Shown here piece by piece: positions 1 through 64,000 of a stretch of 64,000 bases of DNA. The translations under genes and the position numbers were made by a program. The DNA lies in the NCBI RefSeq assembly GCF_000023025.1, contig NC_012997.1:5074501-5138500 (forward strand). Reading direction: 5' to 3'. The notes beneath the pieces were generated by a model. It was not told the origin of the DNA. It saw only the letters and a list, made by a program, of their open reading frames with translations, and did no database searches. Position 1 is the first letter of the stretch. Each line of letters begins with the position of its first letter. The DNA is from Teredinibacter turnerae T7901. GTDB lineage: Bacteria; Pseudomonadota; Gammaproteobacteria; Pseudomonadales; Cellvibrionaceae.

Positions 1-777
1 AGCGGCTACGGAATTGGCCCGCTGGCCGAGGCTCTCAGAGAAACCGCGTGCGCAGCGGCCCAACTGACACTGATCAGCCGCTTTGCCAACCTGGTTAGCC
101 CCAGCACCGCGCTGCGTATTCATCAAGTGGAGCCAGATGACTGGTTCCTCCTGTTCGGCGGCACCTACACCCTAACCCCATCACCGCTAGCATTGCGCTG
201 TGCAATAGCGCTCATCAGCCGTGAGCTGAAGCGCAGCGAAAAGGGAGTTCGCCTGGACGCCTATCTGCGCGAACCCAGCCCGGCGGATCGACATCAGTTT
301 CAGGTACATGTTGCCGGGCGATGTCATTTTGGAATGCCGATCAACGCGCTGCGGTTGCGCAAATCTACGCCCCCGTGCAGGCGAGCGCCGACCTTGCGCG
401 CGCAAGTGGCGCTGCAACAATGCGAATCACTCTGTCCTATCGATCGCAGCACACTCACAAGTGTGCAGGACCGACTTTGGTCAACGGCAACCACGCTGAG
501 CTTATCTGAGTGTGCGCAACAAATGGGGATCAGTGCCGCCACATTAAAGCGACGACTGCAGAGCGAAAAAGTCAGCTTTCAGCAAATTAGTGACAACCTG
601 CGCGCTGAGCGCGCAATGATTGATTTGTTGTTGAGCGGCGCATCGGTGGAAGAGGTAGGGGCACGCCTGAACTTTCACGATTCCAGTAATTTCCGCCGGG
701 CATTTAAGCGCTGGACAGGTATGACCCCAAGTGACCTGCGGGCCGTTTACCGGGAGCTTTTTTCAGGCGCCAACTGA
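1..777 (+). CDS. AraC-family transcriptional regulator, 5' end outside window
   Basis: The reading frame is open from base 1, so the N-terminus lies left of the window; 258 residues are visible. The first part resembles the arabinose-binding-like sensor domain (PF12625 type) of long AraC regulators. The last ~100 residues carry the paired helix-turn-helix of AraC/XylS proteins: LSECAQQMGISAATLKRRL for the first motif, and SVEEVGARLNFHDSSNFRRAFKRWTG for the second is visible around bases 640-720. It should be a cytoplasmic activator or repressor. Its target is unknown; it is convergent with the MNIO operon, so it need not regulate that operon. Confidence 0.85.
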   Translation, partial: SGYGIGPLAEALRETACAAAQLTLISRFANLVSPSTALRIHQVEPDDWFLLFGGTYTLTPSPLALRCAIALISRELKRSEKGVRLDAYLREPSPADRHQFQVHVAGRCHFGMPINALRLRKSTPPCRRAPTLRAQVALQQCESLCPIDRSTLTSVQDRLWSTATTLSLSECAQQMGISAATLKRRLQSEKVSFQQISDNLRAERAMIDLLLSGASVEEVGARLNFHDSSNFRRAFKRWTGMTPSDLRAVYRELFSGAN

Positions 778-1019
778 GACCGGATGTTCATGCAGCGAAG
801 CAATAAGTCCAGCGGCATTTGTACCACGGGCATCGATTAGATCATGGTAAGAAAGGAAAAGTAAAATTCACCGTAAAAAAGCCGCCGCCGCATACATTTG
901 TCGACACTTAACCGCTTTTTTTGCGAAACATTTTACATACTAAAACAACACATAGCCAAAAAGCGAAGGCAAATTCAGCGCACGCAAATGCGGCTCCATT
1001 GCCTGTAACGTTGATTTGG

Positions 1020-1040
1020 CAGGCTGTCGAAAACAGCCTG
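1020..1040 (-). terminator. Hairpin between the AraC gene and the DUF2063 gene
   Basis: A perfect 8-bp stem (CAGGCTGT / ACAGCCTG) with a 5-nt loop lies ~80 bp beyond the DUF2063 stop. It has no strong T-tract on either strand, so termination is only likely. The rest of 778-1121 is AT-rich and holds nothing I recognise. Confidence 0.4.
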
Positions 1041-1121
1041 AAGGGTAAAGGCACGATTAACAAGCCAAACGTTGTTCCAGCATTTTAATGCTCGAGAAAA
1101 GCTTGAGCACTGAGAGCACCA

Positions 1122-1715
1122 CTACAAAACAGACTCTCGATAAAGAGTGCGCCAATGGGCGTTGAAGGTGACTTTTACGCCAGCGACCGCAGGGTCTGGC
1201 AGGGGTGCCCGGTTAAGAATCGATGCGATACAACAATTGGGGCTGTAGTCCAGCGTTAGTGTCTGATTGGGCTCGGGCTCGCTCACGGAAGCGGAGTAAT
1301 CCGACATGTTGGCGGCGCGCAATTTTTCTTCGTTCAGGGCAGATTCGAATCGCACCAAATCCTTAAGCACCGGCAGCACTTCTGCACGATCTTGGATAAA
1401 CGACAAAAACGCGTGTGCTTCCTGCACATGGAAATCTGTGGTGCAGGGTAATTGTAAATAATCGTCAATTAACCAGGGCACTGCGAGGCGTTCAATTAAC
1501 TGGCAACTGTACGGTAGTGCCTGTCGTAATTTCGCCCGCCGCCACCAGCGCTGCACTTCGCGCGTTACATCCAAACCGAGACTGCCTTGCATATCTTGTA
1601 AAGTGCGCAATTCCGTCTGACTTAAGTTGCGTTCACTGACATTGCCCGGTTGCTGTAAGCGGTCGCCACTGGGCACCATTTTTACTAGTGCTTCTTGCCA
1701 TGCCTGTAAGCTCAT
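1122..1715 (-). CDS. DUF2063 (BufC/HvfC-like) partner of MNIO enzyme
   Basis: This 197-residue protein has the DUF2063 layout: an N-terminal MSLQAWQEALVKMV helix, then a helical domain with the Trp/Tyr/Asp-rich segment WLIDDYLQLP. Family knowledge: such proteins help the DUF692/MNIO enzyme bind and modify its precursor peptide. The ATG at 1715 overlaps the stop of the upstream MNIO gene as ATGA and has a strong ribosome site (GGGAGGT) just before it; a longer frame starting at 1754 lacks this support. The tight overlap indicates translational coupling and a shared complex. No precursor gene follows it before the AraC gene. Confidence 0.8.
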   Translation of the reverse strand: MSLQAWQEALVKMVPSGDRLQQPGNVSERNLSQTELRTLQDMQGSLGLDVTREVQRWWRRAKLRQALPYSCQLIERLAVPWLIDDYLQLPCTTDFHVQEAHAFLSFIQDRAEVLPVLKDLVRFESALNEEKLRAANMSDYSASVSEPEPNQTLTLDYSPNCCIASILNRAPLPDPAVAGVKVTFNAHWRTLYRESVL

Positions 1716-2692
1716 ACCACCTCCCGCTGTGTTCGTGTAACCCGGTGGCGCCAATGGCTGTTGGCGCGCTCGAGGTTGCGCAGCACATCCGTCTCAGAAA
1801 ACTGCCCGAGCCCGACCTCGGGGCATTCGAACACCAAAGCTTTCAAATTCGTTGCGTCTGGCAGCAATGCCTCTAACAACTCCCATACAGGTTCCGGGGT
1901 GTGGTTGGAGCGGTTATTGATTTCCATTCCCTGCAGATTACAACCGCCAGCCAGATGCACTTCGACCACCCGGGTTTTATCCAACTTTGCCAGTTTTTCC
2001 CAGGGGTTGGTGTTGAAATTCACTGCATTGCAGTGGAAATTGTAGAGATCCAATAAAATGCCAAAGCCCTCGCCGACTCTCTCCGCCAGGGCGTTGAAAA
2101 AGTCCACTTCGTCCATCCCGAAGCCATCAATGCCCGGCAAATAGAACGCGGTGTTTTCCAGTAAAAACGGGCGCTGGTAACGGTTGATAAGCGCTTTGAT
2201 GCGCGGCACCAGCAAGTTCAGCGACTCCTCGCAAAACGGCAGCGGCAGTATGCTGCCCGCATGGTAGTGTTCACCATCTGTGGTCGTTACGTTAAGAAAC
2301 CCAAGATGTTCGCTGTGCCAGGCGATTTCTTCCCGGTCCGCTACCGAATCCATCGCGCGCAAATATGCTTTGTTCCACCCAGAGACAGAACCCAGTGAGA
2401 GGGTCTCGCCATGGACAACCTTAGGCAAGCCTGCAGTGGAGCGAAAAAACTGCTCGACCATCGGATCGCTAGGTTCCAGCCGCCAGCAGTCGTGGCGCTC
2501 TTGCCAGGTGCAGAGATCTGTCGGATTAAATTCAACAAAATCGATTAACGAGCTGCCCTTCGCTAACAACGACGAAAGGCTTTTTTGGAAGTTTATGCCC
2601 ACACCCAGTTCCGGCAGGTACTGAATATCCAGCAAAGCCTGCGTCCGAGGGTGGAGGTGTGCGTCCGTGCGCAAAGCCGCGTAATTATTCAT
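1712..2692 (-). CDS. MNIO-family (DUF692, BufB-like) oxidative peptide-modifying enzyme
   Basis: This 326-residue TIM-barrel protein belongs to the multinuclear non-heme iron oxidative enzymes, which modify cysteines or other residues in ribosomally made peptides such as methanobactins and bufferins. Visible family landmarks are HSEHLGF (126-132), LLEN (177-180), LLDLYNF (213-219), HLAGG (246-250), His264 and FECPE (288-292). The usual Asp-x-His around position 262-264 reads Ser-Asn-His, so it is a divergent member. The start has a stop two codons upstream and only a weak ribosome site. It is first in a two-gene operon with the DUF2063 partner. The family is secure; the substrate is unknown because no precursor gene is visible. 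Confidence 0.8.
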   Translation of the reverse strand: MNNYAALRTDAHLHPRTQALLDIQYLPELGVGINFQKSLSSLLAKGSSLIDFVEFNPTDLCTWQERHDCWRLEPSDPMVEQFFRSTAGLPKVVHGETLSLGSVSGWNKAYLRAMDSVADREEIAWHSEHLGFLNVTTTDGEHYHAGSILPLPFCEESLNLLVPRIKALINRYQRPFLLENTAFYLPGIDGFGMDEVDFFNALAERVGEGFGILLDLYNFHCNAVNFNTNPWEKLAKLDKTRVVEVHLAGGCNLQGMEINNRSNHTPEPVWELLEALLPDATNLKALVFECPEVGLGQFSETDVLRNLERANSHWRHRVTRTQREVV

Positions 2693-3175
2693 AACAAATC
2701 AACTCTCAGTAGAGGAGGGTTACGCTTGGGTTTATTCCCTTATCCATCGCGCCGCGTGGCAGGCACGATTACCAATGGTGATACAGACGCAAAACGTATA
2801 TTGCAGTGACAAATCCGTTAATGCTGAATAACTCTATGCATTAAAGCGGCAAAATCTAGCGCCGGTTTTTAGCCGTTACAGTTGACGCTAGCCTACGCAT
2901 CCCGTCGCACAGGTACAGCAAACTAAGTCTGGAAGAAAATGTGAGATATTTACAAGGAACGGTTTTTTCTAAGCACGAAGGGGGATATGCGCAAATTAAC
3001 ACGACAATTTAAGCGCCAAGGTGAAAGCGCCATTTTTAATGGCAGGGAATTTTAAGGCAGGGAACCTGAAGGCCGGCAAAAACATCAAATCTGGATGCCG
3101 CTACGCAACAGCGCTACGGCATCTTTGCAGTACAACTATTCGATCGAGTTATTCGCGCAATATGTACCGTGGCGT
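2693..3175. other. Intergenic region upstream of the MNIO gene
   Basis: No credible gene of 40 codons or more is present. The minus strand has only frames of 7-14 codons before stops. A plus-strand 23-codon frame begins at 2987 after GAAGGGGG but has no family features. An imperfect hairpin at 3094-3123 (GATGCCG / CGGCATC arms) may end the pilin operon; GGCAGGGAA occurs twice near 3041-3064. Confidence 0.5.
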
Positions 3176-5167
3176 TTACAGGTAGCGGCTCCAATACACC
3201 CGGGACACATCGTTTTCTGAGGTATTACATGCACCACCGCCACCCCCCATATTGGGGATCTCAATCGGGTTGAACGATGGTGGCAAATTAGTAAGGTCCA
3301 CCGTCGTACTGCCCCCCAGTCGATTGGCATTGCCACCATCGCCCTCGGCACCCAGCCCGTTGGCATTGATATAGCCATGCACTTCGGTGTCGCCACCGGT
3401 AAACAAATAGTTTCCGGCCATGACTGTGCCAAAGATTTCCGTGGATGCGCCAAGCGTGATGTTGCCGCCTTGATAGGTCGTCTGGTCGGCAGGGGAGTAT
3501 CCGCCAGCCAGCATACCGATATTGCCGATCGCGTTAGAGATCAGCTCGCCCGCCGACACGTCACAAAAATTTGTGGGGTACAAGCCCGCGAAGTAATTCG
3601 TAGAGTTGTGGATAAACCGGTTGTCGCAAATTACATCGTAACCGGCAAAGTTAATAGAGTAAGTTTTGTGGCCACCAGAGGTGGAAATATCGCCAGTCGC
3701 AATAAAGGTGTTGTAGTACTCCCCGTTGCCCAGGTTTAAATCGCCTTCAAACCAGGCAACACCGGGTGCCATATTCTTGCCATCCACATCCCAGCGCTGC
3801 TGACCCTGGTTGTAAGAAAAGCAGCGGTTCTGATCGCTGTGGCCGTTACATATTTTATGGGTAGGCTGAGCGGGGGAGGTGCAAGTGCCGTTAGCGCTGA
3901 CCTGATCGCACAAAAAACCTTTTACCCCTGAGCTGTTTGCACCTATGTGATAAGCGCCGTTAGGCACGCCGTGCACGTTCGAAACCGTCACCTGCATTTC
4001 GCCGTCGACAAATTCGAATACATAGTTTGCACTGCTTTTCAGCGCCCAGGCATCCACCATTACCGGCGTCATGCTAAACGCTTGAATCTCGTCCATAACC
4101 GGCACCACAACCGGTACACCGCCTTGTGCATCGCCACCACCGCAGCCATTCAGCGCACCTGCAGCGCGCAACTGCTGAAAGCCCGTCCAGCCATTCGGGC
4201 AATTGATATCCTGCTGAGCAGTCACATTGCCCACATTGATCCAGGAAGTAATATTGACATCGCCGCGCGCACCTATGTCACCGTGACTGCCGCCAGAAAT
4301 AGTGACGTCGCCAGCCGCCTGAAAGCTTTCCACGTTCGCCCAGGCCGTGTTCGCGATATCGCCAAGAGAATACATCCGCCCTGAAGGCCCGCCACCCAAA
4401 TTGATATTGCCATTGGCATAGGCCTCCGAGATCACCCGGCCATTCCCCTCAGTGCGAATAGTTCCCATAACATAGGCTTTGCCGACGCTCGCGCCGCCAG
4501 TGAGCCGCAAACTACCGTTACTGCGCACTTCTGGAATATAGACAGCGCTGCCCAGGGTGATGTCTTCGGTCGCGGCCAATTGATCGATACCGCTCACGGA
4601 AATACTGTTGAGCGAAACCGAGCCATCAACGAAGAATTCCGCTGATGTATGATCGTCCCGTTCAACCGTGATGCCGCCCCCTAAATCCAGATCCCGATAA
4701 AAATCGAGCATGGTTGAGATTTCAACCGGTCCACCGGCGCACAGGTAGGGCGCGATGCGGTAGCCCACTTGGATAACCGACGACGCCTTTGCCGTTGCAT
4801 CCTGAGCGGTGATATTAACCGTGATATCGAAGGTGTCCGCCGCGCTCTGTCCCGCTGGCACGGCCACATTCACAACATCGGCGTTAAGCGATAAGGCGTC
4901 GCTGGTTAAACCGTTAATTGCAATCGGCAGTTCACCGCTAAGATCGGCCAGCGCCTCCGGTTGGGTGTCGGCAAGCTGGTAGAGGTATTTACGAAACACC
5001 TCCACACCGGCCCAGGCATCCGCCTGCGCATTGGTATTTGCGTGGGCTGCCACTTGTAGCTGTTGATTGCTGCGCACAGTGTACATAACCCCCATGGCCG
5101 CTACGGTCATCGCCAGGCTGATCATAAGGATCACCAGAATGGTCGCAATGCCTTGCTGGCGGCTCAC
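3176..5167 (-). CDS. PilX-like minor pilin with very long beta-repeat C-terminal region
   Basis: The mature start is a type IV prepilin-like helix: after the GTG at 5167 the protein begins MSRQQGIATILVILMISLAM, the pattern of PilX proteins, with no Glu5. At 663 residues it is three to four times the usual PilX length. Residues ~210-370 and ~570-650 contain many short Gly-, Ile- and Val-rich repeats (for example GDVNITSWINVGNV and GNITLGASTEIFGTV) that resemble bactofilin or right-handed beta-helix rungs. A Cys-containing middle segment may be an adhesive domain. It is the last gene of the operon, 20 bp after pilW. The start is inferred: no strong ribosome site is visible and the frame stays open to 5329. 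Confidence 0.7.
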   Translation of the reverse strand: MSRQQGIATILVILMISLAMTVAAMGVMYTVRSNQQLQVAAHANTNAQADAWAGVEVFRKYLYQLADTQPEALADLSGELPIAINGLTSDALSLNADVVNVAVPAGQSAADTFDITVNITAQDATAKASSVIQVGYRIAPYLCAGGPVEISTMLDFYRDLDLGGGITVERDDHTSAEFFVDGSVSLNSISVSGIDQLAATEDITLGSAVYIPEVRSNGSLRLTGGASVGKAYVMGTIRTEGNGRVISEAYANGNINLGGGPSGRMYSLGDIANTAWANVESFQAAGDVTISGGSHGDIGARGDVNITSWINVGNVTAQQDINCPNGWTGFQQLRAAGALNGCGGGDAQGGVPVVVPVMDEIQAFSMTPVMVDAWALKSSANYVFEFVDGEMQVTVSNVHGVPNGAYHIGANSSGVKGFLCDQVSANGTCTSPAQPTHKICNGHSDQNRCFSYNQGQQRWDVDGKNMAPGVAWFEGDLNLGNGEYYNTFIATGDISTSGGHKTYSINFAGYDVICDNRFIHNSTNYFAGLYPTNFCDVSAGELISNAIGNIGMLAGGYSPADQTTYQGGNITLGASTEIFGTVMAGNYLFTGGDTEVHGYINANGLGAEGDGGNANRLGGSTTVDLTNLPPSFNPIEIPNMGGGGGACNTSENDVSRVYWSRYL

Positions 5168-5187
5168 GCCAATGTTGTTGGCGTTGG

Positions 5188-5841
5188 CTAGGTGCTTAAG
5201 TGGGTGTTGGTAAGACAATAGCTGTACTCCGTTGGCGTCACCGCGCCACCAGCCAGCTCTGCGCTGGAGGCGGCGCGCACACGCACCTGAAAATGGTCCG
5301 TTGCGACCCCCAAACCGTAGGGCGTACAACTGGCCTGGGCTACGGAAAACCGCAGCAACGCGGCCTGCTGGTTGCGAAACTCACCGAGGATTGTCTGCGC
5401 TTGCCAGGCCAGCCCCGTCAGGTCCACCAGGGCATCACAGTTATTGGGGGCAACCAGTTCGACCAGCCGCCGCCCGGTAATATTGGTGTCGGCTTCGATG
5501 TAGGAATCTTCGCGAAACCCTCGGCAGCGGTACACACCTCCATCAACATATCGCCAGTACAAACTGCTTACGGAACCGCTCTCGGCGACGACGACATCGC
5601 TGGCAGACGCCGTCGGTAAACCCAGCCCTGCGTTGTGTAATTCGTACTGCATTTGCAGCAATGCACTGGCGATCTGGCGATCCAGCAGGGCATCGCTTTT
5701 GGCCTGCACACTGACCTGCATTAAATTTTTATGGAGTGCAACACATGCCAGCAGTGCAAGCATCGAAATCAGCATGCCCACCATCTGACTAATGAGCGTT
5801 GCGCCTGCTTGTCGACTGCGACCTCTGTTGCCCGTGCTCAT
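5188..5841 (-). CDS. PilW-like minor pilin
   Basis: This 217-residue prepilin-like protein starts MSTGNRGRSRQAGATLISQM, followed by a hydrophobic helix (about residues 14-36) typical of PilW, in which the Glu5 of major pilins is absent. The rest is a globular domain with several cysteines. Its ATG overlaps the pilV stop as ATGA, showing coupling. It should sit in the inner membrane and join the minor-pilin complex that primes type IV pilus assembly. Confidence 0.75.
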   Translation of the reverse strand: MSTGNRGRSRQAGATLISQMVGMLISMLALLACVALHKNLMQVSVQAKSDALLDRQIASALLQMQYELHNAGLGLPTASASDVVVAESGSVSSLYWRYVDGGVYRCRGFREDSYIEADTNITGRRLVELVAPNNCDALVDLTGLAWQAQTILGEFRNQQAALLRFSVAQASCTPYGLGVATDHFQVRVRAASSAELAGGAVTPTEYSYCLTNTHLST

Positions 5842-6200
5842 TGTTGAACAACACCCCCGACCCGGTAATCGACCCCGTTAAGTCGGGCCGACAACACCAC
5901 CGGTCGACTCACGTCGGAGATCGCCAGGCCGCCGACGCTGGCGGTTGTTAAATCGCAACCCGCCACTTCCACCTCAGCGCCGAAGTTATCGGTCGCAAAC
6001 CCGCCAGCGCTACACAGGCTTGTACTGTCCGCCCGGTTTTGCACCTTGCTGCGCAATTCGTTGACGACTTGCTGATGTACTTTGTTGTCTCGCTGGGCGA
6101 CTGACATTTTGGCCGCAACATGAGAAATACCCACGCCTGCCACTGCAAATAACAGAACGCCAATCAGGGACTCCGCAAGCACATCGCCCTTTTGGCGCAT
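5838..6200 (-). CDS. PilV-like minor pilin
   Basis: This 120-residue protein begins MRQKGDVLAESLIGVLLFAV, the layout of PilV prepilins (short positive leader, Gly, then a helix with Glu at +5 from the Gly). The ATG at 6200 lies 10 nt after the fimT stop and follows an AGGCGG ribosome site; an ATG at 6227 overlapping fimT is an alternative. A disulfide-prone pair of Cys is seen in the C-terminal half (SLCSAGG and VAGCDL). It likely acts as a priming minor pilin between FimT and PilW. Confidence 0.7.
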   Translation of the reverse strand: MRQKGDVLAESLIGVLLFAVAGVGISHVAAKMSVAQRDNKVHQQVVNELRSKVQNRADSTSLCSAGGFATDNFGAEVEVAGCDLTTASVGGLAISDVSRPVVLSARLNGVDYRVGGVVQQ

Positions 6201-6210
6201 CAGCCGCCTG

Positions 6211-6681
6211 CTACAAAAGCTCCACATTTTTTGTTTCCCCTCCCGAACGCAGTAAGAGTGACCCGCTGCCACCGCAGCTGACACAACCAGCACCCACCTG
6301 CGTGATGCGGCCATGATTCGACATACACAAACAGCCCACCGCGACACCATTAGCTTCTACCGTTACCAAAGGGCTCAAGTCTGCCGACCACACCGGCGTG
6401 CTGTCGCAACTGGCCGGCCCAGATGGCTGCGCCGCATGAACCGTCATGGTGTCATTGCCAAAGCACAGCGCTGTTGCTGCCTGTCCGCCAGACACCGCAA
6501 AGGCGTTGCGCAACGCCTGCGATTTCGCCAGGCTAAAACTATGGTAAAGATCGTTTTCGGCAGCATTTAACCGGTTGATCGTGGACCAGTTGGTACTGAA
6601 AGACAGGCCGGCCATGGTGAGCACACTGAAGATTGCAATCACCACCATCAACTCGATTAAACTGAGCCCTCGCTGGTTCAC
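6211..6681 (-). CDS. fimT: FimT/GspH-type minor pseudopilin
   Basis: This 156-residue protein has a class III leader and helix, MNQRGLSLIELMVVIAIFSV, with the conserved Glu5. The domain after it (NRLNAAENDLYHSFSLAKSQALR) matches GspH/FimT. The preferred start is GTG at 6681, whose GTGA overlaps the pilE stop; an upstream TTG at 6708 is possible. C-terminal cysteines (CLCMSNH and CVSCGG) are notable. In related bacteria FimT is a minor pilin, in some cases linked to DNA binding during uptake. Confidence 0.8.
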   Translation of the reverse strand: MNQRGLSLIELMVVIAIFSVLTMAGLSFSTNWSTINRLNAAENDLYHSFSLAKSQALRNAFAVSGGQAATALCFGNDTMTVHAAQPSGPASCDSTPVWSADLSPLVTVEANGVAVGCLCMSNHGRITQVGAGCVSCGGSGSLLLRSGGETKNVELL

Positions 6682-7118
6682 AGCCAGCCGCCGTTGCCCT
6701 GCGGACAACCCTCCGCAGTGCGCAGGTTTTCATTGGTAATCTTGAGGATGCAACCGTCGAAGCTGTTGTGGCCGGTGGCGACAAGTTCATAAGTCGCTGC
6801 AGTGGATTCTGCGTGATAGGTAAAATCGTCCGAAGATGCGTTCCAGCCGGTATAGCGGGTCGCAAGATCGTCATCGGCATCGAGTACGGGGTAACTGAGT
6901 AGACGCTGGTAGTCGTTCTCCACATTCACGGTGAGCGCGACCAAATCCGCCTGCGCTGAGCGCATTTTGCTGCGTAAAATAAAATTGTTGTAGGAGGGAA
7001 TAGCAATTGCCGCAAGAATTGCGGTAATCGCAACCGCGATCATAAGCTCAATTAACGTAAAGCCTGCGGCAGAGGAATTTTTTCTCTCGTACACGCGCGT
7101 ATAAAAATGCGAATCCAT
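6678..7118 (-). CDS. pilE: Type IV pilin-like protein (PilE)
   Basis: This 146-residue prepilin has an unusually long 19-residue leader ending in Gly, followed by FTLIELMIAVAITAILAAIA, the classic type IVa pilin helix. The globular part has two C-terminal cysteines (DGCILKIT and EGCPQGN) that would form the D-loop disulfide. ATG 7118 is chosen because GAGGTAACA precedes it. It is first of five coupled genes (pilE-fimT-pilV-pilW-pilX), so this is a minor PilE as in the Pseudomonas fimU-pilVWXY1E set. No PilY1 gene is present here. Confidence 0.82.
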   Translation of the reverse strand: MDSHFYTRVYERKNSSAAGFTLIELMIAVAITAILAAIAIPSYNNFILRSKMRSAQADLVALTVNVENDYQRLLSYPVLDADDDLATRYTGWNASSDDFTYHAESTAATYELVATGHNSFDGCILKITNENLRTAEGCPQGNGGWL

Positions 7119-7674
7119 TGTTACCTCAATCCAAAAAACCGAATCGGGCATTCAGGAAATTACTGCCTCAGATTCGATTACAGCTGCGCACAACAGGCAC
7201 TCGAAAGCCTCCTGGTTCGCGCAGGTTCAAAAGTATAAAGAAGAATATTTTTGTAATATCACTCGAGAGTGATTGAAAATCTTTCGGAACAGCTTCGACA
7301 ATTCACTAGCGAAAAGCGAAATAAGAAATAGCGACCAATTTAAATATACACTTGCAATAGAATTAAAAAATAAGTGCAAGATGAATGGCTGAAACAGGTT
7401 TATAAATGGCGCGAAATGCCTCCAGCACACCGCCCTGAGGGCTTGATCGCCGCCGTGGTGTTCACCGGGATCTGCACAACAAATAGGTAAAATTTGCCCG
7501 CGCCACGGTTCCCCCTTGACGGTGGGCGTTGCCGGAGCACAGTCCAATCAGGGAGCATGCTGAGCCCATTCTGGATCACTTGCCAGCAACCTGCTAAGCT
7601 TCGAGCCCCGCCAGATACCGGGTTTTGTCGATATGGGGTGGATGGCGTCGGCGAATTACACACATCGAGGTTCC
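7119..7674. other. Divergent intergenic region between pilE and the SHOCT gene
   Basis: About 550 bp with no supported gene. The pilE-proximal part is AT-rich and should hold its promoter; it includes a short palindrome at 7258-7273. The part nearer the SHOCT gene is GC-rich and without recognisable signals except the ribosome site before 7675. Confidence 0.5.
7258..7273. promoter_or_regulatory. Palindrome upstream of the pilin operon
   Basis: Two 7-bp arms (ATCACTC / GAGTGAT) separated by GA form a perfect dyad ~140 bp upstream of the pilE start, in an AT-rich stretch. It has the size of a dimeric regulator site. The regulator is unknown. Confidence 0.35.
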
Positions 7675-8163
7675 ATGAAATACCAATCCATTTGCGGGGC
7701 TATGATTGCCCTGGGTCTCAGCCTGCCGAGTTCGGCAGAGGTGCTGATCGTCGATCAACTCGATACCCAACACTGTCGGCTTGTTGCCGAAAACACCTGT
7801 GAAAGCAAAAAATCCAAAGAGAGTAAGTCGCTAGCCAAATGTACCCAATGGCATAAAAACGCGGCGGCGGAACAACAGGCAAATACGGTTGTTATCGATA
7901 AGGCGACTGAAACCGAACGTCGCCGACCCAACTTCGATGGCAGTTGGAAAGCCATTACCGAGCGCAGCTATACGGCCCGGTACTTCGATTGTCCCAACGA
8001 GATAGTTCAAGCCGCTTCGATGCCTGCCATCGACAAACCTGCACCCGCAGCAAACAGAAGCATTGCTGAAAGGTTACGCCTGCTAAAAGAGCTGCGGGAA
8101 AAATCGCTGATAACCGAAGCAGAGTACGCGGCTAAAAAAGCAGAAATACTGGAATCGCTCTAG
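7675..8163 (+). CDS. Secreted SHOCT-domain protein
   Basis: This 162-residue protein has a signal peptide (MKYQSICGAMIALGLSLPSSA) and a C-terminal SHOCT motif (about residues 128-161, IAERLRLLKELREKSLITEAEY), a short helical element usually at protein termini and tied to oligomerisation. The middle contains two Cys near the N-terminus (HCRLVAENTC) and one later (FDCPN). ATG 7675 is preferred because GAGG lies 6 nt upstream; the frame extends to 7633 without a ribosome site. Its function is unknown. Confidence 0.7.
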   Translation: MKYQSICGAMIALGLSLPSSAEVLIVDQLDTQHCRLVAENTCESKKSKESKSLAKCTQWHKNAAAEQQANTVVIDKATETERRRPNFDGSWKAITERSYTARYFDCPNEIVQAASMPAIDKPAPAANRSIAERLRLLKELREKSLITEAEYAAKKAEILESL

Positions 8164-8472
8164 GGCTGAAAATACCCAGGTACATTTAGAAAAGCCTGCC
8201 TGGGTTAGCCATTAAGCATTAAGAAAAAACTTGCTCGACTGTGGGCACAACAACAGCGACGGTAATTTTGTGCTTAAATAAAAGCTCAGCGCCCGCAGCA
8301 GAGCTTTTGTGTGTCGCCAGATGCTCATCAAAGCTGCTGTTCACATCGCGCTAAATTTAGTGTTTTTGCCCTACGTGAAGTCCGCGACACTGGCCCACAT
8401 CTAAACGCTCCTGCCCATTCCATACAGTACTGAAAAATAGACAAGCTGATTTTTGCAACGCTCGAAGCCGCG
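8164..8472. other. Intergenic region, SHOCT gene to LysR gene (convergent)
   Basis: No gene is seen. A stem AAAGCTC / GAGCTTT with a 13-nt loop at 8281-8307, followed by TT, may serve as a weak terminator for the plus-strand gene. Confidence 0.4.
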
Positions 8473-9384
8473 TCAACGAATCCACGGACCCTTTTGCGCG
8501 TCGGTAATGTCTATTACCCAGTTAATAAAGGTGCGAACCTGTGGCGCCAGATATTGTCGATTCGGGTACATGATAGAAAGGGGAAGTTCGATGCCGCTAA
8601 ATTCCTCCAACACCTGTACCAGCGCTCCTTGATGTAATTCCTCCGCCACCAGAATTCCCGGGACTTGAATCAGCCCCATATGGTTAAGCGCGCAGGCTAC
8701 CACTGCTTCAGCATCGTTTGCCATTAACGAACTGGGCAACAGTATTTCTTCAATTTTTTGGTTGCGTTTAAAGAACCAGGCTAACGGGGTATGTTTTTGC
8801 CCGGCAAAATAATTAATTGTTAGATGCTCGTTAAGCGCTTCGATTGATCTCGGTGGCCCCTTGCGTGCGAGATATTCAGGCGAGGCGCACACTACCATTT
8901 TAATCGTCGCAATCTGCCGCCCAATCATGCTACTCGCAGTCAGTTGCCCAAGCCGTAATACACAGTCTACCGATTTGGCAATGAGATCGATGGGCTGATC
9001 ATTAACTCCCAGAATCACGCTGATATCCGGGTACAAACTGCGGAACCCGGGAAGCGCCGGAATAACCATGGATTTTGCCAGCGCAACCGGGATATCAATT
9101 CTCAAGCGGCCGCTTGGTCTCTCTTTGCTGCCACCAAACAGGTTTTGGGTCACATCCACGTCGCGCAACAATTGTGTCGCCTTCGTGTAAAGCGCTTCCC
9201 CTTCACCAGTCAAATTAGTGCGTCTTGTGGTTCGCTGAAGTAGCCGAACACCCACATTTTTCTCCAATTCACTGATGGCCTTGGTCACACCAGGCCGAGC
9301 CATATGGAGCGATTCAGCGGCACGCGTAAAGCTACCCATTTCAGCAACCGTGACAAAAATTTGGAGTTGTCTGATAAAGTCCAT
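8473..9384 (-). CDS. LysR-family transcriptional regulator
   Basis: A full-length 303-residue LysR protein: N-terminal winged helix (FVTVAEMGSFTRAAESLHMA, then AISELEKNVGVRLLQRTTR) and a substrate-binding domain from about residue 90. It is transcribed divergently from the zinc-less alcohol dehydrogenase-like gene at 9521, the standard arrangement for LysR control of a neighbour. A long perfect inverted repeat begins at its start codon (9388-9415), suggesting autoregulation as well as control of the 9521-11552 pair. The ligand is unknown. Confidence 0.88.
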   Translation of the reverse strand: MDFIRQLQIFVTVAEMGSFTRAAESLHMARPGVTKAISELEKNVGVRLLQRTTRRTNLTGEGEALYTKATQLLRDVDVTQNLFGGSKERPSGRLRIDIPVALAKSMVIPALPGFRSLYPDISVILGVNDQPIDLIAKSVDCVLRLGQLTASSMIGRQIATIKMVVCASPEYLARKGPPRSIEALNEHLTINYFAGQKHTPLAWFFKRNQKIEEILLPSSLMANDAEAVVACALNHMGLIQVPGILVAEELHQGALVQVLEEFSGIELPLSIMYPNRQYLAPQVRTFINWVIDITDAQKGPWIR

Positions 9385-9387
9385 AGG

Positions 9388-9415
9388 TTATTGTTACTCT
9401 TAAAGATAACAATAA
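9388..9415. promoter_or_regulatory. LysR operator candidate between lysR and oxidoreductase genes
   Basis: A perfect 9-bp inverted repeat, TTATTGTTA-N10-TAACAATAA, sits 3 bp upstream of the lysR start. A third half site, TTGTTATCTTAATAA, follows near 9425-9439. Spacing and AT content fit LysR binding. Confidence 0.6.
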
Positions 9416-9520
9416 TGTATCACTTTGTTATCTTAATAAACAGTTTTGCCCACATTAGTATGCCTCTCTAGCGAAAAAGTGCGCCAAGTCTATGGCGCCC
9501 CAAATTGAGAGGATACCCCC

Positions 9521-10513
9521 ATGGCCCGTCACGTACGCTTTCATGAAACCGGTGGACCCGACGTTCTGAAAATTGAACACGTCCAAACACCTGAGCCCGG
9601 CGCGGGCGAGGTGCGAATCCGCGCCCGGGCACTCGGGTTAAACCGCGCAGAAAGTATGTACCGTTCCGGCCGCTATGTTATTGAACCGCAATTTCCGGCG
9701 ACTATGGGCTATGAGGCAGCAGGCGTAGTTGACGCAGTAGGTGCGCAGGTGCAAGGCCTGAAGGTTGGTGATTCAGTGAGCGTCGTACCTGCGTTTATGT
9801 TTGATCAATATGGTTTATACGGCGACCTTGTGCTCGCACCCGCCCGCGCGGTGGTCAAGAACCCGGAGGGTTTAAGCTGGGAGAGCGCCGCTGCAACCTG
9901 GATGGCTTATACAACCGCCTGGGGCGCGCTTGTCGACATCGCCGACCTTGGGGAAGGGGATGTTGTGGTGCTGGGCGCAGCCTCGAGCAGCGTTGGTTTA
10001 GCAGCCATAGACATTGCCCGTAGCCTGGGCGCGACGCCCATCGCACTGACCCGCACCGAAGAAAAAGCGCATGAATTAATTCAGGCCGGCGCCCAGCATG
10101 TTCTGCAAATAGGTGTTCATGATCTCGAGAAAGAAATCCTCGCGCTTACTGACGGCAAGGGTGCACGCGTCGTTTTTGACCCGGTTACCGGCGCTGATTT
10201 TGAAAGCCTTGTAAAAGCAACCAGCAAAGACGGAATCGTTTTTATCTATGGTGCGCTGAGCCACGATGCAACGCCTATCCCTGTTATGCACGTCCTCGCT
10301 AAGCATATAACCATTCGGGGATACGAATTTATTGAAGTCACCGCCAACGATCAGAAGTTATCACAAGCCATAAAATTCATTACCGACGGCATAGCGGCGG
10401 GCCATTTCAAAGCAAAAATCGCCAGAGTTTTTCCGTTTGAGCAAATCGTGGATGCAACCAGATTCCTGGAGTCCAACGCTCAGTTTGGAAAAGTTGTAGT
10501 CACCATCGACTAG
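9521..10513 (+). CDS. MDR-superfamily oxidoreductase (quinone oxidoreductase-like)
   Basis: This 330-residue medium-chain dehydrogenase/reductase begins MARHVRFHETGGPDVLKIEH, typical of quinone oxidoreductase and zinc-independent alcohol dehydrogenase relatives. The NAD(P)-binding fold is seen at LGAASSSVGLAAIDIARSLG (about 151-170). Catalytic and structural zinc Cys clusters are absent. The start follows a good ribosome site (GAGAGGAT). It precedes a luciferase-like monooxygenase by 70 bp and is divergent from lysR, so the two form a probable redox pair under LysR control. The substrate is unknown. Confidence 0.85.
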   Translation: MARHVRFHETGGPDVLKIEHVQTPEPGAGEVRIRARALGLNRAESMYRSGRYVIEPQFPATMGYEAAGVVDAVGAQVQGLKVGDSVSVVPAFMFDQYGLYGDLVLAPARAVVKNPEGLSWESAAATWMAYTTAWGALVDIADLGEGDVVVLGAASSSVGLAAIDIARSLGATPIALTRTEEKAHELIQAGAQHVLQIGVHDLEKEILALTDGKGARVVFDPVTGADFESLVKATSKDGIVFIYGALSHDATPIPVMHVLAKHITIRGYEFIEVTANDQKLSQAIKFITDGIAAGHFKAKIARVFPFEQIVDATRFLESNAQFGKVVVTID

Positions 10514-10515
10514 GG

Positions 10516-10530
10516 CCTGTTGGCAACAGG
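10516..10530 (+). terminator. Small hairpin after MDR gene
   Basis: CCTGTT-GGC-AACAGG, a perfect 6-bp stem directly after the stop codon, with a short T-rich stretch a few bases on. It may cause partial termination before the next gene. Confidence 0.35.
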
Positions 10531-10583
10531 TCATTGTTTCTCACCGCCAGCCAGCGCCAACTTCGCATTTAACAGACAGACAT

Positions 10584-11552
10584 ATGCACGATTACCGATA
10601 CCACGCAGGATTTAACCGCCTGTTTTCTCACAAGCAATTAACACTCGGCTTCATACTTCCCCTGAATGCCTATCCGCATTCCGCAGTGCCGACGCTGAAT
10701 GATCAAGCCGGACTCCTCAAACTTACTGATGAGGCAGGTTTTGCGGGGCTGTGGGCTAGGGATGTACCTTTGCTGGATCCCAAATTTGGCGATGGCGGGC
10801 AGCTCTACGACCCTTTTGCGTATCTTTCTTATGCGGCTGCACTCACCAGAAAAATAACGCTCGCCACAGGCAGCGCGGTTCTCACACTGCGCCACCCTCT
10901 GCATTTGGCGAAGCAGGCAAACTCGGTTGATCAGTTATCGAATGGCCGGTTTGTGTTGGGAATATCGTCCGGCGACCGCGAAATAGAATATCCAGCGTTT
11001 GGCGTGTCCAGCGACTACGTAGATCGCGGAGAACGTTTTACAGAGGCGTTTCACTATTTCCGCAAGGCTGCACAATCCGATTTTCCACAACACAGTTCCC
11101 CGCGCTTTGGAGAGCTGGACGGAACAACAAATATGCTGCCCAAGGCTTACCGCGAGCCGGTACCGGTTATCGTTACCGGTAGCAGTCGGCAGAATATTAC
11201 GTGGATAAGCGAACACTCCGATGCCTGGCTCTATTATTTCATCGAAGCACGCTATCTCGCGCCTCTTCTAAAAACCTGGCAGGAGGCGTCACAAATACAT
11301 TCCAAGGACGGAAGACCAAAGCCTTTTGCGCAGGGTTTGTTCTTGGATTTAGCCGAAGACCCCGACTTTCCCGTCACCCATATTCACTCTGGTATGCGTG
11401 TTGGCCGCAACACGCTGATCGACTATTTAGACCGAATTCAGGGAATGGGTGTCAATCATATGGCGTTTAACCTAAAGCTTTCGAAACGCCCGGCGCTTGA
11501 AGTGATCAGCGAATTGGCAACCTATGTTCTACCACATTTTCCGAGTAACTAG
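10584..11552 (+). CDS. Luciferase-like (LLM class) flavin-dependent oxidoreductase
   Basis: The 322-residue protein has the TIM-barrel layout of bacterial-luciferase-like monooxygenases: LTLGFILPLNAYP at the first strand, GFAGLWARDVPL, ITLATGSAVLTLRHPLHLAKQANSVD, then SNGRFVLGISSGDRE. It is closest to the group often annotated as luciferase-type oxidoreductase, BA3436 family. It would use reduced FMN and oxygen on an unknown substrate. It lies downstream of the MDR gene and probably shares its LysR control. The ribosome site is weak. Confidence 0.82.
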   Translation: MHDYRYHAGFNRLFSHKQLTLGFILPLNAYPHSAVPTLNDQAGLLKLTDEAGFAGLWARDVPLLDPKFGDGGQLYDPFAYLSYAAALTRKITLATGSAVLTLRHPLHLAKQANSVDQLSNGRFVLGISSGDREIEYPAFGVSSDYVDRGERFTEAFHYFRKAAQSDFPQHSSPRFGELDGTTNMLPKAYREPVPVIVTGSSRQNITWISEHSDAWLYYFIEARYLAPLLKTWQEASQIHSKDGRPKPFAQGLFLDLAEDPDFPVTHIHSGMRVGRNTLIDYLDRIQGMGVNHMAFNLKLSKRPALEVISELATYVLPHFPSN

Positions 11553-11833
11553 GGCCTGTTAACCTGATTCAATGCGCTCTGCTGGGGCATGCATTTCCAT
11601 GCTGAAAGCGGAGCGCCGCCCGGGCATTTAAAGTCGTCGTTTAGCTAGCTGAATTCGTGAGAAATGACGCCGGGGTGCCGCAGCACTTGATAGCGAAATT
11701 TTAGCCGCAACAGAATGCATTGAATTTGTATTAAACGGCCCTAGCCCGCATTCAAATTAGTTAAAAATTAATCATGGATTTTATTTATTGCGTTTGATAC
11801 GCATCAGTTTTTTATCCAGCTATACCACACCAC

Positions 11834-13009
11834 CTACACCACACCACCGGCACACCACCCGGACGCCCAGGCCCATTGAAAGTTATACCCGCCAAGCCAA
11901 CCCGTTACGTCGAGCACTTCGCCAATAAAATACAAGCCTTTAACATTTTTCGCTTCAAAGGTTTTAGAGGAAATCTGATCCGTGTCGATGCCGCCGCGGG
12001 TCACCTCGGCCGTGCGATAGCCTTCCGTGCCAGACGGGGTGAGTTGCCAGCAGTGCAGTTGTTGGTGCAGTGCGTCTATTTCTTTGGGCGTGTACTGGTT
12101 AACCGGCTTGTTGCTGCCTGCAATGTCTAACCAGCTTTCGACAAAGCGTTTCGGCAACATCTGACTCAGGCAATTTTTGAGCGTTTGTTTATTGCCTGCC
12201 GCGTGCCATTCGGCCATCTGATTTTTTAATGATGCGCCGGGCAGCAGGTCAATGCTAATTGGCTCACCCAATTCCCAATAATTACTGGCCTGCAGGACTG
12301 CCGGGCCGCTCAAACCGCGATGGGTGAAAAGCAATTGATTGGTGAACGCAATTTTCGCCGTGGTAACGCTTGCGGTAAGGCTTACCCCTGCCAACCCTTT
12401 GGCAAACTCAAGCCACTTGCCAGAAAGTGTAAACGGCACCAGCGAAGGTACCCGGGAAGTGAGCGTTAAGCCAAACTGCTGCGCTAATTCGTAGCCAAAC
12501 CCTGTGGCTCCCATCGTCGGAATCGAAAGCCCCCCGGTTGCCACCACCAGAGATTCACAAAAGAGCTTGTGGTCGTTGGCGAGCAGTGTAAAACCTGCGT
12601 CGGTTTTGCTCACCTCACAGACAGTGGTGTTAAGACGCAGTTCTACGCCGCTAGTGTCGCATTGCGCGAGGAGCATCGACAGGATGTCACTGGCTTTGTT
12701 ATCGCAGAATAACTGGCCCAATTCTTTTTCATGGTAGGGAATGCCATGCTGGCCGACCAGGCCAATAAAATCCCACTGGGTGTAGCGGCTCAGCGCGGAT
12801 TTGCAAAAGTGGGGGTTCTGCGAGCGGTAGTTGCTGGCTGCAATCTCCATGTTGGTAAAGTTGCAGCGCCCACCGCCAGACATCAGAATTTTTTTGCCGG
12901 CCTTGTTGGCGTGGTCAACCACTAAAACCCGTCGACCGCGCGCACCAGCGGTAGCGGCACACATAAGGCCCGCCGCCCCGGCTCCAATGACAATAACATC
13001 CCAGGTCAT
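11834..13009 (-). CDS. BaiN/HI0933-type flavoprotein (NAD(P)/FAD-dependent oxidoreductase)
   Basis: A 391-residue flavoprotein. The N-terminus has the dinucleotide-binding motif VIVIGAGAAGLMCAATAG, followed by GKKILMSGGGRCNFTN, a hallmark of the HI0933/YhiN family. The C-terminus ends GYNFQWAWASGWCAGG, the second FAD-contact region. The start has GAGGGG upstream. The family includes the bile-acid reductase BaiN, but most bacterial members are of unknown function, so only cofactor use can be claimed. Confidence 0.88.
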   Translation of the reverse strand: MTWDVIVIGAGAAGLMCAATAGARGRRVLVVDHANKAGKKILMSGGGRCNFTNMEIAASNYRSQNPHFCKSALSRYTQWDFIGLVGQHGIPYHEKELGQLFCDNKASDILSMLLAQCDTSGVELRLNTTVCEVSKTDAGFTLLANDHKLFCESLVVATGGLSIPTMGATGFGYELAQQFGLTLTSRVPSLVPFTLSGKWLEFAKGLAGVSLTASVTTAKIAFTNQLLFTHRGLSGPAVLQASNYWELGEPISIDLLPGASLKNQMAEWHAAGNKQTLKNCLSQMLPKRFVESWLDIAGSNKPVNQYTPKEIDALHQQLHCWQLTPSGTEGYRTAEVTRGGIDTDQISSKTFEAKNVKGLYFIGEVLDVTGWLGGYNFQWAWASGWCAGGVV

Positions 13010-13060
13010 AGCAACCCCTCGCAGAAAAGGCGGCTATGATCCGCCGCGGAACCCGCTGAG

Positions 13061-14497
13061 TCAACGAGCAGTCGGCAATAAGGCTGACGTCTTTTGCGCC
13101 GTTGCTTCGTGCCACCGAATATTCCGCGTTGTTATCATCAATAGCGCCAGCAACGCGAACATCATCAAGCTACCCATCAGCAGAGCAAAATCTTCCATTT
13201 GCAAAATGACATAGAGCTTGGCGTACAACACGGCCAGACAACCGCAAAAAATCGCCGCGCGCCGACGCCGCCCCAACATTGCACTGAGATACTCGAGCAA
13301 GAGTAAACAGCAGCTGCCTGCCGCAATAGTGTAAGCCGCGTAAAAGGGGATGTGTTCCGCGAGTGCGAGCAGGAGTAAATAAAAAATCGCCAAGGTAACG
13401 CCCACCAGCGCATATTGAATTGGGTGGATATTAATTCCGCCCACCGATTCAAAAATAAAAAACGCGGCAAAGCAGATCGCGATAAACAGGATGCCATATT
13501 TCAATGCACGCTCCGTTTGCAAGTACGCGTCCACAGGTTGAAATAGTTCAACGCCAAACCCGGTATCTGCCAGTGCTTTACAGCCACTGTCACTACAGCT
13601 TTGCAAGCGCTCCTCGCTATTGGCATTAAAGCCATTAACTCGCCAGGCTGCGCTAAATCCTTGCGGCGTAATATTTTTTTCTTGCGGTAAAAAAGCACCG
13701 TGGAATTTAGGGTGGGGCCAGCGAGAATGCAAGCGAACATTTAAACTACTTGCGGTGGGAATTAAACGTAAATTGCTCATCCCGCGCATGGCGAAATTCA
13801 CTACAAACTGATCTTTTTCAGCGCTGGAATTTTGTCCAATGGCGTTAACGGGTTTAGGTCCTGCAAAAGCTGTTGCGATGGCTGTCAATTCATCCTGGTT
13901 TTGCGCTTGTGGTAGCTGGAAGCTGAAGCCGCCCTCATAATCAGCGATACCGGTCCCTGGCGTGGCCTTTACGCTTTGCTCACCAACTTGCACGCCAATG
14001 CTGTTATCTATTCCGCGCTGATCGCTCACTCCCACCGCGATATAAGCCGGCAGAACCGATGTCACATTTTTTTTCGCCAGCAAATCTTTGATCGACTGCC
14101 CCCAGTGCGCACGATCAACGCGCCCGCTTATCACCACATCTGCGGTGTACACAGGCACGCGATAGATGCCGCGTGCGCGCATTTCCACCGTAGCGTCGAC
14201 CAACAGTTGCGATTCAAGCAGTGGAATCAGCTTATAACGTGTTTTAGGCGGGCTGTCGCCGCTGCTCGGCTGGGTTGTGTAGGGCTGGACTAATACCGGC
14301 GTCAGTAGCGTCTGGTTGCCCGTCCAGCTGCTGGCAATGTCGCGCTTAACCTGCTGCAGGTAATTACCGCGTTCATTAATTTGCCCCCGGATCATTGATA
14401 AGGGTATTAATAAACACAAAGAAAGTATAAGAATAACACCGGCCTTTATCGCCAGCCTTGTTTGCCCAAGATGTTTGGTTTCCCGTTGCGTTTGCAC
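13061..14497 (-). CDS. creD: CreD-family inner membrane protein
   Basis: The protein (about 478 residues) has one N-terminal membrane helix (AGVILILSLCLLIPLSMI), a large periplasmic domain, and several C-terminal helices (ILFIAICFAAFFIF, LVGVTLAIFYLLLLALAE and more), the CreD/CetA arrangement. A GTG at 14497 follows AAGGAAAGG and is preferred; a TTG at 14512 overlaps that ribosome site. In E. coli and Aeromonas CreD belongs to the CreBC regulon and affects envelope integrity; no creBC genes are visible here. Confidence 0.85.
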   Translation of the reverse strand: MQTQRETKHLGQTRLAIKAGVILILSLCLLIPLSMIRGQINERGNYLQQVKRDIASSWTGNQTLLTPVLVQPYTTQPSSGDSPPKTRYKLIPLLESQLLVDATVEMRARGIYRVPVYTADVVISGRVDRAHWGQSIKDLLAKKNVTSVLPAYIAVGVSDQRGIDNSIGVQVGEQSVKATPGTGIADYEGGFSFQLPQAQNQDELTAIATAFAGPKPVNAIGQNSSAEKDQFVVNFAMRGMSNLRLIPTASSLNVRLHSRWPHPKFHGAFLPQEKNITPQGFSAAWRVNGFNANSEERLQSCSDSGCKALADTGFGVELFQPVDAYLQTERALKYGILFIAICFAAFFIFESVGGINIHPIQYALVGVTLAIFYLLLLALAEHIPFYAAYTIAAGSCCLLLLEYLSAMLGRRRRAAIFCGCLAVLYAKLYVILQMEDFALLMGSLMMFALLALLMITTRNIRWHEATAQKTSALLPTAR

Positions 14498-14620
14498 AAG
14501 CCTTTCCTTCAAATTAGATAAAAGCGAAGGTTAAAAATCAAAGACGGCTTTTCGGGGTACAAAAAATGATGAATAGTGGCGAAACGCGGTTCGAAAAGAG
14601 GCGCTGGGTGAAACTCAAAT

Positions 14621-14655
14621 AAAAAAAGAGCCCTAAACCACAAAGACTTAGGGCT
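14621..14655 (-). terminator. Rho-independent terminator downstream of the aldo/keto reductase
   Basis: On the minus strand, an 8-bp stem AGCCCTAA / TTAGGGCT is followed by a run of seven T. It lies 115 bp beyond the stop at 14770 and insulates creD. Confidence 0.75.
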
Positions 14656-14769
14656 ATCGCTATCGCTCTTGGGGAAGCATAATCTATCAAGTAAACTTGG
14701 GAGGAAACCGGCAAGCATCGCTTGCTTATTAACTCAGACTAAGCACCCCCAGGGAAGTTCAAAATCTTT

Positions 14770-15762
14770 TTAATTTTTTGTCCAGTCCGTCGGTTCAGCG
14801 GGCTTGTTCTGCATGATGTCCTCGATTTTCGCAACCACATCGTCACCTAACTCGACGTCGAGCGCTTTAATATTATCTTCCAGCTGACTGGTTTTAGACG
14901 CACCCAAAATAACAGTGGATACATTAGGGTTTGTTAAACACCAGGCCAGAGCCAGATGATGCATAGACACACCGATCTCTTTCGCCAGCCCGCCCAATGC
15001 TTTCGCTTTTGCCAGCTTCGCCTTGCCTTCGTCGGATTCGTATAGCGCGCGCAGCCACTCATACCCAGGCAGGCTCAAGCGACCATCCGAACCTAAACCT
15101 TCGTTGTATTTGCCGGTAAGGACCCCGCTGGCCAGGGGTGACCACACCGTGGTTCCCAGCCCCACAGTGGTGTACAGGTCGCGATACTCCGCCTCGACCT
15201 TGTCGCGCTCAAACAGGTTGTATTGCGGTTGTTCCATAACCGGTGGCGTCAGGTTGTAGAGCGCCGCGACCCGGTGCGCCTCCACAATTTGTGCCGCACT
15301 CCATTCGGAAGTACCCCAATAGAGCACTTTGCCCTGCAGAATCAGGTTATGCATAGCGCGGACGGTTTCTTCAATAGGGGTATGCAGGTCTGGACGATGG
15401 CAGAAATACAGGTCCAGATAATCAACTTTCAGGCGTTTAAGTGCAGCGTGACAGGCATCGGTTACATGCTTTGCGCTCAAGCCTAACTGGGTCGGCTTTT
15501 TACCGCCCCAAAATACTTTGCTGGACACGCAGAACTCGTCGCGCGGCAAACCCAGCGCTTGCAAAGCCTCCCCCATGACTTTTTCCGATGAGCCCTGCTC
15601 ATAGCCTTCGGCATTGTCAAAAAAATTCACACCCAGTTCGAACGCAGTTTTCATCATGGCGGTTGCGGCATCCAGATGTACCTGCTTGCCGAACGTGACC
15701 CAGGAACCGAGAGAAAGGGCACTCAATTGCAGGCCAGTTTTACCAAGTCGTCGATATTGCAT
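14770..15762 (-). CDS. Aldo/keto reductase (Kv-beta-like)
   Basis: A 330-residue NADPH-dependent aldo/keto reductase. The catalytic tetrad is visible: Asp and Tyr in FFDNAEGYEQG, Lys in SSKVFWGG, His in FCHRPD. The long C-terminal part with VILGASKTSQLEDNI binds NADP. It resembles the potassium-channel beta subunit group (AKR6/14 type, including YghZ). The start has GGAGAC upstream. The likely role is detoxification of aldehydes; the substrate cannot be told. Confidence 0.88.
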   Translation of the reverse strand: MQYRRLGKTGLQLSALSLGSWVTFGKQVHLDAATAMMKTAFELGVNFFDNAEGYEQGSSEKVMGEALQALGLPRDEFCVSSKVFWGGKKPTQLGLSAKHVTDACHAALKRLKVDYLDLYFCHRPDLHTPIEETVRAMHNLILQGKVLYWGTSEWSAAQIVEAHRVAALYNLTPPVMEQPQYNLFERDKVEAEYRDLYTTVGLGTTVWSPLASGVLTGKYNEGLGSDGRLSLPGYEWLRALYESDEGKAKLAKAKALGGLAKEIGVSMHHLALAWCLTNPNVSTVILGASKTSQLEDNIKALDVELGDDVVAKIEDIMQNKPAEPTDWTKN

Positions 15763-15815
15763 AGTTTGTCTCCAAAAAATAGTCGTGCTTCGATATCAAT
15801 TGAGCACTTGCCACC

Positions 15816-16724
15816 TTAGGCGCCACGCAGGCGCTGGATGCCAGTCATGATTAACAGAGCCAGGCTGCCGGTAACCAGGCCAACAATTAAATTGAGTAAG
15901 ATGTTCATTAATCCAGGCCACGGTAGATGCAAATGCTCCACCAGGTGGTGCAGGATGCCGATCCCGTGTACCAATATGCCGCCACCCACCAAAAACATGG
16001 CTGCGGTACCCAGCACCGAGAGCCCTTTCATCAACCAGGGGCAAAACGCCAGCAGGGCTGCGCCAAATCGCCGTTTCAATTTTGCCCACCGGCTAGTGCC
16101 CCGACGTTGCATCAGCGCCAGACCCATGTCATCCAACTTAACGATAAAAGCCACCACGCCATAAACACCCACCGTCATTACCGCTGCTATAAGGCTGACG
16201 ACAATCACCTGATTAAGAAAACTGGCTGCAGCCACAGTTCCCAAGGCGATTACAATAATTTCCGCAGACAAAACAAAGTCGGTGCGAATGGCCCCTTTGA
16301 TTTTTTGTTCTTCAAACGCTTTTAGATCGCCCTGCGGGTTGCGTAACGTTTGTTTCAGTTCTTCATTGTGTGCCGCATTCGCATCTCTGTGTGCGATAGC
16401 ATGCCAAACTTTTTCGACGCCCTCGTAACAGAGGTATAACCCGCCCAGCATTAGCAAGTAAGTCACCAGCCATGGCGCCAAGGCGCTAATCAATAGTGCA
16501 GCGGGAACCAGAATAATTTTGTTGAGCACCGAACCTTTAAAAACTACCCACACCACGGGCAGCTCCCGTTCGGCACGAACACCGCTGACCTGCTCAGCAT
16601 TGAGCGCCAGGTCGTCGCCCAGCACACCTGCGGTTTTTTTTGCCGCAACCTTAGTCATTACCGACACGTCGTCCAGGACGGTCACAATATCGTCGAGCAG
16701 CGCGAGAAGGCTTCCTGCAGCCAT
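15816..16724 (-). CDS. DUF808 family membrane protein (YedI-like)
   Basis: A 302-residue inner-membrane protein beginning MAAGSLLALLDDIVTVLDDV, the signature start of DUF808. About five to six hydrophobic segments follow (for example IILVPAALLISALAPWLVTYLLML and AAAMFLVGGGILVHGIGIL-like stretches). The start follows AGGAAATAATCC. It lies 33 bp after a small MscS-type channel gene and may be co-transcribed. The family has no established function. Confidence 0.85.
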   Translation of the reverse strand: MAAGSLLALLDDIVTVLDDVSVMTKVAAKKTAGVLGDDLALNAEQVSGVRAERELPVVWVVFKGSVLNKIILVPAALLISALAPWLVTYLLMLGGLYLCYEGVEKVWHAIAHRDANAAHNEELKQTLRNPQGDLKAFEEQKIKGAIRTDFVLSAEIIVIALGTVAAASFLNQVIVVSLIAAVMTVGVYGVVAFIVKLDDMGLALMQRRGTSRWAKLKRRFGAALLAFCPWLMKGLSVLGTAAMFLVGGGILVHGIGILHHLVEHLHLPWPGLMNILLNLIVGLVTGSLALLIMTGIQRLRGA

Positions 16725-16757
16725 GGATTATTTCCTGTAGTAAAAGCGGGTTGAGGC

Positions 16758-17273
16758 TTAGTTTTCGTCTAAAGGCGCGGCAGGCGCAGGTACCGCAGTA
16801 TCCGACTTTTTAATTACCGCTTTTTGTAAAATTAACGTGTTGGGATAGGTGATCAGGTCGTCGCCACGGCGAATAATTACATGGAACAGGCCAATCCCCT
16901 CAACAGTACCGCTGATATCATCGTCTTTATCAACAACCTTGATGTGTTCACCCACCCGGTAAGGAAAACTGAAAAATATAATTAAACTCGCGGTAATGTT
17001 AGAAAGAATGGACCACTGCGCAAACAGCGCTACCCCCAACACCGCGAAAATGGATGAAAGGAAAATAGTCACTTGCGAATACTGAAGCCCCAGAAAGCTC
17101 ACAATAATCATTACGAATACGATCAAAATCGCAAAATTAAGGGTTTTGGTAATGTAGCTTACCCTGTAAGCATCCACTGATTTTTTTTGGCCGAGGCGGA
17201 TCATCCAGTCTCTGACCAGGCGAGTGGTGAACACCATAGCGATGGTTAAAGCGATAATAATTAACAATTTCAT
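16758..17273 (-). CDS. Small MscS-type mechanosensitive channel protein
   Basis: 171 residues, about half the size of MscS. Two N-terminal hydrophobic segments and the pore-helix region (QWSILSNITASLIIFFSFPYRVGEHI) are followed by the beta domain (ISGTVEGIGLFHVIIRRGDDLITYPN). It lacks the large C-terminal vestibule. An AAAGGA ribosome site precedes the start. Small MscS-like proteins of this kind are common in proteobacteria; gating has not been shown for most. It may be co-transcribed with the DUF808 gene. Confidence 0.82.
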   Translation of the reverse strand: MKLLIIIALTIAMVFTTRLVRDWMIRLGQKKSVDAYRVSYITKTLNFAILIVFVMIIVSFLGLQYSQVTIFLSSIFAVLGVALFAQWSILSNITASLIIFFSFPYRVGEHIKVVDKDDDISGTVEGIGLFHVIIRRGDDLITYPNTLILQKAVIKKSDTAVPAPAAPLDEN

Positions 17274-17386
17274 AATTGTAGTCCTTTGGCGTCAGCAGTT
17301 AACGCACTGTTTAAATACGCCGGCAAAGCAAATGCGGCGCTCGGTTAGCATCTAACCAAACCTTCTGGAATCGCTCGCTCTACCGG

Positions 17387-17917
17387 TCACAGGTTATCGT
17401 TTAAGGAAGCGTGCTCCGGGGGCTGGATAAATTTCACCATCGATTGAAAAAGGATGCCATTGTTCGATGTGGGTTCACCGCACACCTCAAACCCCAGCCG
17501 GCGATAAATGTTAACGGCAAACAGTGACGAATTCACGGTAAGTTCACAGCCCGTCGGGTGCGCGCTGATGAGGTGCCGCTCCAGTGCCGCGAGCATCATC
17601 CGCCCCAGGCCATGGCCCATGCTCCCTGGATCACAAAAAAACAGGCTTAAATGACACTTCTCGCGCATTGAAATGATGCCGACTGGCTCCTCATTGCGCA
17701 GCGCACAGAAGGTAGTATATGCGGCATAGTCGTCACCGAGCACGCGGGCAACAATGCTGAAAAAATGGTTCTGTCCCTCTGGGCTGATATCCGCGGCAAC
17801 AAACCGCTCGAAACTCGCCCGCACCAGTGCGCTGCACGCCACAGCATATCTTGGCTGGTAGTGCACTAGCTGAATTGGCGGGTGGCTGTGGTGCCCGCAC
17901 TCTGCATCTGGCCGCAT
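17387..17917 (-). CDS. GNAT-family N-acetyltransferase
   Basis: A 176-residue GNAT protein. The acetyl-CoA loop is represented by GSMGHGLGRMMLAALERHL, and the last strand by NIYRRLGFEVCGE. ATG 17917 is preferred because GGAG lies 8 nt upstream; the frame continues upstream to a TTG at 17995 without a ribosome site. The substrate is unknown. Confidence 0.75.
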   Translation of the reverse strand: MRPDAECGHHSHPPIQLVHYQPRYAVACSALVRASFERFVAADISPEGQNHFFSIVARVLGDDYAAYTTFCALRNEEPVGIISMREKCHLSLFFCDPGSMGHGLGRMMLAALERHLISAHPTGCELTVNSSLFAVNIYRRLGFEVCGEPTSNNGILFQSMVKFIQPPEHASLNDNL

Positions 17918-18004
17918 GGCGCGATTCTCCAACAACAATAGACGACCTATCTTGCCAAGCCTGGCGTGAGCGACAGGTTGCGGACGAATCGCCAAAGGCT
18001 AGCT

Positions 18005-18053
18005 CGCAGCGAAACAAGTCCAGCAGTGAAACAAGCCTAGCAGCGATAAATAG
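18005..18053. repeat. Three imperfect ~16-bp tandem units
   Basis: CAGCGAAACAAG, CAGCAGTGAAACAAG and AGCAGCGATAAATAG follow each other between the GNAT and protease genes. Short and imperfect; it could be the remnant of slippage. Confidence 0.3.
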
Positions 18054-18130
18054 ATTGGGAATTGACGGGTACGCGGGGAAGGGATTAGCAAGTAGAGATA
18101 GGAGCGCCGCTAGCGACGCCCCCGGATAAA

Positions 18131-19516
18131 CTAGCGGATAACGAGATAGAACGAGCCACCGCGGCGATTCACATGCAGCAGGATCGAATCTTTGTTGGAA
18201 TCCAGTGCCTGTTTAAATTCCGCCAGGCTCTTCACGCGAATGCGATTCACACTGGTGATGAGATCGCCGGGGCGCAAGCCACTTGCAGCAGCAACCGAAC
18301 TTGGTGCAAGCGACACCACTTCGATCGCGGAAGGGTCCTGGCTCTCTTCAAACTTCGCACCTTCCAGCAAAGGATGCATCTCTGTATTGGATGCCAATAC
18401 ATCATCTGGCGACCCCACCTTGGTGGTGATGGTTTTGGTTTTGCCGTTGCGCAATACAGTCAATTTCACTTTGTCGCCCACGGGCACCATGCCAAGCTGG
18501 CTGCGCAACTGACCCGCAGACAATGTTTTTTCCTTGTCGACACCAATAATGATGTCGCCAGATTTCAAACCGGCGTCTTCCGCTGGAGAGTCTTCGAGCA
18601 CGTTGGTTATCAGCACACCGTGCACGCCTTTATCCAGATTAAATGCCTGACGTAAATCTGGCGTAATGTCCTGAATACCGACACCAATTTGCCCGCGACG
18701 CACCTCGCCGTGATCAAGAATTTGCGTCATGCTGGCTTCGGCCATGTTTATGGGGATAGCAAAACCAATACCTACGTTACCACCGGCGGGTGCAATAATC
18801 GCCGTGTTAATGCCGATGAGTTCGCCGCGTAAATTTACCAGTGCACCACCGGAATTACCGGGGTTAATCGATGCATCGGTTTGAATAAAATTCTCGAAGC
18901 CTTCAATGCCCAAGCCACTGCGACCCAGCGCGCTCACCACACCGGTGGTGACTGTTTGGCCAAGGCCGAACGGGTTGCCGATAGCGACCACAAAATCGCC
19001 CACTTCCATCTCGCTGGAATTGGCCAGCGGAATATCAGTTAAATCGTCGGCATCGATTTTTAAAACAGCGATATCGAGGCCTGGATCTTTACCTAAGACT
19101 TCAGCTTTAAACGCGCGGCCGTCAATAAGGCTGACCATCACTTCTTCCGCGTCTTTCACCACGTGAAAATTGGTCATTACGATTCCGTCTTTGGCATTAA
19201 CTATCACCCCAGAACCCGCGCTCTGTTGCTGCTTGCGCGAACGAGGCTGTTGCTGCTGGTAATCGTCGGGCACATTAAAAAAACGGCGAAAGAACGGATC
19301 GTTAAGCAGCGGGTTTTCTTTGTATTGCAAGGTAGAATAAGTGGCAATATTGACCACGGCAGAATTGACTTTTTTCAGCATGGGAGCCAGCGACGGCAAC
19401 TGTTCACCCTGAGAATCTGTCATGGGTAGAGCGGCGAAGCCCGGCGTGGATGCAGCTCCCATAAGTAAGGCACAAGCGACGATTAACCACTGCCTTAGCT
19501 GAGGTCTGTTTAACAT
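18131..19516 (-). CDS. degQ: Do-family periplasmic serine protease (DegQ/MucD-like)
   Basis: 461 residues with a signal peptide (LIVACALLMGAASTPGFA), a trypsin-like domain with the triad His (MTNFHVVKDAEE), Asp (PGLDIAVLKID) and Ser (NPGNSGGALVN), then two PDZ domains (QIGVGIQDITPDLR... and IEVVSLAPSSVAAASGLRPGD). It degrades or refolds misfolded envelope proteins. ATG 19516 follows AGGAGATTAAC. It is downstream of two Hsp20 genes, separated by a terminator-like hairpin, so part of its expression may follow heat-shock transcription. DegP and MucD are alternative names. Confidence 0.9.
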   Translation of the reverse strand: MLNRPQLRQWLIVACALLMGAASTPGFAALPMTDSQGEQLPSLAPMLKKVNSAVVNIATYSTLQYKENPLLNDPFFRRFFNVPDDYQQQQPRSRKQQQSAGSGVIVNAKDGIVMTNFHVVKDAEEVMVSLIDGRAFKAEVLGKDPGLDIAVLKIDADDLTDIPLANSSEMEVGDFVVAIGNPFGLGQTVTTGVVSALGRSGLGIEGFENFIQTDASINPGNSGGALVNLRGELIGINTAIIAPAGGNVGIGFAIPINMAEASMTQILDHGEVRRGQIGVGIQDITPDLRQAFNLDKGVHGVLITNVLEDSPAEDAGLKSGDIIIGVDKEKTLSAGQLRSQLGMVPVGDKVKLTVLRNGKTKTITTKVGSPDDVLASNTEMHPLLEGAKFEESQDPSAIEVVSLAPSSVAAASGLRPGDLITSVNRIRVKSLAEFKQALDSNKDSILLHVNRRGGSFYLVIR

Positions 19517-19531
19517 GTTAATCTCCTGGAA

Positions 19532-19558
19532 CAAAAATGGCGCCCCAGAGGGCGCCAT
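19532..19558 (-). terminator. Terminator or attenuator between hsp20 and degQ
   Basis: On the minus strand ATGGCGCCC / GGGCGCCAT (9-bp stem, 4-nt loop) is followed by TTTTT, and the degQ ribosome site begins only a few bases later. It would reduce but may not abolish read-through. Confidence 0.7.
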
Positions 19559-19566
19559 ACTCACAG

Positions 19567-20133
19567 TTAATGGATGGCGATTTTTTTCACATCCTTGGGT
19601 GCCACCGCAGTGCGAGCAATGGACAGTTTAAGTACGCCATTTTTCAGCTCTGCAGTAATATCATCGCGATTGGCATCGGCAGGCAGGTTCAACGTGCGTT
19701 GAAATTTGCCGTAGCGGCGCTCCACGCGATAAAAATGTTTGTCGTCGCTTTCAGATGTTTCCTGTTTTTCGCCACGAATCAGCAACAGATCGCCTTGCAA
19801 TTCCACGCTTAGATCCTGTTCGCCTAACCCAGGCACTTCCAGTTCAATATCGTAATGGCGATCACCACCGGCGATGGTAATCTGCGGGTTAAATCCGCTA
19901 CCGGAAATGCCCTGCAGTAAATTAGCCGGTGCGCTGCCAAAACCAAAACCGGAAAATACATCGTCAAACAGACGGTCGATTTCCCGATGTAGACGCAGGA
20001 TTGGAGGAAAAGTTTCATCTTCGGCGAGTGGACTCTTGTGGGCCGAACTTTTCTGCACCGGCACCTGTGCCTTTGCTACGTTATTTTGTTCGTGTTTAAA
20101 CCAGTTCCAGGGATTTAATTGCTGAATATTCAT
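19567..20133 (-). CDS. Hsp20 small heat-shock protein, long form
   Basis: 188 residues. The alpha-crystallin domain spans about residues 80-185: YDIELEVPGLGEQDLSVELQ, then RVERRYGKFQRTLNLPADAN and AELKNGVLKLSIART. The ~75-residue N-terminal arm is longer than in IbpA. A strong ribosome site (GGAGGTAAAG) precedes ATG 20133. These ATP-independent chaperones hold unfolding proteins. It is the second of two tandem hsp20 genes and is distinct in sequence from the first. Confidence 0.9.
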   Translation of the reverse strand: MNIQQLNPWNWFKHEQNNVAKAQVPVQKSSAHKSPLAEDETFPPILRLHREIDRLFDDVFSGFGFGSAPANLLQGISGSGFNPQITIAGGDRHYDIELEVPGLGEQDLSVELQGDLLLIRGEKQETSESDDKHFYRVERRYGKFQRTLNLPADANRDDITAELKNGVLKLSIARTAVAPKDVKKIAIH

Positions 20134-20170
20134 CGCTTTACCTCCAGACCAAAAAAGAGGGCTAACGGAG

Positions 20171-20201
20171 AAAAAGACGGCCGCGCCGAAAGGGCGCGAC
20201 C
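20171..20201 (-). terminator. Terminator between the two hsp20 genes
   Basis: On the minus strand a GC-rich stem (GTCGCGCC / GGCGCGGC) is followed by GTCTTTTT. It should make the second hsp20 partly independent of the first. Confidence 0.6.
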
Positions 20202-20217
20202 ATCGACCGAGTTCACA

Positions 20218-20682
20218 TCAAGCGGCTTGTACCGACTCGTGCGACAAGCTGCGACTGTCATCGCTCTGGTTGATGGCGATGGTGCGCGGCTTCATGGCTT
20301 CTGGAATATTCTTCACCAGATTAATGGTGAGTAACCCATTCGCCATATCGGCGCCAGTCACTTCCACATATTCCGCCAGGTTGAATTTGCGTTCGAACGA
20401 ACGATTGGCAATACCCTGATGGAGATATTTGCGGGAGTCATCTTTGGCTTTTTCTCCGCGAACAGCGAGTACACCGTTTTCCACGCTTAACGTTAATTCA
20501 CGCTCGCTAAAACCGGCAACCGCCAGAGTAATGGCGTAGCGGTTTTCGTCCAGCGCTTCAATGTTATAGGGTGGATAACCGGATGAAACAGGATCGTTTC
20601 GCAGTGCGGCATCAAGGAGTGATGCCATACGGTCGAAGCCAATGCTGTTGCGGTAGAGAGGGGAAAGATCGATTGTGTTCAT
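20218..20682 (-). CDS. Hsp20 small heat-shock protein, IbpA-like
   Basis: 154 residues, with the IbpA/IbpB pattern: N-terminal MNTIDLSPLYRNSIGFDRMA, PPYNIEALDENRYAITLAVAGFSE at the start of the alpha-crystallin domain, and FERKFNLAEYVEV with GLLTINL later. ATG 20682 follows GGAGGATATG; an upstream start at 20727 is unlikely. It is the first gene of the hsp20-hsp20-degQ stress group. A strong hairpin in the upstream region may be regulatory. Confidence 0.9.
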   Translation of the reverse strand: MNTIDLSPLYRNSIGFDRMASLLDAALRNDPVSSGYPPYNIEALDENRYAITLAVAGFSERELTLSVENGVLAVRGEKAKDDSRKYLHQGIANRSFERKFNLAEYVEVTGADMANGLLTINLVKNIPEAMKPRTIAINQSDDSRSLSHESVQAA

Positions 20683-20753
20683 AACATATCCTCCAGTTGA
20701 AGCAATACGAAACAAAGACAATAACAAGGCACCGTGTGCGGCTACCCTGCGTT

Positions 20754-20784
20754 GCTTGAAACTCGCGGTTGCGCGAGCTCAAGC
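20754..20784. promoter_or_regulatory. Hairpin upstream of the first hsp20
   Basis: GCTTGA-AA-CTCGCG-GTTG-CGCGAG-C-TCAAGC: twelve base pairs with a small internal loop, ~70 bp upstream of ATG 20682. The arms contain CTTGA, the core of sigma-32 -35 elements, but no matching -10 is clear. It could be an operator, part of a leader structure, or an end signal. Confidence 0.4.
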
Positions 20785-20876
20785 ACAAAGTAGGGTTGGG
20801 GAATTTTTTTTCAAGCGCAAAAAAACGGGGTTAAAAAGAATTTTTAATCATAAAAACCGGGGAGGTTTTATTACGG

Positions 20877-21521
20877 TTAATTTTTAACGGATGCTTCGTC
20901 TTCGCCGGCAGGGAGGTTGAGCCAACCGGTGATAACCTGCTCCAGTTGCTGTACGCCAACATTCTTCAGCGAAGAAAAAATCTGCGCACTCACCAGGTCC
21001 TGTACGCCGGATTCTTTCAGTGAACGATTAACCTGCAACAGCGTATTGTTAGCCGCGCCGCGCTTGAGCTTGTCCGATTTGGTCAGCAGCAGGTGCACGG
21101 GCATGTTGGCGTCTACGGCCCAGTTCAGCATCATGGTGTCGAATTCCTGCATCGGGTGGCGAATATCCATGAGTAACACCAGGCCCCGCAAGCACTTGCG
21201 TTTGTATAAATATTCCGAAAGATGCGCCTGCCACTCGCGCTTGGTGGCCAGAGGTACCTTGGCGTAGCCATAACCCGGCAAATCCACCAGCCGCTGCTGA
21301 GCACCCTGACCGAGCGAGAAAAAGTTGATTAGCTGGGTCCGACCCGGCGTTTTACTGGTGCGCGCCAGCTTGCCATTGTTGGTAAGGCAGTTGATAGCAC
21401 TGGACTTGCCTGCATTGGAGCGGCCGGCAAAGGCCACCTCAGCACCTTCTTCGGCGGGACATTCACGCAGGGAGGGCGCACTGATTAGAAATTGAGCATT
21501 TCGGAAGTTGATTTCCGTCAT
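20877..21521 (-). CDS. engB: Ribosome biogenesis GTPase EngB (YihA/YsxC)
   Basis: A 214-residue GTPase with G1 [10 protein letters not shown]3 DLPGYGYA and G4 TKSDKL, plus EngB-specific INFFSLG and [15 protein letters not shown]. It is needed for large-subunit assembly. The start at 21521 ([11 protein letters not shown]) fits the family; the frame extends to 21566. It is divergent from the cytochrome c4 gene, matching the Pseudomonas order engB - cc4 - dsbA. Confidence 0.92.
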
Positions 21522-21719
21522 CGACAAGGTCCGGATAGGTTTTGGTGGTGTGATAGACAGGCACAATGGGTATAATGCGCCTACTTTTTAAAGGGCTGAA
21601 CCCACACGGCTGCAACCCGGGCGCCATTCTAGCGTAAAATTTCCTCCCGGTTCCGGTTGTCTCGGCCAGCACCAACCCGCGAAATCACAGCCAAACGACG
21701 CTAAATAACGGATACAACA

Positions 21720-22373
21720 ATGAAGAACCCAATTCGTAGCATGTTTTTCTCTCTCGGTTTGCTGAGCACGGCGCTATTCGCCAATGCGGTTTTTGCCGGA
21801 GATGCCAAAGAAGGTGCCAAGCTGGTAGCCGCTTGCTCCGCTTGTCACGGTGCCGACGGCAACAGCGCTGTCTCGATGTTCCCAAAGCTTGCCGGCCAAG
21901 GCGAAAAGTACCTGCTAAAGCAAATGATGGACGTTAAATCCGGCGCGCGCAGCATTCCTCAAATGGCTGGTCAACTCGACAACCTGAGCCAAACCGACCT
22001 GGAAAACATCGCGGCATTCTTCGCCAGCAAAACCACCCAGCTGTCTGGCTCGAAAGACACCAAAGTTCAACTCAACTCCGGTGTACAGGTGAGCAGCCTG
22101 GATCTCGGTGCAAAAATCTACCGTGCAGGCAACCAGGAATCCAGTGTTCCGGCCTGTAGTGGCTGTCACTCTCCGACCGGCGCAGGTAATTCGCCCGCAG
22201 GCTTTCCTCATCTGAGCGGCCAGCACGCGGACTACATCGCCAAACAATTGCGTGATTTCCGCGCGGGTAATCGCACCAATGACGGCGATGCAATGATTAT
22301 GCGCGGCGTTGCCCAGCACATGAGTGACGCAGAAATCGACGCAGTAGCCAACTTTATCGCGGGCCTGAATTAA
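21720..22373 (+). CDS. Di-heme cytochrome c4
   Basis: 217 residues with a signal peptide (LGLLSTALFANAVFA) and two CxxCH heme sites, CSACH (about residues 38-42) and CSGCH (about 144-148), in two homologous halves (FPKLAGQGEKYLLKQM and FPHLSGQHADYIAKQL). This is the cytochrome c4 layout. The protein shuttles electrons in the periplasm to terminal oxidases or peroxidases. A hairpin terminator follows it, and dsbA lies downstream. Confidence 0.92.
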   Translation: MKNPIRSMFFSLGLLSTALFANAVFAGDAKEGAKLVAACSACHGADGNSAVSMFPKLAGQGEKYLLKQMMDVKSGARSIPQMAGQLDNLSQTDLENIAAFFASKTTQLSGSKDTKVQLNSGVQVSSLDLGAKIYRAGNQESSVPACSGCHSPTGAGNSPAGFPHLSGQHADYIAKQLRDFRAGNRTNDGDAMIMRGVAQHMSDAEIDAVANFIAGLN

Positions 22374-22384
22374 TAGCCCCTTGT

Positions 22385-22419
22385 GCCTGCGCTCACAAAT
22401 TAGCGCAGGCCACCTTTTT
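22385..22419 (+). terminator. Rho-independent terminator after cytochrome c4
   Basis: GCCTGCGC / GCGCAGGC (8-bp stem) followed by CACCTTTTTG. It separates cytochrome c4 from dsbA. Confidence 0.75.
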
Positions 22420-22508
22420 GCCGGGAATTTTCCTGCCTTTTTTCTGTCCTTAAACGCTGTGGCCGTTCGAGCCCATAACAACGATAAGCAACCGCTAGGA
22501 GAACTCCC

Positions 22509-23219
22509 ATGCGACACATTGCAGCACTCATCGCTCTTGTATTATTTTTAGGCGCCTGTGGCGATAAGGATGCGTCTGTCGCATCTGTCACCCCATCGCT
22601 AATTGCTCGCGCCGAAGCCGCAGACAGCCCCGCGGGCAATTTTGTGCAGGTGCAGTACCAGGAAGGACGCGAGTACACCGTCCTCGCCGAGCCCGTAAAA
22701 ACCGTTTCCGGAGACAAAATCGAAGTTACCGAATTTTTCTCGTACGGCTGCATTCATTGCTTCCATTTTGAAACCGCGGTGCATGCCTGGGAAAAGAACA
22801 CCATGCCTGCCGGCGTCGAATTTGTGCAAACCCCGGCGGTATTTAACAAAGCCTGGGAGCACTATGCGCGCACCTTCTACGCCGCCAAAGCGCTGGGCGT
22901 TTGGGACAAAGCCCACCCAGTGGTCTTCGACACCATCCATGTAAAACGAAAGCGCCTGGGCACAGTCGACGAGATGGCCGAGCTGTTCACCACCTTTGGC
23001 GTGAAAGAGGACGATTTTAAAAAGGCCTATTCGTCCTTTGGTGTCACCAGCCAGGTTCAGGCCGGAGATGCGCGTGCACGCGCTGCCGGTTTGCGGGGTA
23101 CACCTGAATTGATGGTTGATGGCCGCTACAAAATCACTACCGGTTCCGCTGGTGGCCACGAGCAAATGTTCCAGGTGGCAAATTTCCTGATCGACAAGAT
23201 CAAGCGTGAGCGCAAGTAA
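22509..23219 (+). CDS. dsbA: DsbA-family thiol:disulfide oxidoreductase, predicted lipoprotein
   Basis: 236 residues. The thioredoxin-fold active site is C81-I-H-C84 rather than the usual CPHC, preceded by VTEFFSYG; the cis-Pro loop reads RGTPELMVDG. The N-terminus ends in a lipobox (FLGAC), so the protein may be membrane-anchored, with an ~35-residue spacer before the fold. It introduces disulfides into exported proteins, including pilins and secreted hydrolases. The start has AGGAGAA upstream. Its position after cytochrome c4 is conserved in pseudomonads. Confidence 0.9.
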   Translation: MRHIAALIALVLFLGACGDKDASVASVTPSLIARAEAADSPAGNFVQVQYQEGREYTVLAEPVKTVSGDKIEVTEFFSYGCIHCFHFETAVHAWEKNTMPAGVEFVQTPAVFNKAWEHYARTFYAAKALGVWDKAHPVVFDTIHVKRKRLGTVDEMAELFTTFGVKEDDFKKAYSSFGVTSQVQAGDARARAAGLRGTPELMVDGRYKITTGSAGGHEQMFQVANFLIDKIKRERK

Positions 23220-23240
23220 CCGCAACTAACTGCCATTTCA

Positions 23241-23275
23241 GACAAAAATCCCGGGCTGGTCCCGGGATTTTTGTC
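23241..23275. terminator. Bidirectional terminator between dsbA and lysR
   Basis: A perfect 15-bp stem GACAAAAATCCCGGG / CCCGGGATTTTTGTC with a 5-nt loop; A- and T-tracts inside the stem let it act on both convergent genes. Confidence 0.85.
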
Positions 23276-23277
23276 TC

Positions 23278-24186
23278 TCAATCGGGTATCCGGGCAAAAG
23301 CCGCCTGCAAAAACGCCAGCAGTTCACGCAACCGACGCGGCTGATACTGAGCACCGGCATAGACCGCAAAAAGCGGTGTTTGTATTCCCTGATAGTCAGT
23401 TAGTACCGTTCGCAACCTCCCCGCCGCTATATCATCGTACACATCCAACCCGGATTTATACACCAGGCCCTCGCCGGCCAGCGCCCAGTCGCGCGCGACC
23501 GCGCTGTTATCCGTCACCAGTGCGCAGTTCACCGTCACCGCAAACCGCTCACCCTCTTGCATAAATTGCCACTGGGTATCAGCGCGACCACTGCGGCGAA
23601 AACACAGGCAGCGGTGCTCGCTGAGATCGGCCAGGGATCGCGGAACACCTGCGCGGTTAAGGTAGTCGGGGCTGGCGCACAGCAGCCTTCGACCCGTGTG
23701 TAATTCGCGCGCGACCAATTCGGAGTCGGGTAGGGGACCGTATCGCAATGCCAGATCAATACCTTCTCCCACAACACCGCTGACGGAATCGCTTACCCTG
23801 AGATCCAGTGCCACTTCCGGAAATTTATGCTGAAACTCGCGCAGCATGCGCCCGAGCAGTGTCAGTGCCAGATCGCCGGGAGCGGCAATCACCAGCGGCC
23901 CCCGCACCGCATCCTGACTCACCCGCAGTGATTCGACACCTTCCTGTAACACACTCAGCGTTCGCTTACTCACCTGGTAGAACTGGGCGCCCTGCTCAGT
24001 CAGCTGCAGATTGCGCGTACTGCGCTCGAACAATCGCGCCCCCAGCTGGGTCTCCATGCGCTTGATCGCCAGGCTTACCGAGGCAGTGGTTTGATGCAGC
24101 CGGTGTGCGGCAGCGGTAAAGCCACCGGTCTCGACTACCGCGACGAATTGGCGCAGTTCGGCAAGCGTGCAGGGCAAAGATTCCAT
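23278..24186 (-). CDS. LysR-family transcriptional regulator
   Basis: 302 residues, with the LysR helix-turn-helix FVAVVETGGFTAAAHRLHQT and AIKRMETQLGARLFERSTRN, then a type 2 periplasmic-binding-like sensor domain. Divergent from the VOC-domain gene at 24327, which it probably controls. The pair interrupts the dsbA - diguanylate cyclase neighbourhood known from pseudomonads, so it may be a later insertion. Confidence 0.88.
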   Translation of the reverse strand: MESLPCTLAELRQFVAVVETGGFTAAAHRLHQTTASVSLAIKRMETQLGARLFERSTRNLQLTEQGAQFYQVSKRTLSVLQEGVESLRVSQDAVRGPLVIAAPGDLALTLLGRMLREFQHKFPEVALDLRVSDSVSGVVGEGIDLALRYGPLPDSELVARELHTGRRLLCASPDYLNRAGVPRSLADLSEHRCLCFRRSGRADTQWQFMQEGERFAVTVNCALVTDNSAVARDWALAGEGLVYKSGLDVYDDIAAGRLRTVLTDYQGIQTPLFAVYAGAQYQPRRLRELLAFLQAAFARIPD

Positions 24187-24199
24187 TATTAGTTATTGC

Positions 24200-24230
24200 C
24201 TAATTAACAATTTAATATTTGTCTAATTAG
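24200..24230. promoter_or_regulatory. Inverted repeat between lysR and VOC gene
   Basis: CTAATTA (24200-24206) and TAATTAG (24224-24230) face each other in a strongly AT-rich region, with another TTAGTTA half site near the lysR start. Consistent with LysR binding. Confidence 0.45.
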
Positions 24231-24326
24231 TAAATAAAAACAAACAATTACACTGATTGCAATGGTGACCCCCTTCAACCAGTTCCGGGGCGTCACTTAA
24301 CACCATTACGCCAGAGGAGAGTACAT

Positions 24327-24818
24327 ATGGATATCTTGCAATGCGCCCCCGGAACCCGTTTGCCCGACTTTACCGGCAACGCCCGCCCATTGCGCCAACG
24401 GCTTCATCTAGTCCTCCTCGGCGTCGCCGACCTTGCTCGCAGTCGGGCATTCTTTGCCAGTCTCGGCTGGCGTGCCTGCGCAAGTTCAGACGACGGATTT
24501 GTCCGCATCGATATGGGTGGCTATGCGCTGGGCCTGCTCAGCTGGCAGCATTTCAGCAAAGAAGTTTTTGGTCACCAACAGCAGCCGCCTACCGGCTACC
24601 GGGGCGCGGCTTTCGCCTATTTGGTAGATACACCGGATGCCGTTGCCGAATGCCTGGCGCGCGCAAAGTCTGCAGGCGCGCCAATCGTAAAGCCCGTGAC
24701 CCGCACCCCCTGGGGGGTTAATGGCTTTTTCACCTGCCCGGATGGACACTTATTTGAAATTGACTTTGAACCCCACTGGCGCTTTAGCGAAGACCACAAG
24801 CTGTTATCCGCCACTTAA
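24327..24818 (+). CDS. VOC (glyoxalase-fold) protein
   Basis: 163 residues. Paired beta-alpha-beta-beta-beta units: VLLGVADLARSRAFFASLGW at the first, and AYLVDTPDAVAECLARAKSAGA, NGFFTCPDGHLFEIDFEPHW at the second. It belongs to the vicinal oxygen chelate superfamily (glyoxalase/bleomycin resistance/dioxygenase fold). Ribosome site AGAGGAGAG. Substrate unknown; the divergent LysR gene suggests an inducible role. Confidence 0.85.
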   Translation: MDILQCAPGTRLPDFTGNARPLRQRLHLVLLGVADLARSRAFFASLGWRACASSDDGFVRIDMGGYALGLLSWQHFSKEVFGHQQQPPTGYRGAAFAYLVDTPDAVAECLARAKSAGAPIVKPVTRTPWGVNGFFTCPDGHLFEIDFEPHWRFSEDHKLLSAT

Positions 24819-24905
24819 CCTCAACCCGTCTGTGCTGCAGCTGCGCGCCCTGCCTGCGCAGGTCTATACTTGCCCTATTTGAAACGCCAATAAAAGGGGC
24901 CGGGC

Positions 24906-26648
24906 ATGGTGGAAACAGCGGGTGGTAGTTACAAAGAGAAGTACCTCCAAGCGCTGGCAGACCAGGAACGGCAAGAAAAGCAATTTCAGTTTCAATTGGA
25001 AATGTTGCGCAAGGCGCTAAATCATCTGGCAGCGGCTGCACAGGGTTTAGACAAAACCCTTGATGCCGAGCTACTGCTGCTGAAAGATCGCATGCGCGGC
25101 GCCAGTGGGCATCAGGTTGTCGATCAGTTTGAACGGGTGCAAAAAGCGGTAATCCAGTTCGAGCGCCTGCGCGACAGCGAACACAGTACCGCCGCCGGTA
25201 AAATGCGCGCAATGCTCGAGGGCCTGTTGGTACTGCAACTGCCCGATGACCTCGCACGCAAGGTGCAATCGGCGGCAAGGGCGATGGAGCAATCACTCCA
25301 CAATTACCGCAGTTACCCTCTTGTTCTCGGCGAAGTGACGCTGCTCCAGCAAGCGGCGCTGGAAGCGGCGATGAACCCCAAGGCGGGTTTCTGGCAGCGC
25401 CTCAGAGGCGGGCGTACCGTGCAGTCCCGCGCTGAATCGGTGGAAACCCCGGAGCTGCAACGCAAGTCCGTCAGCGCTGAACTCACCGATGAAAACTTAC
25501 AGCTTGCGCCCGCCGGCGGCGCTGATCTGAACACTGTGCCCGCGCCCTTGAAACCAGCCAATCATCTGCTGGCTGAGGACGATTTCGACAAGGTCGCTGA
25601 GCGCATTTGTCGCACCCTGCGCAACCTGGTGGAGTCTATCGAGCCAAACGATATCGTGCGCCACAAGGTGGATATCGTCCGCGCCCGGATACAGCGTGGG
25701 CTCGATTGGTTTGCCCTTGCGGTCACTCTGGACGACCTGCGCGATATTCTGATGCAGCGCTACCTGGACGTCGATCGGGAGTTCAGCCAATACCTGCTGC
25801 AAGTGAACGCCGAGCTGCGCAGTATTTCTGATGTGCTGGGTATTGCGTTGGAGCAGGAGAACCAAGTCCAGCAGGCAGCGCAAACCCTGAGTAAAAAAGT
25901 CGGCGACGAAGTGGAGAAAATCCACGCCTCGCTAGCCGCCAGTACCGAAATTCAGAGTCTGAAGCAAGCGGTGACTAACCATCTTGACGTTATCCACAAA
26001 GCGCTGGCCGAATTCCATAGTGGACACCTGCGGGCGGAAAACGCCAACCTGAGCGACCAATTACAGGCACTGCTGGCGAAGGTGGAGTCGATAGAAAGCG
26101 AATCCAGTAAAACCAAGGAACTGCTCGAAGAAGAACGCTACCGGGCAACCCACGACAGCCTCACTGGCCTGCCTAACCGGGAGGCGTACAACGAACGGGT
26201 GTACCAGGAGTATCGCCGCTTCACCCGCTACAGCCGGCCGCTCGGCATTGCCGTGTGCGATATCGACCACTTCAAAAAGATTAACGACAATTTCGGCCAC
26301 CAGACTGGCGACAGGGTGTTAAAGCTGATCGCTCGCTTGATTTCCACGCGCCTGCGCAAAGTGGACTTCGTCGCGCGCTACGGTGGCGAGGAGTTCGTGA
26401 TCTTGCTACCTGAAACCAGTGCGAGCCAAAGTCGCTCGGTGCTCGACAAAATTCGCGCTGCAGTGGCCAAGGCCGCCTTTCGCTTCGGCGACGACCCGGT
26501 CAAAATCACCCTATCGTTCGGTATCTCGGCATTCCGCAGCGACGATACGATTGAAACTGCGTTTCAACGGGCCGACAAAGCGCTCTACCAGGCCAAGGCC
26601 GATGGCCGCAACCGCTGCGTTGTGGATACCGATGACGCCGAGGCATAA
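24906..26648 (+). CDS. Diguanylate cyclase (GGDEF), DgcH-like
   Basis: 580 residues, no membrane segments. Residues 1-~400 form a long helical region, including coiled coil near 375-405; the GGDEF domain occupies about 410-575. The active site is G493-G-E-E-F497, with an intact inhibitory RxxD site at R484-D487 five residues upstream. It should make cyclic di-GMP and be product-inhibited. The location downstream of engB/cc4/dsbA matches the Pseudomonas dgcH gene. Its input signal is unknown. Confidence 0.9.
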   Translation: MVETAGGSYKEKYLQALADQERQEKQFQFQLEMLRKALNHLAAAAQGLDKTLDAELLLLKDRMRGASGHQVVDQFERVQKAVIQFERLRDSEHSTAAGKMRAMLEGLLVLQLPDDLARKVQSAARAMEQSLHNYRSYPLVLGEVTLLQQAALEAAMNPKAGFWQRLRGGRTVQSRAESVETPELQRKSVSAELTDENLQLAPAGGADLNTVPAPLKPANHLLAEDDFDKVAERICRTLRNLVESIEPNDIVRHKVDIVRARIQRGLDWFALAVTLDDLRDILMQRYLDVDREFSQYLLQVNAELRSISDVLGIALEQENQVQQAAQTLSKKVGDEVEKIHASLAASTEIQSLKQAVTNHLDVIHKALAEFHSGHLRAENANLSDQLQALLAKVESIESESSKTKELLEEERYRATHDSLTGLPNREAYNERVYQEYRRFTRYSRPLGIAVCDIDHFKKINDNFGHQTGDRVLKLIARLISTRLRKVDFVARYGGEEFVILLPETSASQSRSVLDKIRAAVAKAAFRFGDDPVKITLSFGISAFRSDDTIETAFQRADKALYQAKADGRNRCVVDTDDAEA

Positions 26649-26678
26649 TCCCACCGATCACCACCACTCAACCTTACC

Positions 26679-27413
26679 ATGCTCCAGTTGCACATTTGTA
26701 ATGCGGCGGATTTCACGTCGTTTTCTGAGGATTCATACGCGGATTTTCTCGACCAAGACGAGTGCGCGCGGGTAAGCCGTATGCGTGAACCTGCCGCTGT
26801 ACGCTTTCTCCAGGCGCGGTTTATGTGTAAGCGCTTACTCGCCGACCAGCTTGGCGTTAGCCTTACACAGGTAAACTTCGCATACACGGAAAACGGCAAA
26901 CCTTTCCTGCCAACCGTACCCAACCTGCAGTTCAGCATTTCACACTGTCGCGGTGCGGTGGCAGTGGCTATCGCATCGCACCCCATTGGGGTTGATATAG
27001 AAGACATGGACCGCGGCAGAAAGAACCGGGCATGGGAGTCGCCCGAGCATTTTCTCAACGCTGCCACCGCGACTGCCGTGCACAGCGCTCCATCAGCGGA
27101 CAAAGCACAGGTGTTTACCCTGCTGTGGACGCTGCTGGAAAGCCAGGTGAAATTGCGCGATAGCAGTATTGTTCGCGCTGCTCGCCACTTGCGCATCGCC
27201 CTCGAGCGCGATGCGCAACCCTGGCGGGTACGCACCTCGCAAGACGAACACGGCACTGGGGTGGCCTGGCTCAGCTGGTCACAGGGTGGGCAGGTGGTGT
27301 CGGTCGCCATGGACAGCGCATCCGCTGAAACATACGAAAGCGCGGCTACAGTGGAAATCTATCGTTGGCCAGAACGCGACAAGATGGCCTTAGCTATGTT
27401 GGCTCGGGGTTGA
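26679..27413 (+). CDS. Sfp-type 4'-phosphopantetheinyl transferase
   Basis: 244 residues. Visible signature elements: RFLQARFMCKRLLADQLG, the substrate-CoA region ISHCRGAVAVAIA, the Mg2+ motif GVDIED, and WTLLESQVK with the conserved Glu and Lys. It attaches the phosphopantetheine arm to carrier proteins, usually for siderophore, polyketide or non-ribosomal peptide synthesis. No such cluster lies in this window. Its 3' end overlaps the convergent response-regulator gene by 20 nt. Weak ribosome site. Confidence 0.85.
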   Translation: MLQLHICNAADFTSFSEDSYADFLDQDECARVSRMREPAAVRFLQARFMCKRLLADQLGVSLTQVNFAYTENGKPFLPTVPNLQFSISHCRGAVAVAIASHPIGVDIEDMDRGRKNRAWESPEHFLNAATATAVHSAPSADKAQVFTLLWTLLESQVKLRDSSIVRAARHLRIALERDAQPWRVRTSQDEHGTGVAWLSWSQGGQVVSVAMDSASAETYESAATVEIYRWPERDKMALAMLARG

Positions 27414-27780
27414 ACAGACTAAACAGCGTTTTCAGAAGCTCTTCTTCGTCCAGTGGTTTGGTCATTAGGCCGTCGACACCGCTGGCAACGATTGCTTCGC
27501 GCTCTCCTTGCACCGCGTGCGCCGTGAGCGCCAAAATCGGAATGTCTTTAAGGTGCGGTGTGTTGCGGATCTGCTGGGTGGCTTCTTTGCCATCCATACC
27601 CGGGAGGGAAATATCCATCAAAATCAGGTCAAAGCGAGTATCTTCTAACAGCGCCAGGCCGTCCTCGGCAGTATCCGCGCAAGCCACCTGGTAGCCTTCG
27701 TCTTCGAGAATCCAGGTTACCAGCTGCTGATTGTCGGGGTTGTCTTCAATTACTAGGATTGCTTTGGGGGCTGCAAACAT
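27394..27780 (-). CDS. Stand-alone response regulator (CheY-like receiver)
   Basis: 128 residues, receiver domain only: acidic pair in VIEDNPDN, phospho-acceptor Asp in LILMDISLPGMDG, Thr in ILALTAHA, Lys in MTKPLDEEE. The start is ATG 27780; a GTG at 27810 is possible and neither has a strong ribosome site. It probably relays signals from a hybrid kinase elsewhere. The last 20 bp overlap the transferase gene tail to tail. Confidence 0.87.
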   Translation of the reverse strand: MFAAPKAILVIEDNPDNQQLVTWILEDEGYQVACADTAEDGLALLEDTRFDLILMDISLPGMDGKEATQQIRNTPHLKDIPILALTAHAVQGEREAIVASGVDGLMTKPLDEEELLKTLFSLFNPEPT

Positions 27781-27845
27781 GGCACAAAATACGTCGCTAA
27801 AACCATACACTAATTAAGCATAGAGCAGCATTTGGGATTTCGCTT

Positions 27846-28385
27846 ATGAGCCAGCAACACCTGATCGGCCGTTTATGTCGCGATCTTCCTGCCGGCAAGC
27901 TGGAGTGGATCGGCTTGCGCAGCAAACATAAAGGCGAAATTGTCGAGGTGGACGCCGTGCGGGCAATTGCGGAGCGCGGCCTGGAGGGGGACCACCGCAT
28001 AGCCAAAACTCCCGGCTCCGGGCGGCAGGTCACCTTGATCAGCCGTGAGTTTATTACACAGATTTGCGGTCACCTGGGGCTCAACGAGATTCCGCCAGCA
28101 CTTTTGCGCCGCAATCTGGTGGTTAGCGGCGTTAATCTAAATGCACTGCGCTACCAACAGATTCGGGTAGGTTCGCAGGTTATAATCGAGGCGGGTGCCT
28201 TGTGTCACCCCTGCTCACGAATGGAATCGACATTAGGGAAAGGCGCGGTTGCCGCAATGCTGGGCTACGGTGGGTTATGCGCGAAAATACTGTGTGGAGG
28301 CGAAATTCGTTTGGGCGATTTGGTGCAAAAGATCGACCACCCTTTACCGCAAGCGCCACGTCCGGTACAGCGTAAATTACTCTAA
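27846..28385 (+). CDS. MOSC-domain protein
   Basis: 179 residues with the MOSC pattern: EWIGLRSKHKGEIVEVDAVRAIAERGLEGDHR, RQVTLISREFI, LLRRNLVVSGVNLNAL and the conserved Cys in GALCHPCSRMEST. MOSC domains bind molybdenum cofactor or related sulfur carriers. The window's only visible molybdenum enzyme is the truncated oxidase at its right end, far away. The exact role is unknown. Confidence 0.85.
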   Translation: MSQQHLIGRLCRDLPAGKLEWIGLRSKHKGEIVEVDAVRAIAERGLEGDHRIAKTPGSGRQVTLISREFITQICGHLGLNEIPPALLRRNLVVSGVNLNALRYQQIRVGSQVIIEAGALCHPCSRMESTLGKGAVAAMLGYGGLCAKILCGGEIRLGDLVQKIDHPLPQAPRPVQRKLL

Positions 28386-28415
28386 GTAAGTTTTTTGATA
28401 CGGCTGCTTGTACGG

Positions 28416-28751
28416 TTATTCCGTTTTAGCCGGGGATTCTGCCTTACTGCGAATCAACGTCACTAACCCCTCTACCTGGGCATCATCCAGCATCTTGCCA
28501 AAAGCCGGCATACCTTTCGCTGGCAACCCGGTGCGGATAAGGTTGGCGATTTGCGCATCGGTTTGTGCATGCTTCCATTCTGCGTCTACCAGGCTACCGC
28601 CGAGCCCCTGATTCATGTCAGCACCGTGGCAGGCAATACAATAGGCGTTGTAGATCGATTCAGGGCTGGGTGCTGCAGCGCTGCCAAGCGCACCTGTCGA
28701 CAATGCCAACACGACCCCCAAGCGAAGCGGAATTTTTAACTGTGCGATCAT
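28416..28751 (-). CDS. Small monoheme c-type cytochrome
   Basis: 111 residues. Signal peptide (LGVVLALSTGALGSAAA), one heme motif CIACH at about residues 38-42, and the distal Met region GLPAKGMPAFGKMLDD. It is a class I periplasmic cytochrome, similar to small cytochrome c5/c-555-like proteins. ATG 28751 follows AAGGAG. Convergent with the MOSC gene. Its redox partner is unknown. Confidence 0.85.
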   Translation of the reverse strand: MIAQLKIPLRLGVVLALSTGALGSAAAPSPESIYNAYCIACHGADMNQGLGGSLVDAEWKHAQTDAQIANLIRTGLPAKGMPAFGKMLDDAQVEGLVTLIRSKAESPAKTE

Positions 28752-28896
28752 AAGGACTCCTTGCATTGCTGAGCCAAGAGCATAGCATTAGCCCAGCTCC
28801 CGCTTTTTGACCACGCGCAGGCTAACTCGCCCGCCTGCATAGTTTCCGCGCTCCGCCCACACGGGCTCAGCCATTTACTCTCCAATAGGAGGATTT

Positions 28897-30195
28897 GTGT
28901 CCAAAACCTGTTGTAGCTCCAGTCAAGAAGGCCAGGCCGTGGCCCACGCCAGTGCCAGCGGCGATACGGTATCCTGCCACACGTCCGCCAGCGATCATCA
29001 ATCCCAGGCTAAAGCCAGCACGCAGGATAGCTGTTGTTCCAGCAGTGCATCGGCCAGCAGTCAAAGCACCGCGTCGGCGTCCAGCGCGGCGACCGTCAGC
29101 AGTTGTTGTGGCAGCACCAGTAGTCCTGCAGCGAACAGCACAAAATCTACCTCCAGTTGTTGCGACACGCCCAAGGGCCGCATCGATTACTTGCTCTGGG
29201 GCTCGTTAACGGGCGTGCTGGTCGGCTACGCCAACTACCTGTTCGCTAGCTATCTTGGGGTTGAACACACGGCAAATGCACTGCTCACCATGAGCCATGC
29301 CATCTACGATCTACTCAACACCATGGCATGGGGCCTTGTGCTCGGCGTATTTATGGTTGCGTTGCTCAGCAAGGTTCCGCGAGACCTGGTGATGTCCGTG
29401 CTGGGCACCCACGGCGGGTTCAACGGCATGTTGCGCGCGACCGGCGCCGGTTTACTGCTGGACCTGTGCAGCCACGGTATTTTGATGGTTGGCGCAAAGC
29501 TCTATGAACGCGGTGCCTCCATCGGTCAGGTGATGGCGTTTCTCATTGCCAGCCCCTGGAATTCGTTCTCGCTGACACTCATTCTGATTGCGCTGATCGG
29601 CTTCGGCTGGACCATCGCATTTATTCTGCTGTCGGCAGTCATTGCTATTGCAACCGGCTTGATGTTCGATGCGCTGGTTAAGCGCGGCACCTTGCCTGCC
29701 AACCCCAATTCCACCCCATTGGACGACGATTTCCAATTCTGGCCCGCTGCCCGCACCGCGCTGGCCCAGGGCAATTACACCCGCGCGGGTTGGTGGCAAT
29801 TTGTGAAGGATGGGGTGAGAGAATCCCGCATGGTCATACGCTGGTTGATGTTCGGCATACTGCTGGCAGCGCTGATTCGCACCTTCGTGCCGCCGGATTA
29901 TTTCAGTCAGTACTTTGGCCCAACGGCATTAGGGTTGGCGGTAACTTTGATTGCTGCCACGGTGCTGGAAGTTTGCTCAGAAGGCTCCACCCCGATTGCT
30001 GCCGATATCTTTACCCGCGCCGCTGCACCCGGCAATAGCTTCGGCTTCCTAATGACCGGCGTCAGTACCGATTACACGGAAATTATGGTGCTGAAAGATG
30101 CCACGCGGTCGTGGAAGATTGCGCTGTTTTTGCCCCTGCTCACACTGCCGCAAGTGGTGGTAGTCGCGCTGGTCCTGAATGGGTTCAGTAGCTAG
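28897..30195 (+). CDS. SO_0444-type Cu/Zn efflux permease with Cys-rich tail
   Basis: 432 residues; starts at GTG 28897 after AGGAGGATTT. Residues 1-90 are Ser-rich and contain nine Cys, eight as CC pairs (5-6, 46-47, 70-71, 88-89), probably a cytoplasmic metal-binding tail. From about residue 97 there are eight or so membrane helices of the permease family DUF318/YraQ, with GAGLLLDLCSHGILMVGAKLYERGAS and VLEVCSEGSTPIAADI holding conserved polar residues. The family is annotated as Cu/Zn efflux in Shewanella; metal identity is inferred. A strong hairpin follows. Confidence 0.8.
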   Translation: MSKTCCSSSQEGQAVAHASASGDTVSCHTSASDHQSQAKASTQDSCCSSSASASSQSTASASSAATVSSCCGSTSSPAANSTKSTSSCCDTPKGRIDYLLWGSLTGVLVGYANYLFASYLGVEHTANALLTMSHAIYDLLNTMAWGLVLGVFMVALLSKVPRDLVMSVLGTHGGFNGMLRATGAGLLLDLCSHGILMVGAKLYERGASIGQVMAFLIASPWNSFSLTLILIALIGFGWTIAFILLSAVIAIATGLMFDALVKRGTLPANPNSTPLDDDFQFWPAARTALAQGNYTRAGWWQFVKDGVRESRMVIRWLMFGILLAALIRTFVPPDYFSQYFGPTALGLAVTLIAATVLEVCSEGSTPIAADIFTRAAAPGNSFGFLMTGVSTDYTEIMVLKDATRSWKIALFLPLLTLPQVVVVALVLNGFSS

Positions 30196-30196
30196 C

Positions 30197-30226
30197 GCAA
30201 CGGGTCGCTCTGCGCGACCGCGTTGC
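30197..30226 (+). terminator. Strong hairpin after the Cu/Zn permease
   Basis: GCAACG-GGTCGC-TCTGC-GCGACC-(G)CGTTGC gives twelve pairs with one bulge directly after the stop codon, but a poor T-tract. It may serve the convergent OMP gene as well. Confidence 0.55.
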
Positions 30227-30283
30227 TGTACTTTAAGGAGGCCGAAGGGATAAGGCCTGAGGACGCTTCGACCTGGGTAGAGG

Positions 30284-30820
30284 TTAGAAAGTGTAGGTAA
30301 CGCCCACAGAGACCATCGACAGGTCGTCGGTATCTTGCAGATCGAAGTATTCGTATTCGCCACGGAAGGTGAAATCCAGCAGGCTGGCTTTTGCGCCTAT
30401 GCCGTAGGAAGGGCTGGTATCGGATTCGTTGTAATCCTGATCGCCGATCACACTATCCACGTCGGTATTGGCATAACCGTATTTTACAAACACACCAGCC
30501 AGGCCGAAGTTCATACCCACCAGACCATAGGCATCGATGGAGGTGAGCTCAGATTTGGCCACATTATTTTCGAACTCGCCATAACTGCGATAATCCGCTT
30601 CCACCGCGAGGTCCAGAAACGGCAGCAGCCCGAAGTTGTAGCCAACCAACACTTTGTAGCTGGAGGCTTCTTCGCTCAGATCGTAGTCTGTATCTTTGGT
30701 ATCCAACGAAGCGCGACCAATACTTCCGCCAATATAGATTCCGGATTCACCCCCGGCGAAGGACTGCGTGCTGGCCAGGCCTATTACAAGCGCCAGCGCG
30801 GATTTGGTAAAAAGTTTCAT
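30284..30820 (-). CDS. Small outer-membrane beta-barrel protein
   Basis: 178 residues. Signal peptide (LALVIGLASTQSFA), then alternating hydrophobic strands with aromatic girdles (SYKVLVGYNFGLLPFLDLAVEA, YGLVGMNFGLAGVFVKYGYA) and a C-terminal Phe (VSVGVTYTF) needed for Bam insertion. About eight strands are expected (OmpA/OmpW-like size). Acidic residues are abundant in loops. Ribosome site AAGGAGA. Function unknown. Confidence 0.82.
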   Translation of the reverse strand: MKLFTKSALALVIGLASTQSFAGGESGIYIGGSIGRASLDTKDTDYDLSEEASSYKVLVGYNFGLLPFLDLAVEADYRSYGEFENNVAKSELTSIDAYGLVGMNFGLAGVFVKYGYANTDVDSVIGDQDYNESDTSPSYGIGAKASLLDFTFRGEYEYFDLQDTDDLSMVSVGVTYTF

Positions 30821-30911
30821 GGTTGATCTCCTTGTTTATTCGGGCGATACCCGCCGATTTTTTTGCGGCGGTATGTTAGCACTTTATAGTCAGGGAACTA
30901 TGAACCCTGCC

Positions 30912-33341
30912 TTAACGGCGACAATTGCGTCGGGCAATTAAGCACAGCGCAAGCCACAGCCAGGGTAGGCCCCAGGCACCGCCGCCACCGCTGCTGGTTT
31001 GTGCTCGGCCATCTTCATCTGTTCCACCGTCGGTGAGGTTAGGCGGCAACGCCGCATCGCATTCTGGCAGTGTTGTTCGCGCTGGCAGGTCCACTTGCAA
31101 CCAAACGCAGTCACTCGTGAGTATTGCGTTGTCGGATGCCAGACTGAGTACTGACCGGCCCGCAGCCGCATCCACCGGCAATTCAAGCGTTTGTGGTTTG
31201 CCTGTGCCCGCATCCCAGCGGAGGGTCCCTTGCTGTTGTCCCGCCAGTTCTGGCTGCAGTGTCCACCGCATTTCCAATGCACTACTGATGTCGCCCTGCC
31301 GGGCGACGACCACGCGCGTTGTCTGTTGTAGATCCGGCACACGTATCGCTGTCTCCAGCAGTTGCAAAGTCGGTGCACTTGCTGAGTTGTGGGGGTGAAT
31401 ACGCAAACTGTTGCGTACCCCAAGTCGTCCCTGGCCTTGCGGCGACACCAGTGTAAGCAGCAGTGGCCCATGGTCGGCGGCGTTGTCCGGCAAGGTCAGG
31501 GTGACGGTCTTATCGCTGAAATCGCGGTGCGGCCAGGTGAGGGTGGATTCCGATAAAGTCGCACCGGTGGCGCCATCGCCCAGTGTTTTCAGTAAAAGTT
31601 TCACGCTCAGATCGCCGCCCGAGCCATGGTAGCGCGAAATACTGACAGGAACAGCGCTTCCCGGATTCACCCAGATGTCCTCTGCATTAAATTCCAGTAC
31701 ACCGCCGCTTGGTTCTGGTGGACGCTGCTCCCGCAGTAAAAACAGGCCGCCACTGATGTCGCTGACCGCGAGGGTGCCGGATGGCAAAAACGGATAAACG
31801 CCCCAGGCACCGTCGAAGCCAGCCATGCTGCTTGCGGGGTAGGTATCAAAATACCCGCTGCGAACCGGAGTTTGCGGTGTGCTGAAATCGACCACCGTCA
31901 GCCCCGCCATGTAGTTAGACATGTAATAGCGGTTGCCACGCGCGTAACCGTTGTGGTCGATGGCGCTGGTCGGGCCTTGCCAGAGCGAGAGCAATTGCGG
32001 CGCCCCCACATCCTGCATATGGTAGAGGCGCAGCGTCGTGTGCAATCCGTGTTGCAGTTCGTCCAACTCGTCCTGTACAAACAACAGCTGACCGTCTTCG
32101 CTCCACCAGCCGGAATGCACGTAAGCCATGTCGCTGTACTGGGTACGGGACAATAACGCGGGCGCACTGCCGGGAGTGAGATCCCACACATCGAAACTGT
32201 CTTCATTGAAATCGGCCATCAGCTCGCAGTGCACACCGTCACCGCATTGACTCGCAGCACGGGCATCGTCAATCGCCACCGGTGCGGCGTCGTGCATATA
32301 GCCTGTGTCGCTCACCGTGCTGAGCGAAGGCGCGAGAGGCGAAGCCAGGTTGTAAACGCGGAAATTACCGCGATTTTTGTCCGCACCCGCAATCAGTAGC
32401 TGACCGCCTACAACAGATTCCGCCGTACCGTAGGCGAAGTTCGCGTTAAGTAAGCCAACATTGTGGGCGGTGCTAAAGTCAGCGTTCTCCGCCAGGGTGA
32501 CAGTCCCGTTTGGTAAACGACTCAAATCAATAACCGCAAGCCCCGCCGAAGTCTCCGTCGTGATATAAGCCACGGCGCGCCAACGAGTATTCGCGGCGTC
32601 CCAGTATTGATACACCTTTACGTCGCGCCACACCGAATCCGGACCGTTGTAGCGGCTGACGACCTGAGGCGCTTCCGGCTCAGTCACATCAATGATCGCG
32701 GCGCCATTGTTCAGGCCGATAATCACGTACTCCCGCAAACTGTTCAGATCCACATAACCCCAGATATCGTTGGCCGCCGTCGCACCAAGCGTTGCTAAAC
32801 TCAGGTGGCTGAGCAGATCGATACCAGCGCAGACAAAACTGCCCGCGCTGCCATTGGTGCAGGCCGCAGGCCCGTGATCCATGGCAGACACCGAAAGTTT
32901 TTGCCGAAGCTGATGCACATCCGAACGCGCTATGGTTTTTCCCTTGCGGTCGACGATCACCTGGAAGCCGAGATTCTCGAAGTGCTCGCGGTACTCGGGC
33001 GGTACGCCCTGAAGTTGTGAGCGAGTGCGCTGCACGTCGCGCTGCGTAAAATGGGTGATGGTGTCGTAACCGGCGGTGACGTCCGCGCTCAGTAGCAGGA
33101 TCAGGTTATCTAACCCCTGCAGGTCATACTCACCGGCCGCAACTTTGATGCTGTCAAATTTGCCCGCTTGGTGCACCGCGTAGGCAATTGTGCGGCACGG
33201 GCGAAACATATTGCTGCAGTTGCCTTTGTCCGCGCCCGCACCGGAAACATAACGCGGCCTACTATCATCCGCGAATGCCGCTGATATACCGACCAACAGC
33301 AGCGATATTGCTACGAATCCTTGTATTGTTTTGCTCGTCAT
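30912..33341 (-). CDS. Secreted LVIVD-repeat (choice-of-anchor B) protein with GlyGly-CTERM-like tail
   Basis: 809 residues. A signal peptide (FVAISLLLVGISAAFA) is followed by a Cys-containing segment resembling the start of parallel beta-helix proteins (GNCSNMFRPCRTIAYAV), then a beta-propeller of LVIVD-type repeats (YVIIGLNNGAAIIDVTEPEA, WGVYPFLPSGTLAVSD and others), a beta-sandwich-like region, and a C-terminus GGGGAWGLPWLWLALCLI plus Arg-rich end, like a GlyGly-CTERM rhombosortase signal. It is transcribed away from mbnP with only 87 bp between starts, hinting at shared regulation. Substrate unknown. Confidence 0.75.
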   Translation of the reverse strand: MTSKTIQGFVAISLLLVGISAAFADDSRPRYVSGAGADKGNCSNMFRPCRTIAYAVHQAGKFDSIKVAAGEYDLQGLDNLILLLSADVTAGYDTITHFTQRDVQRTRSQLQGVPPEYREHFENLGFQVIVDRKGKTIARSDVHQLRQKLSVSAMDHGPAACTNGSAGSFVCAGIDLLSHLSLATLGATAANDIWGYVDLNSLREYVIIGLNNGAAIIDVTEPEAPQVVSRYNGPDSVWRDVKVYQYWDAANTRWRAVAYITTETSAGLAVIDLSRLPNGTVTLAENADFSTAHNVGLLNANFAYGTAESVVGGQLLIAGADKNRGNFRVYNLASPLAPSLSTVSDTGYMHDAAPVAIDDARAASQCGDGVHCELMADFNEDSFDVWDLTPGSAPALLSRTQYSDMAYVHSGWWSEDGQLLFVQDELDELQHGLHTTLRLYHMQDVGAPQLLSLWQGPTSAIDHNGYARGNRYYMSNYMAGLTVVDFSTPQTPVRSGYFDTYPASSMAGFDGAWGVYPFLPSGTLAVSDISGGLFLLREQRPPEPSGGVLEFNAEDIWVNPGSAVPVSISRYHGSGGDLSVKLLLKTLGDGATGATLSESTLTWPHRDFSDKTVTLTLPDNAADHGPLLLTLVSPQGQGRLGVRNSLRIHPHNSASAPTLQLLETAIRVPDLQQTTRVVVARQGDISSALEMRWTLQPELAGQQQGTLRWDAGTGKPQTLELPVDAAAGRSVLSLASDNAILTSDCVWLQVDLPARTTLPECDAALPPNLTDGGTDEDGRAQTSSGGGGAWGLPWLWLALCLIARRNCRR

Positions 33342-33403
33342 GTTGGATTTTTCCAAGCTATGAATGAAAATAGTGAAAGGTGAACTATAAAACCGATGGT
33401 AGC

Positions 33404-33447
33404 TAAGTGGTGTTGAAACAGGTAATAAGTGGTGTTTAAACAGGTAA
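33404..33447. repeat. 22-bp tandem duplication over the mbnP start region
   Basis: Two adjacent 22-bp copies (33404-33425 and 33426-33447) differ at one base. Each contains GTGGTG and AGGTAA, so the ribosome site and start-codon region of mbnP are duplicated; copy 1 supplies AGGTAA and copy 2 the GTG at 33429. Confidence 0.85.
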
Positions 33448-34217
33448 AGAGTTGTAAAAGCGCGATCCTGCTCGCATTGGGAATCGCGCTGAACGGTTGT
33501 GCGCCGCAAGAGCAGGCGACACAACTGCGGTTTGAATTACAGGCGCCGACCGGTGCGCGCATCGATCTGGGGTTTTATTTGTCCGCTATTGAGCTGCGCG
33601 GGGATGACGGACAATGGCTACCGCTACACCTGTCGGGCAAGCAACCAGTGGCATTGGTACACCTCACAGATCAAGCGACCCAGCAGATGGTATCCGGTCA
33701 GTTATCCACCGACGGCGGAGATTACCGCGGCCTGCGCTTTACCGTCGGTGTGCCCGAGGCGCTCAACCATGCCAACCCCCTAACCGCTGCATTTCCACTG
33801 AATGACAGCGGTATGTTCTGGAGCTGGCAGCAGGGTTACAAGTTCTTGCGTATTGATGCCGCAGGGAGCAACAAATGGGCGTTGCACGTCGGCAGCACGG
33901 GTTGCCAGTCGCCATCTGCCATACGCCCACCTGCATCACCCTGCGCACAGTCGAACCGAGTGACAATTACACTTCCCGACTACAACCCCTCCAGCGATCA
34001 TATTGCTGTGGATATCCGCGCGCTCGCCGCACTTGTGGACAAGCACGCGTCGAGCAGCCCTGAGCCAATAAACAGCCCTGAGCCTGTGGATTGTTCAATG
34101 CATTACGCGATGCAGCCGGTGTGTCGGGCCATGTTTGACACCATCGGGCTCAATGCCGACACCGGTGAATGCCACACAGACTGCACTTCCCAACAGCTTT
34201 TCCACAGGATTCACTAG
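33429..34217 (+). CDS. mbnP: MbnP-type copper-binding lipoprotein
   Basis: 262 residues. N-terminal lipobox (ALNGC), then an MbnP fold: RIDLGFYLSAIELRG, a Trp-containing segment GMFWSWQQGYKFLRID, LHVGSTGCQ, and VTITLPDY with a His/Cys-rich end. Family knowledge: in methanotrophs MbnP binds copper after its partner MbnH oxidises a Trp to kynurenine. The start is GTG 33429 (or the adjacent 33432) with AGGTAA upstream. Its stop abuts the mbnH start. No methanobactin genes are close, so general copper handling is likelier. Confidence 0.85.
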   Translation: MVFKQVKSCKSAILLALGIALNGCAPQEQATQLRFELQAPTGARIDLGFYLSAIELRGDDGQWLPLHLSGKQPVALVHLTDQATQQMVSGQLSTDGGDYRGLRFTVGVPEALNHANPLTAAFPLNDSGMFWSWQQGYKFLRIDAAGSNKWALHVGSTGCQSPSAIRPPASPCAQSNRVTITLPDYNPSSDHIAVDIRALAALVDKHASSSPEPINSPEPVDCSMHYAMQPVCRAMFDTIGLNADTGECHTDCTSQQLFHRIH

Positions 34218-35399
34218 GTGTTTGCACATAAACTGTGGATCGTCCGTTGGCTGGCAATAGCTGTCGGCATCGTGTGTGCGGGCTGTGGACAAAAATCCAC
34301 GCCCTGGGCATGGCAACTGCCACCAGGATTCAGTCCGCCGCCGGTTCCTGTGGACAACCCCATGACTGTCGAAAAAGTCACCCTGGGAGAAAAGCTGTTT
34401 TTCGATACCCGTGTGAGTGGAAATAATCAACAGGCCTGCGCCAGTTGTCACCACCCCCAGTTTGCATTTGCGGAACCATTCGCAACCTCCACTGGCAGCA
34501 CGGGCGAACGGCACTTTCGCAATGCCCTCAGCCTCACCAATGTCGCCTACAACGCGACTTTTACCTGGGCGCACCCGAACCTCACATCACTTGAACGACA
34601 GATAATCATACCGTTGTACAACGAGAAACCGGTCGAAATGGGGCTCACCCACAATGAGCACCGGGTCATCCAGCGTCTGACAGAAGACACAGCCTATCCA
34701 CAGCTTTTTGCAACTGCCTTTCCCCAGACTTTTCCACAGCTTAATAAAGACGTTATAACTGTTGATAACATTGTGAAGGCACTGGCCAGTTACGTGCGCA
34801 GCCTCACCGCGTTCGATTCAAAATTCGACCGTTACGCGTACTATGGCGAGGATATTTTCACCGAGCAGGAAATTCGCGGCTTAAACCTGTTTATGTCGGA
34901 ACGATTAGAATGTAAACATTGCCACGGCGGATTTAACTTCAGCCAGTCGACGGTTCACGAGGGTGGCAGCACAACGGTGCGGGGGTTCCACAATACGGGG
35001 CTCTATGCCGAGCAGACAGCGCTGGAATTCGATCGCGGTGCGTTCGACGTGACCGGAGACGAAATGGACAAGGGGCTTTTTCGACCGCCAACGCTGCGCA
35101 ATATTGCCCTGACAGCACCTTACATGCACGACGGAAGCATCGAAACGCTGGCCGAGGTTATTGATTTTTATGCGGCGGGCGGCAGAAATACCCCGACGGG
35201 TAATTTCCCCGGCGACGGGCGCCAGCACCGCAATAAGAGCCTTTTTGTGCACGGATTCGGTATATCTGCCGACGAGAAGAACGACCTGATTGCGTTTTTA
35301 AACACGCTCACTGATCGCAGTCTGCTCCCATCACAATCCGAGCCGAAGAGCGAAAGCACACTGCCCGCGGGTGAAAGCCCGGCAGATAATCGGCGCTAG
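34218..35399 (+). CDS. mbnH: MbnH-type di-heme enzyme (bacterial cytochrome c peroxidase family)
   Basis: 393 residues; the lipobox VCAGC suggests a lipoprotein. Heme sites are C74-A-S-C77-H78 and C232-K-H-C235-H236; the PPPVPVDNPMT, LGEKLFFDTRVS and PYMHDGS motifs are those of MbnH/MauG-like enzymes. It should form high-valent iron and oxidise a Trp in MbnP. GTG 34218 follows the mbnP stop without a gap. The 3' end overlaps the convergent uvrD gene by 4 bp. Confidence 0.88.
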   Translation: MFAHKLWIVRWLAIAVGIVCAGCGQKSTPWAWQLPPGFSPPPVPVDNPMTVEKVTLGEKLFFDTRVSGNNQQACASCHHPQFAFAEPFATSTGSTGERHFRNALSLTNVAYNATFTWAHPNLTSLERQIIIPLYNEKPVEMGLTHNEHRVIQRLTEDTAYPQLFATAFPQTFPQLNKDVITVDNIVKALASYVRSLTAFDSKFDRYAYYGEDIFTEQEIRGLNLFMSERLECKHCHGGFNFSQSTVHEGGSTTVRGFHNTGLYAEQTALEFDRGAFDVTGDEMDKGLFRPPTLRNIALTAPYMHDGSIETLAEVIDFYAAGGRNTPTGNFPGDGRQHRNKSLFVHGFGISADEKNDLIAFLNTLTDRSLLPSQSEPKSESTLPAGESPADNRR

Positions 35400-37582
35400 A
35401 CAACTTCCAGCTTGGCGTACTGCAACGCCAGCCACTTGCCGCCTTCGCGCATAAAGTTAACATACACCTTAGCGCCAGCACCGCGACCCTCAAACTGGGT
35501 GATGGTGCCTTCGCCGAACACCGGGTGCAGCACGCTCTGACCCAGTTTTAAATCGGGGAAATCATCCACTTCCGTTTGCCGGGTTGCGGAGGATGACGAA
35601 TAGCTCGCCGGACGGCTGACCGTGGATTGAATACGAACTTCGCGCACCAGGTTTTGTGGAATTTCGCGAATAAACCGCGACACCGCGTTGAAGTTTTCAT
35701 TGCCGTGCATGCGCCGACTTTCGGCATAACTGATCACCAGCTTGTCCATAGCGCGGGTGATACCGACATAACACAGTCGACGCTCTTCCTCGAGCCGACC
35801 CGGCTCATCTAAAGACATCTTGTGGGGGAACAGGTTTTCTTCCATCCCCGCTAAAAACACCAGCGGAAATTCCAGCCCTTTGGCGCTGTGCAGCGTCATC
35901 ATTTGCACCGCATCTTCAAACTCGTCAGCTTGACCATCGCCAGCATCCAGCGCGGCATTGGCAAGAAATTCCTGCAGGGGGGTCACTTCTTCATCCTGTG
36001 GTTCAAACAACCGACAGGCGTTGACCAGCTCTTCCAGGTTTTCCACACGCGCCTGTCCTTTCTCACCTTTTTCCTTGCGGTGAAACTCCACCAAACCGCT
36101 CTTCTCCAACACCAGTTCAGCGGCCTCGCCCAGGGTTAATTGGGCCACGTTCTCTTCCAACTCGTCGATAAGCGCAACAAAGCCATTTAGCGCTCCTGCC
36201 GCCCGCGCGCTAAACACCTTGTTGCGCAGCGCCGCTTGCATAGCTGCGTAGAGCGAGCAGCCCTGATCGCGGGCAAAAATGCGAATACTTTCGATGGTTT
36301 TGGCGCCGATGCCACGCGTTGGGGTATTGATAACCCGCTCGAGCGCCGCATCGTCCTGACGACTGCTTATCAAACGTAAATAGGCGAGTGCGTTTTTAAT
36401 TTCCAGCCGGTCGTAAAAGCGTTGGCCCCCGTAGATGCGGTAGGGGACGTTTTCCCGTAAAAAGGCTTCTTCCAGGATGCGGGACTGGGCATTGGAGCGG
36501 TATAGCACGGCACAATCGGTGCGCGCGCGACTGCCGTCTTCACGCAGATAATCCTGCACCCGCTCGACGATATAGCGCGCTTCATCCTGTTCATTAAACC
36601 CGGCGAAAAGGTCGATGTGCTCGCCTTCACCGCCATCTGTCCACAGGTTTTTCCCCAGGCGGCCAAAGTTGTTTTCGATCACCGCGTTGGCAGCACTGAG
36701 AATGGTTGAGGTGGAGCGATAATTCTGTTCCAGGCGGGTAACGCCCACCGGTGCAAAGTCATTCTCGAACTGCTGGATATTTTCGATTTTGGCACCGCGC
36801 CAGCCGTAGATGGACTGGTCGTCGTCGCCCACTGCCGTTACCGCACAGGCGTGGCCCGCCAGCACCCGCAACCAGGCATATTGCACACTGTTAGTATCCT
36901 GAAATTCGTCCACCAAAATCGCCACAAACCGGCGCTGGTAGTGGTCGAGCAGGGATTTGTTCTTCAGCCACAACTCGTGCGAGCGCAACAACAACTCAGC
37001 AAAATCCACCAGCCCGGCGTTCTCGCACGCCTCTTCATAGGCTTCGTATACCAGCTTCATGGTTTGGGCAAACGGATCATGGCCCGGGTCGATGTGCGCT
37101 GGGCGCAGGCCCTCGTCTTTCTGGTTGTTGATATACCACTGCGCCTGCTTCACAGGCCAGCGGCTGTCATCCAGCGCGAGTGTTTGATAGATCCGTTTGA
37201 TCAGCCGCAGCTGGTCATCCGAATCCATAATCTGAAAGTTCTGGCTCAGGCCCGCTTCCTGCCAGTGGGCTTTGAGCAGGCGGTGTGCAATGCCGTGAAA
37301 GGTGCCAACCCACATGCTGTGCACACCGCGCGGCCCCAGGCGATCACCGATGAGATGGGTCAAGCGCTCGCGCATTTCCCGCGCGGCTTTGTTGGTGAAC
37401 GTGACCGCCATTACTTGATGGGGCGAAACACTCTGCTGTTCCATCAGCCAGGCGATACGGTGCACCAATACGCGGGTTTTACCACTGCCTGCACCGGCGA
37501 GTACCAGTTGATTGCCCAGCGGCGCGGCTACCGCTTCTCGCTGAGCGCTATTAAGGTCTTTTACTAGGGGAGATTCTGTCAT
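35396..37582 (-). CDS. uvrD: DNA helicase II (UvrD)
   Basis: 728 residues, superfamily 1 helicase: Walker A AGAGSGKT, VTFTNKAAREM (Ia), VDEFQDTN (II), GDDDQSIYGWRGA (III), then C-terminal motifs VQMMTLHSAKGLEFP and YVGITRAM. It unwinds DNA in nucleotide-excision and mismatch repair. ATG 37582 gives the usual N-terminus (LNSAQREAVAAP); the frame is open to 37750. No strong ribosome site. Confidence 0.93.
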   Translation of the reverse strand: MTESPLVKDLNSAQREAVAAPLGNQLVLAGAGSGKTRVLVHRIAWLMEQQSVSPHQVMAVTFTNKAAREMRERLTHLIGDRLGPRGVHSMWVGTFHGIAHRLLKAHWQEAGLSQNFQIMDSDDQLRLIKRIYQTLALDDSRWPVKQAQWYINNQKDEGLRPAHIDPGHDPFAQTMKLVYEAYEEACENAGLVDFAELLLRSHELWLKNKSLLDHYQRRFVAILVDEFQDTNSVQYAWLRVLAGHACAVTAVGDDDQSIYGWRGAKIENIQQFENDFAPVGVTRLEQNYRSTSTILSAANAVIENNFGRLGKNLWTDGGEGEHIDLFAGFNEQDEARYIVERVQDYLREDGSRARTDCAVLYRSNAQSRILEEAFLRENVPYRIYGGQRFYDRLEIKNALAYLRLISSRQDDAALERVINTPTRGIGAKTIESIRIFARDQGCSLYAAMQAALRNKVFSARAAGALNGFVALIDELEENVAQLTLGEAAELVLEKSGLVEFHRKEKGEKGQARVENLEELVNACRLFEPQDEEVTPLQEFLANAALDAGDGQADEFEDAVQMMTLHSAKGLEFPLVFLAGMEENLFPHKMSLDEPGRLEEERRLCYVGITRAMDKLVISYAESRRMHGNENFNAVSRFIREIPQNLVREVRIQSTVSRPASYSSSSATRQTEVDDFPDLKLGQSVLHPVFGEGTITQFEGRGAGAKVYVNFMREGGKWLALQYAKLEVV

Positions 37583-37628
37583 GGCGGAGGATTGTAGCAG
37601 ATTCACCCCGTCGGATTGCCGGCAAGCC

Positions 37629-38132
37629 TCAGTGACTGTTTTGCGGCACAGAGAAGCTGATGACGCGGGTGCCGTCGGCGCGCTGGGTGACTGGCGATGA
37701 AGTTGCTTTCTGTACCGATGCCGATGTTGACTTGCCATCCCCAGCAACAACCATCAGCCCAACAACTCGGCTAAGTGACTCGGCCTGCTGCTCGTGCGTC
37801 TTGGAGCGTGCAAGAAACTGCAGGCGATATTGCCCGGGAGCCGACGCCCTCACTAACAGTTCCAAGGGCGCGTCGCCTTCACTGATAACCCACTGGGTCG
37901 ACGTTGAAAGCACCTCGAGCCCGTTGCTTTTCAGCAACACCAGCTGAAGGGATTCGCCGGGCCTGGCTGGCGCAAAGGGCAACACCAGGGTCTGCACATC
38001 GGCCACCGCAACATGAAATGTTTGTGGCCCCGCAGCGATAACATCAGCGCCGGGCTTAACGGTGCTCTGCGCCCCAATCGCCAGCGGTGAGCAGGCGCAA
38101 ATGCACGCGAGAGCTAAATGTTTTATGGTCAT
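37629..38132 (-). CDS. Secreted protein of unknown function
   Basis: 167 residues with a signal peptide (LALACICACSPLAIGA). The middle alternates hydrophobic strands (LVLPFAPARPGESLQLVLLKS, YRLQFLARS) and may be a beta-sandwich; the tail is Ser/Thr-rich. I do not recognise the family. It is 35 bp downstream of the metalloprotease-like lipoprotein and likely co-transcribed with it, so it could be a chaperone or partner for it (inference). Confidence 0.6.
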   Translation of the reverse strand: MTIKHLALACICACSPLAIGAQSTVKPGADVIAAGPQTFHVAVADVQTLVLPFAPARPGESLQLVLLKSNGLEVLSTSTQWVISEGDAPLELLVRASAPGQYRLQFLARSKTHEQQAESLSRVVGLMVVAGDGKSTSASVQKATSSPVTQRADGTRVISFSVPQNSH

Positions 38133-38167
38133 GATTCAGTACCTGATAACGTCAGCGGGCCGAGCCC

Positions 38168-39877
38168 TTAAAGTAGTCGCACTTGGAAACAACTATTTCC
38201 ACCGGTGAGAGGGTCCTCGTCCATATTGTTGTAGTCGTTTATTTCAAGCACATAATCGCCGGGCTCAAGCGTCATACTCGCGGACTCCAGGTTTTCTGAC
38301 GGCGACACCAGGCTTTGTACCAGAACGCCATTTTTGTACAGGTAGGCATCCGGGTCGGTACTGGTCGGGCCTGACTGACGGGTCAAAATGATCTGGCGCA
38401 ACTGGCGCTGTTGCAACGAAAACTGTAAGTACCGCGTGGTTCCCAACGCGTTGTACTCACCCAGCTTGTTGGAACTACACGCCGTAACCGGCGACCCGCC
38501 CAAAGCGAGATAAATGGGTAACACCGTACTCACACTGCCGTTGTTCGTCTCGCCAACGCCATATACCCCAGTACCAAAAACCTGCTCCCTCGCGAGCATG
38601 CTAGCTAACGGCGTTTGCACCCCGGACACCTGTCCGTTCAGTGCGTTGGCAAAGAGATAGATACTCGCAAACGCGCTATTGTCGGTAAAATCCGAGTCCG
38701 CTATTGCATCGATGATCGGCGCAATCCCCAGGCTAAGGCTGTCGCCAGACTCATTCGTTTCGTCGTACAGGTCATAGAGTATTTTGGCGATGGAATTTTC
38801 ACTGTACCAACCGGCAACAGTCAGGCTGTTTTCCTCAAAGCTGATGGCATAGCCGTCCTGCTGGCCAACGCCCTGCGAATCGGAATAAATACCTGCACCG
38901 TTAAGAATTGCCGCAAAACCATTCGCCAGGCCCTCGCTGAATGCCACCCGCATATCCAATTTACTTATCAGGCTGTGGCCGCCGCCGATGCTGTCTGAAC
39001 GACTCAGTACATCTTCGACAAAATGCATAAACTCGTGTTGGAGCACGCTGTAGTCGTATTCGTCCGTATCGCCATCTGCATCACCGAGAATAAATATCGC
39101 TTTCTGCGCAGGGTCGTAATAGGTCGTACCCAGGTCCCCGTTTTCATTCTGCCCTTGCACCGTGTTGTTGCGATAACTCCAGTTCAGAGTGCAATCGGGC
39201 ATAGTGAAGCCGGGCAGCGCCTGGGCAAGCGTGTCAGTCGCCTCGTAGATGGCATCGAGGATGGCAAAGGGCGCCGCCGGGCGCTGTGTGATGTCGTTAT
39301 AGTCATCGATCCCCAGATTCCAGCCCGAGGGCGCGTGTAGATTGCGCACCGAGTTATCACTGCCGCTGGCTGCAATTGGCCCAGCAATACTGTATAGCGC
39401 CCCATTGCTGGTGTTATCCACAACCTCAAAGTGCCACTGGTAATCGTCGGTACGTACCATAACGGCATCCACCGCAACCCGGACATTGGTTTCACTGGGG
39501 GTTTCAAGCTGATAGTTGCCGTCGTTATCGGTGACCGCAGTCGCCAGCACCCGGTCAGCGCTATCAAGCAGCACCACCTGAACATTGCGAGCGGGTAAAA
39601 CCTGTGTGTCCGCGTAGTCCAAGCTGCCCATAGCGGTGTGGGGCACGCGATCAAATGTAATTCGACCAGAAATAGTCTGCCCACTGATGGTAGGTGTGGG
39701 TGTCGGGCTGGAGGAGGGCGTTGGCGTAACTGAGGGTGTGGGTGTTGCTGAGGGTGCCATCGAAGGCGTTGGCGTCACCCCCGGGGTGGGGTTGGTGCCA
39801 GGCGAATTATCACTGCCGCCATTGGAACAGGCCGAACAAAGAAAGCCCAGCCACAAACATAAAACAAAGGTGCGCAA
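38168..39877 (-). CDS. Lipoprotein with predicted zinc metallopeptidase domain
   Basis: 569 residues. Lipobox CSAC near residue 17, a Pro/Thr/Ser linker (about residues 30-65), then a carboxypeptidase-regulatory-like beta domain, and a catalytic-like region with H281-E-F-M-H285 and a downstream Glu in AFSEGLANGF, the gluzincin pattern. The C-terminal 110 residues look like a pre-peptidase C-terminal beta domain (LEPGDYVLEINDYNNMDEDP). The start is TTG 39877 with GGAG 6 nt before it. It probably is an outer-membrane-anchored protease; substrate unknown. Confidence 0.65.
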   Translation of the reverse strand: MRTFVLCLWLGFLCSACSNGGSDNSPGTNPTPGVTPTPSMAPSATPTPSVTPTPSSSPTPTPTISGQTISGRITFDRVPHTAMGSLDYADTQVLPARNVQVVLLDSADRVLATAVTDNDGNYQLETPSETNVRVAVDAVMVRTDDYQWHFEVVDNTSNGALYSIAGPIAASGSDNSVRNLHAPSGWNLGIDDYNDITQRPAAPFAILDAIYEATDTLAQALPGFTMPDCTLNWSYRNNTVQGQNENGDLGTTYYDPAQKAIFILGDADGDTDEYDYSVLQHEFMHFVEDVLSRSDSIGGGHSLISKLDMRVAFSEGLANGFAAILNGAGIYSDSQGVGQQDGYAISFEENSLTVAGWYSENSIAKILYDLYDETNESGDSLSLGIAPIIDAIADSDFTDNSAFASIYLFANALNGQVSGVQTPLASMLAREQVFGTGVYGVGETNNGSVSTVLPIYLALGGSPVTACSSNKLGEYNALGTTRYLQFSLQQRQLRQIILTRQSGPTSTDPDAYLYKNGVLVQSLVSPSENLESASMTLEPGDYVLEINDYNNMDEDPLTGGNSCFQVRLL

Positions 39878-40033
39878 GATAGTCTCCAGGTTCCTTGTGT
39901 GTTGGTTGCAAATGCAGCCCGGAGAACAGTCTCATCAGTCGGTTCGAGCGGCCACCTTAACAGTGTAGACAGCATTTAACTTAAAAAATGCGCTAATTTT
40001 CGCGCCAGTGAATTTCAGTCCGTCCACGGCGCC

Positions 40034-40801
40034 TTATTTTTCTGGCAGTCGAGCAACCAACAAAAATTCCCGATTGCCATCCCCGCCCTCAATCGGACTT
40101 GGGAAATAGGCGCAAACGTCAAACCCCAACTCATTGCAGTGGCTTTCCAGTTTTTTCTGTACCTGTGGGTATAGCGTGTCATCGGTGACAATCCCGTTTT
40201 TGCCCAGCCCGTCACGCCCCACCTCAAACTGGGGCTTCACTAAACTCACCAGCCAGCCGCCAGGGCTCAACACAGCGGGCAAACGCGGCAAAATTAAGTG
40301 CTGGGAAATAAAAGACACATCCATAACCGTAATTTGGAAGCCTCTCCGCGCAAACTCGGGAAGATCAGCCAATGCAAGATGACGGGCATTAAACGATTCA
40401 ATGCAGGTTACCCGCGCGTCTGCACGAAGCGCCGGCACCAGTTGCTCTCGCCCCACCTCAAGCCCGACCACATGCGCAGCACCGCGTCGCAACAGGCAAT
40501 CGGTAAACCCCCCGGTGGACTGGCCGACATCCAGCGCAAGCATCCCGCTCACATCAATTTGGTGTTCTTCCAACGCGTGTTCCAGCTTCAAACCCGCGCG
40601 CGAAGCAAAACGTTGTTCGTCGCTGACTTCTACCAGAAACTCGCTATCGTCCGGGTATTTTTCAGAGGGCTTGCGAACCAGGGTTGCCACTGTACCAAGC
40701 AGCACTTTGACCTTGCCTGCAGCAATTAATTTTTGGGCTTCAGTGCGCGATCTGACAAGGCCAGCTTTTGCCAGTAGCGTATCGCTGCGTGAGGTGCTCA
40801 C
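40034..40801 (-). CDS. tlyA: TlyA-family RNA 2'-O-methyltransferase
   Basis: 255 residues: an N-terminal S4 RNA-binding domain (DTLLAKAGLVRSRTEAQKLI) and an FtsJ-like methyltransferase with LDVGQSTGGFTDCLL and VLSPGGWLVSLVKPQFE. Family members methylate 16S and 23S rRNA and were earlier called hemolysins. The start is GTG 40801 with GGAG upstream; the frame extends beyond. Its 5' side faces the receptor terminator. Confidence 0.88.
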   Translation of the reverse strand: MSTSRSDTLLAKAGLVRSRTEAQKLIAAGKVKVLLGTVATLVRKPSEKYPDDSEFLVEVSDEQRFASRAGLKLEHALEEHQIDVSGMLALDVGQSTGGFTDCLLRRGAAHVVGLEVGREQLVPALRADARVTCIESFNARHLALADLPEFARRGFQITVMDVSFISQHLILPRLPAVLSPGGWLVSLVKPQFEVGRDGLGKNGIVTDDTLYPQVQKKLESHCNELGFDVCAYFPSPIEGGDGNREFLLVARLPEK

Positions 40802-40882
40802 TGGAAATGCTCCGCGAGAGTATAAAACGAGGTTATGAGTACAGCAGGAAAATTGGGTGAAACTAGTGATATAGAAGAGATA

Positions 40883-40910
40883 CCCCACCGCCGTCAGACT
40901 GACGGTGGGG
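40883..40910 (-). terminator. Hairpin terminator after the TonB-dependent receptor
   Basis: CCCCAC and CGTCAG pair with CTGACG and GTGGGG around a 1-nt loop and 3-nt bulge, directly 8 bp past the receptor stop on the minus strand. T-tract weak. Confidence 0.55.
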
Positions 40911-40918
40911 TAGAGGCG

Positions 40919-43900
40919 TTACTCAGCAGGCTTTTCAGTCAGACTAACATCATCGATGTAGTATGTAGCAGCGACAGCGCCAAGATCGAGAACCATACTG
41001 GTTTTAACGTCATCGGCTGCAAATTCAAAGCTGACTTCTGTCCAATCTGTACCTACAGTTTGCAGGCCCTGATATTGGGCAACATCGATATCAGTTTTGG
41101 TTGAAAAGCGTACCTGTCCACCCGCGGCAGCAGCTTTTACCCACATACTAGCGACATACGTTGTACCCACAACAGTGTCGGCACGTGCGCTAGTAACCTG
41201 CACATCCCACTCGTTACCTCCTGCAGCAACAGCCTGCAGAGCACGACTTCCACCATGTACTTCCGCTGCTGTCGCTGACACGCCAGAAGCCCCGTTTTCC
41301 ACCGTCCAATCGGTGAATGCGTCGCCATCACCGCTCTCGAACCCGCCATTGCTCAGCAGGTTGGTTGGGCCAGCACTTCCGCCGTCGGTATGAGGACAGC
41401 TGCTTGGATCAGGCTCCAAACCAGGGACAATTTTAACATCGTCAATAAGGTAGGTGGTTGCAGATGCGCCAAGATCCAATACCAATTGCGTCGCATCACT
41501 GTTAGGTTGGAAATTCCATACTACTTGCTGCCAGCTTGTTCCAATTACGTTGTCACCACCGTACTGCGCTCCGTTAAGAGCACTGGTCGAGAAACGCATG
41601 GTAGCATCAGCGACAGAACTTTTGATCCACATGGTCGCGGTGTAGTCTGCGCCGATAGTTGTATCAAATTCTGGGCTCGACACCTGAACGCTCCAGGGGT
41701 CGCCACCGGCAGACACAGCCTGCATACCACGACCGGCACAAGTATCGCTGGTCACCGCAGTAATGGTGTCAGCACTATTTAATTTGGACCACCCAGTAAA
41801 ATCGTCCCCTGAGCCATCCAAGTTAAAGCTAGGCAGAAACAGCTTAAAGTCGTTTTTAGCGCTGGTCGGCAGTGCGGCACCATTACCAAACGCCCGATCC
41901 TCCGAGGACAGGTAAGCGTTGGCTTCATCAACCCAAGGGTTGTTGGCTAGTGCAGTGTCGACGTCAGGGAAAACGCCCTCGTCAACCTGGCGCTGCATTT
42001 CGGCCATCACCACATCGTTAGTGAGCGGCAAGCTGATGCCCGCTGGCGGATAACGCGCTGGCGCCAGATCAGGATAAACTACAGAACCGTCTGATTGTCG
42101 ATCCAATTCAACATAGCGGATACCAACGTTACCGCTAAATCGGATATCACCGTCACTGGCAAAATCCAACCGCGTATAGAATGCTCGGTTTTCTTCACGG
42201 GTGTAGCTGATTTCACCTGGCCAGAACATACCGTATTTATCGTCTACGCCGTACCGGTTAGCGTAACGACCAGGATCTTGGTCTTCAGCAGTACCGATGC
42301 TGTTCCAATCGCCCGCCGTCGAGCCAATGAGCTCTCGCTTATAATCGCGAACTGCGCGAACGAATTCTTCAGAGGCATGCAAAGTTTTGTTGCCAGGAAT
42401 ATTAACCACTCCACCACCGTGGAAATCGGACCAATCCACCAGTTCCAAATCACCCAGTTGATCCGCGTAACGATCTTCCAGCACCCAGGCTGCAGTCGTC
42501 GAACCAGACCATTCAGGGCCTACTGCTTTCCAGTTCCAGGAAGTGCGTCGCACAAGCTGCTCACGGTCGGAGGCGCGAATACCAGCTTTAATCGAAGTAA
42601 CAAAGCTATTGTCAAAGTGGTAGGTTAGGTCGAAGCGCGCAGCAGCGAGCTTACCTTCGGAACGCTCGTAGTGCTCCATCGCCGAACGCCAAAAGTAGTT
42701 GTTGTAGTCCTGGAAGTAGTCTGCATCGCCTGGCTGAGAGTATTCAGTACCGGTATTGGTGCTGAAACCTGCGGTGTAATCACCACCAGGAGCGTAGGCG
42801 TCTGGGTCTGCATCACGCGCACCGAACCAGGGGTCGACCAAATTCAGTGTCGGGGTATCACCCAGATAGTATTCTTCACCAGCAAACGAACCAGTGTGAA
42901 TAACCAGATCATCTTGCTCAGTATCGGCTTGGATGTACTGGTAATCACCGCTCAATTCCAGGTTGTCGGTGACGTTCCAAGAAATGTTGAGGGAGAAATC
43001 TTCAACCAGGTTGTCGGTATCAACTACTCGGCTGTCAAATTGCAACTTCTGCCCGAACTGTGGATAAGCGTCGCCAACATCGCCTTGCGATGGGATGTGA
43101 TCGCTATTACCGCCATCTGCTATCCAGTTCACGTACTGCAACGCGCCGCCCTGAAACAGCCCATTGTCGTCAAACTCAATGGTGGTGCCTTCTTTGGCAG
43201 TAGAGCGTATATCGTCAATATCTTCTGGGTACGAACCCTGGTACTTAATAGCGTTTTCATGCCATGACAAAGTAGAGTCGGAACGGAAGTACTCACCTGT
43301 CACCTCGACAGCGCCAGTTGGGTCCGCCCACTGAATCACAGCTGATGCGCCCTGACGCTTGCGGTCATCCGCCTTTTTCAGCGCGTTCGCAGAGTTTGGC
43401 ATCCAAACATATGCAGTTTCATCGGGTTCATCTGGGTTTTGGAAGCGCTCGCCACCAGGGATAGAAGATGCGCGGTAGCGAACGTAAGCGTCTGACTGGA
43501 TACCGTGAGTCTCACCGTACAATTCTGAGTTGGCGTAGCTCACCAACAAACCAAACTCACCCAGGCTGGTGTCCCAGCGGTCGCTATACAAACCAGAGAA
43601 GGTAGGGCTCCACTCTTCGGCGATATCACCATAGGAGTAGTCCAGGGTAAACGCCATTTTGCGCCCGTCCTGGTCGAACGGCTTACGGGTTTTCAGGCTG
43701 ATCGTGCCGCCGATACCGCCTTCGATCATGTCAGCCGTTTGGTTCTTATAAATATCTACGCCACCCATCAACTCAGGGGAAACGTCTTGGAAGTTCAAAC
43801 CACGACCAGAGTTCGCGGTAAACGAATCACGGCCGTTGAACTCGGAGCGGGTCTGGGTCATACCACGGATGATTGCGCCGGAACCTTCCACACTGAAGTG

Positions 43901-44227
43901 GTCGGGGTCGTCTGGGCCCGCGAAACGTTCAACAGATACACCAGGCATACGCTGGATGGCTTCCAGAACACTTCGGTCGGGTAATGCGCCAATGTCTTCT
44001 GCAGAGATTGCGTCGACCACGGTGTCCGCTTCACGCTTGATGTCCTGGGCATTTTGCAAGTTAACCCGGGTACCCGTAACGATGACCTGCTCCTCTAGCA
44101 GACTACCGCTGTTGTTCTCTTCCTCTTGGGCTATAGCGTGGGAAGCCAAAGAGCCTAGAAGCACCACCAGCGATGACGCCAGAGAAATGCCCGATTTAGC
44201 ACTCATAGTTTTAATTCTAGTTGCCAT
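40919..44227 (-). CDS. TonB-dependent receptor fused to two carbohydrate-binding-like domains
   Basis: 1102 residues. Signal peptide (LASSLVVLLGSLASHAIAQ), TonB-box-like EEQVIVTG, plug (about 45-190, ALPDRSVLEAIQRMPGVSVE), and barrel strands to about residue 796, of the Xanthomonas/Caulobacter-type receptors. At FLPSFNL (797-803), where relatives continue with about 200-270 more barrel residues, the sequence becomes a jelly-roll domain (about 797-936). A second, similar copy (956-1098) follows, and the protein ends. Both copies share the pattern DGSGDDFTGW / SGDGDAFTDW and end YxIDDV, typical of CBM4/9-like modules. It sits beside xylA and should bind or import xylo-oligosaccharides, but the barrel looks incomplete. 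Confidence 0.75.
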   Translation of the reverse strand: MATRIKTMSAKSGISLASSLVVLLGSLASHAIAQEEENNSGSLLEEQVIVTGTRVNLQNAQDIKREADTVVDAISAEDIGALPDRSVLEAIQRMPGVSVERFAGPDDPDHFSVEGSGAIIRGMTQTRSEFNGRDSFTANSGRGLNFQDVSPELMGGVDIYKNQTADMIEGGIGGTISLKTRKPFDQDGRKMAFTLDYSYGDIAEEWSPTFSGLYSDRWDTSLGEFGLLVSYANSELYGETHGIQSDAYVRYRASSIPGGERFQNPDEPDETAYVWMPNSANALKKADDRKRQGASAVIQWADPTGAVEVTGEYFRSDSTLSWHENAIKYQGSYPEDIDDIRSTAKEGTTIEFDDNGLFQGGALQYVNWIADGGNSDHIPSQGDVGDAYPQFGQKLQFDSRVVDTDNLVEDFSLNISWNVTDNLELSGDYQYIQADTEQDDLVIHTGSFAGEEYYLGDTPTLNLVDPWFGARDADPDAYAPGGDYTAGFSTNTGTEYSQPGDADYFQDYNNYFWRSAMEHYERSEGKLAAARFDLTYHFDNSFVTSIKAGIRASDREQLVRRTSWNWKAVGPEWSGSTTAAWVLEDRYADQLGDLELVDWSDFHGGGVVNIPGNKTLHASEEFVRAVRDYKRELIGSTAGDWNSIGTAEDQDPGRYANRYGVDDKYGMFWPGEISYTREENRAFYTRLDFASDGDIRFSGNVGIRYVELDRQSDGSVVYPDLAPARYPPAGISLPLTNDVVMAEMQRQVDEGVFPDVDTALANNPWVDEANAYLSSEDRAFGNGAALPTSAKNDFKLFLPSFNLDGSGDDFTGWSKLNSADTITAVTSDTCAGRGMQAVSAGGDPWSVQVSSPEFDTTIGADYTATMWIKSSVADATMRFSTSALNGAQYGGDNVIGTSWQQVVWNFQPNSDATQLVLDLGASATTYLIDDVKIVPGLEPDPSSCPHTDGGSAGPTNLLSNGGFESGDGDAFTDWTVENGASGVSATAAEVHGGSRALQAVAAGGNEWDVQVTSARADTVVGTTYVASMWVKAAAAGGQVRFSTKTDIDVAQYQGLQTVGTDWTEVSFEFAADDVKTSMVLDLGAVAATYYIDDVSLTEKPAE

Positions 44228-44585
44228 AACTTACTCTCTAATAAATTATTTTTTCTGATTTTAAAGCTTGAACTCTTTGTAGGAAGGCGTGGTCTTAGTC
44301 CATGAAACGCACCATTCCAACCTCTCATTCCAGAAAGAAATTTCCTGTACTTTTTTATTATTTTATCTCAAAGATATTGCAACATTAGATATCACTAGTC
44401 AAACCAATGCGACGCTAAAATACACATATTTGATCTGCACTGAGTAGTGACATCAAAAGTGTTTCCGAAAGAAAAATTTATTGTTACTTTTGGAAACCCT
44501 AGCAAATTTTTCTTCTGATTTCCTGCGACTAGTCCATAAAAAAACAGGGCCTTTTTAGGCCCTGTTTTTTTCGATCAAACGCGTC
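44228..44585. other. Intergenic region between receptor and xylA
   Basis: About 358 bp. The AT-rich part (44330-44520) probably holds the receptor promoter. GTTTCC (44461) and GGAAAC (about 44491) form a widely spaced dyad. The xylA terminator occupies 44538-44571. No gene. Confidence 0.5.
44538..44571 (-). terminator. Terminator of the xylB-mutarotase-xylA operon
   Basis: AAACAGGGCC / GGCCCTGTTT stem with T-tracts on both sides, 15 bp beyond the xylA stop; it can work on either strand. Confidence 0.85.
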
Positions 44586-45920
44586 TTAACGAATGTACTG
44601 GTTGATAATCAACTCGTACAATTCTTGTTTACCACTGGTAACAGGTGGTTCGCCAGCGGCGTTACCGATTTCTGCCAATTGCTCCAAAGTCAGGCTGCCT
44701 GCTTCGAAGTCTGCACCCTTGCCAGAATCGAAGGTAGCGTAACGATCAGCACGCATTTTCTCGATAGGTGAGTTTTGCAGCAGGTTGTCAGCGATCATCA
44801 GGGCGCGAGCAAATGTATCCATACCGGAAATGTGACCGTAGAACAGGTCTTCCATATCGGTAGAGTTACGGCGAGCTTTCGCGTCGAAGTTAACACCACC
44901 ACCCTGGAAGCCGCCAGCGCGCAGGATAACCAGCATCATTTCAACAGTTTCGTTGATGTTGATTGGGAACTGGTCGGTATCCCATGAGTTCTGGTAGTCG
45001 CCGCGGTTGGCATCGATGCTGCCCAGCATGCCCGCGTCTGCAGCAACCTGCAGTTCGTGATCCATGGAGTGCTGCGCCAGAGTCGCGTGGTTGGTTTCGA
45101 TGTTCAATTTGAAGTCTTTGTCCAGACCGTGCGCGCGCAGGAAGCCGATAACGGTTTCGCTGTCTACGTCGTACTGGTGCTTGGACGGCTCCATTGGTTT
45201 GGGCTCAATGAAGAAGGTACCTTTAAAGCCCTGCGCACGTGCGTAGTCACGAGCCATGGTCAGGAAGCGGGCCAGATGCTCTTTTTCACGCTTCTGGTCG
45301 GTATTCAGCATACTCATGTAACCTTCGCGGCCACCCCAGAATACGTAGTTTTCACCGTCCAGCGCGATAGTCGCGTCCAGCGCGTCTTTCAGCTGAGCAC
45401 CGGCGTAAGCGACAACGTTGAAATCTGGGTTAGTGGACGCACCGTTCATGAAACGCGGGTTGGTGAACAGGTTGGAGGTACCCCACAGCAGCTTAACGCC
45501 AGACGCCTTCTGCTTTTCTTTCAGTACTTCAACCATGGTCGCAACACGATCGCTGAATTCAGCACGCGTAGTACCAGCTTCTTCCACCACGTCCACATCG
45601 TGGAAGCAGTAGTAAGGGGTACCCAGTTTAGTGATGAACTCAAACGCTGCGTCCGCTTTTTTCTTAGCGCGGGTGATTGCGTCTGGGCCTTCAAACCAAG
45701 GGTGACGACGGGTACCAGGACCAAAGGGGTCGCCACTGGTGTCACAGAAAGTATGCCAGTAGCAGGTGGCAAACTTGAAGAATTCTTTCATGGTGCGACC
45801 GGCAACTACGCGGTTTTCGTCGTAGTATTTAAACGCCAGCGGGTTGTCAGATTCCGGACCTTCGTAGGCGATCTTGCCTACTGTGGGGAAATATTCTTTA
45901 TCACCGATTAATACACTCAT
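44586..45920 (-). CDS. xylA: Xylose isomerase
   Basis: 444 residues, full length for class II XylA. Catalytic and metal-binding segments are seen: [13 protein letters not shown] (catalytic His), [30 protein letters not shown] (metal Glu), [18 protein letters not shown] and [15 protein letters not shown]. It converts xylose to xylulose in the cytoplasm. It is last in the xylB - mutarotase - xylA operon (38 bp from the mutarotase), with AAAGGTAG before the start. Confidence 0.95.
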
Positions 45921-45958
45921 AACACACTACCTTTGCGCACGAATAACGTTATTGGAAA

Positions 45959-46894
45959 TTAAGGTTGGTTTATTAGTCGCACACCACACCGGGTGCGCAG
46001 GGTTTGTCCCGGTGTTAGGGTCAGCAACCCGTCACCGGTGTTAAATGCATTGATCCCGCAAGTCATAGGCTCAATCGCAATTGATTGACGATCTGGCGGA
46101 ATGCACACCTGAATAAAGTTGTAGCCTAATTCACCGGCATCCTGCCACACTTCGAGACCAACCTTGTCTGCGGGGGACCACAAACGGGTACTCACTCGAC
46201 GCGAGGATTTTACATCCAAAAGACGAAAACAGTGGTCAAACTGTCGCTCTGCGATAGCTGCGGGCTCATCATACGCATCAAAGCGGGCCATTTCACCCGT
46301 CGGCAACATACGCTCGTTTACCTGTGCCGCTTCCACAGTGGGTAACTGCAACAGCATATCGCTGACCGACGTCCCATCTATGCAGAAGTAGGGGTGCCAG
46401 CCCAGGCCAACCGGTACCGGCGCCGCATGACGGTTAGTCACCTCGAACTCCATCACCAGCGCATTTTCTTCGAGGGTGTAATGCATAACCACATCGGCCG
46501 CAAACGGGTAGCCCGCATAGCTGCCATCCACTGGATAGCGCAACGAGACTGACGCTTTACCAGCGCCGTTTTGCAGATTCTCTGCGGCAGCGGCGAGGGT
46601 GTACAGAAACCCGTGCAAATTGTTGTTGCGCTCGGTTTCGTTCACCACAAACTGATAGCGATCACCGTTGTGCTCGTACGCACCACCGTCCATTCGATTC
46701 AGTGACGGATAGAGCGCAACACCGCGATAATAGTTGTTGTTGACCATGGCAGCGCGATCAGGCAAACCCGCCACCAGGTCCACCGTTCGACCACCAAGTG
46801 TCAATTGCAAGCCATTGATAAGCCCGCCGAATTCGGGCACCAGCTCTAAACGGCTGGCACCTGCGGCCAGCTCAACCGCATTGTAATCTTTCAT
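45959..46894 (-). CDS. Aldose 1-epimerase (mutarotase) family protein
   Basis: 311 residues of the galactose-mutarotase fold: LVPEFGGLINGLQL, YRGVALYPSLNRMDGG, NLHGFLY (first catalytic His), LGWHPYFCI (second His), and FIQVCIPPDRQSIAIEPMT (Glu). It equilibrates the alpha and beta anomers, here most likely of xylose for XylA. ATG 46894 is 13 bp after the xylB stop; the frame extends upstream inside xylB but that start has no support. Confidence 0.88.
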   Translation of the reverse strand: MKDYNAVELAAGASRLELVPEFGGLINGLQLTLGGRTVDLVAGLPDRAAMVNNNYYRGVALYPSLNRMDGGAYEHNGDRYQFVVNETERNNNLHGFLYTLAAAAENLQNGAGKASVSLRYPVDGSYAGYPFAADVVMHYTLEENALVMEFEVTNRHAAPVPVGLGWHPYFCIDGTSVSDMLLQLPTVEAAQVNERMLPTGEMARFDAYDEPAAIAERQFDHCFRLLDVKSSRRVSTRLWSPADKVGLEVWQDAGELGYNFIQVCIPPDRQSIAIEPMTCGINAFNTGDGLLTLTPGQTLRTRCGVRLINQP

Positions 46895-46907
46895 GAATTC
46901 GCTCGAC

Positions 46908-48398
46908 TCAGTTGGCGACTGGCAAGGCCTCAACCCAGGCGCTGTAGGCATCCTGGTATTGGGCAATCAATGCCGGATTAGGTTCGATCACGCCGGTTTT
47001 AGTCAGACCAGCAAACGCTTCAGCCGGGCTGTTGTAAAAACCGCAACCCATGGCTGCTGCGCGCGCAGCGCCCTCTGCGCCGTCGGTTTCGTACTCTTCA
47101 ACCGCCGCCTGCGTGGTATTGGCGAACGCGTGTGCAAATACTGGACTGAGAAACATATTACCTTTGGCCACGCGGACCACTTCAGCGCTGCCACCCATGC
47201 TCTTGAGTACGTCAAAACCCTGGTTGAGGGCAAACACAATACCTTCCTGCACCGAACGCACCATATGTCCCAGGCCGTGACGGTTCAATTCCAGCTTGGT
47301 GAATTGGGCACCAATATTCCGGTTTTGGAAAATGCGTTCAGCGCCATTGCCAAACGGGTGGAAAATCAAACCTTCACTGCCAACCGGCACGGCTTCCGCC
47401 GCTTTGTTCAACACATTGTAGTCGACGGGAGTGCCATCGAGACTCAGAACCTGACGCAACCAGCTGAATGAACGGCCGGCGCCGTTTACGCACACCAAAA
47501 CGCCATTGCGTTTGGCTTCTTCGCTGTCAGTAACATGCAAAAAGGTATTTACACGCTGCTTTTCGTCAGACGCGGGCTGATCGATAACCCCGTAGATAAC
47601 CCCGGAGGTACCGGCCGTCGCGGCAACTTCGCCCGGCTGCAACACATTCAGGCTGAATGCGTTGTTGGGCTGATCACCACCGCGATAACAAATTTTTACG
47701 CCAGGTCGCAAGCCAAGCTCGGCTGCGGCGGCGGCGCTGACTTCGGACTGTTCGCCAATACTGGGCACCAGATCAGGAATAACGTCCGCGGAAATGCCCC
47801 AGTGGGCGAGAAGTTTGTCGGCGACTTTCTGGTCTTTAAAGTCCCACAGAGTGCCTTCGGACAAGCCCGATGCCGTCGAGTTGATCACACCAGAAAGTTT
47901 CATCGCGACATAGTCGCCGGGCAGCATGATTTTGTGCACGCGGGCAAAGGTTTCAGGTTCGTTTTCCTGCACCCAACGCAATTTCGCCGCAGTAAAATTA
48001 CCCGGAGAATTCAGCAGGTGACCGAAACAGTAGTCGTTACCCAGTTCGTTAAATGCTGCATCACCGTAGGGTACCGCGCGGCTGTCACACCAGATAATGG
48101 CAGGGCGCAGTACTTGTTGCTCGCTGTCGACCATCACTAGGCCATGCATTTGGTAGGAAATGCCAATGGCTTCGATTTTGCTCGCATCGACGTTATCTGC
48201 GCTGAACAGCTTCTTGCTGCCCTCGACGATACAGTTCCACCAAGTCTCTGGGTTCTGCTCCGCCCAACCGGATTGAGGACTGGCGATTTCCAGTTCGGTT
48301 TCCGGATATTGGGTGGAAGCCAGTGCTTTTCCGCTGTTGCCATCGAGCACAGAAAGCTTGACCGATGAACTGCCGACGTCGATTCCAAGAAATAACAT
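46908..48398 (-). CDS. xylB: Xylulokinase
   Basis: 496 residues, FGGY kinase family. N-terminal LFLGIDVGSSSVKLSVLDG phosphate loop, ISYQMHGLVMVD substrate region, AIIWCDSRAVPY, and the C-terminal GGSAEVVRVAKGNMFLSPVF. It phosphorylates xylulose to xylulose 5-phosphate. First gene of the xyl operon, with AGGG before the start, and divergent (438 bp) from the NrtR-like regulator gene, which may bind between them. Confidence 0.94.
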   Translation of the reverse strand: MLFLGIDVGSSSVKLSVLDGNSGKALASTQYPETELEIASPQSGWAEQNPETWWNCIVEGSKKLFSADNVDASKIEAIGISYQMHGLVMVDSEQQVLRPAIIWCDSRAVPYGDAAFNELGNDYCFGHLLNSPGNFTAAKLRWVQENEPETFARVHKIMLPGDYVAMKLSGVINSTASGLSEGTLWDFKDQKVADKLLAHWGISADVIPDLVPSIGEQSEVSAAAAAELGLRPGVKICYRGGDQPNNAFSLNVLQPGEVAATAGTSGVIYGVIDQPASDEKQRVNTFLHVTDSEEAKRNGVLVCVNGAGRSFSWLRQVLSLDGTPVDYNVLNKAAEAVPVGSEGLIFHPFGNGAERIFQNRNIGAQFTKLELNRHGLGHMVRSVQEGIVFALNQGFDVLKSMGGSAEVVRVAKGNMFLSPVFAHAFANTTQAAVEEYETDGAEGAARAAAMGCGFYNSPAEAFAGLTKTGVIEPNPALIAQYQDAYSAWVEALPVAN

Positions 48399-48836
48399 GT
48401 TTTACCCTGTTTAGAAGAAGTGAAGTGAACCTAGAGAATGCTAATGCAACTAACGACGGCACCCTTAACTTGACAATCACCGCGTCTCAACAAAAGATTG
48501 GCTTTTGGCGGGTTAGGCGGGGGCAGCATTATACTCTTATTGTCGATTTGACCACAACAGAACCACGCGCTCCCGTTCTAAAAAGCTGTCGTATTTTACC
48601 TGTCTGCGGACAAACCGCGTTATTATGGCAAACTTGATTGCGGTTTTCTGCAGTCGCCCGGAGGCTTTTTCGCACCGCTAATGCCGTTTTAAGCCTGGTT
48701 TCGAGCCAGCACTCGGCCTATCGCATGCCAAAACCGGAAATATATAACATTCGGGCAACGGCTGCCCCGCCAATCTGTCGTTCACTTAACGACGGTCAAA
48801 TAATTAATCAGGACAAAACTCAGGGCTTTATTTAAC
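48399..48836. other. Divergent control region between xylB and the NrtR-like gene
   Basis: Contains no supported gene. It must hold promoters for xylB (minus) and the regulator (plus). A 9-mer, CCGTCGTTA in minus orientation, occurs both near 48451-48460 and near 48787-48795. Confidence 0.55.
48777..48793. promoter_or_regulatory. Palindrome upstream of NrtR-like gene
   Basis: GTCGTT-CACTT-AACGAC, a perfect 6-bp dyad with 5-bp spacer, 43 bp upstream of the GTG at 48837. Half of it (AACGACGG) recurs 50-60 bp upstream of xylB. Candidate autoregulatory and xyl operator. Confidence 0.45.
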
Positions 48837-49583
48837 GTGTCGCACAGCTTCGAACATGGTTCCGAAATAATCCAGGAAGACGAAGAACTCGAACCCTTTC
48901 CCCCGCCCGAAGGGGTGATGCGCGGGCTGTCTATCGACAACCTGATTTTTGGGCTCGATGGCAATGAACTGAAAATATTGCTGATTAAACACGGCGAAGG
49001 TATCCGCAAGGGACATTGGGCGCTGCCCGGAGGCTGGATTAAGCTCGAAGAAGACCTGCGCGAAGCGGCAACGCGTTTGTTGAAAGACCTCACCGGGATC
49101 AGCCACCCGTATCTCGAGCAGTTAAAAACCTTCGGTAAAGTTGATCGCTACCCGGCAGAGCGCGTGGTTACTATCGCTTATTATGCCCTGGTGAGTGCCG
49201 ACGATTACGCGTTGATGGCGGGCTTCAGCGCATCTGATGCGGCCTGGTACAACATTCACGACACCCCACCTGTGGTGTTCGACCACCAGCACATTCTCGA
49301 TTACGGCATCGACTTTTTGAAACATCAGGTACGACACAAGCCCATTGGCTTTAATTTGCTGCCCGAGAAATTTACCCTGCTGCAATTACAGGAATTGTAC
49401 GAGGCGATTCTCGATATCAAACTCGACAAGCCCAATTTCCGACGCAAAATCATGAAAATGAATCTGCTAAAGCCCTGCAATGAAAAGCAGCAGGGCGTTG
49501 CCCACCGCGCCGCCAACCTCTACCGCTTCGACAAAGACGCCTACGAGAAACTCACCGAACAGGGCTTTACGTTCGAGGTGTAA
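48837..49583 (+). CDS. NrtR-like Nudix-fold transcriptional regulator of the xyl genes
   Basis: 248 residues: a Nudix-like sensor (about 28-165) and a C-terminal winged helix (about 170-248, FTLLQLQELYEAILDIKLDKPNFRRKI). The Nudix box GWIKLEEDLREAATRLLKDLTGI has RLLKDL where hydrolases have REUXEE, so catalysis is probably lost and the fold serves as ligand sensor. Related regulators control pentose genes in several phyla. Position opposite xylB supports this. GTG 48837 is used; ATG 48918 is an alternative. Confidence 0.82.
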   Translation: MSHSFEHGSEIIQEDEELEPFPPPEGVMRGLSIDNLIFGLDGNELKILLIKHGEGIRKGHWALPGGWIKLEEDLREAATRLLKDLTGISHPYLEQLKTFGKVDRYPAERVVTIAYYALVSADDYALMAGFSASDAAWYNIHDTPPVVFDHQHILDYGIDFLKHQVRHKPIGFNLLPEKFTLLQLQELYEAILDIKLDKPNFRRKIMKMNLLKPCNEKQQGVAHRAANLYRFDKDAYEKLTEQGFTFEV

Positions 49584-49612
49584 TTGATTGAGGTCTAGTC
49601 GATCGAGGTGCC

Positions 49613-49636
49613 GCTGACGAAGGCACTACCGTCAGC
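49613..49636. terminator. Hairpin between convergent regulator and adaptor genes
   Basis: GCTGACG / CGTCAGC, 7-bp stem with a 10-nt loop, in the 60 bp between two convergent genes. No clear T-tract. Confidence 0.4.
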
Positions 49637-49643
49637 CACGGCC

Positions 49644-50717
49644 TTAGCGCACTTTCAACCGGGCGTCTTTCGCTATGCCCGATACAATCTCGATATTGAT
49701 CCCGTCGGAAAGCCCAGTCACCACCTCGCGGCGCTCAAATTCCTGTGGTGCCGTTTCCACCTCCACATAGGTTTTACCATTTTCCACTAACAGCAGCCGC
49801 TCGTTAATGGCGAGTACCTGGTCGGCACGATCGAGCACGATATCAGCGGTCGCGCTATATCCGGCACGCAGGAAGTGGTCTTTGCGCAGCGTCACTGCCG
49901 CGCGAATTTCAAATTTGATGGTGCCCTGGTCATCGACCCCCTGGGGCGAAATATATTCAAGCTTGGCTACAAAAGGTTCTTTTTCCATCGCGCCTATATT
50001 CAGCAGTAAATCCATGCCTTCGCTGATTTTACCCACTTCCGACTCGTCCACCGTACCCTCAAAAATCATGTCTTCCATATTGGCGACGGTGGCAATGGTC
50101 GTACCGGCGTTAAAGGTGTTGGTTTCCGTCACGAAGGTGCCTTCCTTCACCGGGATATCCAGAATCAACCCCTGCAGCGTGGCTTTTACCTGATTCGAAA
50201 TTTTGCCGGCTTTTTGCGATGCACCCTCGCGCACAATCGCCAGCGCGTTTTCGGCGGCGTCCAACTCTTCTTTTTGCAGATTAAAATCGTACTGGTATTT
50301 GTTGAACTCGAATTCGGGAATTAACTGGTCTGCAAACAGGCTTTTCTGCCGCGCCAACTCGGTGTTTGCATTGTCCAGCCGCAGTCGTGCCGTTTCAACC
50401 CGCGACTCTGCCGCCACCAGGCGCTCCATATTGGGGATGATTTGGATTTTCGCGATCAGCGCATCCTTCGCAATTGGCTGGCCAGCTTCGACATAAATCG
50501 TTTCCACCACACCGGATACCTGCGACTTTACCTCCACCTCTTTGCGCGGAATAATTTTTCCGGTCGCCACCGTTTTTACAACAATGTCCGTAACAAAGGG
50601 CTGCTGAGTCTCGTACACCACCGGCTTCTGTTGCGATTTCTGGTACAGAAAAACGGCCGTCCAGATAAACACCCCGACCGTAGCGACCCCAAAAAAGATG
50701 GCAATAAATTTCTTCAT
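49644..50717 (-). CDS. HlyD/MacA-type periplasmic adaptor
   Basis: 357 residues. One N-terminal membrane anchor (IAIFFGVATVGVFIWTAVFLY), a lipoyl half (VKSQVSGVVETIYVEAGQPI), a short coiled-coil hairpin (RLVAAESRVETARLRLDNANTEL...), and the second lipoyl and barrel domains. Ribosome site AGAGATAAC. Last gene of the ATPase - permease - permease - adaptor operon, 15 bp from the preceding gene. With an outer-membrane channel from elsewhere it would form a MacAB-like exporter. Confidence 0.85.
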   Translation of the reverse strand: MKKFIAIFFGVATVGVFIWTAVFLYQKSQQKPVVYETQQPFVTDIVVKTVATGKIIPRKEVEVKSQVSGVVETIYVEAGQPIAKDALIAKIQIIPNMERLVAAESRVETARLRLDNANTELARQKSLFADQLIPEFEFNKYQYDFNLQKEELDAAENALAIVREGASQKAGKISNQVKATLQGLILDIPVKEGTFVTETNTFNAGTTIATVANMEDMIFEGTVDESEVGKISEGMDLLLNIGAMEKEPFVAKLEYISPQGVDDQGTIKFEIRAAVTLRKDHFLRAGYSATADIVLDRADQVLAINERLLLVENGKTYVEVETAPQEFERREVVTGLSDGINIEIVSGIAKDARLKVR

Positions 50718-50731
50718 GTTGTTATCTCTTG

Positions 50732-51985
50732 TTATTCGTCCTGCAGGGCGATCACCGGATCGACCGCCGCCGCCTTCCTGGCTGGCAATACGGCGGCGAG
50801 AGCACCGGCAATGACCAGTACCAGCAACGCCACCAGCGCCGTAGAAAAATCAATTTGTGGATTAATAAAGGTGCCGGGCCCGGCTTGCGCGCGGCTGGCG
50901 AAGGTATCGATCAGTTGCAGTGTCAGCACCCCGGCGACCAGGCCGCTGTACCCGGCGACCACCGTAATCACCAGGGACTCCTGAAGCACCATGCCGACAA
51001 TCGAATTCGGTGTCGCGCCCAGCGCTTTGCGTACCCCGATTTCCCGGGTGCGTTCGGCAACGGTAATCAACATGATGTTTCCCACCCCCACCGCGCCCGC
51101 GATAATGGTGCCCACCGCCACAAACCAGCTAAACATTTTGATGCCGGTAAACAGGCCTTCCACTTTTTTAACGTCTTTGTGGGCGTTGTAGCTGCCGATA
51201 ACGCCCCAGTCCTGCGGGTGCACCTTGTGGCGCTCTTTGAGAACCGAGAGCACCGCTTGTTCAACCGCCTCCGGCTCAAAACCGGGCCGGGTGGTTAAGG
51301 TAAACACATGTATGCGGTCGCCTTGATTAAAGGTTTTACGCAGGGTGGAGTGGGGCAGGAATATCTTCGACATGTCCCGCTGCGCCCAGCCGTTGAGCGC
51401 CTGCGGCCGCACCACCCCGACCACTTTGAATTTCACACCGGCGACTTCAATCATCGCGCCAATGGGATTTTCATCTTGCGCAAACAGCACTTCCTGAACG
51501 CGCTCGCCAATCACCGCGACCTTGCGCAATTGCGCGAGATCCAACTCATTCAGCAGTCGCCCTGCAAGAAGGTCGTAGCCCTTGGTGACCATTTCCACGG
51601 GCCAGACACCCGAGGTCTCAAAAGAATCGTTGCGGCTGCCGTGCACCGTAAACTGCGACCCCATGCCGTTGCCGGGTGCGATAACATCCAAGCCGGGTAC
51701 CTGATTGCGAAGCGCAGCGATGTCGTCGTCATCCAAGCGGACACTGCGGCCTTTGGACAAGCCTTTGTAGGGCATGCTGGTGGGGCGGCCCGACCAGACG
51801 TAAATACCATTTTTGAGCGACATGCTGGCCTCGGCACCATTGCGCAGACCGTTGCCCACGCCGACCAGATTCACCAGCATAAAAATGCCCCAGAACACCC
51901 CAAACGCGGTGAGCAGGGTGCGCAGCTTGTGACGGCTGATACTGTCGTAAATTTCCTGCCAGAGATCCACATCGAACAACGGCAT
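50732..51985 (-). CDS. MacB-like ABC permease, second copy
   Basis: 417 residues. FtsX/MacB layout: first membrane helix (LLTAFGVFWGIFMLVNLV), a long periplasmic domain (about 45-280), then three helices (VAVGTIIAGAVGVGNIMLI, SLVITVVAGYSGLVAGVL, TALVALLVLVIAGALAAVL). ALGATPNSIVGMVLQESL is the coupling helix. Paralogous to the next gene upstream, with near-identical first 30 residues; the two should form a heterodimer. The start is 4 bp after the upstream stop. Confidence 0.88.
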   Translation of the reverse strand: MPLFDVDLWQEIYDSISRHKLRTLLTAFGVFWGIFMLVNLVGVGNGLRNGAEASMSLKNGIYVWSGRPTSMPYKGLSKGRSVRLDDDDIAALRNQVPGLDVIAPGNGMGSQFTVHGSRNDSFETSGVWPVEMVTKGYDLLAGRLLNELDLAQLRKVAVIGERVQEVLFAQDENPIGAMIEVAGVKFKVVGVVRPQALNGWAQRDMSKIFLPHSTLRKTFNQGDRIHVFTLTTRPGFEPEAVEQAVLSVLKERHKVHPQDWGVIGSYNAHKDVKKVEGLFTGIKMFSWFVAVGTIIAGAVGVGNIMLITVAERTREIGVRKALGATPNSIVGMVLQESLVITVVAGYSGLVAGVLTLQLIDTFASRAQAGPGTFINPQIDFSTALVALLVLVIAGALAAVLPARKAAAVDPVIALQDE

Positions 51986-51988
51986 CGG

Positions 51989-53245
51989 CTATTCCTCGCG
52001 CATGGCTTCGATGGGGAGAATTTTCGCGGCACGCATTGCCGGCGCCAGCCCGGCCAGGGCACCGCACACCACCAGCAGAATCACCGCCTTGGCCGCGATC
52101 CACAAGTCCACTTCCGGGCGCTCAAAATACGCCAGGTTTGCCTTGCTCGCTACCAGCGCCTGGTTCACCAGCTCCAGCAGGCCCACGCCCAACACCAGCC
52201 CCAAATAGCCAGCCACCGCAGTAAGCAACACAGATTCACTCAATACCATGAGCACCACGCTGGTCGGTGTCGCCCCCAGAGCTTTACGCACCCCAATTTC
52301 GCGGGTGCGATCTTTCACCGTAATAATCATGATATTGCTGATACCCACAATCCCGGCGGTGAGCGTGCCCAAACCGACAAACCAGATGAACACCCCAATG
52401 GCACCGAACACTTGCTCGACCTGTGCCATTTGGCGCGCGTAGTTAAACACGTTGATTGCCCGGGTATCGTCCGGCGACACCACATGGCGTTCGCGCAACA
52501 ACGCGACGACTTTTTCCTCGAACGCAATCGGGTCGAGGCCTGGTGCCGGGGTAAGGGTTATCTGGCCGATTTTGTTGGCTCGGCCAAAGGTTTTTTGGAA
52601 GGTGGACAGCGGTATGTACACCCGTTCAGACATGCGGCCTTCGTTGGCCTCATCGTGAAACACCCCCACCACTTGAAACACAATGCCATGGAAATTAATT
52701 TCCTTGCCGAGCGGATTCACGCCGCTCCCGAAAAGGCGATCGCCGACCACCGTGCCCACCAGGGCAACCCGTCTCGCATCGCGCTCGTCCAGACCGTTCA
52801 GGGTGCGCCCGTAAGGGTAATCAATGTACTTTTTAATCCGGAAGAAGTCGTCTGCCACCCCGTACACACCGAAGTTGGCCGACTGATTTTTGTAGGTGAT
52901 ATTGACCGTGCGCTGCCAGCGTTCGCCCGCACGATTTTCCGCCGAAATATATTGCACGCCCGCAATATTCTGCTGAACAGCGGCGATATCGTCTTCGGTA
53001 AACTCGATCAGCCGCCGAGGTGGTCTGCCGTGATAGGGCAGGGCGGTGCGCCCGGCACTGATCCAGATACTGGTGCGATCATCGCTGCCAAAACTGTTAT
53101 CGGACGCATTCGACAAACCGCGCCCGGCGCCCAACAACAAGATCAGCATAAACACCCCCCAGAACACCCCGAATGCGGTGAGGAAGGTGCGCAGCTTGTT
53201 CCTGCTCAGGCTGTAGTAGATTTCCTGTAGTCCGTCAAAAAACAC
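51989..53245 (-). CDS. MacB-like ABC permease, first copy
   Basis: About 418 residues. Same four-helix FtsX arrangement as its neighbour: LRTFLTAFGVFWGVFMLILLLG, then a periplasmic domain and helices around VGLGTLTAGIVGISNIMII and VLLTAVAGYLGLVLGVGLL. ALGATPTSVVLMVLSESV is conserved with the paralogue. The GTG at 53245 (FFDGLQEIYYSLSRNKLRT) fits the paralogue start; a GTG at 53266 that overlaps the ATPase gene is the alternative. Opposite strand carries a long unlikely frame. Confidence 0.86.
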   Translation of the reverse strand: MFFDGLQEIYYSLSRNKLRTFLTAFGVFWGVFMLILLLGAGRGLSNASDNSFGSDDRTSIWISAGRTALPYHGRPPRRLIEFTEDDIAAVQQNIAGVQYISAENRAGERWQRTVNITYKNQSANFGVYGVADDFFRIKKYIDYPYGRTLNGLDERDARRVALVGTVVGDRLFGSGVNPLGKEINFHGIVFQVVGVFHDEANEGRMSERVYIPLSTFQKTFGRANKIGQITLTPAPGLDPIAFEEKVVALLRERHVVSPDDTRAINVFNYARQMAQVEQVFGAIGVFIWFVGLGTLTAGIVGISNIMIITVKDRTREIGVRKALGATPTSVVLMVLSESVLLTAVAGYLGLVLGVGLLELVNQALVASKANLAYFERPEVDLWIAAKAVILLVVCGALAGLAPAMRAAKILPIEAMREE

Positions 53246-53249
53246 AGCG

Positions 53250-53930
53250 TCACCCGGCCGTGGCACGATCTTCGATTATCTGACCGTCTTTGAGGTGAAT
53301 TAAACGCTGTGTTTGCGCGGCAATCTCGTCTTCATGGGTGACGATAACAATGGTTTTGCCGCTGCTGTGGACTTGCTTGAACAAAGCCATGACTTCATCG
53401 GAAGTTTTGGAATCCAGTGCGCCGGTAGGTTCGTCGGCGAGAATCACCTGCGGGTCGGTGATCAGCGCGCGCGCCAATGCCACCCGCTGCTTCTGGCCGC
53501 CGGATAGTTCACCCGGATGGTGATTCGCTCGCTCCGCCAAACCGACGCGCTCGAGATACTCGAGTGCCATTGCATTGCGCTTTTTGCGAGAGACTTTCTG
53601 GTAATAGAGGGGGAGGGCAACATTTTCCTGCGCGGTTTTGAACGGCAGCAGATTAAACGACTGGAACACAAAGCCAAGATAGCGGTTGCGCAGTTGCGCG
53701 GCCTGGGATTCGCTCAATTTGCCAATCCGCTGCCCCGCCAGTTCATACACGCCACTGTCGTGGCGATCCAGCAAGCCGAGAATATTCAGCAGAGTGGATT
53801 TACCCGAACCGGAGGAACCCATAATGGAAACAAGCTCACCCTCGCGGATGGACAGGTCCAACCCCTTGAGCACTTGCAACCGCTGCGCCTCATCCCCGTA
53901 GGCTTTGCAGAGATTTTTGATCGTTATCAT
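53250..53930 (-). CDS. ABC transporter ATP-binding protein (LolD/MacB type)
   Basis: 226 residues. Walker [11 protein letters not shown]-loop FQSFNLLP, signature [15 protein letters not shown], Walker [15 protein letters not shown]-loop VTHEDEIA. It powers the two downstream permeases (gene order ATPase, permease, permease, adaptor). Substrates of such systems include peptides, lipids and small molecules; not predictable here. The start is ATG 53930. Confidence 0.92.
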
Positions 53931-54076
53931 TTGTTATCTTGTTGTTTACGCGAAGTCCGCGTGAAAATTTCTACAAACTGTATCGCATAATAACGACGTA
54001 CAAGTAACAAAAAGATAAAAGTCCCTTCCAGAAGATAGAACCAGGCAAAAAAAGCTACCCCAAGTACGGGTGCCAG

Positions 54077-55807
54077 TTACCCCCCAGACGGTAAAATAGA
54101 TTCTGCCGTTCTCGCGTGAATGCCTACCTGTGTACCCACAAAGCCACCCGCCCACTGCGTACTGAGCACGCGCGCATCGTGGGCGCGGCCAATGAGTTCG
54201 CGGGCATCGCCCTCAGGTTGGTAGTAAAAGCTCAATTTATTGTCTTTGGATACGACTTCAAGGGTAATCCGTCGCGTTGGCTTTACTGGAAACACTTTGC
54301 TGGAAACGACATCCACCGGGCCTTGCGACGCCTTCTCGAGTACCACACGGTAGTAGGTGCCTGATTTTTTCACTGCCAGAAAAAAATGTGCTGTGTCATT
54401 CTGAAATAAGGCTAGCCCGCCCAGAACACCTTCGTTTTCCGGCAGATCCATGTTCAGCTTAGCGGTAAAATCCTGGTGCTGTTGCCTACGACCGATAAAC
54501 GCCGGTTGATTGCGTCCGTCCAGCCCCTCAGGTAGCGCCTTCAGCAACACGCCACCGTCATCACCTGGCTGCAACCAACCGCGGTTATTAGAGCGCAAGG
54601 TACTCCAGGCGTAACCCAGTTCACCGTCAGTAAAATAGTCCCGCTGGGTGAAGTTACCGGTCAGCGGCACCGCATCTTGCGTGCGTGGCAAGCCACTGGG
54701 CGCGGTAACATGGTAGGGAATTTCCGCGGCTGGTGCGGTAATGCGCGGCCAGCCCTTCTCCCAGCTCACCGGCAGCAAAAACGTCTCCCGTCCAGTGTTG
54801 AAAAACGTTTTGTCGTAATTGCGCGTCGCCAGAAATACGGCCCACCATTCCCCGCTGGCTGTTTGCACCAGATCCGCGTGACCGGCAGTCGCAATCGGAT
54901 TTTCGCGGTCCGCAGGCAAGTCGCGCTGAGTGAGAATCGGATTGTCGGCCGCTGGCACGAAAGGTTCCGTCAGCTTGCGGCTGCGAAAGATCACTTCAGA
55001 GTGATCTTGTGAAGTGCCACCTTCCGCGCACATAAGGTAGTACCAGCCATCAACTTTATACAGGTGCGGCCCTTCGATCCAGATCGGCTCCTGGCTGATG
55101 TCCACGCCACCGTTCACGATCACCCGGCCGGAATCTGGCAACACCTTCATTGTCCCCAGATCCAACTCCCATATCCAGATCGCCCGGTGCCCGTTGTAGC
55201 GGGGCTGTTCGTCTGGTGCACCGTTGTGCGTGATGTAGACACGGCCATCGTCATCGAAGAACATCGAGGGGTCGATACCCTGCACTTCTGGCAGAAGAAT
55301 CGGGTCGGACCACCCCTCTGCCGGGTTTTTGCTGGTAACGATGAAGTTGCCAATGCCGTCCACATCGGTGCTGATCACGTAGAAGGTGCCGTCGTGATAC
55401 CGAATCGTTGACGCGTAGATACCGCGCGAAACGCCTTTGCCGGTCATATCCAGCTGTGATGTGCGCGTCAGGACATGCCCTAACGGCTCCCAATTCACCA
55501 GGTCGGTGCTGCGAAAAATGGGGATGCCCGGGGTGTAGGCAAACGAAGACGTCACCAGGTAAAAGCTGTCCCCGGCGCGGGTAATGCTGGGGTCTGGGTA
55601 GAAGCCCGACAAAATGGGATTTTGGTATTCGCCGGCGGCCAATGGTTGTTCAAATACCTCATCCTGGCCCTGGTATTCGAACCAGTTTACCTTGAGCGCA
55701 TGCTCGGCGAAATTCCCAGGGTGGACACTGGGCTGGGGCTCACTGCCGCAAGCCACTATTGCGAAGATCACACACAAACCCACGGGCAACCAACGATAAG
55801 ATTTCAT
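54077..55807 (-). CDS. GH43 beta-xylosidase/arabinofuranosidase lipoprotein
   Basis: 576 residues. Lipobox AIVAC, then a five-bladed GH43 propeller with base Asp in GFYPDPS, pKa-tuning Asp in GIDPSMFFDDDG, and acid Glu in WIEGPHLYKVDG, all present. The C-terminal ~190 residues look like the concanavalin-like domain of GH43 beta-xylosidases (FIGRRQQHQDFTAKLNM, FFLAVKKSGTYYRVVLE). It should trim xylo-oligosaccharides or arabinose side groups at the cell surface. It is 67 bp from the GH10 gene. Confidence 0.88.
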   Translation of the reverse strand: MKSYRWLPVGLCVIFAIVACGSEPQPSVHPGNFAEHALKVNWFEYQGQDEVFEQPLAAGEYQNPILSGFYPDPSITRAGDSFYLVTSSFAYTPGIPIFRSTDLVNWEPLGHVLTRTSQLDMTGKGVSRGIYASTIRYHDGTFYVISTDVDGIGNFIVTSKNPAEGWSDPILLPEVQGIDPSMFFDDDGRVYITHNGAPDEQPRYNGHRAIWIWELDLGTMKVLPDSGRVIVNGGVDISQEPIWIEGPHLYKVDGWYYLMCAEGGTSQDHSEVIFRSRKLTEPFVPAADNPILTQRDLPADRENPIATAGHADLVQTASGEWWAVFLATRNYDKTFFNTGRETFLLPVSWEKGWPRITAPAAEIPYHVTAPSGLPRTQDAVPLTGNFTQRDYFTDGELGYAWSTLRSNNRGWLQPGDDGGVLLKALPEGLDGRNQPAFIGRRQQHQDFTAKLNMDLPENEGVLGGLALFQNDTAHFFLAVKKSGTYYRVVLEKASQGPVDVVSSKVFPVKPTRRITLEVVSKDNKLSFYYQPEGDARELIGRAHDARVLSTQWAGGFVGTQVGIHARTAESILPSGG

Positions 55808-55833
55808 CTCTTCTACCTATTTTTATTATGTTT

Positions 55834-55869
55834 GAGCGCGCCCAATCGCATTCCTTTCTCGGGCGCTCA
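55834..55869 (-). terminator. Hairpin after the GH10 gene
   Basis: GAGCGCCC on the minus strand pairs with GGGCGCGCTC (one 2-nt bulge), close after the GH10 stop. The T-tract is imperfect. Confidence 0.5.
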
Positions 55870-55873
55870 CTGG

Positions 55874-57055
55874 TCAGGGCGCCTCGATTAACGCATCAGC
55901 AAATCCCTGCAGTGCTGGCTTGGGCGTAAAGTCGCTATTAAAAAGCACGCCAAACTCCAGGCGGCTCGTATTTCGATTCAACCAGCTGTCGGCATCGGTA
56001 ATGCCCCACACGGTGATACCACCGCGCGACGCAGCCGGCACGGCTTCCAAATACGCACTCACCAGCGCCTGATAGCGATCAGCCAGCGCAATTTGCATTT
56101 CTGGCGTCAACTGACTGATACGGTCGGTATCGAGCGTACTGCGCGCTACATCCATCTCGGTCAGTTTCACCTTCAAGCCACGGCTGACGACTTTCGCCAG
56201 GGCCTGTTTAAATGTGCCCACGTCGGGGTAGTCCATATTCACATGCATTTGAAACCCGATGCCATCAATAGGCACGGAGTTCGCCTGCAATTCATCCACC
56301 ATGGCAAGAATGGAGTTCAGCTTTGATCCGTTATTTTCCATGCCATAGTCGTTGTAATACAAGTCCACATTTGCCCCAGCGGCACTGCGGGCCGACGTAA
56401 ACGCTCGTGCGATATAATCGTCGCCCACGCCCAAGCGCCATACGCTATCACGCAATTGCGAACCGCCACCGTCCAGAAAGGCTTCGTTGACCACATCCCA
56501 ACTCACCACATTGTCGTAATTCTGCGCGAAGTGCTCAACAATAGTGGCGATGTGATCATCCATCATCGCCTGCCAGTCAGCCTGGGTACCGGCGAAGTTA
56601 TTGATCCAGTCTGGCTGTTGCGCGTGCCAGATCAACACATGTCCATGTACCACCAGCCCCTGTGCGACGGTATAGTCCATCAGGGCATCCGCGTTAGCGA
56701 AATCGTACGTCTCCTGCTGCGGGTGCAGAAGGAAAGGCTTCATAATATTTTCCGGTGTAACCGTATCGAAATGCGCTTCAACAATGGCCTGCCGAGGCGT
56801 ACTGGTAAGAATGGAGTTAATAGCGCCACCCGCTTCCACGGCAACGCCGATTGGCATATCCGCCAAGCTATGTAGATGTTCGACGGTGATTTCCGGCGTC
56901 GGCACCGGGGTCGGTGTTGGCTCCGGTGTAGGGGTTGGCGTTATCACCGGATTTTCCGGCACTGGCACAGTGGTTTTACCACTGCCACCGCAAGCGGAAA
57001 GTGCAAACAGAATAAGAGCAAATACAACTGATTTAACAGCGAGGAAGGAATACAT
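55874..57055 (-). CDS. GH10 endo-1,4-beta-xylanase lipoprotein
   Basis: 393 residues. Lipobox ALSAC, a Pro/Thr linker (about residues 34-54), and a compact GH10 barrel: acid/base Glu in VVSWDVVNEAF, nucleophile Glu in KVKLTEMDV, and HGHVLIWHAQQPDW. No binding module, so it may act on soluble or surface-held xylan. ATG 57055 is preferred to a TTG at 57067. It is transcribed away from the GH115 gene. Confidence 0.92.
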   Translation of the reverse strand: MYSFLAVKSVVFALILFALSACGGSGKTTVPVPENPVITPTPTPEPTPTPVPTPEITVEHLHSLADMPIGVAVEAGGAINSILTSTPRQAIVEAHFDTVTPENIMKPFLLHPQQETYDFANADALMDYTVAQGLVVHGHVLIWHAQQPDWINNFAGTQADWQAMMDDHIATIVEHFAQNYDNVVSWDVVNEAFLDGGGSQLRDSVWRLGVGDDYIARAFTSARSAAGANVDLYYNDYGMENNGSKLNSILAMVDELQANSVPIDGIGFQMHVNMDYPDVGTFKQALAKVVSRGLKVKLTEMDVARSTLDTDRISQLTPEMQIALADRYQALVSAYLEAVPAASRGGITVWGITDADSWLNRNTSRLEFGVLFNSDFTPKPALQGFADALIEAP

Positions 57056-57143
57056 ACAGGCTTTCAAAGGGTGGCTCCAGGTACAACAAAAATCCTGATT
57101 CGATAAGCGACGCTAACGAGATTGGTTAGACAGTGTAGGCGCT

Positions 57144-57160
57144 TGGTTAAAGATTAACCA
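57144..57160. promoter_or_regulatory. Palindrome upstream of the GH10 gene
   Basis: TGGTTAA-AGA-TTAACCA, a perfect 7-bp dyad 89 bp upstream of the GH10 start, in an AT-rich region. Candidate operator of an unknown regulator. Confidence 0.45.
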
Positions 57161-57291
57161 GATTCGCATATAAATTAGTTATAGTCAATTAAACTATTAG
57201 ACTCTCGTTGCTGACCTTGCCAGGGTGTGATCGAGTCCTTGATCTACGCCGTCACTAAATTTTCCTCGGCCTTATCAACGTCAGTTTACAC

Positions 57292-57301
57292 TTGTATACA
57301 A
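57292..57301. promoter_or_regulatory. GntR-like palindrome TTGTATACAA
   Basis: A perfect 10-bp palindrome between the GH10 and GH115 genes. The core TGTATACA resembles operator cores of GntR-family regulators, several of which sense uronates. No GntR gene is in the window. Confidence 0.4.
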
Positions 57302-57379
57302 CACTCGGGTAAATTAACCTGTTTAGCGTTAGCAGCTTTATCCCAACAGTTTTTGGGCTAGGCTTAACGCTGGAAAAAC

Positions 57380-57505
57380 AAAAGTTGCTGGCGAACCGGG
57401 GTTCCTCCCCGCCAGGCAGGAGCACGCCATGTTATATGACGCTCCGCCAAATTTGACGCTTAAAGCAGAATAACAAGGGCACGGAGGACACTCATCAGGG
57501 TGTGA
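57380..57505 (+). other. Hairpin-rich leader upstream of GH115
   Basis: Several helices can be drawn: CTGGCG / CGCCAG (57388-57415), GGAGC / GCTCC with inner CAT / ATG (57419-57445), and ACAC / GTGT (about 57488-57503). No riboswitch class matches. It may be the GH115 leader or a small RNA; it may also be chance. Confidence 0.3.
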
Positions 57506-57571
57506 GCCGGGCCCGGTCAATCAACCCTTATACCGGATTCTCTCGCAGTAAAATGCCTTAGGAGCATACTA

Positions 57572-60463
57572 ATGGTGGCAAGTACACGCATCAGGTTTTG
57601 GTTAAAAGCCTGTCTATGTTTTATTTTCTTTTCCAGTTTCTGGTCGACCAGCAGCTGGGCATCACTCGGTGAAGCCAGCTATATCACGCAGAATCCCAAG
57701 CGGGGTTCTCTGGTACTGGTCGATGACAAGCAACAAGCCACCCTCTTTGTCGACAACGGTGATTTCAAAGGCGTCGTCCGTGCAGCCGGCGATCTGCAGT
57801 CAGACATTGAGCGCGTCACTGGCAAAACGCCCAAAGTTGTGAATGACGCCACCACCCTGAAAGGTCAGGCAGTCATTATTGGCACCATTGGCAAAAGCCC
57901 GGTTATCGACAAGTTAATCGCGGATAAGATTATCGATCCCGGTCGCATCGCCGACAAATGGGATGCCTACCATCTGGAAGTGGTCAATAACCCACTTCCC
58001 GGCGTCGACCGCGCACTCGTCATCGCCGGTGCAGATAAACGCGGCACTATTTATGGTATCTACGATGTGTCCGAGCAGATCGGCGTGTCTCCCTGGTACT
58101 ACTGGGCAGACGTGCCAACGGAACACAAAGACGCGCTTTATGTACTAAATAAAACCCGCGTTCAGGATGCTCCCAAAGTGAAGTACCGCGGTATTTTCCT
58201 CAACGACGAAGCACCCGCACTGTCCAGCTGGGTGGCGGCCAATCACGGCAACTACACCCACGAGTTTTACGTAAAAGTGTTTGAGCTGCTGTTGCGCCTG
58301 AAGGCGAACTTCCTGTGGCCGGCTATGTGGAATAACGCCTTCGCCGACGACGATCCACAGAATATGATTCTCGCCGACGAGTATGGGATCGTCATGAGTA
58401 CCTCCCACCACGAACCTATGATGCGCGCCGACAAAGAATGGAACCGTCACGGCAAGGGCGTGTGGGAATACTCCTCTAACCCCGAAAACCTGTACGACTT
58501 CTGGGTCGACGGCGCCAAGCGCAACAAAGACTACGAGAGCATTTACACTCTCGGCATGCGCGGTCAGGAAGATAAGCCCATGAGTGAAGGGGAAAACATC
58601 GGCCTGCTAGAGAAAATCGTGCACGATCAGCGCGAGATTCTCGGCAATGTTTTCACCGACCAACCACTCGAAGAAGTGCCCCAGGTATGGTGTCTGTACA
58701 AAGAGGTACAGGCTTACTATGAAAAAGGCATGCGTGTCCCCGACGATGTCATCCTGCTGTGGACTGACGATAACTGGGGCAATATACGCCGCCTGCCAAC
58801 CCCGGAAGAACGCAAGCGCAGCGGCGGCGCCGGGGTCTACTACCACTTCGATTACGTGGGTGGCCCGGTATCCTACCGCTGGATTAACAACACGCCCATC
58901 TCCCGCATTTGGGAGCAGATGAACCTGGCGTACAACTACGACGCCAACAAAATCTGGATCACCAACGTGGGCGACCTTAAGCCGATGGAGTTTCCCATCG
59001 AGTTCTTCCTGCGCATGGCATGGGACCCGGAACGCTGGCCCCAAACGCGCTTACAGGAGTTTGGCCGACTTTGGGCGGAGCGTGAATTTGGCCCTGAGTA
59101 CGCAGCTGAAATCGAAGCCTTAGTGAGTGGTTACACGCGTCATAGTGGCCGCCGCAAACCAGAGCTGATCAAGCCCGACACCTATAACCTGCTCAACTAC
59201 CGGGAAGCGGAACGGGTAAAAGCGGAGCTGGAGGATCTGGTGGTTCGCGCTGAAGCACTGGCGAAAAAAATCCCTGCTGACAAGCAAGACGCTTACTTTC
59301 AGCTTGTGCTCCACCCGGTTAAAGCAACCGCCACCGTCACTTTGCTGAACATCGCTGTAGGTGAAAACCGCCTGTATGCGAATCAAAGTCGCAACAATGC
59401 CAATAATTATGCAGAGAAAGCTCTGGATCTGTTCGCCCAGGATGCCGCGCTGAAGGATAAATATCACAGCATAAACGGCGGCAAGTGGAACAACTTCATG
59501 AACCAGCCGCACATCGGTTACACCAACTGGAACAACCCGGAAGGGGACCAGATGCCGGTAACTTACGATTACATGCCAGGCAACTACGCAGAAATGAGTA
59601 TTGCTGTGGAGGGCAACCCCAACATCTGGCCAGACAACGGCGGCCAGGCATTGGCATTCGACCAAAACGGGCAAGATTCACGCTGGCTCGACGTGTATAA
59701 CCGGGGTACGCGCGAATTCGGTTACACACTCACGCCAAGCGACGACTGGATCAAGCTGAGTAAAACTGGAGGCAAAACCAAGGGCACCGAGCGCATTACG
59801 GTTTCCATCGACTGGAAAAAGCTGCCAGAAGGTACGTCCACCGGCAGCATTGGTGCCAAAGGACCCAGTTGGAACCGCGCACGTATAAAAGTAAGCGCAT
59901 ACAAACCCAACAAGTCACTGGAACGCCGAGCCAAAGGCTTTCTTGAAGCCGACGGCTATATCGCTATCGAAGCCGCCAGTGCCAGTCGCGGTAGTGCCAG
60001 TAAAGGTATCGCGTGGACGGAGATCCCCGGTTACGGTCACACCCACAGCGGCATGACGCCACTGCCGGTTACCGACCAGGTCTTTGAAGATCCAACACAG
60101 GCACCCTATCTGGAGTACGACCTCACTTTCTTCAATAAAGGTGAGTTTGATGTCAATCTGGTCATGGCGCCCAGCTGGCCCATTTTCCCGGGTCGCGGCT
60201 TGCGTTACGCTATTGCGCTCGGCGACGAAAAGCCGCAAGTGGTGGATTTCCTCGAAGGCTTCAATGGCACCGATGGCGCGTGGGGCAAGGTTGTTTCCGA
60301 CAACCGCCGCATCAGCACCAGCCGCCATACGGTGGAAGAACCCGGTCGCACCAAACTGCGTATCTATATGGTTGACCCGGCGGTCACCTTCCAGAAAATC
60401 ATGATTGATACGGGCGGCCTTAAGCCCAGCTACCTGGGACCACAGGAAAGCCCGCGCAAGTAA
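57572..60463 (+). CDS. GH115 alpha-glucuronidase
   Basis: 963 residues with a signal peptide (ACLCFIFFSSFWSTSSWA). Layout of GH115: N-terminal domain with NGDFKGVVRAAGDLQSDIERV, catalytic barrel (about 180-520) including YRGIFLNDEAPALSSW, NFLWPAMWNNAF, YGIVMSTSHHEPM, DDNWGNIRRLP and NVGDLKPMEFPIEFFLRM, a helical part, and a C-terminal beta domain. It removes 4-O-methylglucuronic acid from internal xylose units of glucuronoxylan, opening the chain to GH10. Ribosome site TTAGGAG. Confidence 0.93.
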   Translation: MVASTRIRFWLKACLCFIFFSSFWSTSSWASLGEASYITQNPKRGSLVLVDDKQQATLFVDNGDFKGVVRAAGDLQSDIERVTGKTPKVVNDATTLKGQAVIIGTIGKSPVIDKLIADKIIDPGRIADKWDAYHLEVVNNPLPGVDRALVIAGADKRGTIYGIYDVSEQIGVSPWYYWADVPTEHKDALYVLNKTRVQDAPKVKYRGIFLNDEAPALSSWVAANHGNYTHEFYVKVFELLLRLKANFLWPAMWNNAFADDDPQNMILADEYGIVMSTSHHEPMMRADKEWNRHGKGVWEYSSNPENLYDFWVDGAKRNKDYESIYTLGMRGQEDKPMSEGENIGLLEKIVHDQREILGNVFTDQPLEEVPQVWCLYKEVQAYYEKGMRVPDDVILLWTDDNWGNIRRLPTPEERKRSGGAGVYYHFDYVGGPVSYRWINNTPISRIWEQMNLAYNYDANKIWITNVGDLKPMEFPIEFFLRMAWDPERWPQTRLQEFGRLWAEREFGPEYAAEIEALVSGYTRHSGRRKPELIKPDTYNLLNYREAERVKAELEDLVVRAEALAKKIPADKQDAYFQLVLHPVKATATVTLLNIAVGENRLYANQSRNNANNYAEKALDLFAQDAALKDKYHSINGGKWNNFMNQPHIGYTNWNNPEGDQMPVTYDYMPGNYAEMSIAVEGNPNIWPDNGGQALAFDQNGQDSRWLDVYNRGTREFGYTLTPSDDWIKLSKTGGKTKGTERITVSIDWKKLPEGTSTGSIGAKGPSWNRARIKVSAYKPNKSLERRAKGFLEADGYIAIEAASASRGSASKGIAWTEIPGYGHTHSGMTPLPVTDQVFEDPTQAPYLEYDLTFFNKGEFDVNLVMAPSWPIFPGRGLRYAIALGDEKPQVVDFLEGFNGTDGAWGKVVSDNRRISTSRHTVEEPGRTKLRIYMVDPAVTFQKIMIDTGGLKPSYLGPQESPRK

Positions 60464-60477
60464 GTACCGCCTACTGC

Positions 60478-60510
60478 ACAGCGCGCTTTGTCTCCGGGCT
60501 TGCGCGCTGT
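60478..60510 (+). terminator. Hairpin after GH115
   Basis: ACAGCGCGC / GCGCGCTGT, perfect 9-bp stem; a second hairpin TGGCGG / CCGCCA follows at 60521-60538. T-tracts are poor, so partial termination before the next gene is likely. Confidence 0.5.
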
Positions 60511-60680
60511 CCTCTCAAACTGGCGGGTTATTCCGCCAATCCCACCTATACTTGCAGTGTGAACTTTCTCGCTGAGCCCGATCAAATTTAGACCAGGGCG
60601 GTCGGATTTCCCGTTGGGTACCGACTATAAATCTGCTTTAATTGGCGCTTGTATCCGCCATAACAATGAGACACTCGACA

Positions 60681-61736
60681 ATGATTAAAAGGACTCTTCT
60701 CAGCGTAAGCCTTATTGGTCTGGTCAGTTGCGACAGGGCAACCGAGGATGTTCCACCCAGTACCTCCGATATCAAAGACAGCGATTACATCAGTGCACCG
60801 CTTATCACCGACATCTACGCCGGTGCGCCTTCTGCACGGGTTTTCGACGGGCGCCTGTATGTTTACCCCACCCACGATGGCGAAACGGCTTCCGGCAAGC
60901 CCGAACATGTGGACTATCACGTGTTCTCCATGAACACGGTGGGGGGTGACATTCGCCACGACGGGCCGATTATGCATGTCGGCGATGTGCCCTGGGCCCG
61001 CGATCGGCTGGGTGCACCTGACGCCATTGAGCGCGACGGCACCTTCTACCTGTATTTTCCTGCCGAAGATGACCGCGGCGTATTCCGCATCGGCGTCGCC
61101 ACTGCGGACAACCCGGCAGGGCCATTCCAGCCCAGGCCCGACCCTATCGCTGGCAGCTACAGTATTGATCCCTGCATTTTTGAAGATGACGACGGTTCCT
61201 ACTACCTTTATCTGGGCGGTATCGGCGACGGCCAATTACAGCGCTGGCTGGGCGACAGCTATCTCGCCGCTGATAATTATCCACAGCCGCGTTCACCAAC
61301 GTTGATGCCGCGCATGGCCAAGCTCAATCCGGATATGGTTTCGTTAGAGCACCCGCTGACGGAGATCGCACTGCAAGACGATACCGGCAACCTGGTCAAT
61401 TTTGGAGATACAGAGCGACGTTTCGGCGGGGGCACCTGGGTGCATAAATACCACAACACCTACTACCTGAGCTGGTCCAGCGGCGACACTAACCTGATCC
61501 AGTACGCCACCAGCAACAACCCTTACGGGCCTTTTCGTTGGCAGGGCAAGCTTGTAGAGGCGGTAACCGGCAATACCACCCAACATGCCATCACTGAATT
61601 TAACGGCAAATGGTACCTGTTTTACCACGACATCGGGCTGTCCGGACAGGACCATCTGCGCAGCCCCAAAATGACTGAACTTGTCCATCGGGCCGACGGC
61701 AGCATTGCTACCATCGACACCTTTTTGGGCGACTAG
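60681..61736 (+). CDS. GH43-fold lipoprotein lacking the catalytic base and acid
   Basis: 351 residues. Lipobox LVSC, then a GH43-type propeller close to the alpha-arabinofuranosidase-like group (DYHVFSMNTVGGD, DVPWARDRLGAPDA, FYLYFPAEDDRGVFRIGVAT, YHNTYYLSWSSGDTNLIQYA). The base position, normally ADPSA, reads GAPSA (Ala49). The acid position, normally RRFFEGPW, reads RRFGGGTW (Gly250). The pKa-tuning Asp in SIDPCIF is kept. It may be a sugar-binding pseudo-enzyme, or may use other residues. The start at 60681 places the lipobox correctly; ATG 60666 is an alternative. Confidence 0.75.
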   Translation: MIKRTLLSVSLIGLVSCDRATEDVPPSTSDIKDSDYISAPLITDIYAGAPSARVFDGRLYVYPTHDGETASGKPEHVDYHVFSMNTVGGDIRHDGPIMHVGDVPWARDRLGAPDAIERDGTFYLYFPAEDDRGVFRIGVATADNPAGPFQPRPDPIAGSYSIDPCIFEDDDGSYYLYLGGIGDGQLQRWLGDSYLAADNYPQPRSPTLMPRMAKLNPDMVSLEHPLTEIALQDDTGNLVNFGDTERRFGGGTWVHKYHNTYYLSWSSGDTNLIQYATSNNPYGPFRWQGKLVEAVTGNTTQHAITEFNGKWYLFYHDIGLSGQDHLRSPKMTELVHRADGSIATIDTFLGD

Positions 61737-61806
61737 GCTCGCGCCAGTGGCGTATCACCCGCGGGCTAAAAATAACACTACCAACATAACAAGCGGAGGC
61801 GTGACC

Positions 61807-62460
61807 ATGATTCGCACTACAACAAAAGCCCTTTGGATTGCTGCACTGTGTTTGGCAAGCACCTGGTTTGCACCAGTAACCCAGGCAGCCGATAGCCAGC
61901 AGCTTAATCCGGATTTTTTCTATTATTTTAATGGCAATATCGTGGGGCCACGGGGATTTGCGGTGAGTGATCCCGATAACTGGAACGGCATACCTGCTCA
62001 AAATTTTACCGCTGAATCAAAGGGCAGAAAACTAAAGATGGAGCCTACAGACTATAAAGCTAAAAACGACGCGATACACGTCACCTGGAGCCACAAAAAG
62101 GTCAAAGGAACGCTCGCGCTGAATGGCCCGGCTATGGACTTGGAAAAATATAAAGATCTCACCGCACTTGCTTTTGATGTACGTGTAGATCAGAAACCCA
62201 GCAAAGATGTGCAGCTCGGCATGGACTGCGGCTACCCCTGTCGTGCGGAAGTACCGATAGCTAGGAAACTTCGTGAATTTAAAAAGGGAGAGTGGTCTCT
62301 ATTATGGATGCCGCTTAATTGCTTCAAAAGCGACGACTTTGATCTTACTAAAATCAAAGGCCCCTTCCTGCTTAGTACCGACGGGAAAATGACAATTGGT
62401 ATTGCCAATATTCGTCTTGAACGACTCCCAGCAGGTTTTCCTGGCTGCAAAGAAGAGTAA
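61807..62460 (+). CDS. Secreted stand-alone galactose-binding-like domain protein (ExoP C-terminal domain type)
   Basis: 217 residues: signal peptide (LCLASTWFAPVTQA) and one jelly-roll domain: AIHVTWSHKKVKGTLALNG, LTALAFDVRVDQKPSKDVQLGM, REFKKGEWSLLWMPLNCF, GPFLLSTDGKMTIGIANIRL. This pattern is that of the C-terminal domain of GH3 exo-glucanases such as ExoP (PF18559), here without any GH3 domain. Strong ribosome site GGAGGCG before ATG 61807. It may bind xylan fragments or serve as accessory subunit for the neighbours; inferred only. Confidence 0.65.
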   Translation: MIRTTTKALWIAALCLASTWFAPVTQAADSQQLNPDFFYYFNGNIVGPRGFAVSDPDNWNGIPAQNFTAESKGRKLKMEPTDYKAKNDAIHVTWSHKKVKGTLALNGPAMDLEKYKDLTALAFDVRVDQKPSKDVQLGMDCGYPCRAEVPIARKLREFKKGEWSLLWMPLNCFKSDDFDLTKIKGPFLLSTDGKMTIGIANIRLERLPAGFPGCKEE

Positions 62461-62476
62461 AGATAGTTTTCGATGT

Positions 62477-62505
62477 AAAAAAAAGGCGCCTAAACGGCGC
62501 CTTTT
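62477..62505 (+). terminator. Terminator after the stand-alone domain gene
   Basis: AAAAAAGGCGCC-TAAAC-GGCGCCTTTT, 6-bp GC stem extended by A/T pairs. Works on both strands; ends the xylan cluster. Confidence 0.8.
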
Positions 62506-62598
62506 CCATTTTAACGGCTGACTTTAATCGCGGACTACAGCTTCAAACCACACTTCAAAAATACAAGCCAAAACCACAACTGAAAACCACACCGCAAA

Positions 62599-64000
62599 CT
62601 ACACCTCCAGCTCGCGCGTAACCGGCATATGGCGCAACCGACGCCCGCTCGCGTGATAGATCGCATTCACCAGACTGGGCAACACCGGCGGCAGGCCCGG
62701 CTCACCTACGCCACCTGGCGCTTCGTCGCTGGCGATAATATGGGCATGTAATGGCGGAACCTGAGGCATACGTGCCACCGGGTAGTCGTGAAAATTGCCC
62801 TGTACAATCGCGCCGTCGCGCACGGTGATCTCGCTGATCGCCAGACTCAAGCCCATAATCATCGCGCCTTCCATCTGGGATTTCACTCTGTCTGGCGTAA
62901 TGACGGTCCCGGTGTCGATCGCTGTGTGCATTTCCAGCACGGTCAGTTTTTTGCCAACCACTCGAACTTTGGTCGCTGCGGCAACATAGGAATTGAAACT
63001 GGTGGCATAAGCAATGCCCCAGCCCTCGTTGTCCGCCGCCGCTTTATCGGCGCCAGACAAGCGCACCACTTCGCGAATAACATGCTTCATGCGTGCTGTT
63101 TTCAGCGCGTACTGGGGTTTGGGGTTTTGCCCGTAGTTGCTCCAGCCCTCAAATCCCTCGGCACCAGGGTCTACAGTGCGGTCTTCACCAATTAGGTTGT
63201 ACCACATTTGCGCTGTCGAAATTCCGGCCTTTTCCGCCAGCTCATCCACAAAGCACCCCCGGGCAAAGGCATTGTGAATGTTTTGCACCGCGCGGAACCA
63301 GCCAATGCGCAAATGGGTTTTGACCTTGTTGGTTTCGCAGCTAAGGTTATCGAGCTGGAAGGGCAGGTCGGCAAAGTTCTGCGACAGATTACCGGTGTCC
63401 GGCTGGTCAGTTTCAGGGTTAAAAATCCAGCCGATCTGCGGATGTAACACCCGCTGAACCCAGAAGTCCGCACTCTTTTTCGGCGTCACTTCTGCTTTAA
63501 AATAGTTCGCCGCTATGGAATGGTAGAAGCCATGTTTGACGTCATCTTCCCGCGTCCAGACCACTTTCACTGGTTTGCCAGTTGCCTTGGTCAGCTCGAC
63601 GGCCTCGATTGCGAAATCGTTTTTACCTTTGCGACCGAATGCGCCCCCCATGAGCACCTGATTAAATTCCACCCGGCCGGTGTCTTTTTTCGGGTCCCAG
63701 CCCAGTTCCTGACAAATCAGCGCCTGTCCCCACTGCGGGGTCTGGCTGCCCGTCCACACCACACACTTATCGCCCTCAAGCCAGGCCGTGGCGGATGGGG
63801 TTTCCATCATCATATGGTGGTGATAAGGCACAACGTAAGTCGCTTCAACCGTATTAGCGGCGTCGTACTTGTGAGCGTAGACATCGCCAGCGGCACGCAC
63901 GGCAATGCCTTGCTTTTCAACGCCAGCAATCAGCTCTTGCGTGTAGCTGTCGGTATTATGGCTCGCGTTCGGGCCCAGATCCCAGGTCACCTTTAATTTT
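62599..64000 (-). CDS. Molybdopterin-dependent aldehyde oxidase/isoquinoline-oxidoreductase large subunit, truncated by window
   Basis: About 467 visible residues; the frame is open to the right edge so the N-terminus is missing. Family landmarks are QVLMGGAFGRKG (cofactor contact), VKVVWTREDDVKHGFY, RIGWFRAVQNIHNAFARGCF, LEMHTAIDTGTVITPDRVKSQMEGAMIMG, and the active-site loop GGVGEPGLPP with its Glu. It fits the IorB-like branch of the xanthine dehydrogenase family, usually paired with a small 2Fe-2S subunit. Substrate unknown; not clearly linked to xylan use. Confidence 0.85.
   Translation of the reverse strand, partial: KLKVTWDLGPNASHNTDSYTQELIAGVEKQGIAVRAAGDVYAHKYDAANTVEATYVVPYHHHMMMETPSATAWLEGDKCVVWTGSQTPQWGQALICQELGWDPKKDTGRVEFNQVLMGGAFGRKGKNDFAIEAVELTKATGKPVKVVWTREDDVKHGFYHSIAANYFKAEVTPKKSADFWVQRVLHPQIGWIFNPETDQPDTGNLSQNFADLPFQLDNLSCETNKVKTHLRIGWFRAVQNIHNAFARGCFVDELAEKAGISTAQMWYNLIGEDRTVDPGAEGFEGWSNYGQNPKPQYALKTARMKHVIREVVRLSGADKAAADNEGWGIAYATSFNSYVAAATKVRVVGKKLTVLEMHTAIDTGTVITPDRVKSQMEGAMIMGLSLAISEITVRDGAIVQGNFHDYPVARMPQVPPLHAHIIASDEAPGGVGEPGLPPVLPSLVNAIYHASGRRLRHMPVTRELEV

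What the first reader, a model, noticed from the sequence alone, without database searches (positions are those of the whole stretch)
40919..44227. TonB-dependent receptor whose barrel seems replaced at its C-terminus by two carbohydrate-binding-like domains
Seen: signal peptide, plug and barrel strands run to about residue 796 (FLPSFNL at 797-803), then two similar jelly-roll domains (797-936 and 956-1098) take over and the protein stops, followed within 8 bp by a hairpin terminator. Known: related receptors keep going after this motif for about 200-270 residues that close the 22-strand barrel and end with an aromatic residue. So the closing strands appear missing. Options: a surface glycan-binding protein built on a partial barrel, a recombination product with a xylanase-type binding module, a decayed gene, or an assembly join. 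Its place next to xylA suggests selection for xylan binding.
Basis: partly seen in the sequence, partly recalled or inferred. Interest (0 to 1): 0.8.

Follow-up and report, generated by a model that had tools for sequence, protein, structure and literature searches.

The report
Deletion-fused sugar receptor and sugar-binding protein
In this bacterium, very probably a wood-degrading shipworm symbiont, a 1.3-kilobase deletion has joined the first part of an outer-membrane sugar receptor to the tail of its neighbouring sugar-binding surface protein, so both are probably broken rather than merged into a new kind of receptor.

Summary
Window 40919-44227 (-) is an in-frame chimera. In the nearest held relative (G004, 94-96% identical DNA here) the same place holds two genes: a complete 1,139-residue TonB-dependent receptor and, 104 bp on, a 374-residue lipoprotein with two CBM4_9 domains. 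The window lacks 1,340 bp between them, joined at a codon boundary (41819|41818; residues 803|804). A search found the missing DNA nowhere else in the genome. The fusion keeps about 12 of 22 barrel strands and has lost the aromatic C-terminus and the lipoprotein signal. 68 of 70 receptor ORFs from other genomes run through the missing part; none of the relatives searched has the fusion. The window is very probably Teredinibacter turnerae T7901 (protein TERTU_4665). A paper on strain E7MBN lists the two proteins separately, both detected, with masses like G004's and unlike the fusion's. Most likely a recent deletion disabled both proteins. A functional fusion or a cloning/sequencing artefact is not excluded. 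Of wider interest is the intact partnership: this receptor type next to a lipoprotein whose recognised domains are only carbohydrate-binding modules, seen in several gammaproteobacteria.

The parts
40919..44227 (-). fusion ORF, 1,102 aa (receptor N-terminal part plus C-terminal part of the CBM lipoprotein)
41819..44227 (-). receptor part, residues 1-803: signal peptide (by eye), plug, about 12 of 22 barrel strands
41818..41819 (.). deletion junction; 1,340 bp present in relative G004 are absent between these two bases
40922..41818 (-). residues 804-1102: two CBM4_9 domains of the downstream lipoprotein, without its first 75 residues (signal, lipobox, linker and the start of its first CBM)
40883..40910 (-). 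imperfect inverted repeat (terminator-like hairpin) 8 bp after the stop codon
44586..45920 (-). xylose isomerase-like gene upstream (xylA), same order in G004; preceded by an aldose-epimerase gene (45959-46966) and an FGGY sugar-kinase gene (46908-48398)
   Evidence: Pfam; order; the published T7901 xylose isomerase is TERTU_4666, next in number to TERTU_4665
40760..42226 (.). tract of low divergence from G004 (1.4% against about 6% around it) that spans the junction

Best explanation
An ancestral gene pair (a TonB-dependent receptor of the TIGR01782 group and an outer-membrane lipoprotein with CBM4_9 domains, beside a xylose isomerase gene) lost 1,340 bp in this lineage: the receptor's last 336 codons and stop, the 104-bp spacer, and the lipoprotein's first 75 codons (signal, lipobox, linker, start of the first CBM). 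The two remaining pieces happen to be in frame (1 in 3 by chance). Shown: the deletion relative to G004 and its exact ends, no copy of the missing DNA found elsewhere in the genome, and the intact pair in relatives. Inferred: the product cannot close a 22-strand barrel, lacks the C-terminal aromatic signal used for outer-membrane insertion, and its CBMs are no longer lipid-anchored, so it most likely misfolds and is degraded, which makes the strain a natural double loss-of-function mutant for this pair. The event is probably recent, because both parts still look like genes under purifying selection.
For: Two separate genes at the same place in G004 with collinear flanks. Of 35 listed window ORFs lying inside the G004 stretches I fetched, 32 have a counterpart, and only this one matches two neighbouring genes end to end (19 further ORFs below window 19567 lie outside those stretches). 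Own genome: only the two flanks of the missing DNA hit; other barrel ends there are paralogues at 46% identity or less. Fusion in 1 of 8 held genus genomes. 68 of 70 receptor ORFs from 75 GTDB loci reach position 1100 or more of 1139, and 67 of 70 end in F, W or Y; none of the 75 matches goes past query residue 869 (which may leave out the own or very near genomes). AlphaFold: 12 barrel strands up to residue 806 in the fusion, 22 in an intact homologue by my reading. Foldseek: the 50 rows shown for the intact model are TonB-dependent receptors by title, best E 3e-27; the fusion's first receptor is at rank 39. dN/dS against G004: receptor part 0.0065/0.20, CBM part 0.0029/0.039. Strain E7MBN: separate receptor (125,860 Da) and carbohydrate-binding protein (38,393 Da), both assigned to the single T7901 protein TERTU_4665, both seen by LC-MS/MS (PMC12055684, passages); G004 masses 125,902 and 38,794, fusion 119,502.
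Against: No stop or frameshift in 1,102 codons and low dN/dS do not show decay; they fit a recent event or a used protein equally. Loss of function is not tested. The junction has no microhomology relative to G004, so the recombination mechanism is unexplained. G000 was not named by the tools; its identity with T7901 is inferred, and its length differs by 523 bp from the published one.
Confidence: 0.8

Rival explanations
1. The deletion is not in the organism but arose in cloning, gap closure or assembly of the reference genome; the strain has the normal two genes.
For: If G000 is T7901, its genome came mainly from Sanger clone libraries with manual gap closure (PMC2699552, passages); outer-membrane protein genes can be unstable in E. 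coli clones (recalled). The deletion rests on one assembly.
Against: No repeat at the junction that would cause an assembly collapse. Libraries of 3-4, 8-10 and 33-39 kb plus 454 reads, 21.2X. Of 32 window ORFs with a G004 counterpart this is the only one spanning two genes; the other length differences look like start choice, in-frame indels or stretch ends.
Confidence: 0.11
2. The fusion is a working protein kept by selection: the half barrel with plug, or a cleaved product, displays two xylan-binding domains at the cell surface.
For: In frame at a codon boundary; low dN/dS in both parts; upstream DNA and the hairpin after the stop are kept.
Against: About 12 of 22 strands; C-terminus TEKPAE; no lipobox; the first CBM lost its start. 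Most of the divergence behind the low dN/dS need not postdate the fusion. Polarised codon changes are few: G000 branch 3 nonsynonymous and 15-21 synonymous, G004 branch 0-1 and 21, the larger part unresolved. Not seen in relatives.
Confidence: 0.07
3. The fused form is ancestral and was split in the relatives.
For: None found.
Against: 68 of 70 receptor ORFs from other genomes run through the lost part, and G003, G004 and G005 have separate lipoproteins with their own lipobox (by eye).
Confidence: 0.01
4. The CBM tail was captured from a xylanase or another locus.
For: The CBMs resemble xylanase CBMs (1k42).
Against: The tail is 96-98% identical to the gene that stands next in G004, in the same order with the same flanks.
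Confidence: 0.01

Closest known systems
TonB-dependent receptors of NCBIfam TIGR01782 (TonB-Xanth-Caul); carbohydrate utilisation (CUT) loci of Xanthomonas and Caulobacter (PMC1790865, passages)
   Same: plug and first part of the barrel, 349.2 bits over a cut-off of 310; xylose-metabolism neighbours
   Different: profile positions 592-868 are missing; the C-terminal part is replaced
CBM4_9 (PF02018), e.g. Rhodothermus marinus xylanase CBM4-2 (1k42)
   Same: two stretches over the Pfam cut-off; sequence match of residues 990-1100 to 1k42 at E 7.6e-7
   Different: attached to a receptor fragment instead of an enzyme or lipoprotein; the first domain lacks its start
TERTU_4665 / C5BKF0 of T. turnerae T7901, and the pair E7_MBN_01277 + E7_MBN_01278 of strain E7MBN (PMC12055684, passages)
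   Same: very probably this very protein; listed in the order xylose isomerase, receptor, carbohydrate-binding protein
   Different: E7MBN has two separate proteins; in the passages I saw, the paper does not call T7901's single protein a deletion fusion
SusC/SusD and surface glycan-binding protein pairs of Bacteroidota (recalled)
   Same: the unfused pair would work like it in outline: transporter plus lipid-anchored glycan binder
   Different: the binder's recognised domains are CBM4_9 or CBM15; no SusD family in the Pfam results

Membership tests
TonB-dependent receptor (TIGR01782) | plug domain | tested here: met
   PF07715 at 64-175, 45.1 bits over 23.9
TonB-dependent receptor (TIGR01782) | family score above cut-off | tested here: met
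   349.2 over 310 bits, but only profile 2-591 of 868
TonB-dependent receptor (TIGR01782) | closed 22-strand barrel | tested here: not met
   12 barrel strands in the fusion model against 22 in an intact homologue, by my reading; no receptor in Foldseek rows 1-38
TonB-dependent receptor (TIGR01782) | C-terminal aromatic residue | tested here: not met
   ends TEKPAE; 67 of 70 homologue ORFs end in F, W or Y
TonB-dependent receptor (TIGR01782) | N-terminal signal peptide | tested here: inconclusive
   looks like one by eye; no predictor run
TonB-dependent receptor (TIGR01782) | TonB box and energised transport | not tested
   TonB box not examined; no assay
CBM4_9 domains | Pfam score above cut-off | tested here: met
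   53.9 bits over 25.9, two stretches; 64.6 in the intact G004 lipoprotein
CBM4_9 domains | glycan binding | not testable with these tools
   no binding assay; nearest solved relatives by sequence are xylanase CBMs
surface glycan-binding lipoprotein | N-terminal lipobox of its own | tested here: not met
   present by eye in G004 (LAAC, Cys 30); removed by the deletion in the window
SusC/SusD-type pair (the unfused arrangement in relatives) | receptor gene beside a glycan-binding lipoprotein gene | tested here: met
   G003, G004, G005 in the genus and at least 6 of 70 loci outside those (L073, L074, L076, L080, L082, L083); divergent genes in L080, L082, L083. In the window itself the pair is fused
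SusC/SusD-type pair (the unfused arrangement in relatives) | SusD-family partner | tested here: not met
   CBM families and no SusD family in the Pfam results for these lipoproteins

The most novel reading that the evidence does not exclude
The deletion created a functioning single-chain product: the receptor's signal, plug and half barrel carry two xylan-binding domains to the surface or into vesicles, a new way to display a glycan binder without a lipid anchor.
Probability: 0.04. Interest if true: 0.8.

Novelty: new member of a known kind. Interest (0 to 1): 0.3.

Why it matters
If the deletion is real and the strain is T7901, the reference strain of a shipworm symbiont is a natural mutant in a xylose-linked receptor and its sugar-binding partner, so uptake and secretome studies on it may not represent the species. 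It also warns against reading this annotation as a new receptor type. The intact pair in relatives is a testable gammaproteobacterial counterpart of the SusC/surface-binder arrangement.

Tried and rejected
Homology-driven recombination at the junction: local similarity of the two G004 breakpoint regions scores 15 against a null median of 12 and a 95% point of 19, so not above chance. One-sided (homology-facilitated) illegitimate recombination with the junction as the edge of an imported tract: the best low-divergence tract (42226-40760) spans the junction and fits about 7 log-likelihood units better than one starting at it, so I do not claim it. Papers on that process were seen in a search listing only.

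Relaxed selection after fusion: polarised counts are too small to decide.

Rows dropped: 5 of 75 GTDB loci had no receptor ORF after my overlap filter (L099, L109, L114, L120, L124) and are not in the counts of 70. Two of the 70 do not reach position 1100: L112 (its best alignment piece stops at 836, but the ORF is 1,193 aa and ends in F) and L127 (270-aa ORF). The list of 58 leaves out ORFs with X, short matches and near-duplicates; structure alignment A1 used 39 of these 58, cut at the residue matching 803, plus the window protein and one CBM stretch of L083; A2 used the same 39 whole. In the fusion model most of the plug is below pLDDT 50, so it says nothing about the plug.

The lipoprotein-pair count (at least 6 of 70) comes from four BLAST queries, not from a Pfam scan of all neighbours. 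Of the five lipobox-bearing neighbours outside the genus scanned, two (L054, L089) are enzymes (GH9, GH5), not CBM-only proteins. L074 also has a CBM27 score over the cut-off, and most of the L073 protein matches no Pfam family.

The insecticidal- and clostridial-toxin titles are, as I read them, generic jelly-roll matches. Against xylan induction: in E7MBN both proteins were seen on sucrose, cellulose and pectin but not on xylan. I first took the organism for Cellvibrio from hit titles; later evidence points to Teredinibacter. Literature: searches; one search found none. Passages only were seen of PMC4285296 (not used), PMC1790865, PMC12055684, PMC2699552, PMC11632262 and PMC10734418. No paper was read whole and no supplement was seen.

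Full report
What is there. The ORF at 40919-44227 (-), 1,102 aa, has a receptor plug (64-175) and two CBM_4_9 stretches, and no Pfam barrel match at E <= 1. The NCBIfam receptor model TIGR01782 covers residues 46-803 but only positions 2-591 of 868. Upstream lie genes for a xylose isomerase-like protein, an aldose 1-epimerase and an FGGY sugar kinase; downstream an S4/FtsJ-type methyltransferase.

What it is. In G004, the nearest held genome by this protein (98% identity over residues 1-812), the same place has a complete receptor of 1,139 aa ending MAFFVKGNF and, 104 bp downstream, a 374-aa protein with a lipobox (LAAC) and two CBM_4_9 domains. A global alignment of the window gene with that stretch has one gap, 1,340 bp, between window bases 41819 and 41818, on a codon boundary in both reading frames. 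The bases left and right of the gap match G004 for at least 45 and for 41 bases. No base is shared at the junction itself, and the similarity of the two breakpoint regions is not above chance. A DNA search found the missing piece nowhere else in the genome, only its two flanks. The genome's other receptors have only distant versions of the missing barrel end, at 46% identity or less.

How rare. Of 58 genomes searched with the whole protein, 24 match at E <= 1e-60, and only the own genome does so over the full length. The held genus has 8 genomes; only this one is fused. Among 75 loci from the GTDB collection no match goes past residue 869 (that tool may leave out the own and very near genomes). 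Of the 70 with a receptor ORF after my filter, 68 run to at least position 1100 of 1139 and 67 end in an aromatic residue. The 58 homologues listed all have LPS-[FLVA]-N at the point matching residue 803 and go on with receptor sequence where the window switches to the CBM.

Structure. The model of the fusion (41-row alignment; mean pLDDT 68, barrel blocks mostly 80-95, plug and CBM regions lower) has 12 long barrel strands between 190 and 806, then two jelly-roll regions of low to moderate confidence. The model of an intact homologue (L057, mean pLDDT 80) has 22 by my reading of the strand list: the same 12 and 10 more. The count after 806 merges short neighbouring segments and is mine. Foldseek against the PDB gives TonB-dependent receptors, by title, in the 50 rows shown for the intact model. 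For the fusion the top rows are proteins with jelly-roll domains, CBM4 entries among them, and the first receptor (TbpA-TbpB complex) is rank 39.

Age and selection. Between G000 and G004 the receptor part has dN 0.0065 and dS 0.20, xylA 0.0058 and 0.31, the downstream methyltransferase gene 0.025 and 0.19, the CBM part 0.0029 and 0.039. Polarised codon changes in the receptor part are few: G000 branch 3 nonsynonymous and 15-21 synonymous, G004 branch 0-1 and 21, with 61-68 changes unresolved. The CBM part lies in a tract of low divergence, best fit 42226-40760, that crosses the junction. Similar low tracts occur at 46059-45760 and 44109-43660, so exchange between these lineages seems common. 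The fusion may have come in with such a tract or arisen afterwards; one genome cannot tell.

Which organism. Its 5,193,164 bases in one contig are 523 more than the 5,192,641 published for Teredinibacter turnerae T7901 (PMC2699552, passages). It has a strong NifH-family match (437 bits; that family also rings in the 14 control genomes, so this is weak support), and the T7901 paper reports nitrogen-fixation genes. In T7901 the xylose isomerase is TERTU_4666. A 2025 secretome paper on T. turnerae E7MBN (PMC12055684, passages) lists in consecutive numbers a xylose isomerase of 49,800 Da (window protein 49,676), a receptor of 125,860 Da and a carbohydrate-binding protein of 38,393 Da. It states that the last two both match the single T7901 receptor TERTU_4665 (C5BKF0). 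G004's two proteins weigh 125,902 and 38,794, the fusion 119,502. So within the species one strain makes the two proteins separately, while T7901 has one. I take G000 to be T7901 with about 0.9 confidence. A search of the held library for TERTU_4665 gave only that paper; in the passages seen it does not remark on a deletion.

Real or artefact. T7901 was sequenced from three Sanger clone libraries plus 454 reads at 21.2X (passages). No repeat sits at the junction. Of 35 listed window ORFs inside the G004 stretches fetched, 32 have a counterpart, and this is the only one that spans two neighbouring genes. A real deletion is favoured; an artefact keeps about 0.1.

Mechanism. The receptor fragment should be exported by its signal peptide but cannot close its barrel and lacks the C-terminal aromatic signal used for insertion by the BAM machinery (established knowledge, recalled). 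The CBMs have lost their own lipoprotein signal, and the first CBM its start. The expected outcome is degradation of the product and loss of both activities. This last step is inferred, not shown.

The intact pair. The lipoprotein has two CBM_4_9 stretches in G004, three in G005 and four in G003, each behind the receptor. At E <= 1e-10 relatives of the lipoprotein were found in 6 of 100 family genomes, all in the genus, the own fusion included. Among the 70 GTDB receptor loci at least 6 have beside the receptor a protein whose Pfam matches over the cut-off are carbohydrate-binding modules: CBM15 in L073, L074 (also CBM27) and L076, CBM15 plus CBM_4_9 in L080 and L082, CBM_4_9 in L083. [quoted passage not shown] In outline this would work like a SusC/surface-binder pair, but no SusD family was found, so it is not filed as one.

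Verdict. A correct observation of an ordinary kind of event: a deletion-made gene fusion, most likely a double loss of function, in what is very probably a reference strain. Interest 0.3.

Noticed in passing
L073:3982-5673, L074:3983-5677, L076:3680-5533, L080:3859-5334, L082:4091-5668, L083:3559-5580; L045:6106-7230, L046:5580-7187, L048:5604-7631: Proteins whose Pfam matches over the cut-off are only carbohydrate-binding modules (CBM15, CBM27, CBM4_9) stand beside the same receptor family in several gammaproteobacterial genera, with 2 to 4 CBM4_9 copies within the window's genus: candidate non-SusD surface glycan binders.
   Followed up: partly
49 of 70 receptor loci among L054-L128: A gene with the motif GG-GWM of tryptophan halogenases (one example confirmed by Pfam, L055:9346-10857) stands next to the receptor; the motif was not found in the window or in the six genus stretches scanned.
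   Followed up: partly
window 38077-38781: The C-terminal half of the lipoprotein gene at 38168-39877 (HEFMH motif, no Pfam family over cut-off) is strongly diverged from G004 at DNA level while its N-terminal part is about 94% identical: a possible domain exchange two genes downstream.
   Followed up: no
window 45760-46059, 43660-44109 and 40760-42226: Short tracts of about 0.7-1.4% divergence from G004 in a background near 6%: looks like mosaic recombination between the two lineages.
   Followed up: partly
L049:1529-3460, L051:3081-4277, L052:2476-3669: CBM4_9 lipoproteins of the same family also occur in G007, G006 and G005 with no receptor ORF in the fetched 6.5-7 kb, with Ser-rich or PTAE-type linkers.
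   Followed up: no
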